Shown: positions 1-64,000 of the stretch, in pieces
Position numbering within the stretch: the stretch's first letter is position 1
How the letters are laid out: each line of letters opens with the position of its first letter
Source: Sedimentibacter sp. MB35-C1
Lineage (GTDB): Bacteria; Bacillota; Clostridia; Tissierellales; Sedimentibacteraceae
DNA: 64,000 nucleotides
Assembly (NCBI RefSeq): GCF_030913635.1
Contig: NZ_CP133188.1
Coordinates: 1,798,001 to 1,862,000 of the forward strand
Direction of reading: 5' to 3'
The notes under the pieces: generated by a model
Told to the model about the DNA's origin: nothing
The model's database searches: none
The model's input: the letters and a program-made list of their open reading frames with translations, nothing else
Made by a program: the position numbers and the translations under genes

Positions 1-293
1 AGCCCTAATGACTGGAAGAGATCATTATATAAGGATATAAGTTCCGGTGAATCAACGCTTACATATAACACCCTGCGTCCAAACTGTTCTAAGGAGCCCA
101 GCTTAATATGAAATTTTTCTGTTTTCCTGCACACTTCAACTGTGTTTTTTATGAAAGAGTCATTATCAGGAAGCGATGGTGGCGGAACAATAGTTATATG
201 TGGTTCCGTAGAAAAAAAACTAAATTCTGCTCGCAGCATTTCAATTTTATGTTTGTAATCTTTTGGAATAGGTATACCTATAAAATATTTCAT
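1..293 (-). CDS. 2H phosphoesterase / 2'-5' RNA ligase family protein (partial, cut by window edge)
   Basis: The reverse strand encodes an open frame from an ATG at 293 to the left edge (about 97 residues, C-terminus missing). The N-terminus MKYFIGIPIP and the motif PHITIVPP (His32, Thr34) form the first HxT motif of the 2H phosphoesterase/LigT superfamily, whose members act on 2'-5' or cyclic phosphodiester bonds in RNA or nucleotides. The second HxT motif would lie beyond the edge. An AAAGGA ribosome binding site sits just before the ATG, and a TTGAAT-16-TATAAT promoter reads this way at 324-351. Substrate unknown. Confidence 0.75.
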   Translation of the reverse strand, partial: MKYFIGIPIPKDYKHKIEMLRAEFSFFSTEPHITIVPPPSLPDNDSFIKNTVEVCRKTEKFHIKLGSLEQFGRRVLYVSVDSPELISLYNDLFQSLG

Positions 294-323
294 GAATTAT
301 CCTTTCTGAGTTGTTCTTTTTAT

Positions 324-351
324 ATTATATTTTATATTTCAAATTATTCAA
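324..351 (-). promoter_or_regulatory. Sigma-A-type promoter for the left-edge 2H phosphoesterase
   Basis: On the reverse strand TTGAAT (351-346) and TATAAT (329-324) are separated by 16 bases, about 30 bases before the start codon at 293. A divergent TTTCAA-17-TATAAT (337-365, + strand) overlaps it and could serve the membrane gene at 431. Confidence 0.5.
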
Positions 352-430
352 GTCTGTATTATAATAAATCAGAACCAAAAAACAGGGTATATTATATATA
401 AATTATGAAGTAAGGAATTGAAAAGAAATC

Positions 431-1006
431 ATGGATTATGAAAAATTTTATATTTTGTTTGACTATGTTGAAAAAATCGGACCGCTGGCAGGTATATTGC
501 TGCCTATAATAGAGGCATTTATTCCTGTATTGCCGCTGGTTGGATTTGTAATAATAAATGTTGCTGCCTTTGGATTTTTCTTCGGCTATCTTTACTCATG
601 GCTGGGGAATTGCATCGGAACTTTTCTTTTATTTTTAGTAATCAGGAAAATAGGGGGAAACAGACTTGAGGTTAGGATAAAAAATAGCAGATACAGAGGA
701 ACTCTTGATAAGATAAAAAAGAAAGATATGACGGTTTTGTTCTTTTTGTATTGTTTTCCTTTTACACCTTCATTTTTGATAAGTGGTGCTGCTGCTCTCG
801 CTAACATGGATACTCAGCGGTTTTTAATCACTATGCTTCCTTCAAAATTCGTGATGGTTTTATCCTTGTCCTTTATAGGTGAAAATGTCAGTTCATTTTT
901 TGAAAACCCGGTAAAATCTATACTGTACATATTATTAATTCTTGTATTTAATTTAATTAGTAAAAAAGCGTTTCAGAAATACGAAGAGCACCACAGAGGT
1001 AATTAA
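431..1006 (+). CDS. VTT/TVP38-TMEM64 (DedA-like) family membrane protein
   Basis: A 191-residue integral membrane protein. Hydrophobic segments lie at about 18-65, 95-125 and 135-175. The N-terminal stretch with GLu-Ala-Phe-Ile-Pro-Val-Leu-Pro and the later FPFTPSF/SGAAAL region resemble the VTT (SNARE-associated Golgi) domain of the TVP38/TMEM64 group, a family that includes lipid scramblase/transporter-like DedA proteins. Start supported by AAGGA 12 bases upstream. It stands alone with no operon partner. The substrate cannot be told from sequence. Confidence 0.75.
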   Translation: MDYEKFYILFDYVEKIGPLAGILLPIIEAFIPVLPLVGFVIINVAAFGFFFGYLYSWLGNCIGTFLLFLVIRKIGGNRLEVRIKNSRYRGTLDKIKKKDMTVLFFLYCFPFTPSFLISGAAALANMDTQRFLITMLPSKFVMVLSLSFIGENVSSFFENPVKSILYILLILVFNLISKKAFQKYEEHHRGN

Positions 1007-1127
1007 TAAATTCAATATTATCTTATGATATTACAATTAAATTTTAATAATTCATTAATCTTTATTTTATAGTAAATTAAAATTATTGTTCCATAATTGG
1101 AGGCATAGCAGAAATAAGGAGCTAATT

Positions 1128-1715
1128 ATGGAAAACAAAAAAATTTATATTGTTCTAACAAGAACAAATACAATTTTGTCAAGATTAATCGGAGTTGTAA
1201 CAGGGGATGAATATACGCATGCCTCAATTTCTCTGGATAAAAATTTGAGCAAAATGTACAGCTTCGGCAGAAAATATACATACAACCCTTTTTTAGGACG
1301 TTTCGTCAAGGAGGATTTGAATAAAGGAGTGTACGGCATACACAATAATCTCTGCGGTTTAGTAATGGAAATTGAGATAACATATGAGCAGTATTTAAAA
1401 GCGGAGAATTTAATAAATGAATTTATTTTAAACAGCAATTTATACAAATATAACTATATGGGACTTATTAATTGCTTTCTTAACAGAGAATCACGTAATG
1501 ATAACAGATTTTTATGTTCGGAATTTGTATATTATATTCTAAATAAAAGCAATATAGTTGATTTTAGTAAATCGAGAAATCTTGTGAGGCCTCAAGATTT
1601 TCTAAATATAAAGGGCAGAACCGTATTTAGCGGAAATCTTAAAAATGCGGATTGGTCGAGAAAAGTATATAACGGAGATGAACTTTTGCCAATATATCAA
1701 TATGCGGAGATATAA
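1128..1715 (+). CDS. Permuted papain-like (YiiX/NlpC-P60-like) hydrolase
   Basis: A 195-residue soluble protein. The start at 1128 follows AAGGAG directly; an in-frame TTG at 1086 lacks such a site. The early block YTHASISLD (candidate catalytic His, about residue 30) and the later FLCSEFVYYIL (candidate nucleophilic Cys, about residue 128) have the His-before-Cys order of circularly permuted NlpC/P60 enzymes such as YiiX, which cleave peptide or amide bonds, sometimes in the envelope. There is no signal peptide. The family assignment is by motif only, and the substrate is unknown. Confidence 0.6.
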   Translation: MENKKIYIVLTRTNTILSRLIGVVTGDEYTHASISLDKNLSKMYSFGRKYTYNPFLGRFVKEDLNKGVYGIHNNLCGLVMEIEITYEQYLKAENLINEFILNSNLYKYNYMGLINCFLNRESRNDNRFLCSEFVYYILNKSNIVDFSKSRNLVRPQDFLNIKGRTVFSGNLKNADWSRKVYNGDELLPIYQYAEI

Positions 1716-1852
1716 ACCGCATATTGATTTTTAGATTATAAGAATATATTTTTTAAACTATTTGAAACAAGACTGGAGGTAGCATCATAAATACTTCCAA
1801 ATTTATTATAAAACATTATGCTGTGTGCAATATATAAGTTAAGAATAAGTGA

Positions 1853-1881
1853 TTGACAAAAAGATTGTTATGAGCTATAAT
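1853..1881 (+). promoter_or_regulatory. Consensus sigma-A promoter of the TetR-ABC operon
   Basis: TTGACA (1853-1858), 17-base spacer, TATAAT (1876-1881): a perfect consensus. The predicted transcription start near 1888 lies after the in-frame ATG at 1880, which decides the regulator's start in favour of 1931. Confidence 0.85.
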
Positions 1882-1930
1882 GACTAAAAAAATAAATATA
1901 GTCAAACAGTACAAACGAGGAGAGAAAAAT

Positions 1931-2533
1931 ATGCCAAAGCCTTTTACTGAACAAGAAAGAGAGTATATTAAAACTAGGCTGAAAGAAGAAGCGAAAGAGT
2001 GCTTAAATCGATATGGTATTAAAAAAACAACAGTTGATGAGCTGGTTAAAAGAGTAAATATACCTAAAGGAACATTTTATTTGTTTTATGATTCAAAGGA
2101 GTTGCTGCTGTTCGACGTGATTAATGATGTACATGATGATATACAAAACTGTGTAATACATGGATTACAAGCTTTAAGCGGCAATATTGACAGTGAAGTA
2201 TTAGCTGAATTTTTATTCAGCTTTTATAAAAAAGTTGAAAATACATTTCTGTTAAAAATTCTTACAAACGGAGAATTAGAATTATTGATGAGAAAACTGC
2301 CTCTTGATATTGTGGAGGAACATCTTGCTCATGATGATTTAATAATTGAAAATATTTTGGGAATAATTCCACATAGAAATAATGTAGACATTAAATATTT
2401 TAGCGGAGCATTGCGCGGTATTTTTATGTCCATGCTGCATAAAAGGGAAATAGGCGAAGATGTATTTGATCCATCATTGAAGCTTATGATAAGAGGAATT
2501 GCTATTCAATTGACGGAGGAACAAAATGATTGA
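1931..2533 (+). CDS. TetR/AcrR family transcriptional regulator
   Basis: A 200-residue regulator. The N-terminal helix-turn-helix (about residues 10-55, with KKTTVDELVKRVNIPKGTFY followed by LFYDSKELL) is the classic TetR DNA-binding domain, and the C-terminal two thirds is the helical ligand-binding part. Start chosen at 1931 because GAGGAG lies upstream and the promoter -10 overlaps the alternative ATG at 1880. It is the first gene of a four-gene operon and overlaps the ABC ATPase by 8 bases, so it probably represses its own exporter operon in response to a toxic ligand. Confidence 0.9.
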   Translation: MPKPFTEQEREYIKTRLKEEAKECLNRYGIKKTTVDELVKRVNIPKGTFYLFYDSKELLLFDVINDVHDDIQNCVIHGLQALSGNIDSEVLAEFLFSFYKKVENTFLLKILTNGELELLMRKLPLDIVEEHLAHDDLIIENILGIIPHRNNVDIKYFSGALRGIFMSMLHKREIGEDVFDPSLKLMIRGIAIQLTEEQND

Positions 2534-3371
2534 AGTTGTTGATTTATCATTCAGCTATAACCATAAACCTTTTATAGAGCACATGAACTTCAGTGTTCAA
2601 AAGGGAGAGATATTCGGTTTTCTGGGGCCTTCCGGAGCAGGCAAAAGCACTTTGCAAAAGATACTGACGGGGCTAATCAGAAGTTATAATGGAAATGCAA
2701 TTGTAAACGAAACAGAATGCAAAAGCTATAAAAATGATTTTTATGAAAATATCGGTGTTGATTTTGAATTCCCCTCACTTTATGAGAAGTTGACTGGAAA
2801 AGAAAATTTAAAATTTTTCGGGTCATTGTATTCCAAAGAACTCAGAGATATTGATGAATCATTAAAAATGGTTGGATTACAAAACGATGGAGGCAAAAAA
2901 GTTTCAGAATATTCAAAGGGCATGAAGTCAAGGCTGAACTTCATAAAAGCATTGCTTCACAATCCGGATATTTTATTTTTGGATGAGCCCACTAATGGGT
3001 TGGATCCAAATAACAGCAGAATTATGAAAAACATAATTCTCAAGGAAAAAGAAAAAGGCAGGACCATAATCCTAACAACACACAATATGGTTGATGCTAC
3101 GGAATTATGCGACAGAGTGGCTTTTATAGTTAATGGAAGTATAAAAGCATTGGATTCACCGCATAATTTAATTATGTCCAAGGGTGCTGCAAAAATAAAA
3201 TATACCTTCATGGATGGCAAAGAAGAAACTCGAGAATGCCTGCTTAACAAAACATCAGAAGATACGATGCTTTATGATCTGATAAAATCAAATAGAATTG
3301 TATCGATACACAGCAGCGAACCTACGTTGGATGATATATTTGCGGAAGTTACAGGGAGTGTGTTGCAATGA
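2526..3371 (+). CDS. ABC transporter ATP-binding protein
   Basis: A 281-residue ATPase with Walker A GPSGAGKST (about residues 37-45), a degenerate signature YSKGMKSR, Walker B ILFLDEPTNGLDP and a switch His in TTHNM. The C-terminal 70 residues are the small extension common in drug or lantibiotic exporters. It overlaps tetR upstream and the first permease by ATGA-type overlap downstream, so the three products form one exporter. The layout matches the fluoroquinolone/antibiotic exporter class, but the substrate is inferred only from context. Confidence 0.9.
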   Translation: MIEVVDLSFSYNHKPFIEHMNFSVQKGEIFGFLGPSGAGKSTLQKILTGLIRSYNGNAIVNETECKSYKNDFYENIGVDFEFPSLYEKLTGKENLKFFGSLYSKELRDIDESLKMVGLQNDGGKKVSEYSKGMKSRLNFIKALLHNPDILFLDEPTNGLDPNNSRIMKNIILKEKEKGRTIILTTHNMVDATELCDRVAFIVNGSIKALDSPHNLIMSKGAAKIKYTFMDGKEETRECLLNKTSEDTMLYDLIKSNRIVSIHSSEPTLDDIFAEVTGSVLQ

Positions 3372-4051
3372 GGCTCATAAATCTTATTTACGGTGATATT
3401 AGGTTTCAGTATAAGTATGGATTTTACTTTGTTTATGTTGTGTTTACCTTAATGTATATTTCAGTATTATTTTTTCTGCCTTTAGAATGGAGAGAAAAAA
3501 CTGCAGCCGTTTTAATATTTTCTGATCCTTCTGCAATGGGACTATTTTTTATGGGGGCAATAGTTTTGTTGGAAAAAAGTGAGAGAGTGCTCAGCACTAT
3601 AGCTGTTTCACCTGTAAAGGCAGATGATTATATAATTTCAAAGGTTGTATCGCTGGGTGTGATATCTGTAATTTCGGGTGCTTCGATAGCCTTATCGGCA
3701 GATGTTCAAAATATACTAATTGTATTAATGGGAGTATTTGCTGGTTCTGTGTTGTTTACTCTTGTCGGATTGATTATTGCAATTAATATAAACAGCTTGA
3801 ATCAGTTTGTAACGGCAGTTGTTCCGGTTGAAATTATAATTTTTATTCCGCCGCTTCTATATGTGTTTGGATATGACAATAAACTTATGCTTTTGCATCC
3901 AGGTTGCATGGTAATAAGTATGATCAGTGGCAGCGGTAATTATATTTTGTTTATTTTCCCAGTATTGATCATGTGGTTTTTGGTTTTATATAAAGTGGCA
4001 CGTTTTAATGTAATTAAAATGTTTCAGAGTCTTGGAGGTATAAAGCTATGA
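3368..4051 (+). CDS. ABC transporter permease (ABC-2 type, first subunit)
   Basis: A 227-residue protein with about six hydrophobic helices (residues 18-38, 45-70, 92-110, 115-140, 147-170, 185-208). The short motif SERVLSTIAVSPVKADDYIISK is the cytoplasmic coupling region found in ABC-2 permeases annotated as fluoroquinolone transporter permeases. Start ATG overlaps the ATPase stop. It works with the next gene as a heterodimeric membrane pore. Confidence 0.8.
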   Translation: MRLINLIYGDIRFQYKYGFYFVYVVFTLMYISVLFFLPLEWREKTAAVLIFSDPSAMGLFFMGAIVLLEKSERVLSTIAVSPVKADDYIISKVVSLGVISVISGASIALSADVQNILIVLMGVFAGSVLFTLVGLIIAININSLNQFVTAVVPVEIIIFIPPLLYVFGYDNKLMLLHPGCMVISMISGSGNYILFIFPVLIMWFLVLYKVARFNVIKMFQSLGGIKL

Positions 4052-4746
4052 ACTCCGGTGGAAATTGTGGAAAATTGTTTATTTCATTTAAGCAGTATTT
4101 AATACAGATTACTAAGGATGCCATGCTTTTTATAGTTTGCCTATCTCCTTTTCTATGCGGAGTATTGTTTAAATTTGGCATACCGTCGGTGGCAATGCTT
4201 AAACCATATTATCTTTTATTTGATTTACTTTTGGCAGTACTGACTCCTATGATGATTTCATACGTTTCTGCCATGGTAATTCTTGGAGATGTTGATGAAG
4301 GAATAACAAGGCATATGGCAGTTACGCCTCTCGGAAAAAGCGGATATTTAATTTCAAAATTAGGATTTCCTCTGGCAGCCTCATTTTTTATAACAATTAT
4401 TGTCATGATAATATTTTCTCTGACAGAACCTGCTCTTGGGCGTGTAATTGGAATATCAATATTAACATCAATGCTTGGGCTTATAATGTCAATGATGGTA
4501 ATATCAATTGCTGCAAATAAGGTGGAGGGTATGGCAGTAATGAAGTTATCGGGAATTATAATATTAGGAATTCCGGCAGCATTTTTAATTGCAGAGAAGT
4601 TCCAGTATTTATTTTTCTTTTTACCCTCATTATGGATTGCCAAATTTTTTATGGAAAATTCATTGCTTTACTTTTTTTTATGCATTGGAGTGTCGACTAT
4701 ATGGATATTATTATTTATTAAAAGATTCATAAAAAAAATTTATTGA
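4048..4746 (+). CDS. ABC transporter permease (ABC-2 type, second subunit)
   Basis: A 232-residue protein with six predicted helices and the coupling motif DEGITRHMAVTPLGKSGYLISK, parallel to the SPVKADDYIISK block of the previous gene, which shows the two permeases are related. It overlaps the preceding stop (ATGA) and closes the TetR-ABC operon; a hairpin follows 18 bases after the stop. Confidence 0.8.
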   Translation: MNSGGNCGKLFISFKQYLIQITKDAMLFIVCLSPFLCGVLFKFGIPSVAMLKPYYLLFDLLLAVLTPMMISYVSAMVILGDVDEGITRHMAVTPLGKSGYLISKLGFPLAASFFITIIVMIIFSLTEPALGRVIGISILTSMLGLIMSMMVISIAANKVEGMAVMKLSGIIILGIPAAFLIAEKFQYLFFFLPSLWIAKFFMENSLLYFFLCIGVSTIWILLFIKRFIKKIY

Positions 4747-4761
4747 TTTTGTAATAATAAG

Positions 4762-4803
4762 TATGTGACAGTAGTTATATTCGACTGTCACATAAGTTTT
4801 TTA
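4762..4803. terminator. Terminator between convergent genes
   Basis: A 10-bp perfect stem (TATGTGACAG, 4762-4771, with CTGTCACATA, 4785-4794) is followed on the + strand by AGTTTTTT. It ends the ABC operon, and its right arm contains the stop codon of the convergent SARP-type gene. Confidence 0.75.
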
Positions 4804-6461
4804 ATTAGGTACAAAGATCTGGGATTATCAAGTTTTTTTGCAAGGTTGTATGCTTTTTTTGAATGAAATTTAGCTTCTGTATAATTCCCTTTTTTTATTT
4901 CCAACAGCGCTTTATAGTATTCTGCAAAGTCTCTTCCCCAAATAACATTAAATTTATCAAAATATTCAATGGATTTATTTATTAATTCTTCAGCTTCCTT
5001 GAATCTTCCTAAGTTGTACAGCGCTTGCCCGGCGTTTGAATAAAAAATTTCCAAACCCTTGATAACTGAGTTTTCAATGCATATATCTATCGCTTTCATA
5101 AAATAACCATAGGCGTTTTCATAATTTTCCATATCTCGGTTCATTTGCCCCAGATAATTGTAGCATGCGGAAATGTTAACACTGTACTTGCCGCTGAATT
5201 TATTCAGGCTTGAAAAAATGCTAATAGATTCATTCAATACTCTGTCCGCTTCTTTGAAGTTACCTGTCTTAATAAAATAAAGTCCCTGCAGTCTTAGAAT
5301 TATGCCCCTTTCATCTATAATGTCTCTTTTCTCCAAAAGATATAAGCATTTGTTAATATAATCATTCATGGTATCATTATTGCCGGTTTGTATTGCATAG
5401 AAAATCATTTGCTTGTAATTACTTAACAAATATATTAAATTATCAAGTTTATTTGCCAGCCTAATGCTTATTTGTATGTTTTTAATTCCTTTTTCATATT
5501 CACCTATGGAAATATAGTATCTTCCTGCAAGGTAAGAAGCTTTCATTTTTATTTTTATGTATTCAGTATCTAAATCATCTATGGTGTCTAAATCTTTTTC
5601 AATATTTTTTAGTTCTGATTCAATGTCACTTATATTTGAAGTATCTGAAGCTTCTATTGTTTCAGATGACAAAGAAGGATAGGTCTCATGGTACATGGTG
5701 TAGTAATCGGTTAAATTTTCAACTTTACTTTTTAAATTAATATAATTGTTTTCATAGTTCGAATTAATGGTATTTTTTAGATCTAAAATTTCTTTGAAAA
5801 GTTTCTTTGTTTTAAGTTCCGGTTCAACATCCAAATCTTTTTTCAATACGTCAGACAGTTCATAATAAAGTTTTATGGCTTTGTTATAATCCTCGGAAAG
5901 CGCGTGTGTCTTCATTAAATAACGATAGGTTTTTTCATTGTAAGGGTCGTTTTTTATGAGAATATTCCCGTACTTCTCAATGCTGCTAAAATCGCTTATG
6001 CTTATTAGCTCGTTCATTTTACTGTATACGGATTTAACGTATATATTTCTGTAGTGGTTTCTTTTATCATGCATCCAATTTTCAAAATCATAGCAGTTTT
6101 TCACGGAAAAATTTAATAAAAAATCGCCTGTATACAGATTAACTGCGTTTGTTTCGTTAATTTTGCCCACATCAGATTCAATAATCAGATTGTTTGAAAA
6201 TTCTATAAATGATTTTGAATTGGAAAAGATGCTTTCAATTGTGCTTGTCTTTATTTTGTACAGAGCATCTCTTAAATTTTTTCTTCCCGTTTCCTCTCCT
6301 GAGTCTGCCCAAAATATGTTGATTGCTTCTTCTCTGGATATTTTTTTATTTATGAGGATATAGTAAAATAATGCTTCCGATTTTTTGTATGGGAAACTTA
6401 CATATTTATTATTAAGTTTTACTGACGGAGTTCCCAGAAGTTTTACCGAAATAATATCCAT
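4788..6461 (-). CDS. SARP/BTAD-family transcriptional regulator with TPR repeats
   Basis: A 557-residue regulator. Residues 1-90 form an OmpR-like winged helix (LLGTPSVKLN, RKNLRDALYKIK), about 95-225 the bacterial transcriptional activation (BTAD) domain, a Glu/Asp/Ser-rich linker lies near 255-290, and 290-557 carries tetratricopeptide-like repeats such as YNLGRFKEAEELINKSIEYF. SARP-type proteins bind direct repeats just upstream of the -10. The gene is divergent from hutU, and heptamer direct repeats lie in the shared promoter region, so it probably controls histidine degradation. An intrinsic terminator lies in its own leader (6525-6562), which suggests attenuation. The effector is unknown. 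Confidence 0.85.
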   Translation of the reverse strand: MDIISVKLLGTPSVKLNNKYVSFPYKKSEALFYYILINKKISREEAINIFWADSGEETGRKNLRDALYKIKTSTIESIFSNSKSFIEFSNNLIIESDVGKINETNAVNLYTGDFLLNFSVKNCYDFENWMHDKRNHYRNIYVKSVYSKMNELISISDFSSIEKYGNILIKNDPYNEKTYRYLMKTHALSEDYNKAIKLYYELSDVLKKDLDVEPELKTKKLFKEILDLKNTINSNYENNYINLKSKVENLTDYYTMYHETYPSLSSETIEASDTSNISDIESELKNIEKDLDTIDDLDTEYIKIKMKASYLAGRYYISIGEYEKGIKNIQISIRLANKLDNLIYLLSNYKQMIFYAIQTGNNDTMNDYINKCLYLLEKRDIIDERGIILRLQGLYFIKTGNFKEADRVLNESISIFSSLNKFSGKYSVNISACYNYLGQMNRDMENYENAYGYFMKAIDICIENSVIKGLEIFYSNAGQALYNLGRFKEAEELINKSIEYFDKFNVIWGRDFAEYYKALLEIKKGNYTEAKFHSKKAYNLAKKLDNPRSLYLIKKLM

Positions 6462-6524
6462 GTTAACACCTCGAATTCTGTTAGTTTAATGATACATTAT
6501 TATTGGTGGTTTTTCAATTAAAAC

Positions 6525-6562
6525 ATAAAAAATTAGACCCTACATCGCACGTAAGGCCTAAT
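6525..6562 (-). terminator. Intrinsic terminator inside the SARP-gene leader (candidate attenuator)
   Basis: On the reverse strand a 12-bp stem (ATTAGGCCTTAC, 6562-6551, with GTAGGGTCTAAT, 6543-6532), a 7-base loop and TTTTT stand about 65 bases before the regulator's ATG. Two positions pair only as G-U in the reverse-strand RNA and would be A-C mismatches on the other strand, so the hairpin is built for transcription toward the regulator. Confidence 0.7.
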
Positions 6563-6664
6563 AATATATTTATAAAAAAACAAGGGGGAGAGGGTAAGTA
6601 ATAAGTTTATCTTATTAGCTTATTTACATTATAGAAATAAAAGCTTTAAGTAATCTTAAGTTTA

Positions 6665-6699
6665 GACGAATTATCGACGTTAATAATATATAATATAAT
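6665..6699 (+). promoter_or_regulatory. hut operon promoter with SARP-like direct repeats
   Basis: Two TATAAT boxes (6689-6694 and 6694-6699) lack a good -35. Instead GACGAAT (6665-6671) and GACGTTA (6676-6682) form a heptamer-like repeat with 11-bp period ending 6-11 bases before the -10. SARP activators characteristically bind such 11-bp-spaced repeats at weak-35 promoters. A further TTAAGT repeat (6646, 6656) lies upstream. Only the first four bases of the heptamers match exactly, so the operator call is tentative. Confidence 0.5.
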
Positions 6700-6722
6700 C
6701 AGTAAATAAATGGAGGTGTTTT

Positions 6723-8747
6723 ATGATTAATAATTCAGACATTTCAAAAGCTATGACTATTAAATTAGATGATATTCTGCCGGAATATCCCGTTTTTAAA
6801 GATGGAGTGAGAAGGGCTCCAAAAAGAGAGCTTACACTCAATCAAAGGGAAATCAAACTTGCATTAAAGAATGCCTTAAGGTATGTTCCTGAAAGTCTGC
6901 ATGAAGAATTAGCACCGGAGTTTCTTGAAGAATTAATGACCATGGGAAGAATTTACGGCTACAGGTTCATGCCTAAGGAAAGAATTTACGGGAAACCTAT
7001 CGATGAATATAAAGGAAACTGCATAGAAGGAAAAGCATTTCAGGTTATGATTGACAACAATTTAAACCATGATGTAGCATTATATCCCTATGAGCTTGTA
7101 ACCTACGGTGAAACCGGACAGGTGTGCCAAAATTGGATGCAGTACAGGCTTATAAAAAAATATCTGGAGCAGCTGACAGATGAACAGACACTTGCTATTT
7201 TGTCCGGCCATCCACTGGGACTTTTTAAATCTCATAAAACAAGCCCTCGTGTTATTTTGTCCAACGGATTGATGATAGGGATGTTTGATAACCCGCATGA
7301 TTGGGCGAAGGCGACTGCAATGGGATGTTCCAGCTATGGACAGATGACCGCAGGAGGATGGATGTACATAGGACCTCAGGGAATTGTTCACGGTACATTT
7401 AACACCTTGATAAATGCAGGAAGAAAAGAGCTTGGAATCCCTGATGACAAGGATTTGGCAGGACATTTGTTCATAACGTCCGGTCTTGGAGGAATGAGCG
7501 GTGCTCAACCTAAAGCAATTGAGATAGCAAACGGAGTGGGAATAATTGCGGAAGTTGATTATTCCAGAATTGAAACGAGGATAAATCAGGGGTGGGTTTC
7601 AAAGGCAACGGAAAGCTTGGAGGAAGCTTTTAAAACTGCGCAGGAATATATAGATAAAAAGCAAACCATATCAATAGCCTATCACGGAAATATAGTTGAT
7701 TTGCTTGAATATGCAGTTGATAACAATATACATGTTGATTTACTGTCTGATCAGACTTCTTGTCACGTTCCATATGACGGAGGATACTGTCCTAAAGGAC
7801 TGACATTTGAAGAAAGAACTGAGCTGCTAAACAGAGACCGGGATAAATTTGCCCAGCTTGTTGATAAATCTTTGGCAGAACATTTCAGAGCAGTTAAAAC
7901 TCTTGTTGACAGAGGAACTTATTTCTTTGACTATGGCAATGCTTTCATGAAAGCGGTATTTGACTCTGGAATAAAGGAAATATCAAAAAACGGTGTTGAT
8001 ACAAGTGAAGGATTTATATTCCCATCTTATGTTGAGGATATAATGGGTCCGATGTTGTTTGACTATGGATACGGCCCCTTCAGATGGGTATGCTTAAGCG
8101 GTAAACCTGAGGATCTCAGGAAAACAGATCATGCGGCCATGTCTGTGATAAACCCTGATAGAAGAGGGCAGGACAGGGATAATTATATATGGATTCGTGA
8201 TGCTGAGAAAAATAAGTTGGTAGTCGGAACACAGGCCAGGATTTTATACCAGGATGCTCTGGGAAGAAGAGATATAGCATTAAAATTCAATGAAATGGTG
8301 AGAAATGGTGAGATAGGTCCTGTTATGCTTGGAAGAGATCACCACGATACAGGAGGTACGGATTCTCCTTACAGAGAGACGTCGAATATTTATGACGGAA
8401 GCAATGTTACGGCAGACATGGCTGTTCACTGCTTTGCAGGAAATGCGGCCAGAGGAATGAGTCTTGTTGCTCTGCACAACGGCGGCGGTGTAGGAATAAG
8501 CAAATCCATAAACGGAGGATTTGGAATGGTTCTGGACGGAAGCAAAAGAGTTGATGATATCCTTAAAAAGTCCATACCATGGGATACTATGGTAGGAGTG
8601 TCCAGAAGAAATTGGGCAAGAAACGATCATTCAATAGAAACATCAATGGAATATAACAATAAATTCGCGGGACAGGATCATATAACAATTCCTTACCTTG
8701 CAAATGATAAATTAATCGAAGAAACTGTTAAGAACTATAGCAAATAG
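6723..8747 (+). CDS. hutU: Urocanate hydratase
   Basis: A 674-residue urocanase (EC 4.2.1.49), which adds water to urocanate using tightly bound NAD+ to give 4-imidazolone-5-propionate in the cytosol. Diagnostic blocks are GCSSYGQMTAGGW, YIGPQGIVHGTFNT, GLGGMSGAQPKA and DHHDTGGTDSPYRET. It is longer than the roughly 555-residue Proteobacterial/Bacillus form, like the long urocanases of Clostridia and Fusobacteria. Start at 6723 after GGAGGTG. It leads the hut operon; histidine ammonia-lyase (hutH), which would supply its substrate, is not in the window. Confidence 0.97.
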   Translation: MINNSDISKAMTIKLDDILPEYPVFKDGVRRAPKRELTLNQREIKLALKNALRYVPESLHEELAPEFLEELMTMGRIYGYRFMPKERIYGKPIDEYKGNCIEGKAFQVMIDNNLNHDVALYPYELVTYGETGQVCQNWMQYRLIKKYLEQLTDEQTLAILSGHPLGLFKSHKTSPRVILSNGLMIGMFDNPHDWAKATAMGCSSYGQMTAGGWMYIGPQGIVHGTFNTLINAGRKELGIPDDKDLAGHLFITSGLGGMSGAQPKAIEIANGVGIIAEVDYSRIETRINQGWVSKATESLEEAFKTAQEYIDKKQTISIAYHGNIVDLLEYAVDNNIHVDLLSDQTSCHVPYDGGYCPKGLTFEERTELLNRDRDKFAQLVDKSLAEHFRAVKTLVDRGTYFFDYGNAFMKAVFDSGIKEISKNGVDTSEGFIFPSYVEDIMGPMLFDYGYGPFRWVCLSGKPEDLRKTDHAAMSVINPDRRGQDRDNYIWIRDAEKNKLVVGTQARILYQDALGRRDIALKFNEMVRNGEIGPVMLGRDHHDTGGTDSPYRETSNIYDGSNVTADMAVHCFAGNAARGMSLVALHNGGGVGISKSINGGFGMVLDGSKRVDDILKKSIPWDTMVGVSRRNWARNDHSIETSMEYNNKFAGQDHITIPYLANDKLIEETVKNYSK

Positions 8748-8769
8748 TCGGAGGACATTCGGAGGACAT
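8748..8769 (+). repeat. Tandemly duplicated ribosome binding site before ftcD
   Basis: The 11-mer TCGGAGGACAT occurs twice back to back (8748-8758 and 8759-8769), so ftcD has two Shine-Dalgarno sequences, the second ending directly at its ATG. Confidence 0.9.
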
Positions 8770-9660
8770 ATGAATAAAATTATAGAATGCGTTCCTAATT
8801 TTAGCGAAGGCAGAGATTTAAAAAAACTTGAAAAAATACTTGATGCTTTTAGAGGGAAGCAAGATGTTAAGCTTTTGGATTATTCAAGCGATGAGGATCA
8901 TAACAGGACAGTGGTAACAATTGTTGGCGAGCCGGATGCGCTTAAATCAGCAGTAGTAGAAGCAATAGGGAAAGCAGTTGAACTTATTGACCTTACAAAA
9001 CATGATGGACAGCATCCTCGAATGGGAGCAGTTGATGTAATACCGTTTATTCCTGTGAAAAACGCTACTGTAGAGGAAGCTGACGCACTTGCGAAAGATG
9101 TTGCAAAGGAAGCGTCAAAGCTTTACGGACTTCCCTTCTTTCTTTATGAAAAATCAGCAACAGCACCTCACAGAGAAAATTTGGCAAGTATAAGAAAAGG
9201 CCAGTTTGAGGGTATGAAGGAAAAAATGAAGGATGATATGTGGAAGCCTGATTTCGGTCCGGGAACCATACATCCAACTGCCGGTGTTACTGCTATAGGA
9301 GCTAGAATGCCACTAGTTGCGTACAATGTTAATCTTTCAACAAATAATCTGGACATTGCTACAAAAATTGCAAAACAGGTGAGACATATAAACGGAGGAT
9401 TCAGATACGTAAAGGCTTTGGGCATAGAGCTTGAGGACAGGGGAATCGTGCAGGTGTCCATGAATCTGACGGACTACACAAAGACGTCAATTTACAGAGT
9501 GTTTGAAACTATTAAAATGGAGGCACAACGTTACGGAGTAAGTATTGTAGGAAGTGAAATTGTAGGATTGGTTCCAATGCAGGCACTTGTTGATACAGCG
9601 GATTACTATCTGCGTTTGGAAGGATTTAGTTTTGACCAGGTGCTTGAAACAAGGCTGTAG
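8770..9660 (+). CDS. ftcD: Glutamate formimidoyltransferase
   Basis: A 296-residue enzyme (EC 2.1.2.5) matching the transferase half of the bifunctional eukaryotic FTCD. It transfers the formimino group of N-formimino-L-glutamate to tetrahydrofolate, giving glutamate. Recognised from the N-terminus IIECVPNFSEGRDL, DHNRTVVTIVG, KHDGQHPRMGAVDVIPF (with HPRMG of the folate site) and the GFRYVKALGIELEDRGIVQVSMNL region. The cyclodeaminase half is a separate gene, fchA, downstream. It lies 22 bases after hutU. Confidence 0.96.
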   Translation: MNKIIECVPNFSEGRDLKKLEKILDAFRGKQDVKLLDYSSDEDHNRTVVTIVGEPDALKSAVVEAIGKAVELIDLTKHDGQHPRMGAVDVIPFIPVKNATVEEADALAKDVAKEASKLYGLPFFLYEKSATAPHRENLASIRKGQFEGMKEKMKDDMWKPDFGPGTIHPTAGVTAIGARMPLVAYNVNLSTNNLDIATKIAKQVRHINGGFRYVKALGIELEDRGIVQVSMNLTDYTKTSIYRVFETIKMEAQRYGVSIVGSEIVGLVPMQALVDTADYYLRLEGFSFDQVLETRL

Positions 9661-9669
9661 ATTAATTTG

Positions 9670-9708
9670 AGCCGATGAATCTGTTCTTTGTGGGACAGAT
9701 TCATTTGG
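9670..9708 (+). other. Intercistronic hairpin between ftcD and hutI
   Basis: GCCGATGAATCTGT pairs with ACAGATTCATTTGGC with one bulge and a 10-base loop. No T-run follows, so it is not an ordinary terminator; it may be a processing or stability element dividing the hut mRNA. Confidence 0.5.
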
Positions 9709-9746
9709 CTATGACATAATACTAAGTATGAAAAGGAAGTGATTGA

Positions 9747-10991
9747 ATGAGTAAATTAATAATTAAAAATGCTTCAGAGTTGGTTACATGCAAAGGGGAA
9801 GGGCCAAAACACGGCAAAGATATGTCTGAAATAGGAATGATTAAAAACGGATGCGTGGTCGTTAAAGATGGTCTAATTATTGATGTTGGTACAACAGAGG
9901 ACATTATAGATAAATACATGCAAGATGAGTACAAAGTAATAGATGCATCAGGCAAAGCGGTGCTGCCGGGATTTATAGATTCTCATACCCATCTGGTGTT
10001 TGGCGGATATAGAGCTGATGAATTTTCATGGAGGCTGAGAGGGGACACCTATATGTCAATCATGGAACGCGGGGGCGGAATTACAAGCACGGTCAGAGCA
10101 ACGAGAAACACATCTCTTGATGAATTTGTTGAATTAGGAATGAAGAGGCTGGATAAAATAATGGCCATGGGTGTAACAACAGTTGAAGGAAAAAGCGGAT
10201 ACGGACTTGACAGAGATACGGAAATGAGGCAGCTTGAGGCCGTAAAGAAACTTAATGAAATGCATCCTGTGGATATTGTATCTACTTTTTTGGGGCCACA
10301 CAGTGTACTGCCTGAATACAAAGGCAAAGAAGATGAATTCATAGATTTCATGATTGAAGTTATGCAGTATGTTGCAGAAAATAATCTTGCTGAATTTGCG
10401 GATATTTTCTGTGAAAAAAATGTGTTCGACATTGAACAGTCAAAAAGGTTTTTATCAGAAGCTAAAAAAAGCGGACTTAATTTAAAAATCCATGCTGATG
10501 AAATATTTCAACTTGGCGGGACAGAACTTGCGGTAGAGCTTGGATGCACTTCTGCGGACCATTTGTTGCAGGCATCAGATGAGGGCATAAAAATGCTTTC
10601 CCAGTCAGATACCGTTGCAACGCTGCTTCCGGCGACTGCTTTCTGCCTTAATGAGGAGTATGCAAGAGCAAGAGACATGATAGATTCCGGCTGCGCCGTA
10701 GCTTTGGCTACAGATTTTAATCCTGGAAGCTGTTTTACAAATTCTATACCGCTTATTATAGCATTGGCTGCGATTCATATGAAGATGTCTGTTGAAGAAA
10801 TAATAACCGCTCTAACAGTAAATGCTGCCTCTGCAGTGGGAAGAGGCCATGTGACAGGGAGCATAGAAGTTGGAAAGAAAGCGGATATAATAATTCTTGA
10901 ATACCCTTCTATACATTTTCTTCCGTATCATGCAGGGGTAAACATAGTTGAAACAGTAATAAAAAACGGGAAGATCGTAAAGGAGAACTAG
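9747..10991 (+). CDS. hutI: Imidazolonepropionase
   Basis: A 414-residue metal-dependent amidohydrolase (EC 3.5.2.7) that opens 4-imidazolone-5-propionate to N-formimino-L-glutamate. Metal-binding motif DSHTHLVFGG at about residues 77-86, then KIHADEIFQLGG and the Asp in ATDFNPGSC typical of HutI. The C-terminal block GSIEVGKKADIIILEY is the usual amidohydrolase beta-sandwich. Start ATG at 9747 after AAGGAAG. Its product feeds ftcD; fchA follows one base after its stop. Confidence 0.97.
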   Translation: MSKLIIKNASELVTCKGEGPKHGKDMSEIGMIKNGCVVVKDGLIIDVGTTEDIIDKYMQDEYKVIDASGKAVLPGFIDSHTHLVFGGYRADEFSWRLRGDTYMSIMERGGGITSTVRATRNTSLDEFVELGMKRLDKIMAMGVTTVEGKSGYGLDRDTEMRQLEAVKKLNEMHPVDIVSTFLGPHSVLPEYKGKEDEFIDFMIEVMQYVAENNLAEFADIFCEKNVFDIEQSKRFLSEAKKSGLNLKIHADEIFQLGGTELAVELGCTSADHLLQASDEGIKMLSQSDTVATLLPATAFCLNEEYARARDMIDSGCAVALATDFNPGSCFTNSIPLIIALAAIHMKMSVEEIITALTVNAASAVGRGHVTGSIEVGKKADIIILEYPSIHFLPYHAGVNIVETVIKNGKIVKEN

Positions 10992-10992
10992 A

Positions 10993-11607
10993 ATGAAAAA
11001 TATGACACTGGAACAATTTGCGAATGTTGTTTCATCAAATGAGCCCGTTCCCGGAGGTGGAAGCGTTGCTGCCGTATGCGGAATGCTTAGTGCTGCTCTT
11101 TCGGAAATGGTTGCTAATCTTACAATAGGAAAGAAAAAATATGCTGAGCATGAAAAAGAAATGCTTGAAATAAAAGAAGAAGCTTCTCAACTTAAAAACA
11201 AGCTCATGGACTATATTGAAAAGGACAGCAATGCATACAACATGGTAATGGATGCTTACAGGCTTCCGAAGGAAACGCAGGAAGAGAAGGAAACCAGAAA
11301 GCTGGCAATAGAAGAAGGGTCAAAGCTTGCTGCAGCTATTCCACTTGAGGTTGCACATACATCATATGAAATTATGCATCTGGCGGAAGCGGTTGTGCTG
11401 AGAGGAAATTCAAATGCAGTAACGGATGCTCTTGTAGCTGCTATGCTCACAAGGACAGCTGTATTATCTGCTCTGCTTAACGTAAGAGTAAATCTTAGCT
11501 CTATAAGTGACGAGGAATTTGCTGTTAGATATAAAGAGAAATCTGATTTGCTTGAAGCAAAGGTTTTAAATTATGAGAAAAAAATATTGGAATATTCTCC
11601 GTTTTAA
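10993..11607 (+). CDS. fchA: Formiminotetrahydrofolate cyclodeaminase (cyclodeaminase/cyclohydrolase family)
   Basis: A 204-residue all-helical protein of the FTCD_C family. SNEPVPGGGSVAAVCGMLSA is the family's N-terminal folate-binding signature, and the helical C-terminal half fits the monofunctional length. It releases ammonia from 5-formimino-THF to give methenyl-THF (EC 4.3.1.4), completing the salvage of the one-carbon unit made by FtcD. One base separates it from hutI, so the two are translationally coupled. Some family members act as methenyl-THF cyclohydrolases; the hut context favours deaminase. Confidence 0.92.
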   Translation: MKNMTLEQFANVVSSNEPVPGGGSVAAVCGMLSAALSEMVANLTIGKKKYAEHEKEMLEIKEEASQLKNKLMDYIEKDSNAYNMVMDAYRLPKETQEEKETRKLAIEEGSKLAAAIPLEVAHTSYEIMHLAEAVVLRGNSNAVTDALVAAMLTRTAVLSALLNVRVNLSSISDEEFAVRYKEKSDLLEAKVLNYEKKILEYSPF

Positions 11608-11615
11608 TGTATAAT
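11587..11615 (+). promoter_or_regulatory. Internal promoter for hutP-lysR
   Basis: TTGGAA (11587-11592), 17-base spacer, TATAAT (11610-11615), lying across the end of fchA. It allows the two regulators to be made independently of the hut structural genes. Confidence 0.65.
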
Positions 11616-11655
11616 GTAGACGGTTGCTTTTATTATCTTTGAGTGGGGTTACTGT

Positions 11656-12090
11656 ATGGAGAAAAAAGGAATAGGAAAAATTGCACTGCTTCTCGCTTTA
11701 GGTGACGACACAGAAGAGTTAAAATCATATTATGAAAATAAAAACTACATAATATACAAAGGGCAGGCAGGCTCCATGGACGCGAAAAAAATAGTTGCAG
11801 CAATAGAGACCGCGGCTACTCGCGAAGACTTGATAAGGGAAAACTATCATGAGGAGCATGCTTTGTATCATGCGATTATAGAGGCTCTGAGCGGATTTTG
11901 CAGAGGTCAGGTAATGCTCGGAGAGGTATTAAGAAGTGCTGGACTGACATTTGTAATTGTACGTGGACTTCTTGCGGAGGACGAACCTACCAGCGGGAAT
12001 TGGATTTCTGTTGTTCTTTACGGACATATAGGTTCACCAAGGCGAGGATTTGAGCATGAAGCAATCGGTATGGGAATACAGCCGATATAG
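11656..12090 (+). CDS. hutP: HutP-family histidine-responsive RNA-binding antiterminator
   Basis: A 144-residue protein close to Bacillus HutP in length and motifs: GQAGSMDAKKIVAAIETA, HALYHAIIEAL, GEVLRSAGL and the C-terminal GFEHEAIGMGI. HutP hexamers bind L-histidine and Mg2+ through conserved His residues and then bind NAG-repeat RNA to disrupt a terminator. In Bacillus hutP is first in the operon; here it is after the enzymes. Start ATG at 11656 preceded by GAGTGGGG. Its RNA target is not evident: the hutU leader is short, while the SARP leader does contain a terminator. Confidence 0.93.
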   Translation: MEKKGIGKIALLLALGDDTEELKSYYENKNYIIYKGQAGSMDAKKIVAAIETAATREDLIRENYHEEHALYHAIIEALSGFCRGQVMLGEVLRSAGLTFVIVRGLLAEDEPTSGNWISVVLYGHIGSPRRGFEHEAIGMGIQPI

Positions 12091-12100
12091 TGAGGTAGAA

Positions 12101-13003
12101 ATGAATACAGCTTATTTAAGAACATTTATCGAAGTTATTAATCTGAAAAACATATCAAAGGCTGCTGAAAAATTGTTTGTAACTCAGCCTGCTGTGTCGA
12201 AGCAGCTTCAATTGCTTGAAAAGGATTTTGGGGCCGAATTGTTTAAGAAAAATGGAAGAGAAATAATTCCTACGGAAGACGGCTATATTTTGTATAAGTT
12301 TGCTAAAAATGTGCTGAACGAGGAGAACAAAATATATTCACAGCTGAGAAGAGATGATAACAAGCTTAGCGGAAAACTGGAGATATATACAAGTTCAATG
12401 CCGGCTGAGTACTACATACATGATTTAATAGTAGAATTCAGCAAAATGTATCCGGAAGTTACTTATTCTATTATGAAAGTAGACTCCAGCAAGGTATTTA
12501 AGAATATAGAGGAAGGCTTTACAAGCTTTGGTTTTACTGGAACACCTCCGAAATCAAGAAAGATTAAAAACATATGCATTGCTGAAGATGAGATAGTGAT
12601 TGTGGCTCCTTCCGAAAAAAAGGATGAATTTAACGGAGATAAGTTAAATGTCAAGGATATTGTAAACCAGAAATTTATATTAAGAGAAAACGGTTCTGCA
12701 ACTTTGCAGGTTTTTGAAAAATTTTTAAGAAAAAATCATATTAAGCTTAGTGAGCTGAATGTGGTAATTCAGACCGAGGACAATGAAATGATAAAAAAAT
12801 TTCTTGCTGAAAATCTGGGTATAGCCATTCTACCTAAAAAAACCGTTGAAAACGAAGTTAAAGAAGGAAAAATGTTTATTTTGAATCTGGGCGACGTAAA
12901 GCTCAAAAGAAAACTTTACTATATCTATGAGCAGGATAGATATTTTTCCAAGATAGAAAACAAATTTAAGGAATTTATGATTAATAAGCACATGTGTCAA
13001 TAA
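12101..13003 (+). CDS. LysR family transcriptional regulator
   Basis: A 300-residue LysR protein: N-terminal winged helix (AYLRTFIEVINLKNISKAAE, then TQPAVSKQLQLLEKDFG) and a C-terminal periplasmic-binding-protein-like effector domain from about residue 90. The start at 12101 has GAGGT upstream; an earlier in-frame ATG inside hutP has none. Ten bases separate it from the hutP stop, so they share a transcript. It may regulate hut genes or histidine uptake; nothing in the sequence identifies the effector. Confidence 0.9.
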   Translation: MNTAYLRTFIEVINLKNISKAAEKLFVTQPAVSKQLQLLEKDFGAELFKKNGREIIPTEDGYILYKFAKNVLNEENKIYSQLRRDDNKLSGKLEIYTSSMPAEYYIHDLIVEFSKMYPEVTYSIMKVDSSKVFKNIEEGFTSFGFTGTPPKSRKIKNICIAEDEIVIVAPSEKKDEFNGDKLNVKDIVNQKFILRENGSATLQVFEKFLRKNHIKLSELNVVIQTEDNEMIKKFLAENLGIAILPKKTVENEVKEGKMFILNLGDVKLKRKLYYIYEQDRYFSKIENKFKEFMINKHMCQ

Positions 13004-13010
13004 AATATGA

Positions 13011-13038
13011 AACAGGTCTGGATTCCAGACCTGTTTTT
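13011..13038 (+). terminator. Terminator of hutP-lysR
   Basis: An 11-bp perfect stem (AACAGGTCTGG, 13011-13021, with CCAGACCTGTT, 13025-13035), loop ATT, then TTT. Confidence 0.85.
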
Positions 13039-13042
13039 GACA

Positions 13043-13147
13043 TTAGCAGTCGCTTTCGCACCAGCTGAATAAAATTACTAACAATAAGAAGAAAAATAGT
13101 AAATTTGTTCCGCTTTCTCCGCAAACATTATTTCCGCAAAATCCCAT
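13043..13147 (-). CDS. Small Cys-containing single-helix membrane protein (34 aa)
   Basis: A 34-residue reading frame with a strong AAGGAGG site six bases before the ATG. The protein begins MGFCGNNVCGESG, continues into one hydrophobic helix (about residues 15-28) and ends WCESDC. Such tiny Cys/Gly-rich membrane peptides (YjcZ-like in layout) are often spore-associated in Firmicutes. It lies after the SOD-like gene on the same strand. Function unknown; assignment rests on the ribosome binding site and composition. Confidence 0.6.
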   Translation of the reverse strand: MGFCGNNVCGESGTNLLFFFLLLVILFSWCESDC

Positions 13148-13186
13148 AATTAACCTCCTTAAAGTATTGTTTACGATATTATATGT

Positions 13187-13804
13187 TTACGCATTAAGAC
13201 GGTTACTGGGTTTTTCAAAAATTAAGCTGCTTAATCTTTTATTTACAATGCTGTAATCCAAGTTGGCAATGAACGCATCAATATATTCCGATCTATTTAT
13301 TCCATAATCCATCATGTATGCATGCTCATATACATCCATTACGATAAGAGGTTCGGAGCAGAGGATAACACCTTCATCATGGGAATCCTGGCCGTAAATA
13401 CAATATTCATCTCTAAACCGGTCGTAGCACAGCAAAACCCATCCGTGCATGGATAATCCGATACACTTGAATTTATCAATGAAATTTTCGTATGATCCGA
13501 AGATTTTATTGATAAGAGATTCAATTTGTCCGTACATTCTCGTGTTGCGACCTGTGAGATTCTCAAAGTATAATTCATGGAGCATGACTGCATCATAGCA
13601 AAAAGTTTTTGCTTTCTGATCTGACCTTACTTGACTGTAATTGGGACTGCATGTTGAATATGTTTTATCACTGCTGAGACTTTCCATAACCTTGTTTAAG
13701 CTGTCTACGTATCTTGTATATAAAACATAATGCTGACTTAACTGCATTGGTGAGAAGAATTTAACGTTAGAAAAATTATAGTGCTTTGCATTTATATAAT
13801 TCAT
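13187..13804 (-). CDS. Iron/manganese superoxide dismutase-like protein
   Basis: A 205-residue protein with the Fe/Mn-SOD layout. Candidate metal ligands, by eye, are the His in LSQHYVLYTRYV, the His in LHELYFENL, and the Asp and His in MDVYEHAYMMDYG; the conserved GW (MHGWVLL) is also present. The residue usually Gln in the N-terminal half is absent. The overall sequence is divergent for a SOD, resembling the SOD-like proteins of Clostridial spores. Start at 13804 follows GGAGGT; an upstream in-frame ATG at 13876 has no such site. Dismutase activity is likely but not certain. Confidence 0.75.
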   Translation of the reverse strand: MNYINAKHYNFSNVKFFSPMQLSQHYVLYTRYVDSLNKVMESLSSDKTYSTCSPNYSQVRSDQKAKTFCYDAVMLHELYFENLTGRNTRMYGQIESLINKIFGSYENFIDKFKCIGLSMHGWVLLCYDRFRDEYCIYGQDSHDEGVILCSEPLIVMDVYEHAYMMDYGINRSEYIDAFIANLDYSIVNKRLSSLIFEKPSNRLNA

Positions 13805-14013
13805 ATACTTTACCTCCATACTATTTATATGTGAGCAATTGCAGGATATGATAAATGAAAATATTCCTTTACCCATTGAATATTAGTTGTTATAATTTAA
13901 ATAATACATTTTCAATTTTCATTGTTTGAGAGGTTTTTGCAGTTAATTTGCAATTCGCTTCTTGTGTCATTGAAAAGATTAAATGTTAAAATAAAAAACA
14001 TATAGGAGATGTC

Positions 14014-16725
14014 ATGAAAAACAAAATTATGATACTGGACGGCAATAGTCTGCTTTTTAGAGCATTTTATGCTATGCCGCCTCTTAAAACAAAAAAAGGG
14101 CAATATACAAATGCGGTATATGGTTTTTTAAGCATGTTGTATAAGCTTTTAGATACATATTCTCCTGAATACATATGTGTTGCTTTCGATCCTAAAAAAC
14201 CGTCCTTCAGACATGATCAGTACAAGGACTACAAGGCGAACAGGGCAAAAGCACCTAACGAATTAGTTGAGCAATTCCAGCTTATTAGAGACGTTCTTGA
14301 TATACATAACATAAAATGTGTTGAAATTGAAGGATTTGAGGCGGATGATGTTGCCGGAACATTTGCTGGCGCCGCTGAAAAGCAAGGGGCTGAAGTATAC
14401 CTTGTTACCAGTGACAAGGACTACTTGCAGCTTATTGATGAAAATACAAAGGTAATTTTGACAAAAAAGGGAGTTACAAATACAGAGGAAATGAGCTTGC
14501 AGTCAATGGAGGACACATACGGTATAACGCCTGAGCAGTTTATTGATTTAAAGGCATTGATGGGAGACTCATCCGATAATATACCAGGTGTCGGCGGTGT
14601 GGGAGAAAAAACTGCGTTGAAGCTTATACGTGAATACGGAAGCCTCGACGGCGTGTATGAAAATATAGAAAACATTAAGGGCAAGCTTAAAGAAAAACTT
14701 GAAACTGACAAGATGCAGGCATATATGAGCCAGACTCTTGCGAGAATTATAATAGACATACCTGTGGATTTTAATTTGGATGAATATAAAATTCAGGAAG
14801 CAGATTCACAGAAGCTGTTAGATATGTATGACGAGCTTGAGTTCAGAACCTTAAAAAAAAGAATCTCAGCGGAAAATACGCAAAAGAAAGCTCAGATGTC
14901 AATGTTTGACTCAGAATTTAAAAAGTCCGATGAAATGCAAGTAAAAAAAGTCTCTGTTATTTATATTGATAAGCCGGAAGATGTTAAGGATGTCGCAGAA
15001 AATATTGCAAAAAGCGGAAAACTTGTCTTAAAGTTTCTTATGGACTCTGACAGAGCTCTTTACGGAAAAGCCATTGCTGTTGGAATATCAGATGGAAGAG
15101 ATATATACTACATAGATTTGTATAAGGCAGATGAAACAACAGTTATAGAAGCCTTAAGAGATGTTTTTGAGCGGGATGATATCCAGATAAGCGGCCACAG
15201 CATTAAAAATGAAGTTATATACCTGATGAAGAAAAATATTGAGCTTAACAGCATATCATTTGATTCTGAAATAGGAAAATATCTTCTCGATCCGTCGGAA
15301 AGTTCTTATTCCATAGATAAAATTGCATATGAATACTTAAATGATGAAATACCCTCTGAGAATGATATTCTTGGCACAGGTAAAAAAAGACTATCATTTG
15401 GTGAACTTGATTTGGAAGAAAGGAAAAATTATATATGCAATTATCTGAAGACTGTGCAGGGAGCAGAAAAGTACATTATAGAAGAAATCAAGAGTTTGGA
15501 AATGTTAGATCTTTATAATATTATTGAGCTTCCTTTGATTGAAGTGTTGGCATATATGGAGTTTGTCGGGTTTAAGGTAGACATGGATGTAATGGACAGT
15601 CTGGGTGCTCACTTTCAGGAAAAAATAAGTTTTCTAGAGAAAGAAATTTACGAGATGGCAGGAGAGAAATTTAATATTAATTCACCTAAGCAGCTTTCAG
15701 TTATATTGTTTGAAAAGCTGGGCCTGCCTGTAATAAAGAAAACTAAGACGGGAATATCCACAGATGCAGAGGTACTCGATAGGTTGAAATCGGAGCATGA
15801 AATTATTAATCTAATATTGGAATACAGATCCATGGTTAAACTTAATTCAACATATGTGGAGGGACTGAAAAATGTTGTTAGCAGTGAAACCGGAAGGGTG
15901 CATTCGTCATTTAACCAGACAATTACGGCTACAGGCAGAATTTCCAGCACAGAGCCAAACCTTCAGAATATACCTACAAGGACTCAGGAGGGCAGGGAGC
16001 TTAGGAAAGCTTTTGTGGCAGAAGACGGATATGTCCTTTGCGATGCGGATTATTCGCAGATAGAGTTGAGGGTGCTTGCCCATCTGGCAGATGAAAAAAA
16101 TCTTATTGATGCATTCGCAAACAATGAGGACATACACACAAAGACCGCGTCCCAGGTTTTCCATGTTAGTATGGAAGATGTAACCTCCGAAATGAGAAGC
16201 AGGGCTAAGGCGGTAAACTTTGGCATAGTCTACGGTATAAGTGATTACGGTCTGAGCAGGGATTTAAGCATTCCAAGAAAAGAAGCAAAGCAGTACATTG
16301 ACAACTATCTCAAGTATTTCGGAAGTATCGACATGTATATGAAGCATATAGTGGAACAGGGCAAAGCCGACGGATATGTAACAACATATTTCGGCAGGAG
16401 AAGAAGTATACCGGAACTGGCATCAAGAAACTTCAATATACGATCGTTTGGGGAAAGAATTGCACTTAACACACCTGTTCAGGGAACCGCTGCAGATATA
16501 ATCAAGTGTGCCATGGTAGGAGTGTACAAGAGATTAAAGAAAAACAAAATGAAATCCAGGCTTATATTGCAGGTGCATGACGAACTCATTATCGAAGCAT
16601 ATGATTCAGAGCTGGAAGAAGTGAAAAAAATACTTAAAGAAGAAATGGAAAATGTAGTTGAAACATTCAAGGTAAGTCTTAAATCTGATGTAAATGTGGG
16701 AAGAAGCTGGTATGAAGCAAAATAA
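14014..16725 (+). CDS. polA: DNA polymerase I
   Basis: A 903-residue family A polymerase for repair and Okazaki-fragment maturation. Residues 1-290: 5'-3' exonuclease (DGNSLLFRAFYAM, FEADDVAGT, SDKDYLQL). About 310-500: 3'-5' exonuclease fold, but the catalytic DxE of ExoI is missing (KFLMDSDRALYGK), as in Taq and Bacillus enzymes. About 500-903: polymerase with motif A DADYSQIELR (Asp677), motif B RAKAVNFGIVYG and motif C QVHDEL (Asp856). Proofreading is therefore probably absent. The end overlaps coaE by 14 bases. Confidence 0.97.
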   Translation: MKNKIMILDGNSLLFRAFYAMPPLKTKKGQYTNAVYGFLSMLYKLLDTYSPEYICVAFDPKKPSFRHDQYKDYKANRAKAPNELVEQFQLIRDVLDIHNIKCVEIEGFEADDVAGTFAGAAEKQGAEVYLVTSDKDYLQLIDENTKVILTKKGVTNTEEMSLQSMEDTYGITPEQFIDLKALMGDSSDNIPGVGGVGEKTALKLIREYGSLDGVYENIENIKGKLKEKLETDKMQAYMSQTLARIIIDIPVDFNLDEYKIQEADSQKLLDMYDELEFRTLKKRISAENTQKKAQMSMFDSEFKKSDEMQVKKVSVIYIDKPEDVKDVAENIAKSGKLVLKFLMDSDRALYGKAIAVGISDGRDIYYIDLYKADETTVIEALRDVFERDDIQISGHSIKNEVIYLMKKNIELNSISFDSEIGKYLLDPSESSYSIDKIAYEYLNDEIPSENDILGTGKKRLSFGELDLEERKNYICNYLKTVQGAEKYIIEEIKSLEMLDLYNIIELPLIEVLAYMEFVGFKVDMDVMDSLGAHFQEKISFLEKEIYEMAGEKFNINSPKQLSVILFEKLGLPVIKKTKTGISTDAEVLDRLKSEHEIINLILEYRSMVKLNSTYVEGLKNVVSSETGRVHSSFNQTITATGRISSTEPNLQNIPTRTQEGRELRKAFVAEDGYVLCDADYSQIELRVLAHLADEKNLIDAFANNEDIHTKTASQVFHVSMEDVTSEMRSRAKAVNFGIVYGISDYGLSRDLSIPRKEAKQYIDNYLKYFGSIDMYMKHIVEQGKADGYVTTYFGRRRSIPELASRNFNIRSFGERIALNTPVQGTAADIIKCAMVGVYKRLKKNKMKSRLILQVHDELIIEAYDSELEEVKKILKEEMENVVETFKVSLKSDVNVGRSWYEAK

Positions 16726-17341
16726 TAAAAAAGTGATTGTCATAACAGGTGGAATTGGAACAGGAAAATCAACTGCCGTAAATATAATTAAAAAATTCGG
16801 TTTTTTGGTTCTGGATTCCGATAAAATTGTTCATGAGGGCTATAATAGAGGAAGAGCTCTTTATTATAAGGTAACCGAAGTATTCGGTAGCAAAATATTA
16901 GATGAGCATAATGCTATAAACAGGCAGGCTCTGGGTAGAATAGTATTTAATGATGAAAAAAAACTAACTATGTTAAATTCAATTGTGCATGAATATGTCA
17001 TTGATATGCTTGCAAAGGGCGTTGAAGCTTCAGAAGATGAAGTAGTTTTTCTTGATATTCCTCTGATTTTGGAAAGTATCAGAACAAAGAAGGGATATGG
17101 CTTGAAATACGACGAAGTATGGCTCATATATGTAAATTCGGAAACACAGGCGGCTCGATTGAAACAAAGAGCAATAAAAGAAAATAAAAATCCTGAGGAT
17201 GTATTAAATATAATAAATAAACAAATACCTATAGATGATAAGGTATCTATGGTTGATGAAGTCATAATCAATGATGGTACAATTGAGGAGCTTGAAGGAA
17301 AAATTACTGAGCTTTTTAAAATAAAAGGATTAAGTAGGTGA
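16712..17341 (+). CDS. coaE: Dephospho-CoA kinase
   Basis: A 209-residue P-loop kinase (EC 2.7.1.24) catalysing the last step of CoA synthesis. Walker A GGIGTGKST at about residues 13-21, then LDSDKIVHEG and LDIPLILES of the CoaE fold. Start taken at 16712 within the polA 3' end because the P-loop then falls at the usual distance; an in-frame ATG at 16694 is possible. The polA-coaE coupling is common in Firmicutes. Confidence 0.95.
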   Translation: MKQNNKKVIVITGGIGTGKSTAVNIIKKFGFLVLDSDKIVHEGYNRGRALYYKVTEVFGSKILDEHNAINRQALGRIVFNDEKKLTMLNSIVHEYVIDMLAKGVEASEDEVVFLDIPLILESIRTKKGYGLKYDEVWLIYVNSETQAARLKQRAIKENKNPEDVLNIINKQIPIDDKVSMVDEVIINDGTIEELEGKITELFKIKGLSR

Positions 17342-17344
17342 GTT

Positions 17345-17956
17345 ATGGCAAGAAGGCGAAGTATGTACGCAAGAAGAAGGAAGATTAATTACGGGCGCAT
17401 TCTGCTGCTGGTATTGGTGCTTGCAGCGATTGTGGTCCTTGTATCGTTCCTATTCAGGAAGAATGATTATATGACTGTGATTGATGAGGCTCTCGACTCT
17501 GGTACAGCTAAAATAACAGGTACGGTAAACCATGTTTCGGATGTGGATATAACCGTATATTCAAATGAAGGAATAAGATATGCAAACCAACATGAAGGCA
17601 TAAAGAAGCTTGACAGCTTTGACGGAACCATTTCGGATGATTCAGAGAAAACAGAAAGAGTAAGGATGCTGTTTGAAAGTCTGCTTAAATTAAATCAAAC
17701 ATCAGGAACAGAAGATCTTCCGCTGACAGATGATGGCTATTACTGGATAGATGCAGATTTTTCGGTCGGGGAAAAAAGCCTGTTTGGAGGCAATGATGTA
17801 TACAATTTTGATTTGTACTATGATATAGAAAGCAAGGTTGTATATGTAAAAGAAAAGTATTATTCAGAATTCAGTAAAAAAAATAATAAGCAGAAACTTA
17901 TAGGCTACCAGGCAGATGATGAATTTGTAAGAATGATAGAAGAATTGACAAAATAA
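17345..17956 (+). CDS. Membrane-anchored protein of unknown function
   Basis: A 203-residue protein with a very basic N-terminus (MARRRSMYARRRK) and one transmembrane helix at about residues 19-40, leaving a 160-residue outside domain rich in Asp, Glu and Tyr with no motif I recognise. It begins 3 bases after coaE, in the position where a lytic transglycosylase often stands in Clostridia. No Cys, no repeats. A strong hairpin follows at 17961. Confidence 0.7.
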   Translation: MARRRSMYARRRKINYGRILLLVLVLAAIVVLVSFLFRKNDYMTVIDEALDSGTAKITGTVNHVSDVDITVYSNEGIRYANQHEGIKKLDSFDGTISDDSEKTERVRMLFESLLKLNQTSGTEDLPLTDDGYYWIDADFSVGEKSLFGGNDVYNFDLYYDIESKVVYVKEKYYSEFSKKNNKQKLIGYQADDEFVRMIEELTK

Positions 17957-17960
17957 AATC

Positions 17961-17988
17961 CATCCCGGCGGAATATTCCGCCGGGATG
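17961..17988. other. Perfect inverted repeat after the polA-coaE operon
   Basis: CATCCCGGCGGA (17961-17972), loop ATAT, TCCGCCGGGATG (17977-17988): a 12-bp GC-rich stem without a T-run. Together with the terminator 28 bases later it probably protects the mRNA end. Confidence 0.6.
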
Positions 17989-18015
17989 TCCATATGGAAC
18001 ATCTCCGTTGGACAG

Positions 18016-18054
18016 AACCCCCACCGTACTTGGTGGGGGTTGTTGTTTTGTTTA
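18016..18054 (+). terminator. Terminator of polA-coaE operon
   Basis: AACCCCCACC (18016-18025), six-base loop, GGTGGGGGTT (18032-18041), then GTTGTTTTGTTT. Confidence 0.8.
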
Positions 18055-18540
18055 TTTAATTACTTCATATGTACCGCGAACCATAAATATTGCATAGCTG
18101 TCCGTATAGGCACCTCTTCCATCATCTCTTGGGATTATAAAAAGATTATTTGGCACAAGGTCCATACCTGATACAAAATCCTTGCCCAGAGTTACATTTG
18201 TTATTCCGCCAAGTTCGCTTCCAATAACGGTTGCTTCACCGCCTCTTAAAATGATTTCCGAACCTGCTCCTGCTATAAGCTTTTCACCTTCATTGATTTC
18301 TACGATTTCTAATGTTGAAGATCCACCTGTTTCCGTAGATCCAGAACCTTCACTTAATGCTTCAACCTGTTCTTTTATTTCATCAATATCCTCAAGCCTG
18401 TATTTTTCTATCAGATCTTCCAGACGATCGTTCAGATAGCTCAATACAACAATTGGATCATTTGTGTCACCCGGTGCTGCAAATATTACCGTGGTGAGAG
18501 CAAATGTAAGTATTAGCACTGTAATAAGGATTTTTTTCAA
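18052..18540 (-). CDS. Secreted protein with conserved C-terminal domain, function unknown
   Basis: A 162-residue exported protein. Signal peptide at 1-22 (MKKILITVLILTFAL.. ending FAA), a helical segment at 28-65, a Ser/Gly/Thr-rich linker at 66-77, and a compact beta-rich C-terminal domain (GEKLIAGAGSEIILRGGEAT to MVRGTYEV). The same C-terminal domain recurs in small exported Clostridial proteins without assigned function. The start codon is TTG at 18540, with GGGAG nine bases upstream. Convergent with the polA operon. Confidence 0.7.
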   Translation of the reverse strand: MKKILITVLILTFALTTVIFAAPGDTNDPIVVLSYLNDRLEDLIEKYRLEDIDEIKEQVEALSEGSGSTETGGSSTLEIVEINEGEKLIAGAGSEIILRGGEATVIGSELGGITNVTLGKDFVSGMDLVPNNLFIIPRDDGRGAYTDSYAIFMVRGTYEVIK

Positions 18541-18700
18541 ATTAACAACTCCCTTAATAATATTCTGTTCACTTTGCCGTATTGATATTTTATATTAAAT
18601 TAGTAAATAATTCAACAAAAATTGACAGAAGCTGAATAATTCAATTTAGCGTAAAATCTACGAGAGAATGCATTTACCGCAATAAACATGCAACAAATGA

Positions 18701-18729
18701 TTGAATTTGATAAATCTAAATGATATAAT
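18701..18729 (+). promoter_or_regulatory. Promoter of the methyltransferase gene
   Basis: TTGAAT (18701-18706), 17-base spacer, TATAAT (18724-18729), 37 bases before the start codon. Confidence 0.7.
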
Positions 18730-18766
18730 TGCAAAAGAATAAAAAACTGATGAAGAAGGTTAAAAT

Positions 18767-19603
18767 ATGAAGAAATTATGTATGACAGTAAATAAAATGT
18801 TTAAGCTGCCTGTACATCCCTTCAACCTTAACAATGAGGGCAAAAAAACATATGCTGAATGGCAATATGAAAAAGGCATTGATACAATTAAATTTTACTT
18901 GAAACACACAAGTGTTGATGAAATGTTTAAGGATAAAGTTGTCCTTGATATAGGCTGCGGTGCAGGGGGCAAGACTGTGTATTACGCATCAAGGGGAGTA
19001 AAGAAAATAGTAGGAGTTGAAATACTGGGAAAATATAAAGAGGAAGCTGAGGGACTGGCAAAGAAATACGGCATGGAAGATAAGTTCCAATTTGTAAGTG
19101 CTGATGCGTCTAAAACTCCTTTTGAGGATGAGACGTTTGATACCATAATAATGAATGATGCCATGGAGCATGTGGATGAACCTGAGAAGGTCCTTGATGA
19201 ATGCTACAGAATATTAAAAAAGAACGGTAGGCTGTATTTGAATTTTCCGCCGTACAATCATCCATATGGTGCGCATTTAAGTGATGCGATAGGAATGCCG
19301 TGGGTGCATGTTTTCTTCAGTGAAAAAACACTTATAGAAACGTACAAAGAGCTGGTAAAGGATTTGCCTGATGGCAGAGACAGAATTGAATTCAGAATCA
19401 GCAAAAAATCCGATGGAACTGAATATTTTTCTTACATAAATAAAATGACCATAAAAAGAGCCGATAATATATTGCAAAACAGCAAATTTAATATCGAGTA
19501 TTATTCGGAAGAGCCCTTGAGGAACATATTTAAATATCCTGCAAAACTTCCAGGTTTAAAGGAATTTTTGGTAAAAATGGTGGTCTGCGTTTTAAGAAAG
19601 TAA
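18767..19603 (+). CDS. Class I SAM-dependent methyltransferase
   Basis: A 278-residue protein. Motif I VLDIGCGAGGKT (about residues 61-72), GVEI acid loop, motif DTIIMNDAMEHVDEPEKV and LKKNGRLYLNFPPYNHPYG show a UbiE/Methyltransf_11 type SAM domain. The C-terminal half (TLIETYKELVKDL, SEEPLRNIFKYP) resembles methyltransferases that act on sugars or polyketides in envelope clusters. The next operon is for cell-surface polysaccharide, so a surface substrate is possible. Confidence 0.8.
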   Translation: MKKLCMTVNKMFKLPVHPFNLNNEGKKTYAEWQYEKGIDTIKFYLKHTSVDEMFKDKVVLDIGCGAGGKTVYYASRGVKKIVGVEILGKYKEEAEGLAKKYGMEDKFQFVSADASKTPFEDETFDTIIMNDAMEHVDEPEKVLDECYRILKKNGRLYLNFPPYNHPYGAHLSDAIGMPWVHVFFSEKTLIETYKELVKDLPDGRDRIEFRISKKSDGTEYFSYINKMTIKRADNILQNSKFNIEYYSEEPLRNIFKYPAKLPGLKEFLVKMVVCVLRK

Positions 19604-19613
19604 TTCATAAGAG

Positions 19614-19645
19614 AATCTCATTAGAGTATGAGATTATTATTTTCT
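19614..19645 (+). terminator. Terminator after the methyltransferase gene
   Basis: AATCTCAT (19614-19621), six-base loop, ATGAGATT (19628-19635), then ATTATTTT. Confidence 0.6.
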
Positions 19646-19702
19646 ATATAGGTATAATATTGCCAATTTTTTGTTAAATTAAAAAGGATATAAGGAGATA
19701 AA

Positions 19703-21853
19703 ATGAGGTTAAATAAAGTTGATAAATGGATTCTTCTGTTGATTTGTTTTTCACTGTTGGTAGCGGTTTTTACAATGTACCAGAGGATGGAAATTGAAAA
19801 ACAATATAACACTGCGGAAATCATGCTTGATTATAATGAAATGGAAAAATTCGCTAATAGCTCGGAGAATTCTTTAAGCTATTGGCTTAAAGAATTCAAG
19901 GAATATGGAGCACAGTCTGTTGCAATACCGGAAGAAACATTAAAGCGATTGATGGAACAGGGAAAACCCCTTAGAGCAGAAATGGTATCAGAGCTCATTA
20001 AAAACTATAACTGGCAGGATGATTATGATGCCGAGATTGTTTCATTGATTGAAGAAAAGGAAATCGGCTCAAATGATGTAATCGTAACAACAGAAGATGA
20101 AGAATTATACAACTACATCATATTCGGGCTGACAGAAAGATACAGTAAGGAATTTTTTGATACATACACACTGGACAATGTTTATTATATATTGCTGAAG
20201 GGTACAAATGATGATGTATATTATGGTCAGACTGAAAGGGTGACAAATCTCAAGGGTGACGGAGTATATGAGTCTAAAAGAGCTGTTGATTCAAGACTGA
20301 TGAATATCGGTATCGGCTATGACGATGCTAAAATTAATCTGGCAAAGGATGCGGGACTCGATGCTATATTAAGACCTATCAACTTTCCTACATACAATGA
20401 AAAACTGACGGATGTATATAAATTAACCAATGAGAAATATGGATTAGAGCCCAGGATATATCTGGTTGGCAGCAAGGAAGTGCTGGGATATCCAGAAAAC
20501 GAGGATAAGCTGCTTGAATACGTAAGGGAAAATAATATTGCCATAGGGCTTATTGAGAGTTCAACGCAAAGAGAGCATCTCGAGAGCGAGGGTTTGAATA
20601 AACTGGTTGAGGATTCGGGATATAGTGCTCTCAGAGTTTTCACCATGTGGGATTACATAAGAGAGAGAAACAAGTACTATAATTACGAAGGTGCTGAAGA
20701 AATTGAAAATACAATGTTTAGGGCGATTACCGAGCGAAATATAAGAGTTATATATTTTAAGCCATTCTTTGAAGAACAAAAAAGCACAAAATACTTAACT
20801 GACGAGCAGGAATATAAAAGAACATTTGAAAGCCTTGAGGAAAGGCTTAACGAGCATGGTATAAGTCTTGGAAGAGCTGAAGCCATCAAAGAATTTCACA
20901 TAGGATCAAAAAGATTGGCTGTATTGTCTTTCGGCATAGCACTGGCTTCGGTATTCTTATTTATCAAAATGTTTAACATAAAGGATAAAAGAGCAGGTTT
21001 CCTTTATTTGTTCAGTGTGCCTGCAGCTTTTGCACCATTAGTAATGAGAAGCTTATCTGAAAAAGGCTTTTCATTTGCTGCTGCAGTTGTTTTTTCATCA
21101 CTGGGTATATATTTCTTTATGATGCAGATAAAGAAAATATACGATTCATCCGAAAAATATTCATTAATTAAAACAATGTCTTATTCAACTGTAATACTGG
21201 CGGGAGCTATAGTTATATCGCTGGCAGGGGCAGCATTTGTGGATGCAATGCTCGCTGATGTAAGGTACTTTCTTGAAATGGATATTTTCAGGGGTGTAAA
21301 ATTTGCTCAGATACTGCCTTTCGGAGTATTTTTGATTATGTTTTTGATATACTTTATGAACAGGGAAGCAGATAACCCTGTAAAGGGTGCTGTAAATACT
21401 GCAATAAAGTTTCTGAATTTAAGGATAAAAATTTATTATGGAATAATTGTTGCGATTATCGGCGCCATTGCCTATGTGTACATTTCCAGAACGGGACATG
21501 AATCGAATCTTCAGCCTTCAAACATAGAAATGATTACAAGGAATTTCATGGAATATGTATTGCTGGCACGACCCAGAACAAAAGAATTTTTGTTTGCGTT
21601 TCCTGCTGTTTTCGCAGCTGTGTATGCCGCAAGCAAAAAATCAGAGTTTTTTACGGGTATATTCATGCTTGCAGCTGCAATCGGAACATCTTCCGTCATA
21701 AACACTTTTTCCCATTTGAGAACACCGATATACCTTTCTTTGGCAAGAACAGTTATCGCTTTGGGGTTTGGAATTGTAATTGGATGTATTGCTGTTATTA
21801 TAATGGATTTACTATATAAAATATATGCTGTGTTGCAGGAGAGGCTGAAGTGA
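19703..21853 (+). CDS. DUF5693-family polytopic membrane protein
   Basis: A 716-residue protein. One N-terminal helix (about residues 9-26), a large outside domain (about 30-405), then about seven to eight C-terminal helices. The outside domain contains blocks like DAGLDAILRPINFPTYNE and NIAIGLIESSTQREHL. The family is consistently found directly upstream of csaB, as here (the csaB GTG overlaps its stop), so it probably acts in assembly or export of pyruvylated wall polysaccharide. Mechanism unknown. Confidence 0.8.
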   Translation: MRLNKVDKWILLLICFSLLVAVFTMYQRMEIEKQYNTAEIMLDYNEMEKFANSSENSLSYWLKEFKEYGAQSVAIPEETLKRLMEQGKPLRAEMVSELIKNYNWQDDYDAEIVSLIEEKEIGSNDVIVTTEDEELYNYIIFGLTERYSKEFFDTYTLDNVYYILLKGTNDDVYYGQTERVTNLKGDGVYESKRAVDSRLMNIGIGYDDAKINLAKDAGLDAILRPINFPTYNEKLTDVYKLTNEKYGLEPRIYLVGSKEVLGYPENEDKLLEYVRENNIAIGLIESSTQREHLESEGLNKLVEDSGYSALRVFTMWDYIRERNKYYNYEGAEEIENTMFRAITERNIRVIYFKPFFEEQKSTKYLTDEQEYKRTFESLEERLNEHGISLGRAEAIKEFHIGSKRLAVLSFGIALASVFLFIKMFNIKDKRAGFLYLFSVPAAFAPLVMRSLSEKGFSFAAAVVFSSLGIYFFMMQIKKIYDSSEKYSLIKTMSYSTVILAGAIVISLAGAAFVDAMLADVRYFLEMDIFRGVKFAQILPFGVFLIMFLIYFMNREADNPVKGAVNTAIKFLNLRIKIYYGIIVAIIGAIAYVYISRTGHESNLQPSNIEMITRNFMEYVLLARPRTKEFLFAFPAVFAAVYAASKKSEFFTGIFMLAAAIGTSSVINTFSHLRTPIYLSLARTVIALGFGIVIGCIAVIIMDLLYKIYAVLQERLK

Positions 21854-22902
21854 AAAAAATATTGTTGGCGGGATACTATGGGTTTGGAAATTTAGGGGAC
21901 GAAGCAATATTGGAGATGGCAATTAAACAAATGCTTGAAATTACGGATATAGAAAATATTACGGTTTTATCCGGCAATAAGGAAAGAACAAGAGAAAAAT
22001 ACAATGTAAGTACAATTGACAGATACAATGTGTTTTCAATTGTGTTCAATCTTGTGAAGTCGGATGCTCTAGTATTTGGAGGCGGAAGCCTTCTTCAGGA
22101 TATAACAAGCAAGAGAAGCATATATTACTATCTTTTTTTAATCAGGCTTGCAAAGTTGATGAATAACAAGGTAATAATGCTCAGCCAGGGTATAGGTCCA
22201 ATAATAAACGAAAACAGCAAAAAAGCCCTGAAAGATACACTGCCGCTTATAGATTACATGACTGTAAGAGATAAGCACTCCAAGGAATTTCTTGAAGGGA
22301 TCGGTATGGATAAAAATAAAGTATTTCTGTCAACCGATCCGGTAATTAATTTGAGAGCAGGAGAAAAATACAAGTCAAAAGGCCGCGGTAAAAAAAAGGT
22401 CTGTTTTTCGCTGAGAAATTGGAAGAATGCTGATGTAAGCAAAAAAATAAGCATACTAACGGAAAAGCTGGTTGAAAACGGCATAGAGTGCTATTTTATT
22501 CCTTTTTATTACAATGAGGATACGGAACTGATAGATCAGGTTGAAAAAAGCATCGGAGACAAAGCTGTTTATTACAAGGAGAGGCTTACAACAAGCCAGG
22601 CGTTTGATATAATAAGAGATATGGATGTGCTTGTGGGAGTGAGGCTGCATTCTCTAATATTTGCGGCAGCCGCAAATGTACCTTTTGTGGCGGTTTCATA
22701 TGATCATAAAGTTGACCACTTTGCAAACAGTGTAAATATGAAAGTTGCATGTGTGATTGACAATATAGATGTGGATTTGCTCTTTGACGAAATAATGAAA
22801 AAAATCAGCAATGAATCCGAGGAAAAGAAGAAGCTTGAAGAAAGTGTAGAGGAATTGAGAGAGATGACAAAGATTAATTATAAAATACTGAAGGAAATAT
22901 AA
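21850..22902 (+). CDS. csaB: Polysaccharide pyruvyl transferase CsaB
   Basis: A 350-residue protein of the PS_pyruv_trans family. CsaB adds a ketal pyruvate to secondary cell-wall polysaccharide, the ligand for SLH-domain S-layer proteins. Motifs: GYYGFGNLGDEAILE at the N-terminus, LVFGGGSLLQD, LSQGIGPI and the C-terminal VGVRLHSLIFAA. GTG start at 21850 overlapping the upstream stop, with AGGAG before it. It implies SLH-type surface anchoring in this organism. Confidence 0.93.
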   Translation: MKKILLAGYYGFGNLGDEAILEMAIKQMLEITDIENITVLSGNKERTREKYNVSTIDRYNVFSIVFNLVKSDALVFGGGSLLQDITSKRSIYYYLFLIRLAKLMNNKVIMLSQGIGPIINENSKKALKDTLPLIDYMTVRDKHSKEFLEGIGMDKNKVFLSTDPVINLRAGEKYKSKGRGKKKVCFSLRNWKNADVSKKISILTEKLVENGIECYFIPFYYNEDTELIDQVEKSIGDKAVYYKERLTTSQAFDIIRDMDVLVGVRLHSLIFAAAANVPFVAVSYDHKVDHFANSVNMKVACVIDNIDVDLLFDEIMKKISNESEEKKKLEESVEELREMTKINYKILKEI

Positions 22903-22904
22903 AT

Positions 22905-23672
22905 ATGAATAAACTAAGTATAATGGGTGTCAGAATCGACAATAAGAGCATGGACGAAGCTGTGGACATGGTAAAAAAGAAAATTGCCGATAATGAACGA
23001 TATATAATATATACTCCAAATACCGAAATTGTTATGATGTGTCAGAAAGATGATGAATTCATGGAGCTGATGAACAAATCGGATATAAATATTCCCGACG
23101 GTGTAGGTTTGATATATGCTTCTAAAATCAAGAAACATCCATTGAAAGAAAAAGTTGCGGGCTTCGATTTATCTGTTAATCTGCTGAAGCTGGCCGATGA
23201 ACAGGGATTAAAGCTTTATGTTGTGGGGGGCAAGCCCGGCGTAGCTAAAACCGCAATGGATAAAGTCCATGAAGAATATCCCGGAATAAAAATAATGGGA
23301 GCTCAGCACGGATACTTCAAGGGGTCACATCTAGGGAAGCAAGGACATGAGGAGGAAGTGAAGGTTATAGAAGATATAAACCGGGCAGAGCCTCACATTT
23401 TGTTTGTGGGATTTGGTGCTAAGAAGCAGGAACAGTGGATAGAATTTAACAGAGATAAAATTAATGCCAAAATAATTATAGGCAATGGTGGAACTCTGGA
23501 CGGATTGGCCGGGCATGTGAAGAGAGCGCCTGAATTATTTATTAAACTTGGACTTGAATGGTTTTACAGGCTTATGAAGGAACCAAAAAGAATAAAAAGA
23601 CAGATTTTATTACCGATTTTTGTGTTTAGAGTGCTTTTCGGCAATAAAGACGTAGTAAAAGTAATTGAATAA
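22905..23672 (+). CDS. WecG/TagA/CpsF family glycosyltransferase
   Basis: A 255-residue GT26 enzyme (WecG/TagA/CpsF), transferring an N-acetyl-hexosamine such as ManNAc to a lipid-linked sugar. Blocks: YTPNTEIVMMCQ, IPDGVGLIYAS, LYVVGGKPGVA, FVGFGAKKQEQW and GNGGTLDGLAG. It follows csaB by 2 bases and probably starts the polysaccharide that CsaB modifies. Confidence 0.93.
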   Translation: MNKLSIMGVRIDNKSMDEAVDMVKKKIADNERYIIYTPNTEIVMMCQKDDEFMELMNKSDINIPDGVGLIYASKIKKHPLKEKVAGFDLSVNLLKLADEQGLKLYVVGGKPGVAKTAMDKVHEEYPGIKIMGAQHGYFKGSHLGKQGHEEEVKVIEDINRAEPHILFVGFGAKKQEQWIEFNRDKINAKIIIGNGGTLDGLAGHVKRAPELFIKLGLEWFYRLMKEPKRIKRQILLPIFVFRVLFGNKDVVKVIE

Positions 23673-23684
23673 GGAGGCTGAACA

Positions 23685-24335
23685 TTGAAATTATTTATTG
23701 ATACGGCAAATGTTGAAGAAATAAAAAATGCAAATGAAATGGGAATTATTTGTGGGGTTACTACAAACCCGTCTTTAATTGCCAAGGAAGGAAAAATATT
23801 TGAGGATGTTGTAAAGGAAATAACTGGTATTGTAGACGGGCCAATAAGTGCAGAAGTTATAAGTGCTGACTGTGAAGGAATGATTAAAGAAGCTACAGAA
23901 CTTTCGAGGATACATAAAAATATAATTATAAAAATACCGATGACGATTGAAGGGCTTAAAGCGGTTAAGATTCTAAAAAAAGAAAACATAAAAACAAATG
24001 TTACTCTTATATTTTCCGCATCTCAGGCTCTGATGGCGGCAAGGGCAGGAGCAACTTATGTTAGCCCATTTGTGGGAAGACTGGATGATGTAAGCAGCAG
24101 CGGGATGGAACTGATAAAGGATATAGTAACTATATTTAATAATTACGATATAGATACAGAGATAATAGCAGCTAGTATAAGACATCCAATGCATGTGACA
24201 GAGGCTGCGAAACTTGGTTGCCACATAGCAACTGTTCCGTACAAGGTGTTAATTCAAATGGCAGGGCATCCGCTGACAGATAAAGGAATAGATAGGTTTT
24301 TAAAGGATTGGGAATCAGTACCTAAGAGAAAATAA
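23685..24335 (+). CDS. Transaldolase, fructose-6-phosphate aldolase type
   Basis: A 216-residue short-form transaldolase (TalC/MipB group). N-terminus [26 protein letters not shown], Schiff-base Lys83 in IIIKIPMT, and [18 protein letters not shown] start at 23685 after AAGGAGG. It interconverts pentose-phosphate pathway sugars with the two transketolase subunits that follow, in a non-oxidative pentose phosphate operon; members of this group can be transaldolase or fructose-6-phosphate aldolase. Confidence 0.93.
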
Positions 24336-24345
24336 GGAGGATAAG

Positions 24346-25158
24346 ATGAATCACGAAAAATTATGTGTCATAGCTAAAAATATGAGAAGCAATATTTTAA
24401 CTATGATTCACGACGCAAAGTCGGGGCATCCGGGAGGTTCGCTTTCGGCAGTTGAAATAGTAACATATCTGTATTTTAATGAAATGAATATAGAAAATCC
24501 CGAGGATGAGAACAGAGACCGTTTTGTGCTGTCAAAGGGACATGGCGCTCCAGTTTTGTATTCAGCATTGATGGAGAAGGGATTTGTAGATAAATCCTTG
24601 ATTGGAACGTTGAGAAAAATAAACTCTAAACTTCAGGGACACCCAGATATGAAAAAACTTCCCGGAGTGGAGGCATCCACTGGATCGCTGGGACAGGGAC
24701 TGGCAATTGCAAATGGAATGGCACTTGCGTTTAAGCTTGATAAAAAGAAAAACAGAGTTTTTGCTCTTCTTGGAGACGGTGAACTGCAGGAAGGAATGGT
24801 ATGGGAGGCTGCAATGCTTGCCGGACATTATAAACTGGATAACGTGACTGCTATAATAGACCACAATGGACTGCAAATAGATGGAAGAAATAATGATGTT
24901 ATGAAAGTTGAACCTATTGATAAGAAATGGGAAGCTTTTGGATGGCACGTTATTAAAGCTGATGGAAATAACTTTGACTCATTGGAAAAGGCCTTTTCAG
25001 AAAGAAGAAGCATTACAGATAAGCCGACGGTAATTATTGCTGATACCGTAAAGGGAAAAGGCTGCTCATTTATGGAAGATAAAGCATCATGGCATGGCAA
25101 GGCTCCAAACGATGAAGAATATTCTATTGCCATGAATGAATTAGGGAGGTGCGAATAA
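24346..25158 (+). CDS. Transketolase, N-terminal (TPP-binding) subunit
   Basis: A 270-residue protein equal to the first third of a full transketolase (EC 2.2.1.1). KSGHPGGSLSAVEI, LSKGHGAPVLYS and the TPP/Mg2+ motif GDGELQEGMVWEAAM ending in IDHNGLQIDG. Split transketolases are normal in Clostridia and Archaea. Its stop TAA overlaps the ATG of the second subunit. Confidence 0.95.
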   Translation: MNHEKLCVIAKNMRSNILTMIHDAKSGHPGGSLSAVEIVTYLYFNEMNIENPEDENRDRFVLSKGHGAPVLYSALMEKGFVDKSLIGTLRKINSKLQGHPDMKKLPGVEASTGSLGQGLAIANGMALAFKLDKKKNRVFALLGDGELQEGMVWEAAMLAGHYKLDNVTAIIDHNGLQIDGRNNDVMKVEPIDKKWEAFGWHVIKADGNNFDSLEKAFSERRSITDKPTVIIADTVKGKGCSFMEDKASWHGKAPNDEEYSIAMNELGRCE

Positions 25159-26099
25159 TGGCTAAGGCGACTAGAGAAGCATACGGTGAAGCATTAAAGA
25201 AACTGGCTGCCAATAATCCGGATGTTGTAGTGTTGGATGCTGACCTGTCTGGGTCAACAAAGACAGCTGAATTTAAAAAGGTGGCACCCGAAAGATTTTT
25301 TAACGTAGGCATAGCTGAACAGGATCTTATTGGAACGGCGGCCGGAATGGCAATAGCGGGTAAAATTCCTTTTGCCAGTTCTTTTGCAATGTTTGCTGCA
25401 GGAAGGGCGTTTGAAATAATAAGAAATACAGTTGCATATCCAAAGCTGAATGTTAAAATTGCTGCAACTCATGCGGGACTGACAGTTGGGGAAGACGGAG
25501 CATCACACCAAGCCATTGAAGATATAAGTTTGATGAGAAGCATACCGAATATGACGGTTATTAATCCGTCAGACAGCATTGAGGCGGAACAGGCTGTTTT
25601 AAAAGCGGCTGAAATGAAAGGCCCTGTATATATCAGACTGGGAAGAATGGCTGTTGATAATGTGTATGGACAGGATTACAAATTTGAATTGGGCAAGGGC
25701 GTAGAACTTAAAAAAGGAAATGATGTAACAATTATAGCTACCGGATTAATGGTTCAAGAAGCGTTAAAGGCTTCAGAGGAGCTTTCCGGAGAAGGAATAA
25801 ATGCAAGAGTAATAAATATACACACAATAAAACCCATCGATGAGGAAATAATTATAAATGCTGCAAGAGAGACTAAGGCAATAGTTACAGCAGAGGAACA
25901 CAGCATAATAGGCGGACTGGGAAGCGCGGTTTTAGAAGCTTTGTCCGATAAACATCCAGTACCTGTTAAAAGAATAGGTGTTCTGGATACATTCGGAGAG
26001 TCAGGGAAACCGGCTGACCTTCTTGAAAAGTATCATTTAACTGCTAAAGACATTCAGGAAGCCTGCAAGGAAGTAATAAAATTAAAAAACATTAAATAA
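25158..26099 (+). CDS. Transketolase, C-terminal subunit
   Basis: A 313-residue protein carrying the pyrimidine-binding and C-terminal domains: VLDADLSGSTKT, FFNVGIAEQDLIGTAAGMA (with the catalytic Glu for TPP) and THAGLTVGEDGASHQ. Start chosen at ATG 25158 (TAATG overlap) with GGGAGGTG upstream, rather than the in-frame GTG at 25149. A terminator follows at 26110. Confidence 0.95.
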   Translation: MAKATREAYGEALKKLAANNPDVVVLDADLSGSTKTAEFKKVAPERFFNVGIAEQDLIGTAAGMAIAGKIPFASSFAMFAAGRAFEIIRNTVAYPKLNVKIAATHAGLTVGEDGASHQAIEDISLMRSIPNMTVINPSDSIEAEQAVLKAAEMKGPVYIRLGRMAVDNVYGQDYKFELGKGVELKKGNDVTIIATGLMVQEALKASEELSGEGINARVINIHTIKPIDEEIIINAARETKAIVTAEEHSIIGGLGSAVLEALSDKHPVPVKRIGVLDTFGESGKPADLLEKYHLTAKDIQEACKEVIKLKNIK

Positions 26100-26109
26100 A
26101 TACACAATA

Positions 26110-26141
26110 AAAATCACGATCGCTTTAGCGGTCGTGATTTT
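26110..26141 (+). terminator. Terminator of the transaldolase-transketolase operon
   Basis: AAAATCACGATCGC pairs with GCGGTCGTGATTTT (one G-U) around a TTTA loop. Confidence 0.75.
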
Positions 26142-26241
26142 AAAAATAATAAAAAAAATTAATAATTTGCAAAAATATTTCTTATTGTAAAATTATGATA
26201 AAAATAAGTTGTAATTGTAATAATTTTTTTTGAAATATATA

Positions 26242-26270
26242 TTGACATTGTTGTAATGCCAAGGTATAAT
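26242..26270 (+). promoter_or_regulatory. Upstream consensus promoter of carD
   Basis: TTGACA (26242-26247), 17-base spacer, TATAAT (26265-26270): perfect sigma-A consensus. Confidence 0.85.
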
Positions 26271-26277
26271 TATCGAT

Positions 26278-26306
26278 TTGACAATTGTTTCTGTTTAGTG
26301 TATACT
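26278..26306 (+). promoter_or_regulatory. Second, downstream promoter of carD
   Basis: TTGACA (26278-26283), 17-base spacer, TATACT (26301-26306), with the same geometry 36 bases after the first. Confidence 0.8.
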
Positions 26307-26327
26307 AAAGAGTAGGGAGGTAGTAGC

Positions 26328-26822
26328 ATGTTTAAGTTAGGAGACAAAGTTGTATACCCAATGCATGGTGCCGGTGTTATTGAAACGATGGAACAAAAGG
26401 AAATACTCGGTGAAGTTAAAAAATACTATGTTCTTAAGATGCCTATTGGAGAAATGAAGCTCATGATACCTGTAGACAACGTAAACAATATCGGATTAAG
26501 AAATATTATAGATACAGAGGCAGTAGAAAAAGTCTATAAAATTTTAAAGCAAAGTGCCGAACTCAACGATTCAAACTGGAATAAAAGATACCGGGATAAT
26601 ATGGTTAAGATGAAGACAGGAGATATTTTCGAGGTCGCCAAGGTGGTAAGGGATTTGACCTTTCGGGACAGAGAGAAAGGGTTGTCAACAGGTGAGAAGA
26701 AAATGCTTGTAAGCGCAAAGCAGATGCTTGTAAGCGAAATAGCTCTTTCAACTAATACCGATGGCAAAAACATACAGGATTATTTGGATAATATCATTAA
26801 TGAGGATGCGTTAAAGCAATAA
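26328..26822 (+). CDS. CarD/CdnL-family RNA polymerase-binding regulator
   Basis: A 164-residue protein with an N-terminal CarD/TRCF RNA-polymerase-interacting Tudor-like domain (FKLGDKVVYPMHGAGVIE, residues 1-60) and a C-terminal helical DNA-binding part with RDLTFRDREKGLSTGEKKML. Such proteins stabilise open promoter complexes, especially at rRNA promoters. GGGAGG before the ATG, and two tandem consensus promoters, imply high expression. It precedes the YacL-like gene, an order conserved in Firmicutes, although ispD/ispF do not follow here. Confidence 0.92.
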   Translation: MFKLGDKVVYPMHGAGVIETMEQKEILGEVKKYYVLKMPIGEMKLMIPVDNVNNIGLRNIIDTEAVEKVYKILKQSAELNDSNWNKRYRDNMVKMKTGDIFEVAKVVRDLTFRDREKGLSTGEKKMLVSAKQMLVSEIALSTNTDGKNIQDYLDNIINEDALKQ

Positions 26823-26858
26823 CATATGAGATAATGTGCTTTAGTGCATTTTCTTTTT

Positions 26859-26882
26859 GTCCTTAAAATTGTCCTTAAAATT
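26859..26882 (+). repeat. Tandem 12-bp repeat after carD
   Basis: GTCCTTAAAATT occurs twice in direct tandem (26859-26870, 26871-26882) in the carD-yacL gap. No function evident. Confidence 0.7.
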
Positions 26883-27001
26883 AAGGTAAAATTAATAATA
26901 AATATATATAATTTGAAGAAAATAGTATAGCCAAATAACAAAAAATATGATACATTAAATAATGTAGCAATATATGGGTATACTGTAAAGGAGGTGATTA
27001 C

Positions 27002-28096
27002 ATGATAGATAAAATAATAAAGGCGGTTATTACTGTAATAGGAACATTACTAGGTGTTTTTACTGGGGTGCTTCTAAACCAAAACGGTCTTCTTAATTTT
27101 ACGGAATTTCAAAATGTTTTAGTAATCATTGGTATCAGTTTAGTATTTGGAATTATATTTTTTCTTTTATCAACCAGAATCAAAAAAATTGGTCTCAAAG
27201 TAGTAGGAGCTTTTGAAACGGAGCTACTTAAATTTTCTACCATGGATATTATTTGGGGAGCTTTGGGGCTTATAGTGGGGTTTATTATTGCTTTCCTGAT
27301 CAGTCAGCCATTTTCTGATATTAAGTATGTGGGCACAATTATTTCAATTTTGTCTTATTTAATATTTGGATATTTGGGAATCAAAATTTCCACAAGGAAA
27401 AAAGACGATGTAATATGGCCGCAAATAAACTTGAAAAAAACGGCTGTTTCAAAAAAACAGGATAGAAATTCAAAGAAAGAAACATATTTACCAAAAATAC
27501 TTGATACTAGCGTGATTATAGACGGAAGAATTTCTGATATTTGCAAGACTGGGTTTATTGAAGGAACACTGGTTATACCTGAATTTGTTCTTAAGGAATT
27601 AAGACACATTGCTGATTCTTCAGACAGCCTCAAAAGAAACAGAGGAAGAAGAGGATTGGATATTTTAAATATTTTGCAAAAAGATGATGCAGTGCATGTT
27701 GTTATTGAATCAAAAGATTACGGAGATAATATAGAAGTTGATGTAAAGCTTTTGAAGCTTGCTAAAGAGCTTGGAGGCAAAGTCCTGACAAATGATTTTA
27801 ACTTGAATAAGGTTGCTGAATTCCAGGGTGTTGAAGTTTTAAATATCAATGAGCTGGCTAATGCTGTTAAGCCTGTTGTTCTTCCCGGAGAAGAAATGAC
27901 TGTAATGGTTGTCAAGGACGGTAAGGAATCAGGGCAGGGTCTGGCATACCTTGATGATGGAACAATGATTGTTGTGGAAGGCGGCAAAAAATGCATCGGA
28001 GATTCTGTTGTTGTAACAGTAACGAGCGTGCTTCAAACGGCAGCAGGAAGAATGATTTTTGCCAAGCTTAAAAATGTAATAAACAAAGCTGTATAG
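27002..28096 (+). CDS. PIN/TRAM domain membrane protein (YacL-like)
   Basis: A 364-residue protein: four N-terminal helices (about residues 5-25, 37-58, 80-100, 108-128), a PIN ribonuclease-like domain (about 160-290, with acidic residues in [19 protein letters not shown] and LTNDFNLN), and a C-terminal TRAM domain (about 300-360, [25 protein letters not shown]). This is the YacL architecture of Firmicutes. AAGGAGGTG precedes the ATG. It probably acts on RNA at the membrane; biological role poorly known. Confidence 0.93.
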
Positions 28097-28145
28097 AGGA
28101 AACAATCCTGATACAGCGTGGATAAAATTAAAATGAAATATGAAA

Positions 28146-28181
28146 AAGATAGTTGGATATTATATTCAGCTATCTTCTTTT
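28146..28181 (+). terminator. Terminator after the YacL-like gene
   Basis: AAGATAG (28146-28152) and CTATCTT (28170-28176) form the outer stem with further inner pairing, followed by CTTTTG. Confidence 0.6.
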
Positions 28182-28292
28182 GTTATGCAAAAAAATATTC
28201 ACAAACATTCTGGGTACAGACCTTAGAATGAAGCTTTAAAGATTATTTTTTTTGTAATTAAAATTATTTTTATATGGAATAACTTTTTATGA

Positions 28293-28350
28293 TTGACATA
28301 ACATCTACTGTGCGGTACAATGTAGTTAACTATTATGCGGTGCAAGGTAG
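28293..28350 (+). promoter_or_regulatory. padR promoter with 15-bp direct repeats (candidate operator)
   Basis: TTGACA (28293-28298), 17-base spacer, TACAAT (28316-28321). Two near-identical 15-mers, TGCGGTACAATGTAG (28311-28325) and TGCGGTGCAAGGTAG (28336-28350), lie over the -10 and over the ribosome binding site, 25 bp apart. Probable autoregulation site for the PadR protein that follows. Confidence 0.65.
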
Positions 28351-28359
28351 GTGGAATAC

Positions 28360-28683
28360 ATGGTGGATAAATCGCAATTATTAAGAGGTACATTGGAAGG
28401 ATGTATAGTGAAAATAATTGGTGATGAAGAAACATACGGGTATGAAATAATATCCCGCTTACAGGATTATGGTTTTGATGATGTAAGAGAAGGAACAACC
28501 TATCCTATTTTGGTAAGACTTGAGAGGAAAAAAATTATAACATCCAAATACAAAGAGTCACCTCTTGGTCCGAAAAGAAAATACTATTTCTTAACTGAAA
28601 CAGGAGAAGAATTTTTAAATGAATTTCAATTGGTGTGGAATGATGTAAAAAAGTCCGTTGACAAAGTATTGAAAGGGGAATAA
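28360..28683 (+). CDS. PadR family transcriptional regulator
   Basis: A 107-residue winged-helix protein: LLRGTLEGCIVKIIGDEETYGYEI, TYPILVRLERKKII and GPKRKYYFLTETGEEFL are the PadR pattern. Start ATG at 28360 with AGGTGG upstream; an in-frame GTG at 28351 overlaps that site. It is followed at 2 bases by a membrane protein of the kind commonly paired with PadR genes, which it likely represses together with itself. Confidence 0.9.
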   Translation: MVDKSQLLRGTLEGCIVKIIGDEETYGYEIISRLQDYGFDDVREGTTYPILVRLERKKIITSKYKESPLGPKRKYYFLTETGEEFLNEFQLVWNDVKKSVDKVLKGE

Positions 28684-28685
28684 TT

Positions 28686-29372
28686 ATGTTTATGAATGAA
28701 ATGATCTTACTTAAAAAAGAAAATGAAGCACAAATAAAAGCTTTAAGGGATGACGACGTCCAGACCATAAAGGATATTATGAAAGGTATGAGTATATTTA
28801 AGGTTAATTCTTATGATGCGCAAGTAATCAAAAGAGATTTGATAGGGATGGCGCAGGAATTTGAATTAAGAAACAAAACATTACATGATGCCATTGGGAG
28901 TGATGTAAAAGGATTTGCTCATGATATTATAAAAAACAGCGGAGGACCATGTAAGTATGAAATATTTTTAGGATTTCTATTAAAGTTGACAGGATATTTT
29001 TTTGCTTGGTTTTTAGTATTATCTTTTGGAGCCTATGGAGGAGAATTAGGTTGGAGAGTTAATCCAATAATATTTTTATTTTACTTTTCAGTCGTAATAC
29101 TAAGTTTCATAACAGAAGGCTTGGTAGCACCTGTATTTAGTATGGAAAAAGGATTTAAGAAAGAATGCGGTTCAATAATTTCCATAGTGTTATTTTTAGT
29201 TGTAACAATTATATATTTTTTTCTATATGATAATCAGAACATAATGGAAATTAATGTAGGCTGTATAATGCTTGTATCAGGATTAGCCTATCTGATAGCA
29301 AAATATTTGAATTTTAAGAATATTCATAAATTAGCAATTAATAAAAAGAATTTTATACAAGATTTGAGTTGA
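28686..29372 (+). CDS. PadR-associated integral membrane protein
   Basis: A 228-residue protein: a soluble, charged helical N-terminal part (1-95) resembling the DUF1048/HAAS-type domains that follow PadR regulators, then four or five hydrophobic helices (about 98-118, 128-148, 160-180, 188-210). It is translated 2 bases after padR. No enzymatic motif seen. Function unknown; possibly an envelope-stress effector. Confidence 0.65.
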   Translation: MFMNEMILLKKENEAQIKALRDDDVQTIKDIMKGMSIFKVNSYDAQVIKRDLIGMAQEFELRNKTLHDAIGSDVKGFAHDIIKNSGGPCKYEIFLGFLLKLTGYFFAWFLVLSFGAYGGELGWRVNPIIFLFYFSVVILSFITEGLVAPVFSMEKGFKKECGSIISIVLFLVVTIIYFFLYDNQNIMEINVGCIMLVSGLAYLIAKYLNFKNIHKLAINKKNFIQDLS

Positions 29373-29448
29373 TTGGCTATTAAGTTAAAAAATTATAACG
29401 AGTTAAGTTATAGGAATGCAAACACTAAACATAATTTATGAATAAATA

Positions 29449-29477
29449 TTGTAACTTTATAAACTATGGGTTATAAT
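29449..29477 (+). promoter_or_regulatory. Promoter upstream of the QueG-like gene
   Basis: TTGTAA (29449-29454), 17-base spacer, TATAAT (29472-29477). The start of transcription would fall near 29484. Confidence 0.6.
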
Positions 29478-29504
29478 GGAAAAAATAGAAAGAAACAGTA
29501 TGCG

Positions 29505-29660
29505 ATGATTAATACACGTAAAAAATCAATTTTCTTTCTTTTATTAGCCGCAGTAATACTTGTTATAATATTGTTTAATGTTGTACTATATTTTAAACTG
29601 CTGTCTACTGATTATGAATATCGTTGGAGGTATAAGTCATGTGTTATGAAGATAAATTGA
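29505..29660 (+). CDS. Possible small single-helix membrane peptide (51 aa)
   Basis: A frame with basic N-terminus MINTRKK, a strong hydrophobic helix (about residues 8-30) and a short tail. It overlaps the start of the QueG-like gene by 22 bases. An earlier in-frame ATG at 29466 lies upstream of the predicted transcription start. The ribosome binding site is weak (AGAAAGAAAC), so translation is uncertain; it could act as a leader peptide. Confidence 0.35.
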   Translation: MINTRKKSIFFLLLAAVILVIILFNVVLYFKLLSTDYEYRWRYKSCVMKIN

Positions 29661-30421
29661 AAAATAAAATTGAAAATACTCTAAAACAATATGTAGCTGA
29701 TTATTCAAAACTTAAAAATGTTCAAACTAAATGGGAAGAATCTCTTACTGCATATGCGGATGCAAATGATAAGATGTTTTACAAACTCAAGGATGTAGTC
29801 AGTTCTTATCACGCTCTGCCAAAAGACAGTTTAAAGGAAGCCCAAACAGTAGTCGCATATTTTATCCCCTTCCATGAGTCAATAGTTAAAAGCAACATAG
29901 ATGGCAGGGAGTGCTCAAAGGAATGGGCAAGGGCATATTTAGAAACAAATCAGCTCATATTGGATGTAAATACATATATAAAGGACGTATTAGAAGAATC
30001 AGGCTATAAAGCAGTGATCACTCCTGCAACTCATAATTTTGACGAGGAAAAATTAATCAGTAGCTGGTCTCACAGGCATGTGGCATATATTGCCGGATTG
30101 GGAACCTTCGGGCTGAACAATATGCTCATAACTGAGAAAGGATGCTGTGGAAGAATCGGCAGTTTTATAACAGACGGAAAAATTGAGCCCACCAAAAGAA
30201 CTGATAAAGAAAATTGCTTGTTTAAGCATAAAAGTATATGTAAGAAATGCGTTAAAAAATGTGTGAATGATGCCTTGAAGACAGATGAGTTTGACAGATT
30301 TAAATGCTTTGAAATGTGCCTTTACAACGATAAGCTTCATTCGGATGTTGAGGGGTTTACCGAGGTATGCGGGAAGTGTATGGTTAATATCCCATGTTCT
30401 TTTGTCAATCCTGTGAAATAA
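29639..30421 (+). CDS. Epoxyqueuosine reductase (QueG)-like 4Fe-4S protein
   Basis: A 260-residue protein. The middle region (VVAYFIPF, SSWSHRHVAYIAGLGTFGLNNMLITEKGCCGRIGSFITD) is the QueG-type domain, and the C-terminus has CxxCxxxC (ICKKCVKKC) and more Cys residues for Fe-S clusters. It is shorter than true QueG (about 310-380 residues), so it is a paralogue, as often seen in anaerobes, and probably a redox protein rather than the tRNA enzyme. GGAGG precedes the ATG. Confidence 0.8.
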   Translation: MCYEDKLKNKIENTLKQYVADYSKLKNVQTKWEESLTAYADANDKMFYKLKDVVSSYHALPKDSLKEAQTVVAYFIPFHESIVKSNIDGRECSKEWARAYLETNQLILDVNTYIKDVLEESGYKAVITPATHNFDEEKLISSWSHRHVAYIAGLGTFGLNNMLITEKGCCGRIGSFITDGKIEPTKRTDKENCLFKHKSICKKCVKKCVNDALKTDEFDRFKCFEMCLYNDKLHSDVEGFTEVCGKCMVNIPCSFVNPVK

Positions 30422-30465
30422 TTATGTTGTGTCTATGACACATTAAAATATCAGTGGAGGTTAAT

Positions 30466-31227
30466 ATGGAAATTTCAGAACAAATTGCTAAACTGGAAAA
30501 AAACAGCCCAATGAGGTATCTTGATTACCAGCTCACATCATGGGGAAGGATGTACAGCGATATGGATAATAAAGAAAGTTATACATCTAATTATGCCGTT
30601 ATTGATAAAAATGAAAATATTGATGACATTATTAAAGAAATAGAAGAATACTATAATTCAAAAAATATAATTCCTAAAATTTTTTACCGTCATGGTTCTT
30701 TGGAGCTAGATGTTTTAAGACCTTATTATGAAAAATATGGTTACTCAATAAGGGAATTTGATATAGATTTGATGATTTTAAATATGAATGATGCTATTAA
30801 TAACAAAATTAAAGGATGTAAAATTAGACGGGTTGGACATGTTCTGGATGGAAAGGAATACAATCTGGTCCTAGAACAGGATGACGGCGAAACATACGGC
30901 ATAAAACTTCTTAATAAACAAATAGCCGCAGGTAATAATATGTTTTTTGCTTATAATGAAGCATGCTGCCCTGTCAGCATGGCATTGGCTGAAAAATACA
31001 ACAATACAGTCTACATATCAAACGTTTATACAACACCGTCAAACAGATGCCAAGGATATGGAATGGCAGTTATAGATGCTGTTATATCATATTACAAGGA
31101 TTCATTTATATATCTGCACACACATAACCCTGATGCAGCAAGCGTTTACAGAAAACTAGGATTTACCGGTGAAACATTTAAATCATGGTGGGCTGTTAAA
31201 GGTTCACTTCCAGAGTGGTGCCAATAA
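30466..31227 (+). CDS. GNAT family N-acetyltransferase
   Basis: A 253-residue protein. The C-terminal half has the GNAT fold: VYISNVYTTPSNRCQGYGMAVIDAV contains the acetyl-CoA loop (R-C-Q-G-Y-G-M), followed by HTHNPDAASVYRKLGFTG. The N-terminal half (1-120) is a degenerate GNAT-like domain. Start ATG at 30466 after GGAGG. Substrate unknown. A perfect 15-bp palindrome TGTGTCTATGACACA lies 24 bases upstream (30428-30442). Confidence 0.82.
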   Translation: MEISEQIAKLEKNSPMRYLDYQLTSWGRMYSDMDNKESYTSNYAVIDKNENIDDIIKEIEEYYNSKNIIPKIFYRHGSLELDVLRPYYEKYGYSIREFDIDLMILNMNDAINNKIKGCKIRRVGHVLDGKEYNLVLEQDDGETYGIKLLNKQIAAGNNMFFAYNEACCPVSMALAEKYNNTVYISNVYTTPSNRCQGYGMAVIDAVISYYKDSFIYLHTHNPDAASVYRKLGFTGETFKSWWAVKGSLPEWCQ

Positions 31228-31241
31228 TCAGTCCTCCGCTC

Positions 31242-31300
31242 AAAGGTCCGTCCCCAGAATGCCACCCAGAATGCCAAAAGGTCCGTCCCCAAAATGTCAT
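31242..31300 (+). repeat. REP-like repeat pair (GGTCCGTCCCC units)
   Basis: Two imperfect copies of AAAGGTCCGTCCCC followed by AGAATGCCA or AAAATGTCA lie about 35 bases apart just after a stop codon. Repeats of this kind (GGGACGGACC on the other strand) are known as dispersed REP-type elements in Clostridia and other Firmicutes, often linked to REP-associated transposases. No transposase is in this window. Confidence 0.6.
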
Positions 31301-31411
31301 TTTATTTTAAAAAAGTTCAAATTTTCTGCATGGTTTTTTAATGTATATAACTTCTGTAAGTGGTCAAAATATAAGAATAATTGTATTTATGATTTCAGGG
31401 CGGAGATTTCT

Positions 31412-32050
31412 ATGGTTATAGTTGTTATAAGAGCAATAATTTTATACACAGTTTTGATGATATCCATGAGAATAATGGGAAAGGGAGAATTGGGAGAGCT
31501 TCAGCCTCACGATCTTGTAGTTTCTTTGATGCTTGCGGAGCTTGCCGTAATGCCCATGGAGGACTTAGGTGAGCCTCTGCTGCACGGATTTATTGCGACA
31601 GCAACAATAATGTTTCTTCAGTGTTTTATTTCCTATATAACTTTGAAAAATAATACAGCAAGGAAATTTATATGCGGAACACCAACAATAATAATTGACC
31701 ACGGTAAATTTAATATAAAAGAAATGAATAAGCTTAGAATAAACATAAATGATGTATTGGGGCAGATGCGTCTAAAGGGATATAATAATGTTGAAGACGT
31801 GGACTATATTATAATGGAAACAAATGGGGAAATGAGCATTATTGCACCAGATGATCATCCAGGCAAGAAATGTATCAGAATTCCCATTGCGACTATACTG
31901 GACGGTGAAGTAATGCATGATAATTTTAAAAAATACAAGATTTCGTACAAAAGATTTGAAGAAGAGTTAAAAAAGAAAAAATTAAATCCAAATCAAGTAT
32001 TGTATGGGTTTGTGGATGAAAATGACAGATTTGTTTTTCTTGAGAGGTAA
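31412..32050 (+). CDS. DUF421 (YetF-type) membrane protein
   Basis: A 212-residue protein. Three N-terminal helices (about 3-22, 35-55, 58-82) with MRIMGKGELGELQPHDLVVSL and LAELAVMPMED typical of DUF421, then a soluble C-terminal domain (GTPTIIIDHGKFN, LRININDVLGQMRLKG). The ATG at 31412 follows GGAGA; a longer frame from 31169 would read through the REP-like repeats and is unlikely. The family occurs in sporulating Firmicutes (YetF, YrbG). It is followed by a DUF4363 gene, its usual partner. Confidence 0.88.
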   Translation: MVIVVIRAIILYTVLMISMRIMGKGELGELQPHDLVVSLMLAELAVMPMEDLGEPLLHGFIATATIMFLQCFISYITLKNNTARKFICGTPTIIIDHGKFNIKEMNKLRININDVLGQMRLKGYNNVEDVDYIIMETNGEMSIIAPDDHPGKKCIRIPIATILDGEVMHDNFKKYKISYKRFEEELKKKKLNPNQVLYGFVDENDRFVFLER

Positions 32051-32053
32051 GTT

Positions 32054-32437
32054 ATGAGAATGGTTGTAATATCCTTGACGATCCTACTTGTGCTAATGGC
32101 TATATGGACTTGGGTGCATTTCACCTCAATAGATCCAATGACTGAATATTATCGAGAAGAATTAACCGGGTTAGGTGATTTAATAGATGCAGGGGATTGG
32201 GACAGTGTTGAGTCTAATATGGTCAATTATTATGAAGAATGGCAGGATACCAGAGAGCTGTGGATATATTTTGTCAACCAAGACGATATAGATAATATAG
32301 ATGCATCTATGGAAAAACTGAAGTCATTTGTAGGAAATCGAGATAAAGTAATGGCTCAAGCAGAGCTTGAGCACTTAAAGGTATTGTTTGTTGTTATAAA
32401 AGAGAATGAATGTGTAACATTGGATAATATTTTTTAG
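32054..32437 (+). CDS. DUF4363 family protein
   Basis: A 127-residue protein with one N-terminal helix (residues 4-22) and a helical outside domain with repeated acidic blocks (LGDLIDAGDWDSVESN, YEEWQDTRELW). It lies 3 bases after the DUF421 gene. Function unknown. Its stop codon directly abuts the stop of the convergent gene, with no room for a terminator. Confidence 0.8.
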   Translation: MRMVVISLTILLVLMAIWTWVHFTSIDPMTEYYREELTGLGDLIDAGDWDSVESNMVNYYEEWQDTRELWIYFVNQDDIDNIDASMEKLKSFVGNRDKVMAQAELEHLKVLFVVIKENECVTLDNIF

Positions 32438-33331
32438 TTATTTAATAGTATTAGAGAGCGTACCAATTTTTTCGATTGTACAATCAACGGTGTCACCTGC
32501 ACTAAGGTATTTTGGAGGCTTAAAACCAGCTCCAACTCCTGCCGGAGTTCCTGTTAATATTATGTCGCCAGGATATAGAGTTATTCCTGCTGACAGGTCA
32601 CTTATTATTTCAGGTATGTCAAATATAAGTTGATTTGTATTTGCGTTTTGTCTTAACTCACCGTTAACATAGCTTTTTATTTCCAGATTTGGCGGGAAAG
32701 GTATGCAGGATTTAGGCACTATGTACGGACCCATAGGGCAGTAAGTGTCGAGAGATTTTCCTTTGTGCCACTGCATGTGATCTTGCTGCATATCACGTGC
32801 TGATATGTCGTTAGCTATAGTGTAACCGAAAATCACGCTCTCGGCTTCTTCTCTGGAGACATCTTTGCATTCTTTGCCAATTATAACTGCAAGTTCAACT
32901 TCATAATCCAGCTCTTTAACAACTTCTGAATGAGCAATAACCTCATCATTGTGTCCAACTGCAGGATACGCAATCTTGCTGAAATATATAGGTTTCTTCG
33001 GAATATCAGAATTAACATTTCTAAGTCCTCCGACTTCGTTAACATGGTCTACATAGTTCTTACCGAGACAGAGTACATTTCTCCTTGGGTAAGGTATGGG
33101 TGCCATTATATTAACATCTTCAATTTTAAGATGGCTGTCTGACGAAGCTATTGCATCGTTTAGCTTAGCCGTATCCAGCTGGTCAAAAGTATCAATCAGG
33201 TTTAACATATTCGAGGGTACCGGAAAATTTAATTTTTTAAAAACAGCTTCAGCTGGAATGATTTCATTTCTGTTTTCACTTAAAAATCCAATATGCTCTT
33301 TGTTTTCATGAAAATAAGTTAGTATGTACAT
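32438..33331 (-). CDS. Fumarylacetoacetate hydrolase family protein
   Basis: A 297-residue enzyme of the FAH superfamily. CLGKNYVDH, ELDYEVELAVIIGKECKDV (metal-binding acids), GYTIANDISARD, KGKSLDTYCPMGPYIV and ILTGTPAGVGAGFKPP are the family signatures. Members hydrolyse or decarboxylate acylpyruvates and related diketo acids with Mg2+. Start at 33331 with GGAGG five bases before; the ATG at 33343 overlaps that site. The exact substrate is not determined. Confidence 0.9.
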   Translation of the reverse strand: MYILTYFHENKEHIGFLSENRNEIIPAEAVFKKLNFPVPSNMLNLIDTFDQLDTAKLNDAIASSDSHLKIEDVNIMAPIPYPRRNVLCLGKNYVDHVNEVGGLRNVNSDIPKKPIYFSKIAYPAVGHNDEVIAHSEVVKELDYEVELAVIIGKECKDVSREEAESVIFGYTIANDISARDMQQDHMQWHKGKSLDTYCPMGPYIVPKSCIPFPPNLEIKSYVNGELRQNANTNQLIFDIPEIISDLSAGITLYPGDIILTGTPAGVGAGFKPPKYLSAGDTVDCTIEKIGTLSNTIK

Positions 33332-33430
33332 ATGAACCTCCATAATTTTTATAATATAATATAATACTTTATCATAAATTTTTCAAGAGTTATTTACATA
33401 TCTGCTAAATTCCTTGGATTTATGAATTTA

Positions 33431-33459
33431 TTGCAGTATAAACTTTCATATGGTATAAT
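33431..33459 (+). promoter_or_regulatory. Promoter of the HD/nucleotidyltransferase/PRTase operon
   Basis: TTGCAG (33431-33436), 17-base spacer, TATAAT (33454-33459) with an extended TGG before it. It lies 35 bases before the start of the 1621-residue gene. Confidence 0.75.
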
Positions 33460-33494
33460 GTTTACATTGAACTTTTAATTTAATGAGGTATATT

Positions 33495-36400
33495 ATGAGT
33501 AGATTTATGTTGAATGAGTTACATAAGGAAATACTGCAAAGTCTAACAAAAAAAGATTTTTTGAAAAAAATTAATGTTTCAGAAGAAAAAATACAGTCTT
33601 CTATCATCAATAAAAAATTTGTTAATAACCTTCTTATACTTATTAACAAAAACCAATTATTATGCAGAGATGTACTGGATTTGTCTTTCGACATATTAAA
33701 TAACGTTTGCAATGAGTCTCCTAAAGACTGGCTGTCATACATATTCCAATATACACTGCATAAATCATTTCCTGACGCAACAACGATCAAACTTTTTACA
33801 AAATACGAAAATGGCGCTCTCATATACCTGGAAATGCTGAAAACAATACTTCGACATGGGCATAACAGCGGCATGTTCGATAAATTTACTGATTTTAAAT
33901 TTTTAAGTGAAGATGATATAAAAGATTTGCCAAACCAGGAGGAATATATCACCTTCCTTGATAAGTTTGAAAAAAATTATATATATGAACTTATGATGCT
34001 GGATCATGAGGTGAACGGATTCAACACGTTAAACCACGTTGCTGCTGTTCACTATGTTGCAATGCATATTGCCAGCCAGCTTAAGAAGGTGGGTTCGCAT
34101 GTTAACCTGGGTCTTGTTTCAGGTGCTGCTGCAGGACATGATATAGGCAAGTACGGTTGTAAAGGATTGGAAAAAAGAAGGGTTGCGTATCTGCATTATT
34201 ATTATACAGATCAATGGTTTACTAAGTACAATATGCCTAATATAGGCCTTATTGCAACAAACCATTCAACATGGGATCTTGAGCTGGAAAATCTGCCGTT
34301 AGAATCTCTTATTTTGATTTATGCCGATTTCAGAGTCAAAAATATGTCTACAAAGAATGGACCTGAAATGCACATTTATGATTTGAGTGAGTCATTCCAA
34401 ATCATACTTGACAAGCTTGATAATGTGGATGAAAAAAAGGAAAAAAGATATCAAAGAGTTTATTCCAAGCTCAAAGATTTTGAAAATTATATAGTGCATG
34501 AAGGAATTAATATAGATTTCAAAACTGACGAACCTATGCCGTCTAAATTTGTTGACTATGCTCTTCTGGACGGGTATGAGGTTGTTGAAAACTTTAAGTA
34601 CATGGCTATAGAGCACAATACTTCATTGATGAGCAAGCTAAACAATGAAGTTGTGTTCTCAAGTATGATAGAATCAGCAAGAAGCGAACAGAACTGGCAG
34701 AACTTAAGGGCATATCTGAATATATTGGAAGAGTACTACATATATCTTTCTCAAAAAGAGAAGCTGTTTACGCTAAGCTTCCTGTACGAAATGCTGGTGC
34801 ACAGGGAAGGTGATATCAGGCGTCAGGTAGCAGGCCTTATGGGAAAAATAATTGTAACATACGATCCCGAGCATTCAAAAGAGCTGCCTGAGGATGTTAA
34901 AATTGAGTTTATTGAAGAGAATACAGGGTTATCAATATGGGATAAATACTTAGGTATATTTCTTGATCCTGGCTACAAGGTAACAGATAACCATAAGGAA
35001 TGGATTGGATATTCATTGAGAGTTTTTGTCGACAGCGTTATTAACTCAAGCAGGAACAAGGATAAGAAAAGCTATCTTGAGATATTTATTAAAAAAATAA
35101 AAGAAATTAATGCAGACGAGGTTGCCAGATTCAATGTTTTAAATTCCTTATTGAGCATTCCGATTGACTTGTATGAGAAAGAGCAGTTGGAATTTGTGAT
35201 TTCGTATTCACTTGATTCTGTTAATGATACTGCACAAAATATAAGTCTGATGGCGGTTCAGTTTTTTAACATGCTTGTAAACTATAAAAGCAGTGCTAAG
35301 GCATCATTAGATAAGCTGCGTGAATTTGCATTGCAAGTAAATGAGAATGACGGTTTGTGTATAAATTATTTAAAGGGCAGAATAGCAAAAAAACTAGATG
35401 CGCCTGATTATGTTTCGGATAAATACAATGAACTTATGAGCAGCAGTATATACAAAACCTCCGAACTGTTTCTGAATAACTTAAAAGCTGCTACACCTTG
35501 GAATGTAAAAACAATCAGCATTGATTTTATTATGGAAAACATAAAAAGTAAAAACGAAGTTACATTGCTTCAGACTGCAACGCACCTTGCCAATCTGGTA
35601 AAGGTAAGCGCTAAGGAATCCGTAAGAAATAAGGCTGGAAATTCTTTGGTTGAAATAGGACCGTTTTTATCAATAGAACAGAGAAATGAAATAGCGGTGG
35701 AGCTATTTAAAGGCCTTGAAATAGATGAACTTCAATATGCAAAGTACATTCCGGAATATCTGGGCAGGTTTATGATGCTTCTGCCTCCCAAAGAACTTGA
35801 TGAATGCATTTTGGATTTGAATATAATTTACAAAGGAACTAATCCCCGTGTCAGTGTGCTGGTAATTAATACATTTGGCATAATATTACAGTATTACCCA
35901 GAGTACATAGATAGGTTTAAAGAAGATGAAGAATCGTATAATAAGAGACTTAAAAAAATGCTGGGTATTATTTTAAGCGGCCTTGCAAATTATAACACTC
36001 AAATAAAGCAGGAAACATTTTTTGTTATAGGGCAGAATGTGTTTGGGTCTAAGATCCTCAGCTTGAAAGAAAAGCACAAATTATTTTTGATTTTATACAA
36101 AAAACTTTTGACATTGATAAATGAAAAAGAGCTGGAAGATTTATTTTTCTTTAATAACTCATCATCATTTAATCATATATACAGGTTTATAAGTGATTAT
36201 GAATTTTATTATAAAAATTTTGATATACATGTGAATGGGAACATTGCATTTTTCCCCGGTACCTTTGATCCTTTTTCATTGAGCCACAAAGGAATCGTAA
36301 CAGCAATACGAAATCTTGGATATGAGGTATATTTATCGGTTGATGAATTCTCATGGTCTAAGAAAGTGCAGCCTAGGATGATAAGAAGACAGATAATTAA

Positions 36401-38360
36401 CATGTCCATCGCCGACGAATTGGGAGTATTTTTGTTTCCAGACGATGTGCCTGTGAATCTGTCAAGTTCCAATGACTTAAAAGCCCTTAAAGGACTGTTC
36501 CCGAAAAAGGAAATATATATTGTTGTGGGTAGTGATGTCCTCCTAAATGCTACAGCATACAAGTCAAGACCTACAAAGCATTCAATACACAGTTTTAATC
36601 ATATTGTGTTTAAACGCACTCAGGATGAAGTGCCTTCATCTGCCAAGAAGACTGAAGATGCTAAAAGCAGAATCAAAGGAACTATAGTTGATCTTCAGCT
36701 TCCAATGTATCTGGAAGATATAAGCTCAACTCAGATAAGAGATAACATAGATAATAACAGAGATATATCTAACTTAATAGATTCTCTGGCGCAGAGCTTT
36801 ATTTATGACAGAAATCTCTATACAAGAGAGCCTTTAAATAAGGGTATCTTAAAATCTAAGCCGTTTACAATCGAGATAATAGATGATCTGAGCCAAAAAA
36901 TTGTGGATGAAATAGGCCACTACATTTTCATGCATACGAGTTTATATGAAAATATCGGAGAACAGCTCATTTCCAAAAAAATTAAGCTTCTCGTTATAAG
37001 AGACAGCAAGAATTCAAATAAGCTTCTTGGATTCTCAGCGTTTCATAAAATTGCTTCATCAGAGGTATACGGTGAGTTTCAAAGTCAGTATATTGCAAAT
37101 TATGTAAGAGAAAACACGGCAGGAAGAATAATTATAATAGATGGTATTTTTATGAATCCTAGCAAGATTTATAACAATATGGAACAGATAATACTGACTG
37201 AAACTCTTGCATACTGCTTGAAAAATGATTTTACTTATGCTCTCTATTACAACAATATGTCCAATACGAACTCGGACACCATAATAGATACATTAAAGCA
37301 TCAGGGGTTCAAAAAAATTCATGATGAAGGTATGAATAAATCCGTATATGCTGTTGATATGAAATTTCCAATATGCCTGACACTGAACATGAAGAGCTTT
37401 TTAAAAGAATCTCTCAGCACAAATGAGAAGGTTCACGATGCTATCGAAGCTGCCAGAAAGAGGCTTCAAAAGTCACTGACTGAGCTTTACCCGGGATCCT
37501 TGGTTCTGTCCATTGACAATGACATGATTAACCAGACGCTTATAAACAAAATATGCAGCATAAATAATGTCAACAATGAAATGCAGATTCCCAGAGCGAT
37601 AGGGGAAAATATGTGTGTTCCCTTCGGAAATATTTTAAAAGGGATGGTTGTTCCAAATACGGTTACAAAGTCTCTTCATACAGAGAAGGTATATTCAACG
37701 GATGCAATGACATTCAAGATAACTGAGTATCCTTTTTATTCACCTATAGAAATTCAGGTAAAAACCATAAAATCCTTTGAAAAACCAGTTATTTTGGTCG
37801 ATGACCTACTTCACAAAGGATACAGAATAAAAGAATTGGATCCAATACTCAAAAGGTACAATGTAGATGTTAAAAAAATAATAGTCGGCATTATGTCGGG
37901 AAGAGGAAAGGACCTGATGGAAATTCAGGGAAGAGATTATGATTGTGCATACTTTATACCGAATTTGAGGATATGGTTTAACGAAAACCTTATGTATCCA
38001 TTTTTAGGAGGAGACGGTATGTGGATGAATAATGAAAATATGCAGAATTTGATTCCATCCATAAATCTGATACTTCCGTATTATTCGCCAATGTATATAA
38101 GCAAGGCAACAAACGAATCGATTTATAATCTGTCAATGGTCTGCCTTGAAAATGCAAGATCGATTCTTTTGGCACTTGAAGCAGAGTATCAAGAGATGTA
38201 TGAGAAAAAGCTTACCGTTAAAAGACTTGGAGAAGTTTTGATTTCGCCCAGACTTCCATACTTAGGTGAGAACATATATTACGACCTGAACAAGGAGGCT
38301 TCCGGCTTTATGGGCGGCAGCATCGAAAAACTTATAAAGCTTGAAAGGATTATTAAATAA
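33495..38360 (+). CDS. Multidomain fusion: HD domain, helical repeats, NadD-like nucleotidyltransferase, GNAT-like, phosphoribosyltransferase-like
   Basis: A 1621-residue cytosolic protein. Residues about 175-290: HD phosphohydrolase with His181, His215-Asp216 (GHDIGKYG) and NHST. About 360-900: helical, HEAT-like repeats without motif. About 915-1090: nucleotidyltransferase of the NadD/cytidylyltransferase superfamily with GTFDPFSLSHKG (922-933) and SSTQIR (1077-1082). About 1120-1290: GNAT-like fold ending TLKHQGFKKI. About 1350-1530: phosphoribosyltransferase-like with VILVDDLLHKGYR (Asp1436-Asp1437), whose PRPP loop lacks the usual Thr-Gly. Start chosen at 33495 after GAGGT. It leads a three-gene operon. 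I infer a nucleotide- or nicotinamide-related pathway; the product is not known. Confidence 0.8.
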   Translation: MSRFMLNELHKEILQSLTKKDFLKKINVSEEKIQSSIINKKFVNNLLILINKNQLLCRDVLDLSFDILNNVCNESPKDWLSYIFQYTLHKSFPDATTIKLFTKYENGALIYLEMLKTILRHGHNSGMFDKFTDFKFLSEDDIKDLPNQEEYITFLDKFEKNYIYELMMLDHEVNGFNTLNHVAAVHYVAMHIASQLKKVGSHVNLGLVSGAAAGHDIGKYGCKGLEKRRVAYLHYYYTDQWFTKYNMPNIGLIATNHSTWDLELENLPLESLILIYADFRVKNMSTKNGPEMHIYDLSESFQIILDKLDNVDEKKEKRYQRVYSKLKDFENYIVHEGINIDFKTDEPMPSKFVDYALLDGYEVVENFKYMAIEHNTSLMSKLNNEVVFSSMIESARSEQNWQNLRAYLNILEEYYIYLSQKEKLFTLSFLYEMLVHREGDIRRQVAGLMGKIIVTYDPEHSKELPEDVKIEFIEENTGLSIWDKYLGIFLDPGYKVTDNHKEWIGYSLRVFVDSVINSSRNKDKKSYLEIFIKKIKEINADEVARFNVLNSLLSIPIDLYEKEQLEFVISYSLDSVNDTAQNISLMAVQFFNMLVNYKSSAKASLDKLREFALQVNENDGLCINYLKGRIAKKLDAPDYVSDKYNELMSSSIYKTSELFLNNLKAATPWNVKTISIDFIMENIKSKNEVTLLQTATHLANLVKVSAKESVRNKAGNSLVEIGPFLSIEQRNEIAVELFKGLEIDELQYAKYIPEYLGRFMMLLPPKELDECILDLNIIYKGTNPRVSVLVINTFGIILQYYPEYIDRFKEDEESYNKRLKKMLGIILSGLANYNTQIKQETFFVIGQNVFGSKILSLKEKHKLFLILYKKLLTLINEKELEDLFFFNNSSSFNHIYRFISDYEFYYKNFDIHVNGNIAFFPGTFDPFSLSHKGIVTAIRNLGYEVYLSVDEFSWSKKVQPRMIRRQIINMSIADELGVFLFPDDVPVNLSSSNDLKALKGLFPKKEIYIVVGSDVLLNATAYKSRPTKHSIHSFNHIVFKRTQDEVPSSAKKTEDAKSRIKGTIVDLQLPMYLEDISSTQIRDNIDNNRDISNLIDSLAQSFIYDRNLYTREPLNKGILKSKPFTIEIIDDLSQKIVDEIGHYIFMHTSLYENIGEQLISKKIKLLVIRDSKNSNKLLGFSAFHKIASSEVYGEFQSQYIANYVRENTAGRIIIIDGIFMNPSKIYNNMEQIILTETLAYCLKNDFTYALYYNNMSNTNSDTIIDTLKHQGFKKIHDEGMNKSVYAVDMKFPICLTLNMKSFLKESLSTNEKVHDAIEAARKRLQKSLTELYPGSLVLSIDNDMINQTLINKICSINNVNNEMQIPRAIGENMCVPFGNILKGMVVPNTVTKSLHTEKVYSTDAMTFKITEYPFYSPIEIQVKTIKSFEKPVILVDDLLHKGYRIKELDPILKRYNVDVKKIIVGIMSGRGKDLMEIQGRDYDCAYFIPNLRIWFNENLMYPFLGGDGMWMNNENMQNLIPSINLILPYYSPMYISKATNESIYNLSMVCLENARSILLALEAEYQEMYEKKLTVKRLGEVLISPRLPYLGENIYYDLNKEASGFMGGSIEKLIKLERIIK

Positions 38361-39568
38361 TGTTTTATTACAAATACAAGAACACGTACCTTTTTTCCCT
38401 TGAAGATAATTACAATTTTGAAAAACTGGAAAGTTTGCCGGATAATCTTAATGAGCTTTATTTTCTTTGCAACATTGATAAGAATAAATCTAAAAAATCT
38501 TATGCCGTGTCGCATACATCAGATATTTTCGCCATGGAAGAAAGCCTTGAAATGTTGAAGTTAACAGATAGATGCTATGATATAGACGATAAAATAACGA
38601 GGCTAATTGAGCAAAGAAAGATAAAAGCCGTAAATACCTCCTATAATGATTTTGAGGACTGCCTTTCAATGGAGTGTAACATAAAGAAGAAAGTAAATAT
38701 ATTGGCGCTTGGAGATGTGGGAAGCACGCTTCTTACGGGACTTAGACTGCTTGGCGGGAATTCCATAGGAAGCATAGGTATATTTGACAGAAGTCCGGAT
38801 AAGATTAAAAGATGGGAATATGAAATGAATCAAACTTCCTATCCCTTTGATTTTTATTCATTTCCTGAAGTTCAGGGAATTTCAAAAGAGGAATTGTTTG
38901 ACTGTGATATGTTTGTGTTCTGTGCTTCAAAGGGAGTTCCTCCAGTAGGGTCTGAAGGTATTGACGTAAGAATGGTTCAATTTGAGGAAAATAAAAAGCT
39001 TATAAAAGAATACGCGGTAATGGCTGCGAAAAAAAACTTTACAGGAATATTCGCTGTTGTGTCTGATCCTGTTGATCCTTTGTGCGCTTCTGTTCTCAAA
39101 GAAAGCGAAGGGAAACTTGCTCCTGAACAGATAAAGGGATACGGCCTTGGCGTCATGAATGCAAGAGCTGCCTATTATGCTAAAAAGGATGATAAATATT
39201 CATCTTATTTATCACATGGAAGAGCATTTGGACCTCATGGAAATGGTTTGGTTATTGCAAACAGCATAGATAGTTATGACAATAATCTCTCTGAGGAGCT
39301 TACGAAGCTTGCTGTTCAAGCAAATCTTCAGGTTCGTGAAACCGGGTTTAAGCCGTATATAGCACCTGCTCTGTCATCTGGTGCAATATCCATTGTGCTG
39401 ACACTGGAGGGTAAATGGCATTACAGTTCCAACTACTTGGGGGGAGTATTTATGGGAGCTAAAAACAGAAATATTCCATCAGGGCTGGAAATAGAAAAAA
39501 TTATAATGCCCAATAAATTGTTTAAGCGTCTTGAAAAAACATATAATGAATTGAAAAAATTTATTTGA
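38360..39568 (+). CDS. Lactate/malate dehydrogenase-superfamily protein with altered active site
   Basis: A 402-residue protein. An N-terminal extension (1-110) precedes a Rossmann domain (NILALGDVGSTLLTGLRLLGG, Gly118-Ser122) and an LDH/MDH C-terminal domain. The catalytic His is kept (His293 in FGPHGNG), as is Arg269 (MNAR), but the Asp of the usual LDSAR is Met266, and the mobile substrate loop (normally RKPGMxR) reads SKGVPPVGSEGIDVR. It overlaps the upstream stop by one base (TAATG). It may be a dehydrogenase on an unusual substrate or a binding protein. Confidence 0.75.
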   Translation: MFYYKYKNTYLFSLEDNYNFEKLESLPDNLNELYFLCNIDKNKSKKSYAVSHTSDIFAMEESLEMLKLTDRCYDIDDKITRLIEQRKIKAVNTSYNDFEDCLSMECNIKKKVNILALGDVGSTLLTGLRLLGGNSIGSIGIFDRSPDKIKRWEYEMNQTSYPFDFYSFPEVQGISKEELFDCDMFVFCASKGVPPVGSEGIDVRMVQFEENKKLIKEYAVMAAKKNFTGIFAVVSDPVDPLCASVLKESEGKLAPEQIKGYGLGVMNARAAYYAKKDDKYSSYLSHGRAFGPHGNGLVIANSIDSYDNNLSEELTKLAVQANLQVRETGFKPYIAPALSSGAISIVLTLEGKWHYSSNYLGGVFMGAKNRNIPSGLEIEKIIMPNKLFKRLEKTYNELKKFI

Positions 39569-39597
39569 ACTGATGTTTGCATAACGGGGGTGAAGCA

Positions 39598-40656
39598 ATG
39601 AGTAAATTAACTGTAATAATGCCAGGAGAAGTTTCGGAAAGACTTCGTAAAATGTACGAATATTCCACAAAAGGGTACGAGATTGAAATAATAAGAGAAT
39701 CATGCGAAATTAATAATCTGAAAAATAAGAGAATATTATTTGCGGTAGATCTCGGAGATTCAGGAATAAATATTGAGCTGTTCAAAATCTTAAATAAAAT
39801 TAAGCTGTCCGGGGATGATTTTATGCAAGATTCATTTGGAAGTGTTCTCATAAACAGCGGTAATGAGCTATATTCACGAGATGTTGCGCGCAAAATAATA
39901 CTGTACTGTAATCTGGCTGGATGTATGTTCCCGGGAAGGCCGCTTTCGGAAGCTACAGGCTCTCTAAAAAACTTCAGTACCCAGAAAAAAAGAATACCAG
40001 GTATGAATCTTGAAGAAATATGCTTCAGTGACAGCAGAAATGTTGTAGAAAGATTAATTGATTTCAAGGTAACAAAAATATCAGATCCTAAAATACTTAC
40101 GCTTCATGCAAGCAATTACAGAACCTCAAATACGCTGTCTCTATGGAATAAAGTTAAAAAAAATCTAACAGGTTACAACATTAAAGAGATACATATAGAA
40201 AACGGGTCTGTGAGAGACTGCAAGGGTTGCCCGTACAAGGCCTGCAAGCACTATTCACAGAGCACTAACTGCTTTTATGGAGGAGTAATGGTTGAAGAAG
40301 TGTATCCTGCTATACTTGATTGCGATATTCTCATAATGTTGTGTCCTAATTACAATGATTCCATAAGCGCCAATTTGTCAGCTGTAATTAACAGGCTCAC
40401 TTCTTTGTTCAGGAAAACTAAATTTTATGACAAATATGTATATTCAGTTATAGTTTCAGGTTTCAGCGGAAGCGATATAATAGCACAGCAGCTCATAAGT
40501 TCGCTTAATATAAACAAGACTTTTATGCTGCCGCCGAAATTTGCTCTGATGGAGACAGCAAATGATTTCGGAGCTATTGATAAAATAGAAAATATAGACC
40601 ATAAAGCTAAGAGGTTTGCTGAAAACATAAAGAGCTGTGTTAGTAAAAAAAATTAA
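39598..40656 (+). CDS. Flavodoxin-fold NAD(P)H-dependent oxidoreductase with Cys cluster
   Basis: A 352-residue protein. The C-terminal half (about 160-352) is an NADPH-dependent FMN reductase-type flavodoxin fold (ILTLHASNYRTSNTLSL, ILIMLCPNYNDSISANLSAVINRLTSLF). A Cys cluster, CX2CX4CX8C (Cys208, 211, 216, 225), resembles those of iron-sulfur flavoproteins. The N-terminal 155 residues match no family I recognise. Start ATG at 39598 after GGGGGTG, 29 bases after the dehydrogenase-like gene. Likely the redox partner of the operon. Confidence 0.75.
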   Translation: MSKLTVIMPGEVSERLRKMYEYSTKGYEIEIIRESCEINNLKNKRILFAVDLGDSGINIELFKILNKIKLSGDDFMQDSFGSVLINSGNELYSRDVARKIILYCNLAGCMFPGRPLSEATGSLKNFSTQKKRIPGMNLEEICFSDSRNVVERLIDFKVTKISDPKILTLHASNYRTSNTLSLWNKVKKNLTGYNIKEIHIENGSVRDCKGCPYKACKHYSQSTNCFYGGVMVEEVYPAILDCDILIMLCPNYNDSISANLSAVINRLTSLFRKTKFYDKYVYSVIVSGFSGSDIIAQQLISSLNINKTFMLPPKFALMETANDFGAIDKIENIDHKAKRFAENIKSCVSKKN

Positions 40657-40680
40657 CCTGGCTGCTGTCAGGTTAATTTA
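40651..40680. terminator. Bidirectional terminator after the three-gene operon
   Basis: AATTAACCTG (40651-40660) pairs with CAGGTTAATT (40669-40678). On the reverse strand eight T's follow; on the forward strand only TTTAGCTT. Confidence 0.6.
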
Positions 40681-40688
40681 GCTTATAA

Positions 40689-40722
40689 AAAGCCCGCCTG
40701 TTTCGTTACTGTACAAGGCGGT
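40689..40722 (-). terminator. Terminator of the second 2H phosphoesterase gene
   Basis: Reverse-strand CCGCCTTGT pairs with ACAGGCGG (one bulged T), followed by GCTTTTTATAAG, seven bases after the stop at 40729. Confidence 0.7.
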
Positions 40723-40728
40723 CAATAA

Positions 40729-41262
40729 TCATTTGTTCAGTTCAAACACGCCTACGGCTTTGCTCATATCAGAAGAAGTTATCTTCAAGCTGGTGATTTC
40801 AGCTGTAAATGGAGAAAAACTTTCCCAAAGGATTGAAAGTATCTTCTGTTCCTGACCTGGATCAATCGAAGCTATTGACATATGAGGTGTCCAGCTGTTT
40901 TGCTTCAGAGAGAACAAGCATCCTTTATCAGTACAACATTCATCGTATCTTTTGTGTATGTTTGAGTGAAGCTCAAGTAGATTCCAGCTTGAGCAGGGGG
41001 CCAAAAAGCATAAGCGAGCATCTGTGAAAAAACCAAAATGGTTTAAGTGGATTTTAATGCTTTTCTGTTGCTTTGCAATTTTATCAATCCACTGTAGCAG
41101 ATCCTCATCATTTAATTCTGTATATATGCCGAATGTTATGTGCGGCTCGTATTCATCAGTAGCTATACCATGCATTTTTAGCTTGTCTTTTATTCGGTGC
41201 ACTTCTTGGTTTGCCTGATTATCAAATGTGCCCATGACACATAGAGTTCGTAGCTGATCCAT
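40729..41262 (-). CDS. 2H phosphoesterase / 2'-5' RNA ligase family protein
   Basis: A 177-residue protein with both HxT/S motifs of the 2H superfamily: PHITFGIY (about residues 40-47) and TPHMSIAS (about residues 124-131). Members hydrolyse 2',3'-cyclic or 2'-5' phosphodiesters. Monocistronic, with its own terminator. A second family member is at the left edge of the window. Confidence 0.85.
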   Translation of the reverse strand: MDQLRTLCVMGTFDNQANQEVHRIKDKLKMHGIATDEYEPHITFGIYTELNDEDLLQWIDKIAKQQKSIKIHLNHFGFFTDARLCFLAPCSSWNLLELHSNIHKRYDECCTDKGCLFSLKQNSWTPHMSIASIDPGQEQKILSILWESFSPFTAEITSLKITSSDMSKAVGVFELNK

Positions 41263-41438
41263 AATACCCCCTCATTATTTTAATTACAGAGTTTTTAGTA
41301 AATTATACTATCAGAAATAAATCTTGTCAAATTACGTCCAAATAAAAGCAGCTCCAAGTATCAAACTATATGTGCTATTTTTAACAAAAAAAGCTGCACT
41401 TTTATTGGTTATTACCAACAAAAATACAACTTTTAGCT

Positions 41439-41515
41439 TGGTCGGGATGACAAGATTCGAACTTGCGGCCCCAAACACCCCATGCTTGTGCGCTACCAAA
41501 CTGCGCTACATCCCG
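41439..41515 (-). tRNA. tRNA-Pro (anticodon GGG), CCA encoded
   Basis: The reverse strand folds as a complete tRNA: acceptor CGGGATG/CATCCCG, D-arm GCGC..GCGC, anticodon stem CAAGC/GTTTG with loop ATGGGGT (anticodon GGG), T-arm with GTTCGAATC, discriminator A and encoded CCA. Closely like Escherichia coli proL in its anticodon arm. It reads CCC (and CCU) codons and can pair with the CCC specifier of the proline T-boxes at 48.6-49.1 kb. Confidence 0.95.
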
Positions 41516-41526
41516 GTTACACTACT

Positions 41527-41555
41527 ATTATAAACAAAAAACTGTATTTTGTAAA
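41527..41555 (-). promoter_or_regulatory. tRNA-Pro promoter
   Basis: Reverse-strand TTTACA (41555-41550), 17-base spacer, TATAAT (41532-41527), 12 bases before the mature tRNA 5' end. Confidence 0.75.
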
Positions 41556-41668
41556 GAAAGATTTAATAAAATAATACAAAATTATTTCTTGCAATTTAAA
41601 GTGCATTCTGATAGAGTTTAAATATCTATCAATATAATTGATAAAATAATATTAAGGATGTAAATATT

Positions 41669-42034
41669 ATGAATGATAATGAATTATTCGACTGTGGATG
41701 CGGCGAAGATGAAGGCTGCGGATGCGGATGCGGCTGTGAACACGAACATGAAGAAGAAATAATGACTATTACCCTCGAAGACGGCACAGAAATGGAATGT
41801 GCCATTATTGCCATATTCCCTGTTGGAGAAAAAGATTACATAGCTCTTTTACCGCTTGAAAATCAGGAAGACGGTGAAGTATTCTTATATGGCTTTGAAG
41901 AACATGAAGACGGCTCTTTTGAACTTCTTAGTATTGAATCAGACGAAGAATACGAGAAAGTTACGACAGCGTTTGATGAAATACTGGACGAAGCTGAAAT
42001 TGACGAGTTGCTAGATGATGAGGATGAAGAATAA
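41669..42034 (+). CDS. DUF1292 family protein with Cys/His-rich N-terminus
   Basis: A 121-residue acidic protein. Residues 1-30 hold CGCGEDEGCGCGCGCEHEHE, a possible metal-binding stretch; 31-100 is the DUF1292 domain (TITLEDGTEMECAIIAIFPVGEKDYIALLPL); the C-terminus is almost entirely Asp/Glu. DUF1292 (YrzB-like) proteins are small cytosolic proteins of unknown role in Firmicutes. Confidence 0.88.
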   Translation: MNDNELFDCGCGEDEGCGCGCGCEHEHEEEIMTITLEDGTEMECAIIAIFPVGEKDYIALLPLENQEDGEVFLYGFEEHEDGSFELLSIESDEEYEKVTTAFDEILDEAEIDELLDDEDEE

Positions 42035-42036
42035 AT

Positions 42037-42084
42037 AATATAAAACACAATATAAAACACAATATAAAACACAATATAAAACAC
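42037..42084. repeat. Four tandem copies of a 12-bp repeat
   Basis: AATATAAAACAC occurs four times without change between the DUF1292 gene and the shared terminator. A simple tandem array, likely prone to copy-number change. Confidence 0.9.
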
Positions 42085-42088
42085 ATAA

Positions 42089-42113
42089 AAAAAGACAGCC
42101 TGAGCTGTCTTTT
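42089..42113. terminator. Bidirectional terminator between DUF1292 gene and guaB
   Basis: AAAAGACAGC (42090-42099), loop CTGA, GCTGTCTTTT (42104-42113), with A/T runs on both sides suitable for both strands. Confidence 0.8.
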
Positions 42114-42122
42114 ATATTGTAA

Positions 42123-43613
42123 TTATTGGTTCTTTAGAATAACATCATGAGCTCCGCCCTCAGAAATTGAGGTAGCAGAAACAATTGTGAGTTTTCCGTT
42201 CTTTTGCAGTTCCTTAATTGATTTTGCACCGCAGTTACACATTGTGCTTTTTACTTTATGGATTGTTGAACCCAACCCATCATCAAGTTTGCCGGCATAA
42301 GGCACATATGAATCTACGCCTTCCTCAAATTGAAGGCCAGCTTTTCCACCAAGATCATATCTTGCCCAGTTTCTTGCCCTGTTTGAGCCTTCACCCCAAT
42401 ATTCCTTTACATAACCGTTGCCATACTTGATTTTGGTAGTTGGACTTTCGTCAAAACCGGCAAAATATCTTCCAAGCATTACGAAGTCAGCGCCCATAGC
42501 CAGTGCCAGCGTTATGTGGTAATCTAGCACAATACCACCGTCAGAACATATGGGTACGTAAATTCCAGTATTTTCATAATATTTATCTCGTGCCTTTGCA
42601 ACATCCAGTACTGAAGAAGCCTGGCCTCTTCCTATGCCCTTCTGTTCTCTTGTTATGCAGATGGATCCTCCACCTATACCTATTTTAACAAAATCTGCTC
42701 CCGCATCAGCAAGGTAATTAAAGCCTTCTTCTTCAACGACATTACCTGCTCCTACTTTGACCTTGTCACCGTACTTTCCTTTAATCCATTTTATGGTGTC
42801 GTGCTGCCATTCGCTGAATCCCTCAGAAGAATCTATGCACAATATGTCGGCTCCTGCTTCAACAAGCGCTGGGACTCTGTCTTTGTAATCTCTAGAATTG
42901 ATTCCTGCACCAACAATGTATCTTTTCTGTTTATCAAGCAATGATCGGGGATTTTCCTTATCCTCAGAGTAGTCTTTTCTGAAAACCATGTATACAAGGT
43001 TAAAATCGTCATCAATTATGGGTAGAGCATTTAACTTATGCTGCCAGATAATATCATTTGCTTCTGAAAGGGTGATGCCCTCGTGGCCCACTATAAGAGA
43101 TTCAGCAGGAGTCATAAATTCCTTTGTTTTTTTATCAAGAGGGTCTCTTGTAATTCTGTAGTCTCTGCTGGTTACGATTCCCAAAAGTTTTCCATCTGAG
43201 GAACCATCCTCAGTAATTGCCATGGTTGAATGTCCTGTTCTTTTTTTAAGTTCAAGAACATCCTTTAGGGTATCCTCAGGTGTCAGATTTGAGTCACTTA
43301 TAACAAAGCCAGCTTTGTATTTTTTTACCTTGCGTATCATCTCTGCCTGGCTTTCAATTGACTGAGAGCAATATATAAAAGATATTCCTCCATTTTTTGC
43401 AAGTGCTATTGCCATGTTATTGTCGGAAACAGACTGCATAATTGCCGATGAAAAAGGAACATTCAATTTTAATTCCGGTTCATCGCCTTTTTTATATCTA
43501 CATATAGGTGTGCTTAAATCCACATTTTCAACAATACAATCCTTTGTGGTTAAACTTGGTAAAAGCAAATATTCTCCAAACGTTCTGGAAGGCTCGTTGA
43601 TAATTCTTGCCAT
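42123..43613 (-). CDS. guaB: IMP dehydrogenase
   Basis: A 496-residue enzyme (EC 1.1.1.205) oxidising IMP to XMP with NAD+, the committing step of GMP synthesis. Residues about 95-225 hold a CBS pair ([29 protein letters not shown]). Catalytic loop [20 protein letters not shown] with the nucleophilic Cys, and flap region [22 protein letters not shown] in place of the usual GPGS and the RGQ-type flap place it in a variant group of IMPDH. AAGGAG precedes the ATG. A 9-bp repeat (TTGTATTGT) occurs twice upstream (43685, 43720). Confidence 0.93.
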
Positions 43614-43787
43614 TATTGTTTCTCCTTTTCATATGTAATCCATAAACAAAATTAATAATTATTCTTGAGGTTATCACAACAAGATTGTATTGTCAATATT
43701 ATATTTTTTTAGAAATCGTTTGTATTGTGCAATCAACAGATATCAGAAGAATGCAAGTGGCGAATCGTAATTATTATACTTTAAGTA

Positions 43788-43834
43788 TTGACATATATAG
43801 ATTATCTATATATAATTTGTATAGATAATCTATA
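43788..43834 (+). promoter_or_regulatory. Promoter with two palindromic PadR operators
   Basis: TTGACA (43788-43793), 17-base spacer, TATAAT (43811-43816). TATAGATTATCTATA (43796-43810) fills the spacer and TATAGATAATCTATA (43820-43834) covers the transcription start. Each is palindromic and they are centred 24 bp apart, so a repressor at either would block polymerase. The PadR gene that follows is the natural candidate. Confidence 0.8.
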
Positions 43835-43854
43835 TAAAGGAGGATCAAGTAAAT

Positions 43855-44202
43855 ATGTCTGGTAATAAAAACTTGCTGTCGGGAAGTACATCAATGCTCT
43901 TGTTAAGGCTACTGGAAGATAAGGACATGTATGGATATGAAATGATTGAAGAACTTGAAAAAAGATCAAATAATATATTCTCATTAAAAGCAGGTACACT
44001 ATATCCACTTTTGCATAACCTTGAGAAACAAGAATTGATAAGTTCCTATATAGAAAATGCTGACAGTTCTAGAGTAAGAAAATATTACAGTATTACAATT
44101 AAAGGAATAGGTGTTCTCAGAGAAAAAAAAGAAGAATGGGATGCTTATGCATTTGCCATTAATCAAGTTTTGCAAGGGGGTGCGAATATTGCAACAATCT
44201 AA
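43855..44202 (+). CDS. PadR family transcriptional regulator
   Basis: A 115-residue PadR winged-helix protein (SMLLLRLLEDKDMYGYEMIEEL, KAGTLYPLLHNLEKQELI, RKYYSITIKGIGVL). Start after AAGGAGG. It overlaps the SEDS gene by 14 bases and probably represses its own operon from the two palindromes. Confidence 0.93.
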   Translation: MSGNKNLLSGSTSMLLLRLLEDKDMYGYEMIEELEKRSNNIFSLKAGTLYPLLHNLEKQELISSYIENADSSRVRKYYSITIKGIGVLREKKEEWDAYAFAINQVLQGGANIATI

Positions 44203-45589
44203 TATTACCGAATACGTAAAGACTGTTTGTGAACAAGTAAGATGGAAAAAGGCTCATGATTTGATTTCGGAAGAAATAAAAGATCATATAGTTGATCAAA
44301 AAAATGCATTTATAAATAGCGGTTTAGATGATAAAACTGCAACGGAAAAAGCAATTATTGAAATGGGTGATCCGGTACTGATTGGAACAGAATTTGACCG
44401 ATCATACAGACCAAAAGTTGAGTGGAGTATTGTTATTTTAACATGTATTATGGTATTTATGGGATTTTTAGTTAGATACTTTGTAATTTACAATTCTGCC
44501 GAAAACATAAATATATCTATATCTAAGGATATTTTAAGTATTATAATTGGATTTGCATTTATGACTACAGCATATTTTTTAGATTTTACTATAATCGGAA
44601 AACATCCTAAGAAAATTTTTTTTGGACTGATAGTTTTAGTTATAGTAACTTTTACGAATAATAATCCTTACTTTTCACCAACAACTTTTTCGTTTATACT
44701 TCTATTTTTCCCAACGATTTTTGCAGGAATTATACATAAAATGAGAAACAAAAGCTATCTGGGAATAATACAAATGGGCATATTTTTTTTCATACCTGCT
44801 GTTATTTGTTTAAATGCAAGGACTATTTCAAGCATTATAATTTATTCAATTTCATGCCTTATGTTGTTGACAGCAGCGATTTTAAATGGCTGGGTTAATG
44901 TAAAAAAATCAAACGCACTTTCTCTTGTCTATGGAGTTGTTGCATTGGTATCTACAACTTCTATGCTTGTAATAATTTCAACGAGATCTTACATGTTCCA
45001 TAGGCTTCAAGGGGCTTTTAATCCTTCCCTTGAACCACAAACTTCAGGATGGCTGACAATTTTTGTGCGCAATAGAATTTCTGGTGCAAAGCTTTTTGGA
45101 CAAGGTTCTTTAGGTGAATATGCAGGAGTTACTTTGCCTAGTAAACATAGTGATCTTTTACTAACATATTTAATACATAAAGTAGGCTGGGTTTCATTTA
45201 TTGTTGTAACGATGATTGTTATAATATTTATTATTCGTTTATTTAAGCTTTGCAAGAAACAAAAAAGTGTTTTGGCAAAATTGGTATCAACTTCTATATT
45301 AATTACATTTACAATGCAAGTTTTTGTATATGTTATTTATAATTTAGGATTTCAACTGTTATCCCCACTTACTTTGCCGTTTTTTTCATACGGGTCAGCA
45401 TCAATTGTAATAAATATGATATTAATAGGAATATTGCTTTCAGTATTTAATACAGGGGATTTATACTATGATGATAAACCTAAACATGCACTAAACAAAA
45501 ATAAGTTATTCGAATATTCAGAAGGCAAGATTACTATTGATTTGAATACTAAATTAAAAAAGAATTTGGAGGTAAATAATGAACAATAA
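44189..45589 (+). CDS. FtsW/RodA/SpoVE (SEDS) family protein with N-terminal HAAS-like prefix
   Basis: A 466-residue membrane protein. Residues 1-70 are a soluble helical prefix (VRWKKAHDLISEEIKDHI, TEKAIIEMGDP) as in PadR-linked permease-prefix/HAAS proteins, followed by about ten helices. LPSKHSDLLLTYLIHKVGW matches the conserved Pro-x2-His-x-Asp loop of SEDS peptidoglycan glycosyltransferases, and PFFSYGSASIVINM the terminal signature. TTG start at 44189 with AGGGGG upstream. Unlike core FtsW/RodA it is under PadR control, which suggests a conditional peptidoglycan polymerase or flippase-like role. Confidence 0.85.
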   Translation: MQQSNITEYVKTVCEQVRWKKAHDLISEEIKDHIVDQKNAFINSGLDDKTATEKAIIEMGDPVLIGTEFDRSYRPKVEWSIVILTCIMVFMGFLVRYFVIYNSAENINISISKDILSIIIGFAFMTTAYFLDFTIIGKHPKKIFFGLIVLVIVTFTNNNPYFSPTTFSFILLFFPTIFAGIIHKMRNKSYLGIIQMGIFFFIPAVICLNARTISSIIIYSISCLMLLTAAILNGWVNVKKSNALSLVYGVVALVSTTSMLVIISTRSYMFHRLQGAFNPSLEPQTSGWLTIFVRNRISGAKLFGQGSLGEYAGVTLPSKHSDLLLTYLIHKVGWVSFIVVTMIVIIFIIRLFKLCKKQKSVLAKLVSTSILITFTMQVFVYVIYNLGFQLLSPLTLPFFSYGSASIVINMILIGILLSVFNTGDLYYDDKPKHALNKNKLFEYSEGKITIDLNTKLKKNLEVNNEQ

Positions 45590-46250
45590 TGAAATACATA
45601 ATGAAATTCTGCGAATAGTCCGTGATAAATTAAAGTGTTCTGCTCATAACCTGGACCATGTTATGAGGGTATACAACCTATGCCTGATGCTTGCCGAACA
45701 TGAAAAAAATGTAGATTTGGATGTTCTTGTTCCCTCGGCACTGCTTCATGATATTGCAAGAGTTGATGAGATAGAGGATAAAACGGGAAAAACGGATCAT
45801 GCTGTCTTAGGGAGCAAATTGGCCGGCGATATATTGAAAAATATGGACTATGATAAAGAAAAAGTTGAGAAAATTAAACATTGCATATTAGCACACAGGT
45901 ATAGAACAGGAAATAAACCTATTACGATAGAAGCTAAAATACTATTTGACGCAGATAAGATTGACGCAATAGGAGCTGTAGGCATTGCTCGAGCTTTTAT
46001 GTTATCTGGCCAAAGCGGGCAAGGGTTAGCATTAAGCGATTCAATTGACGATTATCTTTCATCAAACACTGCAGAAAACGGGAGGATTAAGAATTGGTCA
46101 AAACACTCGGCATTAATTGAATATGAATTTAAGCTAAAAAAGATTCCTGATAAATTATATACTGATAAGGCAAAAGAAATAAGCAAAGAAAGAATGAAAT
46201 TTATGGATGAGTTTTTTAAAAAACTAAAATTAGAATTAGAAGGCAAGTAA
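45579..46250 (+). CDS. HD domain phosphohydrolase
   Basis: A 223-residue protein of the HD superfamily (YedJ-like): HNLDHVMRVYNL, LLHDIARVDE (His-Asp), HCILAHRYR and DADKIDAIGAVGIAR. The start overlaps the SEDS stop by 11 bases with GGAGG before it, so it is co-transcribed with padR-SEDS. Substrate probably a nucleotide or other phosphate ester; unknown. Confidence 0.88.
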   Translation: MNNNEIHNEILRIVRDKLKCSAHNLDHVMRVYNLCLMLAEHEKNVDLDVLVPSALLHDIARVDEIEDKTGKTDHAVLGSKLAGDILKNMDYDKEKVEKIKHCILAHRYRTGNKPITIEAKILFDADKIDAIGAVGIARAFMLSGQSGQGLALSDSIDDYLSSNTAENGRIKNWSKHSALIEYEFKLKKIPDKLYTDKAKEISKERMKFMDEFFKKLKLELEGK

Positions 46251-46305
46251 AAAGCTTTATAGATGTCGGTTATATGGAAATCTGTTAAAGGGGAAAAACA
46301 TAATT

Positions 46306-47487
46306 ATGAGGGATATTTATTTAACTAATAAGCAAGCCCGCAGATTTATACTTCTTAAGCACGGCCTTATAGATGACTATAAATTTACGGGTAGGAATGG
46401 TGTGATTGATTTTGTACGTCAAGCAGGCTGTATTCAGTATGATCCAATTGATGTGTGTGGTAAGAATGCCGAACTAGTACTGCAATCCAGAGTAAAAGGC
46501 TTTACCAAGCAAATGCTTTATTCACTTTTATACGATGACAGAGCCTTGCTTGACCATTTTGATAAGAATCTTGCAATTATTCAATCTGCAGACTGGAAGT
46601 ATTTATGGCGTCATCGTGAGGTGTATAAAACCGGCGGCAGGAGTCATGACGAAGTAAATAAGGTATGTGAAGAAATCAAAAATATAATACGCAAACAAGG
46701 TCCTGTCTCATCTGCTAACATAGGATTTGACAATAAGGTTAACTGGTATTGGAGTAATACAAAGCTATCTCGTGCCGCTCTTGAAACCATGTATTTTCGC
46801 GGTGAGCTGGCAGTACATCATAAGAAAGGAACAATTAAGTATTACGATCTTGCTGAAAATTGCATTGACGCAAAGATATTGAATGCCCACAGACCGCATG
46901 CCAACGAACTTGACTATCAGAAGTGGTGTGTATTGCGCAGAATTGGTGCAGTGGGACTATTATGGAATAAAGCCTCTGATGCATGGTTGAATATCATAAA
47001 TCTAAAAGCAGCTGAGAGAAATGAAATTTTTAAGCGGCTGCTTGCAGAAGAAGGGGTACTTGGAGTTAATGTGGAAAATGTAAAAGACAGGTTGTATTGT
47101 CTTTCATCTGACTGTGATTTACTTGAAGAGGTATTGCAGGATTCTAAACTAAAAGAACGCTGTGAACTGATTGCTCCTCTTGACAATATGCTTTGGGACA
47201 GAAGACTTATTAAGATACTTTTTGATTTTGACTATAAGTGGGAAATTTACACTCCTAAATTACAGAGAAAATTCGGATACTATGTCCTTCCTTTGCTTTA
47301 TGGTGATAGTTTTATAGGCAGAGTAGAGGTAGTATGTGATCGTAAGAATAAAACGATGATTGTGAAAAATATCTGGTACGAGGAAAATGTCAAGCAAACT
47401 AAGAAGTTAAAAAAGGCGCTTAGCGACTGTATCCAAAGATTTGCCGAATTTAATGAATGCGAATATATCAGAGAAGTTTTGATATAA
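46306..47487 (+). CDS. YcaQ-type winged-helix DNA glycosylase family protein
   Basis: A 393-residue protein of the HTH_42 (YcaQ/AlkX) family. N-terminal NKQARRFILLKHGL, GCIQYDPIDVC (the QYD replaces the catalytic QxQ/QxD region), HFDKNLAIIQ, and C-terminal LIAPLDNMLWDRRLIKILFDFDYKWEIYTP. Family members unhook interstrand DNA crosslinks or remove bulky alkyl bases. Monocistronic start at 46306 after AAAGGGG. Confidence 0.88.
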   Translation: MRDIYLTNKQARRFILLKHGLIDDYKFTGRNGVIDFVRQAGCIQYDPIDVCGKNAELVLQSRVKGFTKQMLYSLLYDDRALLDHFDKNLAIIQSADWKYLWRHREVYKTGGRSHDEVNKVCEEIKNIIRKQGPVSSANIGFDNKVNWYWSNTKLSRAALETMYFRGELAVHHKKGTIKYYDLAENCIDAKILNAHRPHANELDYQKWCVLRRIGAVGLLWNKASDAWLNIINLKAAERNEIFKRLLAEEGVLGVNVENVKDRLYCLSSDCDLLEEVLQDSKLKERCELIAPLDNMLWDRRLIKILFDFDYKWEIYTPKLQRKFGYYVLPLLYGDSFIGRVEVVCDRKNKTMIVKNIWYEENVKQTKKLKKALSDCIQRFAEFNECEYIREVLI

Positions 47488-47572
47488 ATTATATTCAGTT
47501 CTTGAAGAGGAATAAACTGTAAGGGAATCTAAATACTTTATACTTCAGAAATTATTTTATGTGAGGAAAATA

Positions 47573-47662
47573 ATGATACAAGAGCGATTCAAGTATGCTA
47601 AAGCAAATAAAGCTGCAATTGTAAGCAAGGAATATGAAATATTGCCAGGATATATTATTTAA
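47573..47662 (+). CDS. Possible 29-residue peptide or gene remnant
   Basis: GTGAGGA precedes an ATG; the frame (MIQERFKYAKANKAAIVSKE to ILPGYII) ends after 29 residues. It matches nothing I recognise and may be the broken start of a lost gene. The rest of the 47488-47723 gap shows nothing else. Confidence 0.25.
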   Translation: MIQERFKYAKANKAAIVSKEYEILPGYII

Positions 47663-47723
47663 TAATATGCCCTGACAATAGTGCTTAAACAAATTCATTG
47701 CTCTAAAATTACTTATAATTAAT

Positions 47724-48590
47724 TTACACTGCTTTTGAGCATTGATTGCAACCATTTGTAAGGCCGTTTATACTTTCCGCTGCCAATTTTGTTATTTCGT
47801 CATATCTCTTGGTTGATGCATTAAGTGCGGCATCGAAAACCTCGGGCAGCTTTTCCTCAAATACCTTTACACCTTCGTAGGTTATGCCCCCCTTGGTGGA
47901 TACACGGTGTATGGTTTCTTCAAAGCTCATGTTTTTCTCAAGCAGTAGCCTTGAAGCACCAAGCAGAGATACTAAAAGCATGTGTTCCAGCTCATCGTTC
48001 GATAAATTTGTGCTTTTTTTTGAAGCGGCCTTAACGAATTCAAGCATTATTTCGGCGAAGAAACCTGGAAAGCTTGCTGTCATATTTTGTGCTAAATTAA
48101 TGTCTTCTTCGCCTATAATCTTAACTTCGCTGAAGCTTCCTATTATGCTTTCAAAGAATATTCTTTTATCATCTTTCACAAGCTTGTTGTGAAAAGTAAG
48201 TGTTACACCACCGTTAACCATTGATATCAGCGTGGGCATGAATATAGTTATACCGCCTTTGTGAAAATTATATATATCCTTGTGTGCAACCATGGAGGTT
48301 GACACCATCAAGTAAGTTTCTTTGTTTAAATACGGCTGGATTTCTAAAAGTACCTTAGGTAAATTGAGGGGTTCAACACATAGCAGGATATTACTGCAGT
48401 TTTGAGCCAACTCAATATTACTTTTACATATATTCAGCGATGGATATTTTTTTCTTAAGCTTTCCAACTTTTCTTCCGAACGATTTGCTGCATAAATATT
48501 TTCTTCTTTAAATAAATTAAGTTCTATAAATTTGCGAAGCATCATTGAGCCCACATTTCCTATTCCGATTATTCCTATATTTTTTTTCAT
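47724..48590 (-). CDS. Pyrroline-5-carboxylate reductase family protein (ProC/ComER-like)
   Basis: A 288-residue oxidoreductase. N-terminal NAD(P) site IGIIGIGNVGSMMLRKF with AANRSEEKL; FMPTLISMVNGG replaces the RxMPNTP block of ProC; NMTASFPGFFAEIM and KGGITYEGVKVFEEKLP correspond to the C-terminal dimerisation part, including the GGIT substrate motif. It ends in CNQCSKAV. Start at 48590 with GGAGG before it. Two proline-specific T-boxes lie upstream, which supports a role in proline synthesis even though the sequence is divergent and ComER-like. Confidence 0.82.
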   Translation of the reverse strand: MKKNIGIIGIGNVGSMMLRKFIELNLFKEENIYAANRSEEKLESLRKKYPSLNICKSNIELAQNCSNILLCVEPLNLPKVLLEIQPYLNKETYLMVSTSMVAHKDIYNFHKGGITIFMPTLISMVNGGVTLTFHNKLVKDDKRIFFESIIGSFSEVKIIGEEDINLAQNMTASFPGFFAEIMLEFVKAASKKSTNLSNDELEHMLLVSLLGASRLLLEKNMSFEETIHRVSTKGGITYEGVKVFEEKLPEVFDAALNASTKRYDEITKLAAESINGLTNGCNQCSKAV

Positions 48591-48626
48591 AATAGCCTCC
48601 ATATATTAATTTTTAGAAATCAGGTA

Positions 48627-48836
48627 CATATAAAAAATCCGCCCTCACTAAGAGGCGGATTATCCACGGTACCACTCTAATTGCCGCAATGCGGCATCTC
48701 ATTTCAAATAACGGTTTATGCCGTTCAGGTTGCCATACCTGAAAGCTCCGAGACGGGTTCAATATGCAGAGGGACAAAAACATCTCACCACCAGTTTTTT
48801 CTCTTTGGACCATGCAAATTTACTGCTTCTCATCAC
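48627..48836 (-). promoter_or_regulatory. Proline T-box riboswitch, proximal copy
   Basis: Reverse strand: Stem I with AGTAA and GAA-CCC (specifier CCC at 48757-48755), the T-box bulge AGAGTGGTACCG, and a terminator (CCGCC / GGCGG then TTTTTT, near 48660-48630). The bulge reads UGGU, which expects discriminator A, as in the tRNA-Pro of this window. Uncharged tRNA-Pro should favour the antiterminator and switch on the ProC-like gene. Confidence 0.88.
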
Positions 48837-48857
48837 AGCTCATATTCTGTTTTAAGG

Positions 48858-49082
48858 TATAAAAAATAAAAACCACCTCTACAAAGAGGCGGATATCCGC
48901 GGTACCACTCTAATTACTGTATACAGTATCTCATTTAAATAACGGTTTATGCCGTTCGGGTTGCCACACCCGAAAGCTCCAAGACGGGTTCAATATGCAG
49001 AGGGACAAAAACATTTCACCACCAGTTTTCTCTCTTTGGACCATGCAAATTTACTGCTTCTCATCACAGCTGTTTATTTTAT
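48858..49082 (-). promoter_or_regulatory. Proline T-box riboswitch, distal copy
   Basis: A second, very similar T-box about 232 bases upstream of the first, with the same GAA-CCC specifier (48988-48986), T-box AGAGTGGTACCGCGG and its own terminator (CCGCCTC..GAGGTGG then TTTTTATTTTTT). Transcribed first. Confidence 0.88.
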
Positions 49083-49087
49083 ATTGC

Positions 49088-49116
49088 ATAATATACCAAT
49101 AATCTAATTTTGTCAA
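49088..49116 (-). promoter_or_regulatory. Promoter of the tandem T-box / ProC-like transcript
   Basis: Reverse-strand TTGACA (49116-49111), 17-base spacer, TATTAT (49093-49088), starting RNA just ahead of the distal T-box. Confidence 0.75.
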
Positions 49117-49254
49117 TCTTTTTTTTATACCATTATTTGGATTTTTAAAAGTAAATGGATGTTTTTATTATTTTAAGATTCAATTAATGATGTATGGATA
49201 TAATATTATTATATATTTATATATCATAATGAGGATATAAATGCAGGAGGAAGA

Positions 49255-51102
49255 ATGAAAGAACAAAAAAATACAAAAAGACCGTTTATATATTATTATG
49301 GAATAGTGCTCATAGTAATGGTAATGTTAAATGCTTTTTTAGTTCCATATATGAACAAGCTTCGATCTGAAGTGGTAGAAGTTGATTACGGGACATTTCT
49401 ATCAATGGTTGAATCAGGAGATGTAACAGAAGTGGAAATAGATGACAGGCAGATTGCCTTTCTCTCAAGCTCTCAGAAGGGGACCGTGTATATAACAGGA
49501 AAGATGGATGATCCCAACCTAGTGGACAGGTTGCGATTATATGATAAAGATATAAAGTTTTCCAAGGTAATACCAAAGGAAAATTCTACGTTTTTAAATG
49601 CCGTATTGTCATGGGTGCTTCCGCTATTGTTCTTTATTGCAATAGGGCAGATATTATCCAGGCAGTTGCAGAAAAGAATGGGGCCGGGAGCAATGCAGTT
49701 TGGTAAAAGCAATGCAAAAATATATGTGGAAGCTCAAACTGGCAAAAGATTTGAAGATGTAGCCGGACAAGATGAAGCGAAGGAAGCTCTCACGGAATTA
49801 GTCGATTTCCTTCATAATCCAGGAAAATATGAGGAAATTGGAGCATCTATGCCTAAGGGAGCACTTTTGGTGGGGCCTCCGGGCACAGGTAAGACCTTGC
49901 TGGCAAAGGCTGTTGCTGGAGAAGCAAAAGTTCCGTTCTTTTCTATATCAGGTTCGGAATTTGTTGAGATGTTTGTAGGTATGGGTGCTGCAAAGGTCAG
50001 AGATTTATTTAAACAGGCTCAGGAAAAAGCTCCGTGCATTGTGTTTATCGATGAAATAGATACAATAGGTAAAAAAAGAGACAGCGCCGGAGGAATAGGG
50101 GGAAATGACGAAAGAGAGCAGACGTTAAATCAGCTACTAACGGAAATGGACGGATTTGACGGTACTAAGGGAGTAGTTATACTTGCCGCTACCAACAGAC
50201 CAGAGTCGCTGGACAGAGCTTTGCTGAGACCGGGCAGGTTTGACAGGCGAATCCCAGTTGAGCTGCCTGATCTTGCCGGACGTGAAGCGATTCTTAAAGT
50301 TCATGCAAAGAAGGTGCAGCTTGATGAAAATGTTGATTTTAATGCCGTAGCCAGAGCAACTGCCGGTGCCAGCGGCGCAGAGCTTGCAAATATAATAAAT
50401 GAAGGTGCGTTACGGGCAGTTAAAAATGGAAGGAGTAAAACATCCCAAGATGATTTGGAGGAAGCTGTTGAAGTTGTAATAGCAGGATATCAGAGAAAAA
50501 ATGCTGTGATTTCACCTAAGGAAAAGAAAATTGTAGCATACCATGAAATAGGTCATGCCCTTGTTGCTGCAAAGCAGACAGAATCAGCGCCTGTCCATAA
50601 AATTACAATAATTCCGCGTACTTCAGGGGCACTGGGCTATACTATGCAGGTTGCCGAAGAAGAACAGTTCCTGCTTTCGAGAGAGGAAGCATTCAATAAA
50701 ATTGTCACTCTTACAGGTGGACGTGCTGCTGAAGAAGTTATTTTCAATACATTTACAACTGGAGCATCAAATGACATCGAACAGGCAACAAAGCTTGCGA
50801 GATCTATGGTCACGCGTTACGGAATGAGCGAGGAGTTTGACATGATGGCATTGGAGAGTGTAAGCAATCCGTATCTTGGAGGAGAGTCTTCCATAGCGTG
50901 CTCTTCTGTAACTTCTAGCAAAATAGATGATGAAGTCTTAAAACTAATTAAAAATGCTCATGAAAAAGCAATCAATATTTTAAAAGAAAATGAGGATAAG
51001 CTTCATGAGCTTGCAAGTTATTTATTAGAAAAGGAAACTATTACAGGTGAAGAATTTATGGAAATATTAAACAGAAAAAACAATCCAAATTCACCAGAGT
51101 AA
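49255..51102 (+). CDS. ftsH: ATP-dependent zinc metalloprotease FtsH
   Basis: A 615-residue membrane protease. Two N-terminal helices (about 10-28 and 118-138) flank an outside domain; AAA+ domain with Walker A GPPGTGKT (207-214), Walker [13 protein letters not shown] and [24 protein letters not shown]; zinc motif HEIGH (430-434). It degrades unfolded membrane and short-lived cytosolic proteins. GGAGG precedes the ATG. Compared with the usual 640-660 residues the C-terminus is short, and the Cys-containing stretch [10 protein letters not shown] is unusual. Confidence 0.96.
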
Positions 51103-51152
51103 TATTAACAATAAGAAGTAAAAGGAATAGTCAAACGAGGAGAATTGCCCCT

Positions 51153-52001
51153 ATGAATATTTTGGTTACGATTGATTCAAATTATGCAGAGCAGTTGACG
51201 GTAATGCTTACATCACTTATAACATCGAACAGTAATGAAAAATTTGATGTTTATTTAGCACATTCGTCTCTGACTGAGAATGATTTTAATTTTATTAAAA
51301 GAAGCGTTGATAATGATATGTGCAGTATTACAAATGTTGTGATTCCTGACGATATGTTTGCTGGAGCGCCTGTAACAGACCGATATCCGAAGGAAATGTA
51401 TTACAGAATTTTCGCGGCTAAATATCTTCCGCAAGACATGGACAAAATTTTGTATCTGGATCCTGACATTGTTGTAATCAACGAGATAAGTGATTTGTAC
51501 AGCATGGATTTGCGCGGCAATTATTTTGCCGCCGCATCCCATGTAGACAAAAACTTGAAGAGGATAAACGGGATAAGGCTCGATATGCCGGAGGATAGTA
51601 CATATATAAATTCTGGAGTGATGCTTATGAATTTGAAGGAGTTGAGAGAAAACCAAAATGTTAGGGAGGTGTATGATTACATAGAAAATAAAAAACTATT
51701 TTTGCTGCTTCCGGATCAGGATGTTCTTAACGGAGTATACGCAGATAAAACCATGCATCTCGATGCATTGATATATAATCTCAGTGACAGATATTTGAAT
51801 TTTTATAATGCTAATCCGAAAAATATTGGTAACAAAAAGGATATGAGATGGGTAGCACATAACACATCGATTATTCACTACTGCGGACGTAACAAACCGT
51901 GGAAGAATAATTACAGAGGAGATTTGGGAGTATTTTATTATTACTATGAAAATATTTTGAAGAGGGGTAAAAATAAATATGCGTTTTGTAAAAATGACTA
52001 A
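51153..52001 (+). CDS. Glycosyltransferase family 8
   Basis: A 282-residue GT8 (LgtC/general-stress GspA-like) enzyme: NILVTIDSNYAEQLTVML, metal-binding DPD in ILYLDPDIVVINEI, YINSGVMLMNLKELR, LPDQDVLN and the C-terminal IIHYCGRNKPW. It uses UDP-glucose or UDP-galactose. Start at 51153 after GAGGAG; it follows ftsH by 50 bases without a terminator and may share its transcript. Acceptor unknown. Confidence 0.93.
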   Translation: MNILVTIDSNYAEQLTVMLTSLITSNSNEKFDVYLAHSSLTENDFNFIKRSVDNDMCSITNVVIPDDMFAGAPVTDRYPKEMYYRIFAAKYLPQDMDKILYLDPDIVVINEISDLYSMDLRGNYFAAASHVDKNLKRINGIRLDMPEDSTYINSGVMLMNLKELRENQNVREVYDYIENKKLFLLLPDQDVLNGVYADKTMHLDALIYNLSDRYLNFYNANPKNIGNKKDMRWVAHNTSIIHYCGRNKPWKNNYRGDLGVFYYYYENILKRGKNKYAFCKND

Positions 52002-52061
52002 AAAAAATTAAACCATGAAGTTATTTGATAAGTTTTACCATTTGTAAAGGATATTTTTATT

Positions 52062-52103
52062 TACAAAAAAGAGACTGCATAAAAAGTAAGTCTCTTTTTT
52101 GTA
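52062..52103. terminator. Terminator after the GT8 gene
   Basis: A perfect 15-bp stem (TACAAAAAAGAGACT, 52062-52076; AGTCTCTTTTTTGTA, 52089-52103) with T-runs on both strands. Confidence 0.85.
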
Positions 52104-52365
52104 TAAAAACCCTAGCCAAAACAACAACTTGTATGATACACTGAAGTAGTTGGCTTGATTTATAGTTACTAAGAATAAAAAAACTATTAAAATGTATGGT
52201 AATGTCTGAGTTTTAAAATATGGCCGGATATGCACTGTGGTTACAATAAATCAAAGGTGCAGTGATTCCGGTTGCTTTTTTATGGCGCAGGAGAGCTGCA
52301 AGCTAATGGCTTATTAATGAGTTTACTCGAACTCACTAAAAATACAATTATTTAGGAGGAATTTT
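52104..52365 (+). other. Structured leader of the osmoprotectant-binding protein gene
   Basis: The gap before 52366 holds a hairpin (CCGG 52224-52227 with CCGG 52268-52271; CACTG 52233-52237 with CAGTG 52260-52264) followed by TTTTTT (52276-52281), i.e. a terminator-like structure, then GAGAGCT and an AAGC-TAATG-GCTT hairpin (52291-52312) and a GAGTT/AACTC hairpin. The second block resembles one in the leader at 54632-54655. No riboswitch class recognised. Confidence 0.5.
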
Positions 52366-53289
52366 ATGATTAAAAAATCAAAACATATGAAAGGTTTAGC
52401 GCTAGCATTAGTGTTGCTATTTATAGCAGTATCAGTTAGTGCATGCGGTGGTAAAGACGAAAATACTATTAAGGTAGGTTCAAAAGAATTTACTGAGCAA
52501 ATAATTTTAGGAAAGATATCTGTAATTGCTTTGGAAAATGCAGGTTTTAATGTGGAAGATAAAACTAATGTAGCTGGATCGGATAAAGTACGTATGGCAC
52601 TTGAAAGTGGTGATTTTGATTTATATTGGGAATATACAGGGACAGCGTGGCTTTCTCACCTTCAGCATGATGAACCTATAACAGATTCCCAGGAAGCTTT
52701 TGAGAAAGTAAGAGATGAAGATGCTAAAAATGGAATTACATGGCTCCAGTATGCACCATTAAATAATACCTATACATTGCTGATGAGGCGTGCGGAGGCA
52801 GAAGAGCTTGGCATAAAAACGCTTAGCGATTTAGCTGAATATGTTAATTCAAATCCAGAAGAATTAACAGTTGCGGTAGGTCATGAATTTGCAATAAGAC
52901 CTGACGGATACCCGGGAGTACAGAAACATTACGGATATGCGCATGACGAAGATGATATAAAAATAATGGACATGGGAATTATGTACAAGACTTTACAGGA
53001 AGGACAGGTTGATGTAGCAATGGGACTTTCAACAGATGGGCGTATACCCGCGTATGATTTGGTATCTTTGGAAGATGACAAGGCATTTTTCCCAGTTTAT
53101 AATGGGGCTCCTATAGTTAGAACTGATGTTTTGGAAAGCAACCCTGAAATAAAGGATGTTCTTGAAGAAATTGCTGGATTATTAGATTCTGAAACAATGA
53201 TGCAATTAAATTATGAAGTAGATATAAATGAGAGAGAGCCTGAAGAAGTTGCCAGAGAGTGGCTTGAATCAGAAGGTCTTATAAAATAA
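52366..53289 (+). CDS. Osmoprotectant (glycine betaine/choline type) ABC substrate-binding lipoprotein
   Basis: A 307-residue OpuC/OsmX-type binding protein. Signal peptide with lipobox VSVSAC (lipidated Cys at about 27), then KVGSKEFTEQIILGKI, the typical QAT start, FDLYWEYTGTAW with aromatic-cage residues, VAVGHEFAIRPDGYPGV and VDVAMGLSTDGRIPAYDLVSLEDDKAFFP. It binds quaternary amines outside the membrane. AGGAGGA precedes the ATG. No permease or ATPase gene adjoins it, so it is an orphan subunit here. Confidence 0.93.
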   Translation: MIKKSKHMKGLALALVLLFIAVSVSACGGKDENTIKVGSKEFTEQIILGKISVIALENAGFNVEDKTNVAGSDKVRMALESGDFDLYWEYTGTAWLSHLQHDEPITDSQEAFEKVRDEDAKNGITWLQYAPLNNTYTLLMRRAEAEELGIKTLSDLAEYVNSNPEELTVAVGHEFAIRPDGYPGVQKHYGYAHDEDDIKIMDMGIMYKTLQEGQVDVAMGLSTDGRIPAYDLVSLEDDKAFFPVYNGAPIVRTDVLESNPEIKDVLEEIAGLLDSETMMQLNYEVDINEREPEEVAREWLESEGLIK

Positions 53290-53299
53290 TCGAATGAAT

Positions 53300-53327
53300 A
53301 AGCACCTAAATAAGGGTGCTTTTTTTT
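53300..53327 (+). terminator. Terminator after the binding-protein gene
   Basis: AAGCACC (53300-53306) pairs with GGTGCTT (53315-53321), followed by a run of T's. Confidence 0.85.
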
Positions 53328-53486
53328 GCAAAACAACTATAATATTATGGAGATTTTATATATGGACAGATTAAATTATAGTGACAGTGTTGGCTGTTAT
53401 CCTATAATTATGGCAATCTGTACCTTTTGAAAGTACCAAAATTGCTTATAATAATAGTAGCACATTTATAAGAAAGGATATGGCAT

Positions 53487-54353
53487 ATGAAAAATGTTCC
53501 AAAAGTAGCAGCCATACATGACATGTCAGGTATGGGAAGGTGCTCTATGACGGTTATAATTCCCATAATGTCAGCGTTGGGCTGTCAGGTTTGTCCTCTG
53601 CCAACTGCACTTCTCAGCAATCATTCTGAATACGAATATTTTTATTTTTTTGATTTTACTGATCATATGAAGGAATATTACAGCAATTGGGAAAAAAACG
53701 ATGCTGAATTTGACTGCCTGTACAGCGGTTTTATAGGTTCAGAGAAACAAATTAACATTATGATAGATATTATAGATAAAATGAAGGAACACAATAATCC
53801 GTTAATAGTAGTTGATCCTGTAATGGGCGATCATGGCGAAATTTATAAAACGTATACATCTGAGATGGTGCATAAAATGGGCTGCTTGGTAAATAAGGCT
53901 GACATAATTACTCCAAACTTGACGGAAGCAGCAATTTTAATCGGTGAAAAATATGACGGTGAGACAATAAGTATTTCTGCTTTGAAAGAGTATTTGAAAA
54001 AACTCTGTTCAATGGGGCCTGGCACGGCAGTTATAACAGGTGTTACCACCAATGAGGGAGAACACATAAATGCGTGTTATGATAAGAATACCGATGAATA
54101 TTGGAAGGTTCCCTTTGAGTATGTTGATACAAGGTATCCAGGAACCGGTGACTTATTTGCTTCTTTATTTACAGGCTACCTATTGGAAGGGAAAAAATTA
54201 CCGGAGGCTATGGAAGATGCTTCGATATTTATTTCTAAGGCGGTTAAGGAAACGCACAAGGCAAATACTCCGAAATCCGAAGGGGTTATGTTTGAAAAAA
54301 TAATGAAAGAATTATACAAGAAACACAAATATTATAAATATTCACGAATATAA
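53487..54353 (+). CDS. Pyridoxamine/pyridoxal kinase
   Basis: A 288-residue ribokinase-fold kinase of the PdxY/PdxK group (EC 2.7.1.35), phosphorylating B6 vitamers. N-terminus VAAIHDMSGMGRCSM, PLPTALLSNHSEY, VVDPVMGDHGEIY, ITPNLTEAAIL and the anion hole PGTGDLFASLFTG. The start at 53487 follows AAAGGA. Length and motifs match the pyridoxamine kinases of Clostridia. It salvages cofactor for the amino-acid catabolism of this organism. Confidence 0.93.
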   Translation: MKNVPKVAAIHDMSGMGRCSMTVIIPIMSALGCQVCPLPTALLSNHSEYEYFYFFDFTDHMKEYYSNWEKNDAEFDCLYSGFIGSEKQINIMIDIIDKMKEHNNPLIVVDPVMGDHGEIYKTYTSEMVHKMGCLVNKADIITPNLTEAAILIGEKYDGETISISALKEYLKKLCSMGPGTAVITGVTTNEGEHINACYDKNTDEYWKVPFEYVDTRYPGTGDLFASLFTGYLLEGKKLPEAMEDASIFISKAVKETHKANTPKSEGVMFEKIMKELYKKHKYYKYSRI

Positions 54354-54367
54354 ATATTAATGATGAC

Positions 54368-54431
54368 ATACATGAAAGCGGCCCATGGCGCATCCATAAA
54401 GGACGATACCAGCTGTTTTCATGTATTTTTT
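54368..54431 (+). terminator. Terminator after the pyridoxamine kinase gene
   Basis: TACATGAAA pairs with TTTCATGTA across a 35-base GC-richer loop region, followed by TTTTTT. Confidence 0.55.
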
Positions 54432-54558
54432 ATGTTAAATTGGTATATTTTATAAAAATAAGCAAATACTATGTGTAATTTACGGGAAAATTTATATAAA
54501 AAATCCTTAAAAATGCACAGCAGTCGAATTTCTTAACACCACTTAAGAAAAAATTAAT

Positions 54559-54587
54559 TTGTTTTATTTATATAAATCGGTTATAAT
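54559..54587 (+). promoter_or_regulatory. Promoter of the 3D-domain gene
   Basis: TTGTTT (54559-54564), 17-base spacer, TATAAT (54582-54587). Predicts a leader of about 150 bases. Confidence 0.7.
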
Positions 54588-54593
54588 AGCACT

Positions 54594-54745
54594 TGTGCAA
54601 AAAAATATGGGATTTTGCATAGGGATTGCCAGAGAGCTATAAGTTAATACTTATACAAAAAGTAAATTTTTCCAGTAAAAATTTACACCTTTATTTGACA
54701 GGTAGAAATGTCAATTTTGGAAAAAAGTAAAAGGTTGGTGATAAT
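54594..54745 (+). other. Hairpin-rich leader of the 3D-domain gene
   Basis: TGCAAAA/TTTTGCA (54596-54619), then GAGAGCT (54632-54638) joined to TATAAGT-TAAT-ACTTATA (54638-54655), TAAATTTTT/AAAAATTTA, and TTGACA/TGTCAA. The GAGAGCT plus TAAT-loop hairpin resembles the block at 52291-52312 before the osmoprotectant gene. No known riboswitch assigned. The rest of the gap (54432-54558) shows nothing clear. Confidence 0.45.
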
Positions 54746-55480
54746 ATGAAAAGAAAAATATACCCATTTATTATGGCAGTATTGATAATGAGCTTTATTG
54801 CATTTTATTATTATGATGAAGGAAGCATCGGTGCAAATGTGTTTGCGGATACAAAAAATAACTTAACGGCAATATCAAAACCTTCATTAAAAGAAATAAA
54901 ATATGATATTTACAAAACTGGAGTAGAGCATGAAACAAAAATATTATATAACAATGAAAAATATGTTGACTATAAGAAAGTAGTTCAGAAAGGATCAGAC
55001 GGAATGAAGAAATCAGTTTACCAGGAATGCTATACTGACGGAAAACTGACTTCCAAGTCTCTGAAAAAAGAAATAGTATACATTGATCCGGTAGACGAAA
55101 TTATTGAAATAGGAACAAAGGAATATGAAGTTGTCACATCAAGAGGTGGAATCAGATTTGAAGAAGAGCTTGATATGATAGCAAGTGCATATGATTTATC
55201 ATATGAAAGCTGCGGCAAGTATCCCGGTGATCCTTACTATGGAATAACAGCATCTGGCACGAAAGCTCAGCCAGGTACGGTTGCGGTGGATCCAAGTGTA
55301 ATCCCGCTTGGAACGAAGCTATACGTAGCTTCTACAGATGGCAGTCCTGATTATGGTTTTGCAACGGCTCTCGATACAGGAGGTGCCATAAAGGGAAACC
55401 GAATCGACTTGTTTTTTGAAGACGGTACAGTATGTTACAACTATGGGATGAGACAAGTAAAAGTTTATATTTTAGAGTAG
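54746..55480 (+). CDS. 3D domain-containing secreted protein (YabE/Rpf-like)
   Basis: A 244-residue exported protein. N-terminal signal/anchor (residues 5-25, then GANVFAD), a central G5-like beta region (about 50-130) and a C-terminal 3D domain (about 155-244) with TASGTKAQPGTVAVDPSVIPLG, ATALDTGGAIKGNRIDLFF; the three Asp residues give the domain its name. Such proteins are probable peptidoglycan lytic transglycosylases (YabE, YocH, MltA-like barrel). It stands where yabE stands upstream of rnmV-rsmA. Confidence 0.9.
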   Translation: MKRKIYPFIMAVLIMSFIAFYYYDEGSIGANVFADTKNNLTAISKPSLKEIKYDIYKTGVEHETKILYNNEKYVDYKKVVQKGSDGMKKSVYQECYTDGKLTSKSLKKEIVYIDPVDEIIEIGTKEYEVVTSRGGIRFEEELDMIASAYDLSYESCGKYPGDPYYGITASGTKAQPGTVAVDPSVIPLGTKLYVASTDGSPDYGFATALDTGGAIKGNRIDLFFEDGTVCYNYGMRQVKVYILE

Positions 55481-55511
55481 CCCATCTGAAGCTACTTGAT
55501 AAATTAAAAAC

Positions 55512-55560
55512 AAAATGAAGTCCTCACACATATAAGTGAGGACTTCATTTTTATCTTTTT
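55512..55560 (+). terminator. Terminator after the 3D-domain gene
   Basis: A 15-bp stem (AAATGAAGTCCTCAC, 55513-55527; GTGAGGACTTCATTT, 55536-55550), then TTATCTTTTT. Confidence 0.88.
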
Positions 55561-55703
55561 AATCAGTAGATTTTTTTATAATAATAAAAACCTTATAATT
55601 TTGAATTTTTAAAAATCAATCGGATTTTTTTCTTTTTTCATGTAGGCAAATTGTAAAAAATAGTGTATATTGTTATTATAAATTATTTACATGTGAGGAA
55701 TGT

Positions 55704-56357
55704 ATGAAAAAACCAATATTTATAGGAATATCAGGAGGAAGCGGCTCGGGAAAAACAACAATAGTTAACAGAATATATTCAGCTGTACCCGAAAAGAGCA
55801 TTACAATAATGGAGCATGATTCATACTATAAGGATCAGAGCTCATTAACATATGAAGAAAGATGCAAGACAAATTACGACCATCCGTTTGCGTTTGATAC
55901 GGACTTGTTTGTAGAGCACATAAAGGAATTAAAAAAAGGGAATTCGGTAAGAAAACCGATTTATGATTATGGAATACATAACAGAAAGAATGATACGATT
56001 GCTGTGGATCCAAAAGAGATAATTATAGTTGAGGGGCTCTTGGTATTCTACGAAAAAAGAATAAGAGAGTTGCTGGATATTAAAATATATGTTGATACTG
56101 ATGCAGATATCAGAATTTTAAGAAGAATCGTAAGAGATATTAACGAAAGGTCAAGAAGCCTAGAATCGGTAATAAGCCAATATATGGGTATGGTAAGACC
56201 GGCTCATGAACAATTTATAGAGCCAAGCAAGAAATATGCCGATATAATTGTTACAGAAGGCGGAAACAACCTTGTTGCTGTAGACCTTATGGTTACAAAA
56301 ATTAAATCTCTGCTGGAAAGCTCTAAAAATGTTATGAGGGGCAAAGCTTATGATTAA
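55704..56357 (+). CDS. udk: Uridine kinase
   Basis: A 217-residue P-loop kinase (EC 2.7.1.48) phosphorylating uridine and cytidine. Walker [10 protein letters not shown] (residues 10-18), [25 protein letters not shown] and [14 protein letters not shown] with [18 protein letters not shown] of the lid. GAGGAA precedes the ATG. It overlaps rnmV by 8 bases and is an insertion in the otherwise conserved 3D protein-rnmV-rsmA order. Confidence 0.95.
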
Positions 56358-56904
56358 GGAAATAATAGTCGTTGAGGGTAAATCAGACATAAACGCAGTG
56401 AAGAGAGCTGTGGATGCGCAGGTTATAGCTACAAGCGGACTGGGACTCAACCAAAATATTATCAAGACTATAAAAAGAGCTTCAAAAGGAAAAGGAATTA
56501 TAATACTTACAGATCCGGACTATCCCGGTAAAAAAATAAGATATATGCTTTCAGCTGAAATAGAAAACTGCAAGCATGCTTTTATTCCAAGAGACAAGGC
56601 AACCAAAAACGGTGATGTCGGCGTTGAAAATGCTTCTCCGGACATAATAAGAGAAGCATTGAAAAATGCACGGGCTGAAATAACTGAATGCAGGCAGGAA
56701 TTTACTAACAGGGATATGATTTACTATGATCTTGCAGGCAATGACAATGCATCCAAAAGAAGAGCCAAGGTTGGTGATGAGCTTGGCATAGGATATTGCA
56801 GTGCAAAACAATTCTTGAAAAGAATAAATTCATTCGGTATAACCAGAGCCGAACTGGAAAAAGCAGTTATATTGGCAGATAAAAAAGAGGTAGCGGATAA
56901 ATAA
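56350..56904 (+). CDS. rnmV: Ribonuclease M5
   Basis: A 184-residue TOPRIM nuclease that matures 5S r[20 protein letters not shown] (catalytic Glu) and [14 protein letters not shown] (DxD) are the TOPRIM motifs; [19 protein letters not shown] is typical of RNase M5. The stop overlaps the rsmA start (TAATG). Confidence 0.95.
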
Positions 56905-57770
56905 TGGATGACAAAAAACTATACTCCCCAAGAGTGATGAAGGATATACTTGATAAGTACGGATTTAAGTTTAGTAAGAGCCTCGGGCAGAATTTTCTCA
57001 TAGACGGAAATATAATCAATAAGATAGTAGATGTAGCAGAACTGGATGAAAATTCCGGAGTGCTTGAAATAGGACCGGGATTTGGTACTCTGACCCAGAT
57101 TCTTTGCGGCAGGGCGAAAAAGGTTGTTGCTATAGAAGTGGATAAAAGTCTGGAAAAGGTGCATAGGGAAACTCTGAATTACGACAACCTTAAATTAATA
57201 TATGATGATTTTATGAAGGTAGATGTAAATAAGCTTATTGATGAAGAGTTCTCCGGACTTGATGTAAAAATAGTTGCTAATTTGCCTTACTACATAACAA
57301 CTCCAATAATCATGAAAATACTTGAAGAAAAATATAAAGTTTCAAAGATTGTGGTCATGGTTCAAAAGGAAGTGGCTCAAAGGCTTAATTCAGCACCTGG
57401 AAGTAAAGAATTCGGAGCTATAACTCTTGCGGTACAATATAGGGCAGATACGAATATTGCCATGATTGTTCCGAATTCCGTGTTTATGCCACGGCCAAAG
57501 GTAGATTCGGCAGTAATTGAATTCAACATCCTGGGCACACCTAGAATAACTGTACAGGATGAAGATTTACTTTTTAGGGTAATAAAGGCATCGTTCGGAC
57601 AGAGAAGGAAGACTTTGCTTAACGGAATGAGCAACAACTTGAAAATATCAAAGGATATTGTTAAAAATGCTTTGGAAAATGCGGAAATTGACCCGAGTGT
57701 CAGGGGAGAGATGCTGTGTCTGGAGCAATTCGGAAAAATTTCGGATGAATTGAGTAAATTAATTTTATAA
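56904..57770 (+). CDS. rsmA: 16S rRNA (adenine1518-N6/adenine1519-N6)-dimethyltransferase
   Basis: A 288-residue KsgA-family methyltransferase. SKSLGQNFLID, SAM motif I VLEIGPGFGTLTQ, VVAIEVD and catalytic NLPYYITTPI (NLPY), followed by PKVDSAVIEF and the C-terminal substrate domain with SFGQRRKTLLNGM. It dimethylates the two adjacent adenosines near the 3' end of 16S rRNA. Translationally coupled to rnmV. Confidence 0.96.
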   Translation: MDDKKLYSPRVMKDILDKYGFKFSKSLGQNFLIDGNIINKIVDVAELDENSGVLEIGPGFGTLTQILCGRAKKVVAIEVDKSLEKVHRETLNYDNLKLIYDDFMKVDVNKLIDEEFSGLDVKIVANLPYYITTPIIMKILEEKYKVSKIVVMVQKEVAQRLNSAPGSKEFGAITLAVQYRADTNIAMIVPNSVFMPRPKVDSAVIEFNILGTPRITVQDEDLLFRVIKASFGQRRKTLLNGMSNNLKISKDIVKNALENAEIDPSVRGEMLCLEQFGKISDELSKLIL

Positions 57771-57835
57771 TTAAAACACATAAAACGGGGTATATATTAC
57801 AATAACATAATATAGTAATATAATGGGAGGCATTT

Positions 57836-58384
57836 ATGAAAATTTATACCAAGACAGGTGATAAAGGACAGACATCGCTTTATGACGGAACAAGAATTGA
57901 CAAGGATTCGTTAAGAGTTGAATCCTACGGCACTGTTGATGAGCTTAATTCTTCCATAGGTGTTGCAATCAGATTTGTTGAAGATGAAGATATAAGGGAA
58001 TCTCTCAAAAAAATTCAGATGCGCCTTTTCTTTGTAGCCGGTGAGCTTGCTACAATTGAAGAAGGAAGGTACAAATATAAGATAACGGAAGAAGATATAG
58101 CGGCTCTTGAAAAAATAATCGACGGCTGTATTTCAGAAATAAAAGGGGAAGATAAATTTATAGTTCCAGGCTCTTCGAAAGCAGCGGCATACCTGCATGT
58201 AGCCAGAACTATATGCAGAAGAGCAGAGAGAAGAATAATAACATTAAAAAAGCATGAGCAGGTTAGTGATGTTCTCCTTAAATTTGTCAACAGACTTTCA
58301 GATGTTCTTTATTCATATGCAAGATACCTTGAAAGTGATTTGACTATAATGGATTTTGAAAAAGCATATAATGAAAAGCTCTAA
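57836..58384 (+). CDS. Cob(I)alamin adenosyltransferase, PduO type
   Basis: A 182-residue ATP:cob(I)alamin adenosyltransferase (EC 2.5.1.17). N-terminal ATP loop YTKTGDKGQTSLYDG, YGTVDELNSSIGVA, and active-site helix ARTICRRAERRI with FVNRLSDVLYSYARY. It makes adenosylcobalamin, needed by aminomutases and dehydratases in amino-acid-fermenting Clostridia. GGAGG precedes the ATG. Confidence 0.95.
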   Translation: MKIYTKTGDKGQTSLYDGTRIDKDSLRVESYGTVDELNSSIGVAIRFVEDEDIRESLKKIQMRLFFVAGELATIEEGRYKYKITEEDIAALEKIIDGCISEIKGEDKFIVPGSSKAAAYLHVARTICRRAERRIITLKKHEQVSDVLLKFVNRLSDVLYSYARYLESDLTIMDFEKAYNEKL

Positions 58385-58400
58385 GTTCTATAATTATCTG

Positions 58401-58433
58401 AAAGGGAAACGGAAATCCGTTTCCCTTTATTAA
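58401..58433 (+). terminator. Terminator after the adenosyltransferase gene
   Basis: AAAGGGAAACGGA (58401-58413) pairs with TCCGTTTCCCTTT (58416-58428), followed by ATTAATT. Confidence 0.7.
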
Positions 58434-58516
58434 TTAAAAATTAAGATTTAATTTATTTACAAAAACATAATTTGTGTTATTATATATCAATGATACTAAT
58501 TTTGGAGGAAGTAAAA

Positions 58517-59413
58517 TTGAAGCGATTTCTTAAGGTGTTTTTTACATCCCTCATTTGCTTTTCGCTGGTTGCGACTGCTGGTTTATATGTTCTTGCCGGG
58601 TTTAGCAGCGATCAAAATGTGGATGCTTCAGATATATTTAATATAATAGGTAACGACAAAGAAAAAAGAATAAACGTGCTTTTGCTCGGTCTAGAACATG
58701 AACGGTCTGATACAATAATGCTTGCAAGCTATGATACAAAAACAAAGACAGCCGATATAATTTCTATTCCCAGAGATACATACGTGGAAAGAGACGGCTT
58801 TGTAAACAGCGCAAACAACAAAATAAATTCTGTCTATACTGTAAAAGGGATGGAAGGACTAAAGAAAGTAGTCTTAAACATTACAGGTATTGAAGTAGAT
58901 AAGTTTGTTACAATTGATTATGATGGTGTAAGAGCTGCAGTTGATGCTGTAGGAGGAGTAGAGGTAGATGTACCGTTTCATATGAGATATACCGACCCGT
59001 ATTCAGATCCACCTTTGGATATAAACATACCTGCCGGGGTACAGACTATAGATGGCGATAATGCCATGGAATTTTTAAGATTTAGAAAAACCAATTATTC
59101 CGGATACTCGGGGTATTCAGAAGGTGACTTGGGAAGAATAGAAGCTCAGCAGGGATTTATTAAATCAGCAATTAAAAAAGCGCTTAGTTTTAAGTTGCCT
59201 AAGGTTGTCAGCGAGGTTTACCCGTATGTGGACACAGACTTTACATTAGCTGAGGCAACTTCTTTAGCTGTGAGCAGCATTGGACTTTCAACTGAAAATA
59301 TAAATTTTCATGTTTTGCCGGGAAATTCAAAGACAATAAATGGACTTTCGTTCTATATAATGGATACAACTGAAACTAAAGATCTTGTTTACAGCATACT
59401 CGAAATAGAATAA
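58517..59413 (+). CDS. LytR-CpsA-Psr (LCP) family cell-wall ligase
   Basis: A 298-residue membrane-anchored protein. One N-terminal helix (about 5-27), then the LCP domain: LLLGLEHERSDTIMLASYD, IISIPRDTYVE, INSVYTVKGMEGL, AVDAVGGVEVDVP and FLRFRKTNYSGYSG with conserved Arg and Asp for the pyrophosphate. LCP enzymes move lipid-linked polymers onto peptidoglycan. TTG start at 58517 with GGAGGAAG eight bases before; earlier ATGs lie before the ribosome binding site. It may attach the polysaccharide built by the csaB-tagA cluster. Confidence 0.93.
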   Translation: MKRFLKVFFTSLICFSLVATAGLYVLAGFSSDQNVDASDIFNIIGNDKEKRINVLLLGLEHERSDTIMLASYDTKTKTADIISIPRDTYVERDGFVNSANNKINSVYTVKGMEGLKKVVLNITGIEVDKFVTIDYDGVRAAVDAVGGVEVDVPFHMRYTDPYSDPPLDINIPAGVQTIDGDNAMEFLRFRKTNYSGYSGYSEGDLGRIEAQQGFIKSAIKKALSFKLPKVVSEVYPYVDTDFTLAEATSLAVSSIGLSTENINFHVLPGNSKTINGLSFYIMDTTETKDLVYSILEIE

Positions 59414-59424
59414 TAAATGGACTA

Positions 59425-59450
59425 AAAAAAACGCCCGAAGGCGTTTTTTA
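59425..59450. terminator. Bidirectional terminator between LCP gene and SASP gene
   Basis: AAAAAACGCC, loop CGAA, GGCGTTTTTT (59426-59449), usable from both sides. Confidence 0.85.
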
Positions 59451-59457
59451 TTTAGTG

Positions 59458-59679
59458 TCAGAAAATATCTCTATCAGAAGGAGATTCGGTTTGCCTGTTT
59501 GCAAGCATCTTTTCTCCCATTCGAACCATTTCCCGGACACTCAGGCCATTAACAATGGCAGGATACATTTCAGAAGTCGTGCCGTTTATTGTAGGGATAC
59601 CTAAGTCCTGCGCTATTTCCATTTTCAGATTATTAATGGCCTGCTGAGCTTCAGGAACTATTATTTTGTTCTTGCTCAT
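59458..59679 (-). CDS. Alpha/beta-type small acid-soluble spore protein
   Basis: A 73-residue SASP. NLKMEIAQDLGI contains the germination-protease cleavage site (Glu-Ile-Ala), and NGLSVREMVRMGEKML the C-terminal DNA-binding helix. SASPs coat and protect spore DNA. AAAGGAG precedes the ATG. Forespore sigma-G control is expected; a CATAAAA-type -10 lies upstream, but the -35 is unclear. It shows that the organism sporulates. Confidence 0.93.
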   Translation of the reverse strand: MSKNKIIVPEAQQAINNLKMEIAQDLGIPTINGTTSEMYPAIVNGLSVREMVRMGEKMLANRQTESPSDRDIF

Positions 59680-59847
59680 AATATACAGCTCCTTTCATTT
59701 TATGAAGCTATATATTTATTATTATCATCAATCAAAAAAATAAACTGATAAATATTTCTATAATAAAAAATTAATGTAAAAATTTATACTTGGTTATATA
59801 GTTACCAGTGTAATTTCATTATGGGGATAATGAGTACTTATAATAGT

Positions 59848-59953
59848 AAGCTGCTGAAAAATTTCAAGTTGACTTAGTTGTTGCCCGAAGCGCTTAGACA
59901 TAACAGAGAAATGAATTACTGAATCGGGCTAATAGTTGCTTTTTCAGCAGCTT
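59848..59953. other. 106-base nested inverted-repeat element (structured RNA or MITE-like)
   Basis: Outer arms AAGCTGCTGAAAAA (59848-59861) and TTTTTCAGCAGCTT (59940-59953) pair perfectly over 14 bp; inner arms GCCCGA (59883-59888) and TCGGGC (59924-59929) form a second stem. A TATAAT (59839-59844) lies just before the left arm. Neither side has a T-run or clear target-site duplication. It occupies most of the 59680-59980 gap, which otherwise shows nothing. Confidence 0.55.
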
Positions 59954-59980
59954 TATGAGTAGTACATACCGACAGGTATA

Positions 59981-60334
59981 TTATCTGGGAACAGTTATAG
60001 GAGTTTCAAGTGAATTCCAAAGCCATCCGCAGCAGCATCTGTGGCATCTGTTGCTTCCGCCTGAGCCTTGGACATTATTGCAGCGGTTTCCGCCAGCTCC
60101 GGCAGTGTTATTATTGCATCCGCTGCCTCCGGTGCCTCTGAAATTTCCGCAGTTTCTTCCTCCGGCACCTAATATATTGTTACATCTTCTTCCGCCAGTT
60201 CCGAGCACATCGCATCGTCCTGTGCCGCTTATGCATCCGGGTCCTCTCAGTGCTATTCTGGGAATTTCAGATTCTCCCATAACCTGACCGTTTCCACATC
60301 TACATCTACATCTACATCTATTATTGCAACACAT
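59981..60334 (-). CDS. Cys/Gly/Asn-rich repeat protein (spore-coat-like)
   Basis: A 117-residue protein. It begins CCNNRCRCRCRCGNG and then repeats blocks of the form Cys-Asn/Asp-x-(3-4)-Gly-x-Gly-Gly-x-x-Cys about six times (GTGGRRCNNILGAGGRNC). AAGGTG lies before the ATG at 60334. Composition recalls Cys-rich coat or exosporium proteins, and a SASP gene lies 300 bases further on the same strand. The opposite strand is also open but would give a Pro/Leu-rich product without a good ribosome binding site. Confidence 0.6.
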   Translation of the reverse strand: MCCNNRCRCRCRCGNGQVMGESEIPRIALRGPGCISGTGRCDVLGTGGRRCNNILGAGGRNCGNFRGTGGSGCNNNTAGAGGNRCNNVQGSGGSNRCHRCCCGWLWNSLETPITVPR

Positions 60335-60441
60335 TATAACACCTTATTCTTTTTAAATTTGAGCCAAGCTCATTAATATCATATTCGACATATTTCAAAG
60401 TGTTACGACATGTACACTATTTTAAAAAATATAATTATATC

Positions 60442-62286
60442 TTACTTTTTAATGGTTACATTGAATTCCTGCATCCATGTATTAATCTGTATAAAGTAGG
60501 CAATGAGCTGAGGGCCTGTCATAAGTTGACCATACCATGGTTTTTTGAAGGATTTGCCTCCGGATTCTACTATATCGCTGACCTTTTCCTTGTCAATAAG
60601 CTGATAAATAGGTGCGTTACTATCTGACAGGATGTTTCTCATTTTGCTTTGAACAGCATTTGTGTAATCAATATGATGTGTTTTGGGATAAGGAGATTTT
60701 TTTCGGTCTATAATATAATCAGGAAGCATTCCTCTCAATGCCTCTCTTAGAAGACCCTTTTCTCTGCCATTGTAAAATTTAAATTTATTAGGAATATTAA
60801 AAGCGTATTCAACTAACCTGTAATCAGCAAACGGTACTCTTACTTCAAGGCTGTTAGCCATGCTCATGCGGTCTTTTCTGTTTAAAAGCGCCATCATAAA
60901 CCATTTTATATTAAGATAAAACAGCTCTCTCATTCTTGATTCTTCTTTTGATTCACCGCTGAGTTTAGATACTTTGATGATAGTATCGTGATACTTTTGA
61001 TTTACATAATCCTCTATCGGAAGATGTGATAGCTCCTTATTAATGATTTCACGTCTTTCTTTTGTTGATTTTGACCATGGGAATGTATCGGAACTTATAT
61101 CTTCAGGGCGTGTAAACCATGGATATCCTCCGAAGATTTCATCAGCGCACTCACCTGACAGGGCTACCGTAAAATTCTTTCTTATTTCTCTGCAGAATAA
61201 TAACAGTGAGGAATCAATATCCGCCATTCCTGGTAGATCGTTTGCTTTGACTGCATCCTCAAGGGCGTTCATAAGTTTTAAGTTGTCGAGTACTACTGTA
61301 TGGTGAATGCTTTTAATATGCTCGGACATTTTTACTGCAAATTGCTGATCGGAAGTTGGCTGGAACATATTAGAATGAAAGTACTTGTCATTATCCTTGT
61401 AATCTATGGAATATGTGTTGAGTATTTCTCTACCGTGTTTAGCCAGGTATTTAGAAGATATTGAGGAAATGGCGCTTGAATCAAGTCCGCCTGAAAGAAA
61501 TGTGCATAACGGAACATCAGAGACAAGCTGTCTCTCAACAGCATCAATCAACAGATTTCTAACAGACTGTTTTGTTTGTTTGAAATCCTCTTCGTGAGGT
61601 TTTGCTTCGAGTTTCCAATATTCTCTGAGCATAGTTGAGCCGTCTCTGTAAAAAAGGTAGTGAGCAGGTGGAATTTCTTTAATATCTTTAAATATTCCGC
61701 TGCCCAATGAACGTGCAGGTCCAAGGCCTAGTATTTCCATGATTCCTTCTTCTCCTATAGCAGGTTCTGCCATGGGATGTGCAAGTATGGCCTTTATCTG
61801 AGAAGCAAATAAAAGGTTATTATCCTTAAAGCTGTAGAATAATGGTTTTACTCCCAAATGGTCTCTTGCCAGAAAGAAAGTTTTGTTGTATTCATCCCAA
61901 ACACCGAATGCAAAAATGCCGTTTATGTGATTAACACAGTTTGGACCCCACTCAATATATGAGACAAGCAGCACTTCCGTATCTGAATATGATTCAAAAT
62001 TGTATCCTTTTAATTTTAGTTCATTTCTTAAATCGTCCGTGTTGTAAAGTTCGCCGTTGTACACCATCAAAAACTTGTGCTCCCCTATCTGCCTTATCAT
62101 TGGTTGTACTCCGCCTTCAGCATCAACAATTATTAAACGCCTGTGACCAAGTATTATATTTTCATCCTCATAGTAGCCGGAATTATCCGGCCCTCTGGAT
62201 AATAATTTATCAGTCATGTTTTTCATTATTTCCATGTTGCCTGAGATTTTTGCTTTGGTGTTAATCCATCCTGCAATACCACACAT
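60442..62286 (-). CDS. asnB: Asparagine synthase (glutamine-hydrolysing)
   Basis: A 614-residue class II amidotransferase (EC 6.3.5.4). After Met removal Cys2 is the glutaminase nucleophile (MCGIAGW); LSRGPDNSGYY, HRRLIIVD and NGELYN complete the Ntn domain (1-200). The synthetase domain has the ATP pyrophosphatase loop LSGGLDSSAISS and GECADEIFGGYPWF. Start set at 62286 with AGGAGG directly upstream, which places Cys at position 2; a longer frame from 62331 would block activity. Confidence 0.95.
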   Translation of the reverse strand: MCGIAGWINTKAKISGNMEIMKNMTDKLLSRGPDNSGYYEDENIILGHRRLIIVDAEGGVQPMIRQIGEHKFLMVYNGELYNTDDLRNELKLKGYNFESYSDTEVLLVSYIEWGPNCVNHINGIFAFGVWDEYNKTFFLARDHLGVKPLFYSFKDNNLLFASQIKAILAHPMAEPAIGEEGIMEILGLGPARSLGSGIFKDIKEIPPAHYLFYRDGSTMLREYWKLEAKPHEEDFKQTKQSVRNLLIDAVERQLVSDVPLCTFLSGGLDSSAISSISSKYLAKHGREILNTYSIDYKDNDKYFHSNMFQPTSDQQFAVKMSEHIKSIHHTVVLDNLKLMNALEDAVKANDLPGMADIDSSLLLFCREIRKNFTVALSGECADEIFGGYPWFTRPEDISSDTFPWSKSTKERREIINKELSHLPIEDYVNQKYHDTIIKVSKLSGESKEESRMRELFYLNIKWFMMALLNRKDRMSMANSLEVRVPFADYRLVEYAFNIPNKFKFYNGREKGLLREALRGMLPDYIIDRKKSPYPKTHHIDYTNAVQSKMRNILSDSNAPIYQLIDKEKVSDIVESGGKSFKKPWYGQLMTGPQLIAYFIQINTWMQEFNVTIKK

Positions 62287-62543
62287 ATGATGCCTCCTAA
62301 TTAATTTTGATAAAATAATTTTATGTGTCAATACATCTATTGTTCCATAATAATTTTATAAAATGTAATTACAGTTTAAAGTAAACAGTGGAAATATTAT
62401 CCTGATTATTATATAATATTTCTATGGCTTTGATATTTCTATGGCCTAAGGATGTAAAAATGAATATGTGGAGATAACGATACCATAGGATTTTAGCATT
62501 GAAGGAAGTGCAACACATAATTTAAAAACATGGGAGGAATAAA

Positions 62544-62990
62544 ATGTTTTGTTGCAGAGATATACCATTCAGCGATGTTTCAATTATAAAGTGTTTGTGG
62601 GAAAAGAACAGAGAGTACCATGAAAGATTATCAAAAAATTTTGGAGAAATATATTCAAATCTGATTTTTGAAGAGAGAATCAATAATTTTGGTGTCTTTG
62701 ATAAAGACCACATAAAAATAACAATTGCCGAAAATTCCTCAGACAAAGAAATATTGGGATATTGTATATCCACTTTTAATGGAGTTGAAGGAGAAACTCA
62801 CTCTCTACATGTATATGAAGGTGCCCGTGGGTGTGGAATTGGTAAAAGCCTGATGAGCAGCCATATAGAGTGGATGAAAAATAATGGGTGCACAAATATT
62901 ACAATAATAGTTGCATATGAAAACGAAAATACAATTCAGTTTTACAGAACATTAGGGTTTAAAGAAAATACCATTGAAATGCGGTTATAA
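62544..62990 (+). CDS. GNAT family N-acetyltransferase
   Basis: A 148-residue single-domain GNAT: THSLHVYEGARGCGIGKSLMSSHIEWM holds the acetyl-CoA loop (R-G-C-G-I-G-K), then YENENTIQFYRTLGFKENTIEMRL. GGGAGGA precedes the ATG. Substrate unknown. Confidence 0.9.
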   Translation: MFCCRDIPFSDVSIIKCLWEKNREYHERLSKNFGEIYSNLIFEERINNFGVFDKDHIKITIAENSSDKEILGYCISTFNGVEGETHSLHVYEGARGCGIGKSLMSSHIEWMKNNGCTNITIIVAYENENTIQFYRTLGFKENTIEMRL

Positions 62991-63104
62991 TAAATACATG
63001 AAGTGCATTGAAATCAAATTAGGACTACTTTCAGGACAACTTCTTTTATAGCAGCACAAATTATGGTATTATATAGTAAACATAAGAATTAACAGGGGGC
63101 AAAA

Positions 63105-63605
63105 ATGATCGAAACTAAAAGACTGTACTTGGATGATGCAAAGGAATCAGATATAGATACAATTATGGAGTTGGAAAATCATAAAGATAACAGGAACTTC
63201 GTATGGAAAGGCACTTATAAAGAGCATAAGGAAGAAATTAAGAACAGTGACTTTTTCCTCTTTGTTGTCAAGCAGAAGGAAGATAGCGAAACCGTAGGGT
63301 TCTGTCTTATTCACCTGGATAATAAGTCCAGACGATTTGAGCTTAGGAGATTTGTTATCTCAAAAAAAAGAATGGGATATGGTAGTGAAGTAATAACAGG
63401 ATTGTTTAAGTTTGCATTTGAAAATCTTAAAATGAACAAATTCTGGTTGGACGTATATCCTGATAATTCTGCAGGAATAAAGCTCTACGAAAAGGTGGGA
63501 ATGCACAGGGATGGTGTGCTGAGGCAGAATTACAAATCCGAGAGAGGATACTTGGATCAGGTGGTTTACTCTATGCTAAAAGATGAATACTTTCAAAAAT
63601 ATTAA
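63105..63605 (+). CDS. GNAT family N-acetyltransferase (RimJ/RimL-like)
   Basis: A 166-residue protein: MIETKRLYLDDAKESDID start, LRRFVISKKRMGYGSEVITGLFKFAF for the CoA loop, and DVYPDNSAGIKLYEKVGMHRDGVLRQ, the C-terminal pattern of RimJ/RimL/SpeG-type enzymes. GGGGGC precedes the ATG. Possible targets include ribosomal proteins, polyamines or antibiotics. Confidence 0.88.
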   Translation: MIETKRLYLDDAKESDIDTIMELENHKDNRNFVWKGTYKEHKEEIKNSDFFLFVVKQKEDSETVGFCLIHLDNKSRRFELRRFVISKKRMGYGSEVITGLFKFAFENLKMNKFWLDVYPDNSAGIKLYEKVGMHRDGVLRQNYKSERGYLDQVVYSMLKDEYFQKY

Positions 63606-63618
63606 AAGGGGAAGTTAA

Positions 63619-64000
63619 TTGAAGAAAGCCGACAATTTGACTATAAAACCAGTTAACAGAAACAAAATGCGTTTGATGGCTGGGAAGGTATATTATACAG
63701 CTTTGCGGTACATGCTGTGGCATTCAGGTAAGTATAAATATGCCGGGCATCAATCCGAAAGCAATTTGGAATATGAATATTTTTCTCATAATACTCCATT
63801 GATCAGAAAGCTTAAGGAAGTTGATATGATTTATCAATACAATAAAATTATCAATCTGAAGCTTGCGGTTAAAAAAATTGACGGAATAATAATAAAGCCA
63901 GGAGAAACCTTCAGCTATTGGAAGTGTATAGGTAATCCTACTTCAAGAAAAGGTTATGTACAAGGCATGGTTTTATATTGTGGAAGCTATACCATGGGAA
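63619..64000 (+). CDS. VanW family protein (partial, cut by window edge)
   Basis: From a TTG at 63619, with AAAAGGGGAAG before it, a frame runs to the right edge (127 residues). NKIINLKLAVKKIDGIIIKPGETFSYWKCIG followed by GYVQGMVL is the VanW domain signature. VanW-type proteins accompany some vancomycin-resistance clusters but are widespread in Clostridia with unknown function. The TTG start is supported by the ribosome binding site; the C-terminus is missing. Confidence 0.85.
   Translation, partial: MKKADNLTIKPVNRNKMRLMAGKVYYTALRYMLWHSGKYKYAGHQSESNLEYEYFSHNTPLIRKLKEVDMIYQYNKIINLKLAVKKIDGIIIKPGETFSYWKCIGNPTSRKGYVQGMVLYCGSYTMG

Follow-up and report, generated by a model that had tools for sequence, protein, structure and literature searches.

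NadD-type nucleotidyltransferases and HD-domain hydrolases meet on one polypeptide in the NadD-YqeK fusion, whose YqeK partner is an HD proofreading/Ap4A hydrolase domain; in a minimal mycoplasma the NadD-fused YqeK domain is reported to carry out proofreading (PMC9426524). The ligand order H-HD-H-H-D, found in YqeK, is the mark of a dinuclear HD site (PMC8177086). Phosphoribosyltransferases (PRTases) of the Ter (tellurite) system are described as making a nucleoside signal (PMC7824862). Here we analyse a three-gene locus of Sedimentibacter sp. MB35-C1, lying in a window of 64,000 nucleotides (the whole stretch of DNA analysed), in which domains reminiscent of these systems stand together on one giant protein followed by a dehydrogenase and a flavoprotein. 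Our tentative reading, to which we assign a probability of about 0.45, is that the operon is devoted to a single nucleotide-linked pathway, with the giant as its scaffold.

The three genes form a real operon in the order giant, dehydrogenase, flavoprotein (Table 1). The first-pass annotation had tied them together by one promoter, a TAATG overlap and a 29-base gap, and all of these can be read in the sequence: the last base of the giant's TAA stop codon is the first base of the dehydrogenase ATG, and the 29 bases between dehydrogenase and flavoprotein include a GGGGGTG that precedes ATG 39598. The promoter scored below the cut-off in a consensus scan; its TTGCA, TG and TATAAT elements are identical in 10/10 aligned upstream regions, in which ATG 33495 also recurs (the mechanical open reading frame opens 12 bases earlier, and residues of the giant are numbered from 33483). 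The operon had also been described as closed by a terminator: the hairpin is there, but the scan scores a terminator only on the opposite strand, and the + strand T-run sits mostly inside the stem. No riboswitch was found near the operon (Rfam, gathering scores), and no tandem repeats within 32000-42000. As to mobile elements, a scan of viral contigs, sensitive to close relatives alone, gave no confirmed relative.

Table 1. Features of the operon and of the encoded giant protein (window coordinates).
Feature	Coordinates	Strand	Details
Promoter	33431..33459	+	TTGCAG 33431-33436, 17-base spacer, TATAAT 33454-33459, extended -10 TGG-TATAAT; read directly
Ribosome-binding site GAGG of giant gene	33485..33488	+	GAGG in 8/10 aligned upstream regions
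Giant multidomain protein gene	33495..38360	+	1621 aa from ATG 33495
HD domain, residues 150-345	33930..34517	+	ligands H185, H219, D220, H238, H261, D282
HEAT/ARM-like alpha-solenoid, residues 345-905	34515..36197	+	all-helical predicted model
NadD-like nucleotidyltransferase, residues 915-1117	36225..36833	+	TIGR00482 9.6e-13
GNAT-fold domain, residues 1128-1300	36864..37382	+	Foldseek SpNatD 2.4e-5
Type-I-PRTase-like domain (weakly suggested), residues 1300-1540	37380..38102	+	motif VILVDDLLHKGYR
LDH/MDH-like dehydrogenase gene	38360..39568	+	402 aa
FMN-reductase-like protein gene	39598..40656	+	352 aa from ATG 39598
11-pair hairpin at operon end	40650..40679	.	terminator by scan on - strand only

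The HD domain of the giant matches NF045665 (HD part, 1e-6) and TIGR00295 (6.6e-5) and carries the two-metal motif of the HD superfamily, H...HD...H...H...D, with all six ligands intact in 45/46 aligned rows (the 46 rows used for residue counts in the HD and nucleotidyltransferase domains represent 45 genomes). Membership of the YqeK family is not supported: with the HD profile the three YqeK controls fall at ranks 4, 27 and 154 of 261, and no YqeK model is among the five NCBIfam matches of the domain. Against the PDB the HD-part profile gave nothing significant by sequence (best E 0.25). The solenoid of ~560 residues between the HD and nucleotidyltransferase domains is assigned to a fold class only, because its Foldseek matches (CAND1, SF3b, importins) have low TM-scores.

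The nucleotidyltransferase is NadD-like. NadD models match 33/33 members, hhalign pairs it with the NadD of its own genome at P=98.3, and the catalytic motifs (H/T)xxH and ISSTxIR are present, the strict HxGH being replaced by SxSH. Residues F928, D929, P930, H935, K960, R968, S1081, S1082, I1085 and R1086 are all kept in 44/46 rows, and position 932 is S or T, together with H935, in 40/40. The TIGR00482 score of the giant is 48.4-48.6 bits, under the NadD cut-off of 112.45, and ranges over 39-59 bits in those listed relatives whose nucleotidyltransferase domain is whole. The giant is not the housekeeping NadD, since 60/61 relatives encode a separate true NadD over the cut-off; the only one that does not, G007, is a genome 70% complete.

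The fold of the GNAT part, which had been put forward as a point on which the original proposal could fail, is confirmed by structure search: 45 Foldseek chains match at E<=0.001, those listed being acetyltransferases, and TM by target length is 0.46-0.69 over the 50 matches listed. By sequence the GNAT-part profile found nothing significant in the PDB (best E 0.33), and nothing stood out in a 261-protein control set containing no chosen GNAT control. The usual acetyl-CoA motif of GNAT proteins, Q/RxxGxG/A, is missing, and the region reads N-N-(L/M)-E-Q-I in most members.

Several lines weakly suggest that the giant contains a PRTase-like domain. Pfam Pribosyltran matches 16/33 members at E<=0.1 (best 6.8e-4), with the window member scoring 13.4 bits where the cut-off is 26.3; the part matches APRT at 0.003; and D1440 (40/40 rows) and D1441 (39/40) form an acidic pair after a hydrophobic strand, as in Type I phosphoribosyltransferases. 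With the PRTase-part profile, 4/7 PRTase controls rank 3-6 of 261, below two unrelated proteins, and the remaining three come at 11, 20 and 237; the control at rank 237, L152, is probably in the wrong frame. The best PDB match of this profile, HPRT, is not significant (E 0.14), and the predicted model of the region has a pLDDT of 24-72 by block, mostly <60. Of the domain set originally proposed for the giant, the HD, nucleotidyltransferase and GNAT-like members are thus borne out, and the PRTase-like one is weakly supported by sequence. The PRPP loop of Type I phosphoribosyltransferases is usually TGGT-like; because its place here reads HKGYR (with NKG, HNG and other variants among members), the PRPP-dependent attachment that had been ascribed to the giant is doubtful. 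The usual catalytic loops are altered in both the GNAT-like and the PRTase-like parts.

The dehydrogenase is divergent: it matches the NCBIfam LDH model at 1.6e-6, and its profile matches PDB LDH at 9.1e-9; it misses the Pfam Ldh_1_N cut-off (22.1 vs 27 bits). By eye, H293, R269 and R204 are invariant in the alignment, as is Met266 at the position of the usual His-pairing Asp, where the places of the catalytic His, the substrate Arg and the His-pairing Asp are those that we take from LDH numbering. A dehydrogenase lacking the usual Asp partner of its catalytic His, as it appears by eye on that assumed numbering, is a point against our main model. The third protein matches PF03358 (FMN_red) at 2.5e-19 (69.8 bits, over the cut-off of 24), as do 31/31 members at E<=0.01, and C208, C211, C216 and C225 (numbered from ATG 39598) are invariant in 31 rows. 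A search of its profile against the PDB gave no match at 0.01. It is a probable Fe-S flavoprotein.

The giant is present in 49/61 relatives, in some as fragments at contig ends. The dehydrogenase occurs in 46 of these 49 and the flavoprotein, by strong matches, in 46/61 relatives, and each is found in 0/12 relatives without the giant (these counts leave out a weak generic dehydrogenase match in G059, 3.5e-5, and weak flavoprotein matches in G025 and G033). In a phylum sample the giant is present in 6/348 genomes and the dehydrogenase in exactly these 6. That the three genes should be neighbours in other genomes was a stated test of the original proposal, and in most genomes the partners do lie directly 3' of the giant, while the flanking genes vary. 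In G384, G414 and G415 the redox pair is on another contig than the giant, still adjacent; in G413, a genome 79% complete, the giant is present and the dehydrogenase was not found. Serine dehydratase, oxidase, prenyltransferase-like and alarmone-synthetase-like genes (names by eye) are neighbours in some genomes, not constantly. A link to sporulation was rejected, as Spo0A does not track the giant among relatives: it occurs without the giant in, e.g., G027, G032, G033, G039, G047, G049 and G055, and the giant without it in, e.g., G028, G030, G040, G045, G054, G058 and G060.

A natural loss case is provided by G025, a single-contig genome and the one representative of its genus in the comparison, which has the giant without the redox pair and with no remnant of the pair at the locus. 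This giant has lost all six HD ligands and key nucleotidyltransferase residues: it keeps 19/53 of the highly conserved HD columns and 30/53 of those of the nucleotidyltransferase, together with 55/62 in the solenoid, 7/7 in the GNAT part and 39/44 in the PRTase part. Conservation has persisted in the GNAT-like part and in the distal solenoid. Because catalytic residues and redox pair were lost together, it is probable that the pair acts in the same pathway as the HD and nucleotidyltransferase domains, and that the remainder of the giant has a role separable from it, although G025 is one evolutionary event and the chance of a coincidence is a few per cent (a rough estimate, from 1 or 2 in 45 genomes). 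G025 serves as a natural null showing which parts of the giant belong to the pathway. The evidence indicates that the three proteins work in one pathway, and the shared nucleotide-linked pathway that the first-pass annotation envisaged is supported by both the co-occurrence and the joint loss in G025.

In the model that we favour, the NadD-like domain would use an NTP to nucleotidylate a phosphorylated acceptor, releasing pyrophosphate; the resulting metabolite would be dinucleotide-like or activated by a nucleotide. The two-metal HD domain would hydrolyse a phosphoester or pyrophosphate linkage in this metabolite or in incorrect or used-up versions of it. Redox chemistry on the metabolite, or on the compound from which it is made, would fall to the LDH/MDH-like protein, as an NAD(P)-dependent enzyme acting on 2-hydroxyacids, and to the flavoprotein with its probable Fe-S cluster. 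The rest of the giant (solenoid, GNAT-like and PRTase-like parts) would tether the enzymes, and binding of a partner or of regulatory ligands is a probable further task for it. Every reaction and substrate in this model is inferred, as is what the GNAT-like and PRTase-like parts do; the data themselves show the domains (weakly for the PRTase one), the conserved catalytic residues of HD domain and nucleotidyltransferase, the co-occurrence of the set and the joint loss in one genome.

Some of the same evidence could be read otherwise. The operon might belong to NAD(P) synthesis, editing or repair, the giant adenylating a damaged or unusual pyridine mononucleotide, the HD domain removing wrong dinucleotides and the redox pair reducing or oxidising the pyridine; in favour are the match of 33/33 nucleotidyltransferase members to NadD models, the six-ligand order shared with YqeK (PMC8177086), the reported proofreading precedent of NadD-fused YqeK (PMC9426524) and the separate NadD-YqeK fusion encoded by the same genome at L156:498-1616 (YqeK named by eye). 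We nevertheless consider this unlikely given the 48 bits against a 112-bit cut-off, the true NadD in 60/61 relatives, the HLGH that reads SLSH, the Y-x-x-D-T segment that is not kept and an HD profile that does not favour YqeK over other proteins; given the score, the true NadD and the differing segment, the nicotinamide/NAD role that had been proposed for the operon is no more than a possibility. The giant might also be a regulatory machine. Nucleotidyltransferase and HD domain would together place a nucleotidyl group reversibly on a protein or a signal metabolite, and the PRTase-like and GNAT-like parts would be sensors of ligands resembling PRPP and CoA. Such a machine would make sense of a single chain in which predicted opposed activities accompany a large solenoid, of the HKGYR loop and missing RxxGxG-like motif, which suggest binding rather than catalysis, and of G025, where the solenoid, the GNAT part and the PRTase part are the only ones well conserved. 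We hold it to be less probable still: nucleotidyltransferases of the NadD type, to which this one belongs, act on small molecules, the known NTases that modify proteins and carry HD domains have a different fold, and two redox enzymes would be left unexplained.

Two further readings seem to us very improbable. A stress or phage-defence island of the Ter kind, making a nucleoside-like metabolite, is brought to mind by G384, where the giant adjoins a cluster that by eye is of the Ter kind, with TelA, three TerD, a CitE-like lyase, and HAD and PRTase-like genes, and by the presence of the giant in all three TerD-bearing relatives (G031, G043, G056). As a general link, however, it is mostly refuted by the occurrence of TerD in 3/61 relatives against 49/61 for the giant; moreover, the giant of G384 is convergent to the nearest cluster gene, no Ter genes were seen by eye in short stretches around six other giants from the order of G384 (G411, G413, G414, G415, G416 and G418), and PADLOC gave no match at 0.01 for giant or flavoprotein and a single weak one for the dehydrogenase, over whose 32 aligned members two models each matched 1/32. 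It is just as improbable that the three genes are neighbours through shared ancestry without working together. Most compared genomes come from one order, and gene order could be inherited, but the flanks change while the three genes stay, presence matches exactly in the 348-genome sample, and the redox pair is kept together after separation from the giant in three genomes.

The dedicated nucleotide-linked pathway remains our preferred reading. A more novel reading, which we regard as rather doubtful, is that anaerobic bacteria have a pathway, so far undescribed, for a cofactor or second messenger linked to a nucleotide. A 1600-residue assembly-line protein would join an activated group to a nucleotide and edit the product, two dedicated redox enzymes would complete or recharge that product, and a second, non-catalytic role of the GNAT/PRTase-like end would outlive loss of the pathway. 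No description of this gene set or architecture was found in the open literature searched. A large protein that is whole in most relatives searched and has two dedicated partners, without a curated family, points to unmapped nucleotide or cofactor chemistry, and the G025 loss case makes the question testable with few constructs.

Compared with known systems, the operon shares with the Ter nucleoside-metabolite system a PRTase-like part and, in one genome, a Ter neighbour (by eye), but 58/61 relatives have no TerD and the partner set differs. Like iron-sulphur flavoproteins of the FMN_red family, the third protein has a four-Cys cluster inside the FMN_red domain; the cluster of those proteins is usually compact (CX2CX2CX4-7C), whereas here the spacing is C-x2-C-x4-C-x8-C and ~160 aa form an extra N-terminal domain. 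The dehydrogenase resembles L-lactate/malate dehydrogenases in its nucleotide-binding half with a GDVGST-type loop and in keeping the Arg and the GPHG-type His (by eye), and differs in an extra N-terminal stretch of ~100 aa, in SDPVD for SNPVD and MNAR for DSAR, and in the Asp after the second strand, which is missing in 6/32 members, so that NAD and NADP are both possible. With NadD the giant shares the fold, the GTFDP start, the conserved H935 and the ISSTxIR motif; it has SLSH for HLGH and SWSK for PPHK, and its SSNDLK aligns with CYSVDTL of the genome's own NadD, where Y-x-x-D-T is the nicotinate-side segment of canonical NadD. Finally, like the NadD-YqeK fusion, the giant joins a NadD-type nucleotidyltransferase and a six-ligand HD domain on one chain, but its HD domain comes first and is no nearer YqeK by profile, a 560-residue solenoid separates the two, and GNAT-like and PRTase-like domains and two redox partners are added.

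The giant protein (1621 residues, encoded by the first gene of the operon), the LDH/MDH-like dehydrogenase and the four-cysteine flavoprotein belong together as one set. Among 61 relatives, the giant protein is present in 49 (any match occurs in 54, but the five that are NadD only, G027, G029, G033, G042 and G047, were left out), the dehydrogenase in 46 and a strong match to the flavoprotein likewise in 46, while none of the 12 relatives without the giant protein carries the dehydrogenase or the flavoprotein once weak generic matches in G059 and G033 are set aside. The linkage of the three genes proposed in the first-pass annotation recurs in other genomes: the dehydrogenase gene lies 3′ of the giant gene on the same strand at 40 of 45 regional loci, drawn from 43 genomes, and the five exceptions comprise three contig ends (L029, L030 and L111) and two real cases (L100 in G384 and L112 in G025). 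In a sample of 348 genomes from the phylum, the giant protein and the dehydrogenase family are found in the identical six genomes, of which four fall outside the class. The giant protein occurs in 8 of 21 genomes of G384’s order. The redox pair follows it in G411, G416 and G418. In G384, G414 and G415 its two genes are still found together, on a contig other than the giant gene’s, and in G413 (79% complete) the giant protein is present and the dehydrogenase was not found.

Features of the operon and of the giant protein (gene coordinates within the window; residues counted from 33483)
Feature	Position	Strand	Basis
Giant gene, operon gene 1	33495-38360	+	gene reading in window
Dehydrogenase gene, operon gene 2	38360-39568	+	gene reading in window
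Flavoprotein gene, operon gene 3	39598-40656	+	gene reading in window
HD domain	residues 150-345	+	NF045665 HD part and TIGR00295 matches
All-helical solenoid, HEAT/ARM type	residues 345-905	+	structure model of N-terminal half
NadD-like nucleotidyltransferase	residues 915-1117	+	TIGR00482 and other NadD models
GNAT-fold domain	residues 1128-1300	+	structure model and structure search
Type I PRTase-like part	residues 1300-1540	+	Pfam Pribosyltran, sequence

The window genome is a single contig of 3.6 Mb, and its closest named relative is a Sedimentibacter assembly (97% identity over the giant). The operon promoter falls below the cut-off of a consensus scan; its elements (TTGCA, a spacer of 17 bases, and TATAAT as an extended -10) are common to all 10 upstream regions compared, as is the giant’s ATG at 33495, preceded by GAGG in eight. 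The terminator thought to close the operon stands in part: a hairpin does follow the third gene, and it scores as a terminator on the minus strand only. Genes flanking the operon differ from group to group. By eye, a small RelA/SpoT-like alarmone synthetase gene lies downstream in the opposite direction at 14 of the 45 loci (e.g., L105, L106 and L118; two of the 14 are from one genome), and serine dehydratase subunit genes lie upstream of the giant gene at L104, L105, L115, L121, L123, L126 and L129, adjoining it in five. At L031, all three operon genes are split into two frames each in one assembly, which may reflect either a sequencing error or decay. Elsewhere in the window, a tandem pair of T-box leaders, scoring 108.5 and 109.2 bits, lies at 48648-49076 on the minus strand.

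Among 33 giant proteins, the HD part of NF045665 is matched by 30 and TIGR00295 by 20, and six residues of the domain (H185, H219, D220, H238, H261 and D282) follow the H-HD-H-H-D order by which, according to a review, a two-metal site is recognized (PMC8177086). The top profile matches to this domain, around the HD motif, are a 223-residue protein at window 45579-46250 (+) and its relative in L021. The N-terminal half was modeled with a mean pLDDT of 74, and its solenoid matches known folds at low TM-scores, so that HEAT/ARM denotes a fold class only. GNATs bind acetyl-CoA at a known stretch, which reads otherwise in the giant’s GNAT domain. The resemblance of residues 1300-1540 to a type I PRTase is drawn from sequence, the structure model of this region being poor: 16 of 33 members match Pribosyltran at E up to 0.1, the best at 6.8e-4, the window giant reaches 13.4 bits where the cut-off is 26.3, and VILVDDLLHKGYR stands where the usual loop would be. 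Profile sequence searches of the PDB gave no significant match for the HD, GNAT or PRTase parts (best E 0.25, 0.33 and 0.14, respectively).

The middle gene of the operon encodes a divergent LDH/MDH-like dehydrogenase. Read by eye, its alignment shows no variation at the catalytic His and two Arg, nor at a Met where LDH has the Asp that pairs with the catalytic His, at positions we take to correspond from LDH numbering. An Asp after the second strand favors NAD in dehydrogenases and is absent in 6 of 32 members, so the cofactor may be either NAD or NADP. The third protein belongs to the FMN_red family (31 of 31 members match) and has four invariant cysteines spaced C-x2-C-x4-C-x8-C; its profile found no PDB match at 0.01.

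G025, assembled as one contig, retains the giant gene at its relatives’ locus behind the same upstream genes, with neither partner in the genome and without any trace of them across the 19 kb inspected. All six HD ligands of this giant protein are replaced or missing, its nucleotidyltransferase has NIFNP in place of GTFDP and has lost ISSTxIR, and its PRPP loop is altered too. Over columns at least 97% conserved in other giants, it keeps 19/53 in the HD domain and 30/53 in the nucleotidyltransferase, against 55/62 in the solenoid, 7/7 in the GNAT and 39/44 in the PRTase-like part. Its HD domain is 30 points less close to the window giant than its GNAT domain, the HD-minus-GNAT difference across 38 other aligned relatives being -0.7 to +37 points. 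The frame is intact across about 1600 codons, the loss consisting of substitutions and short gaps rather than a frameshift. This joint loss is a single event and could be coincidence, at a few per cent by rough estimate. We infer that the HD and nucleotidyltransferase chemistry serves the redox pair’s pathway and, from what G025 conserves, that the remainder of the giant protein has a separable role.

Surveys across relatives ruled out a sporulation link and a general link to the tellurite (Ter) system. In one genome, G384, a Ter cluster recognized by eye (TelA, three TerD, CitE-like, HAD and P-type ATPase genes; L100, L144) adjoins the giant gene. Against known defence models, the only matches were weak and came from individual dehydrogenase members, and a scan of viral contigs turned up no close relative. 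No curated Pfam or NCBIfam family covers the whole giant protein, and no description of its architecture was found in open-licence PMC papers; the kinds of domain are known, and their combination and the three-gene unit appear to be undescribed within the literature searched.

The nucleotidyltransferase is NadD-like, with TIGR00482 matched by 32 of 33 members at 1e-3 or better, other NadD models by all 33, and an hhalign probability of 98 to the genome’s own NadD. A survey of NadD across the relatives ruled out that the giant is the housekeeping enzyme, and its SxSH, SWSK and Y-x-x-D-T segments are altered relative to the genome’s own NadD, a change that points away from nicotinate mononucleotide as the substrate. 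That housekeeping enzyme is a 372-residue NadD-YqeK-type HD fusion (L156:498-1616; YqeK named by eye), unlike G025 and G041, where NadD and YqeK (by eye) are separate genes. There is a precedent in a minimal mycoplasma, whose NadD carries a fused HD domain that is reported to proofread NadD products (PMC9426524). By profile the giant’s HD domain is no nearer to YqeK than to other proteins, which limits any parallel to function. The giant protein may run chemistry corresponding to that of the NadD-YqeK proofreading fusion on another acceptor, with the redox steps of its pathway carried out by the two partner proteins.
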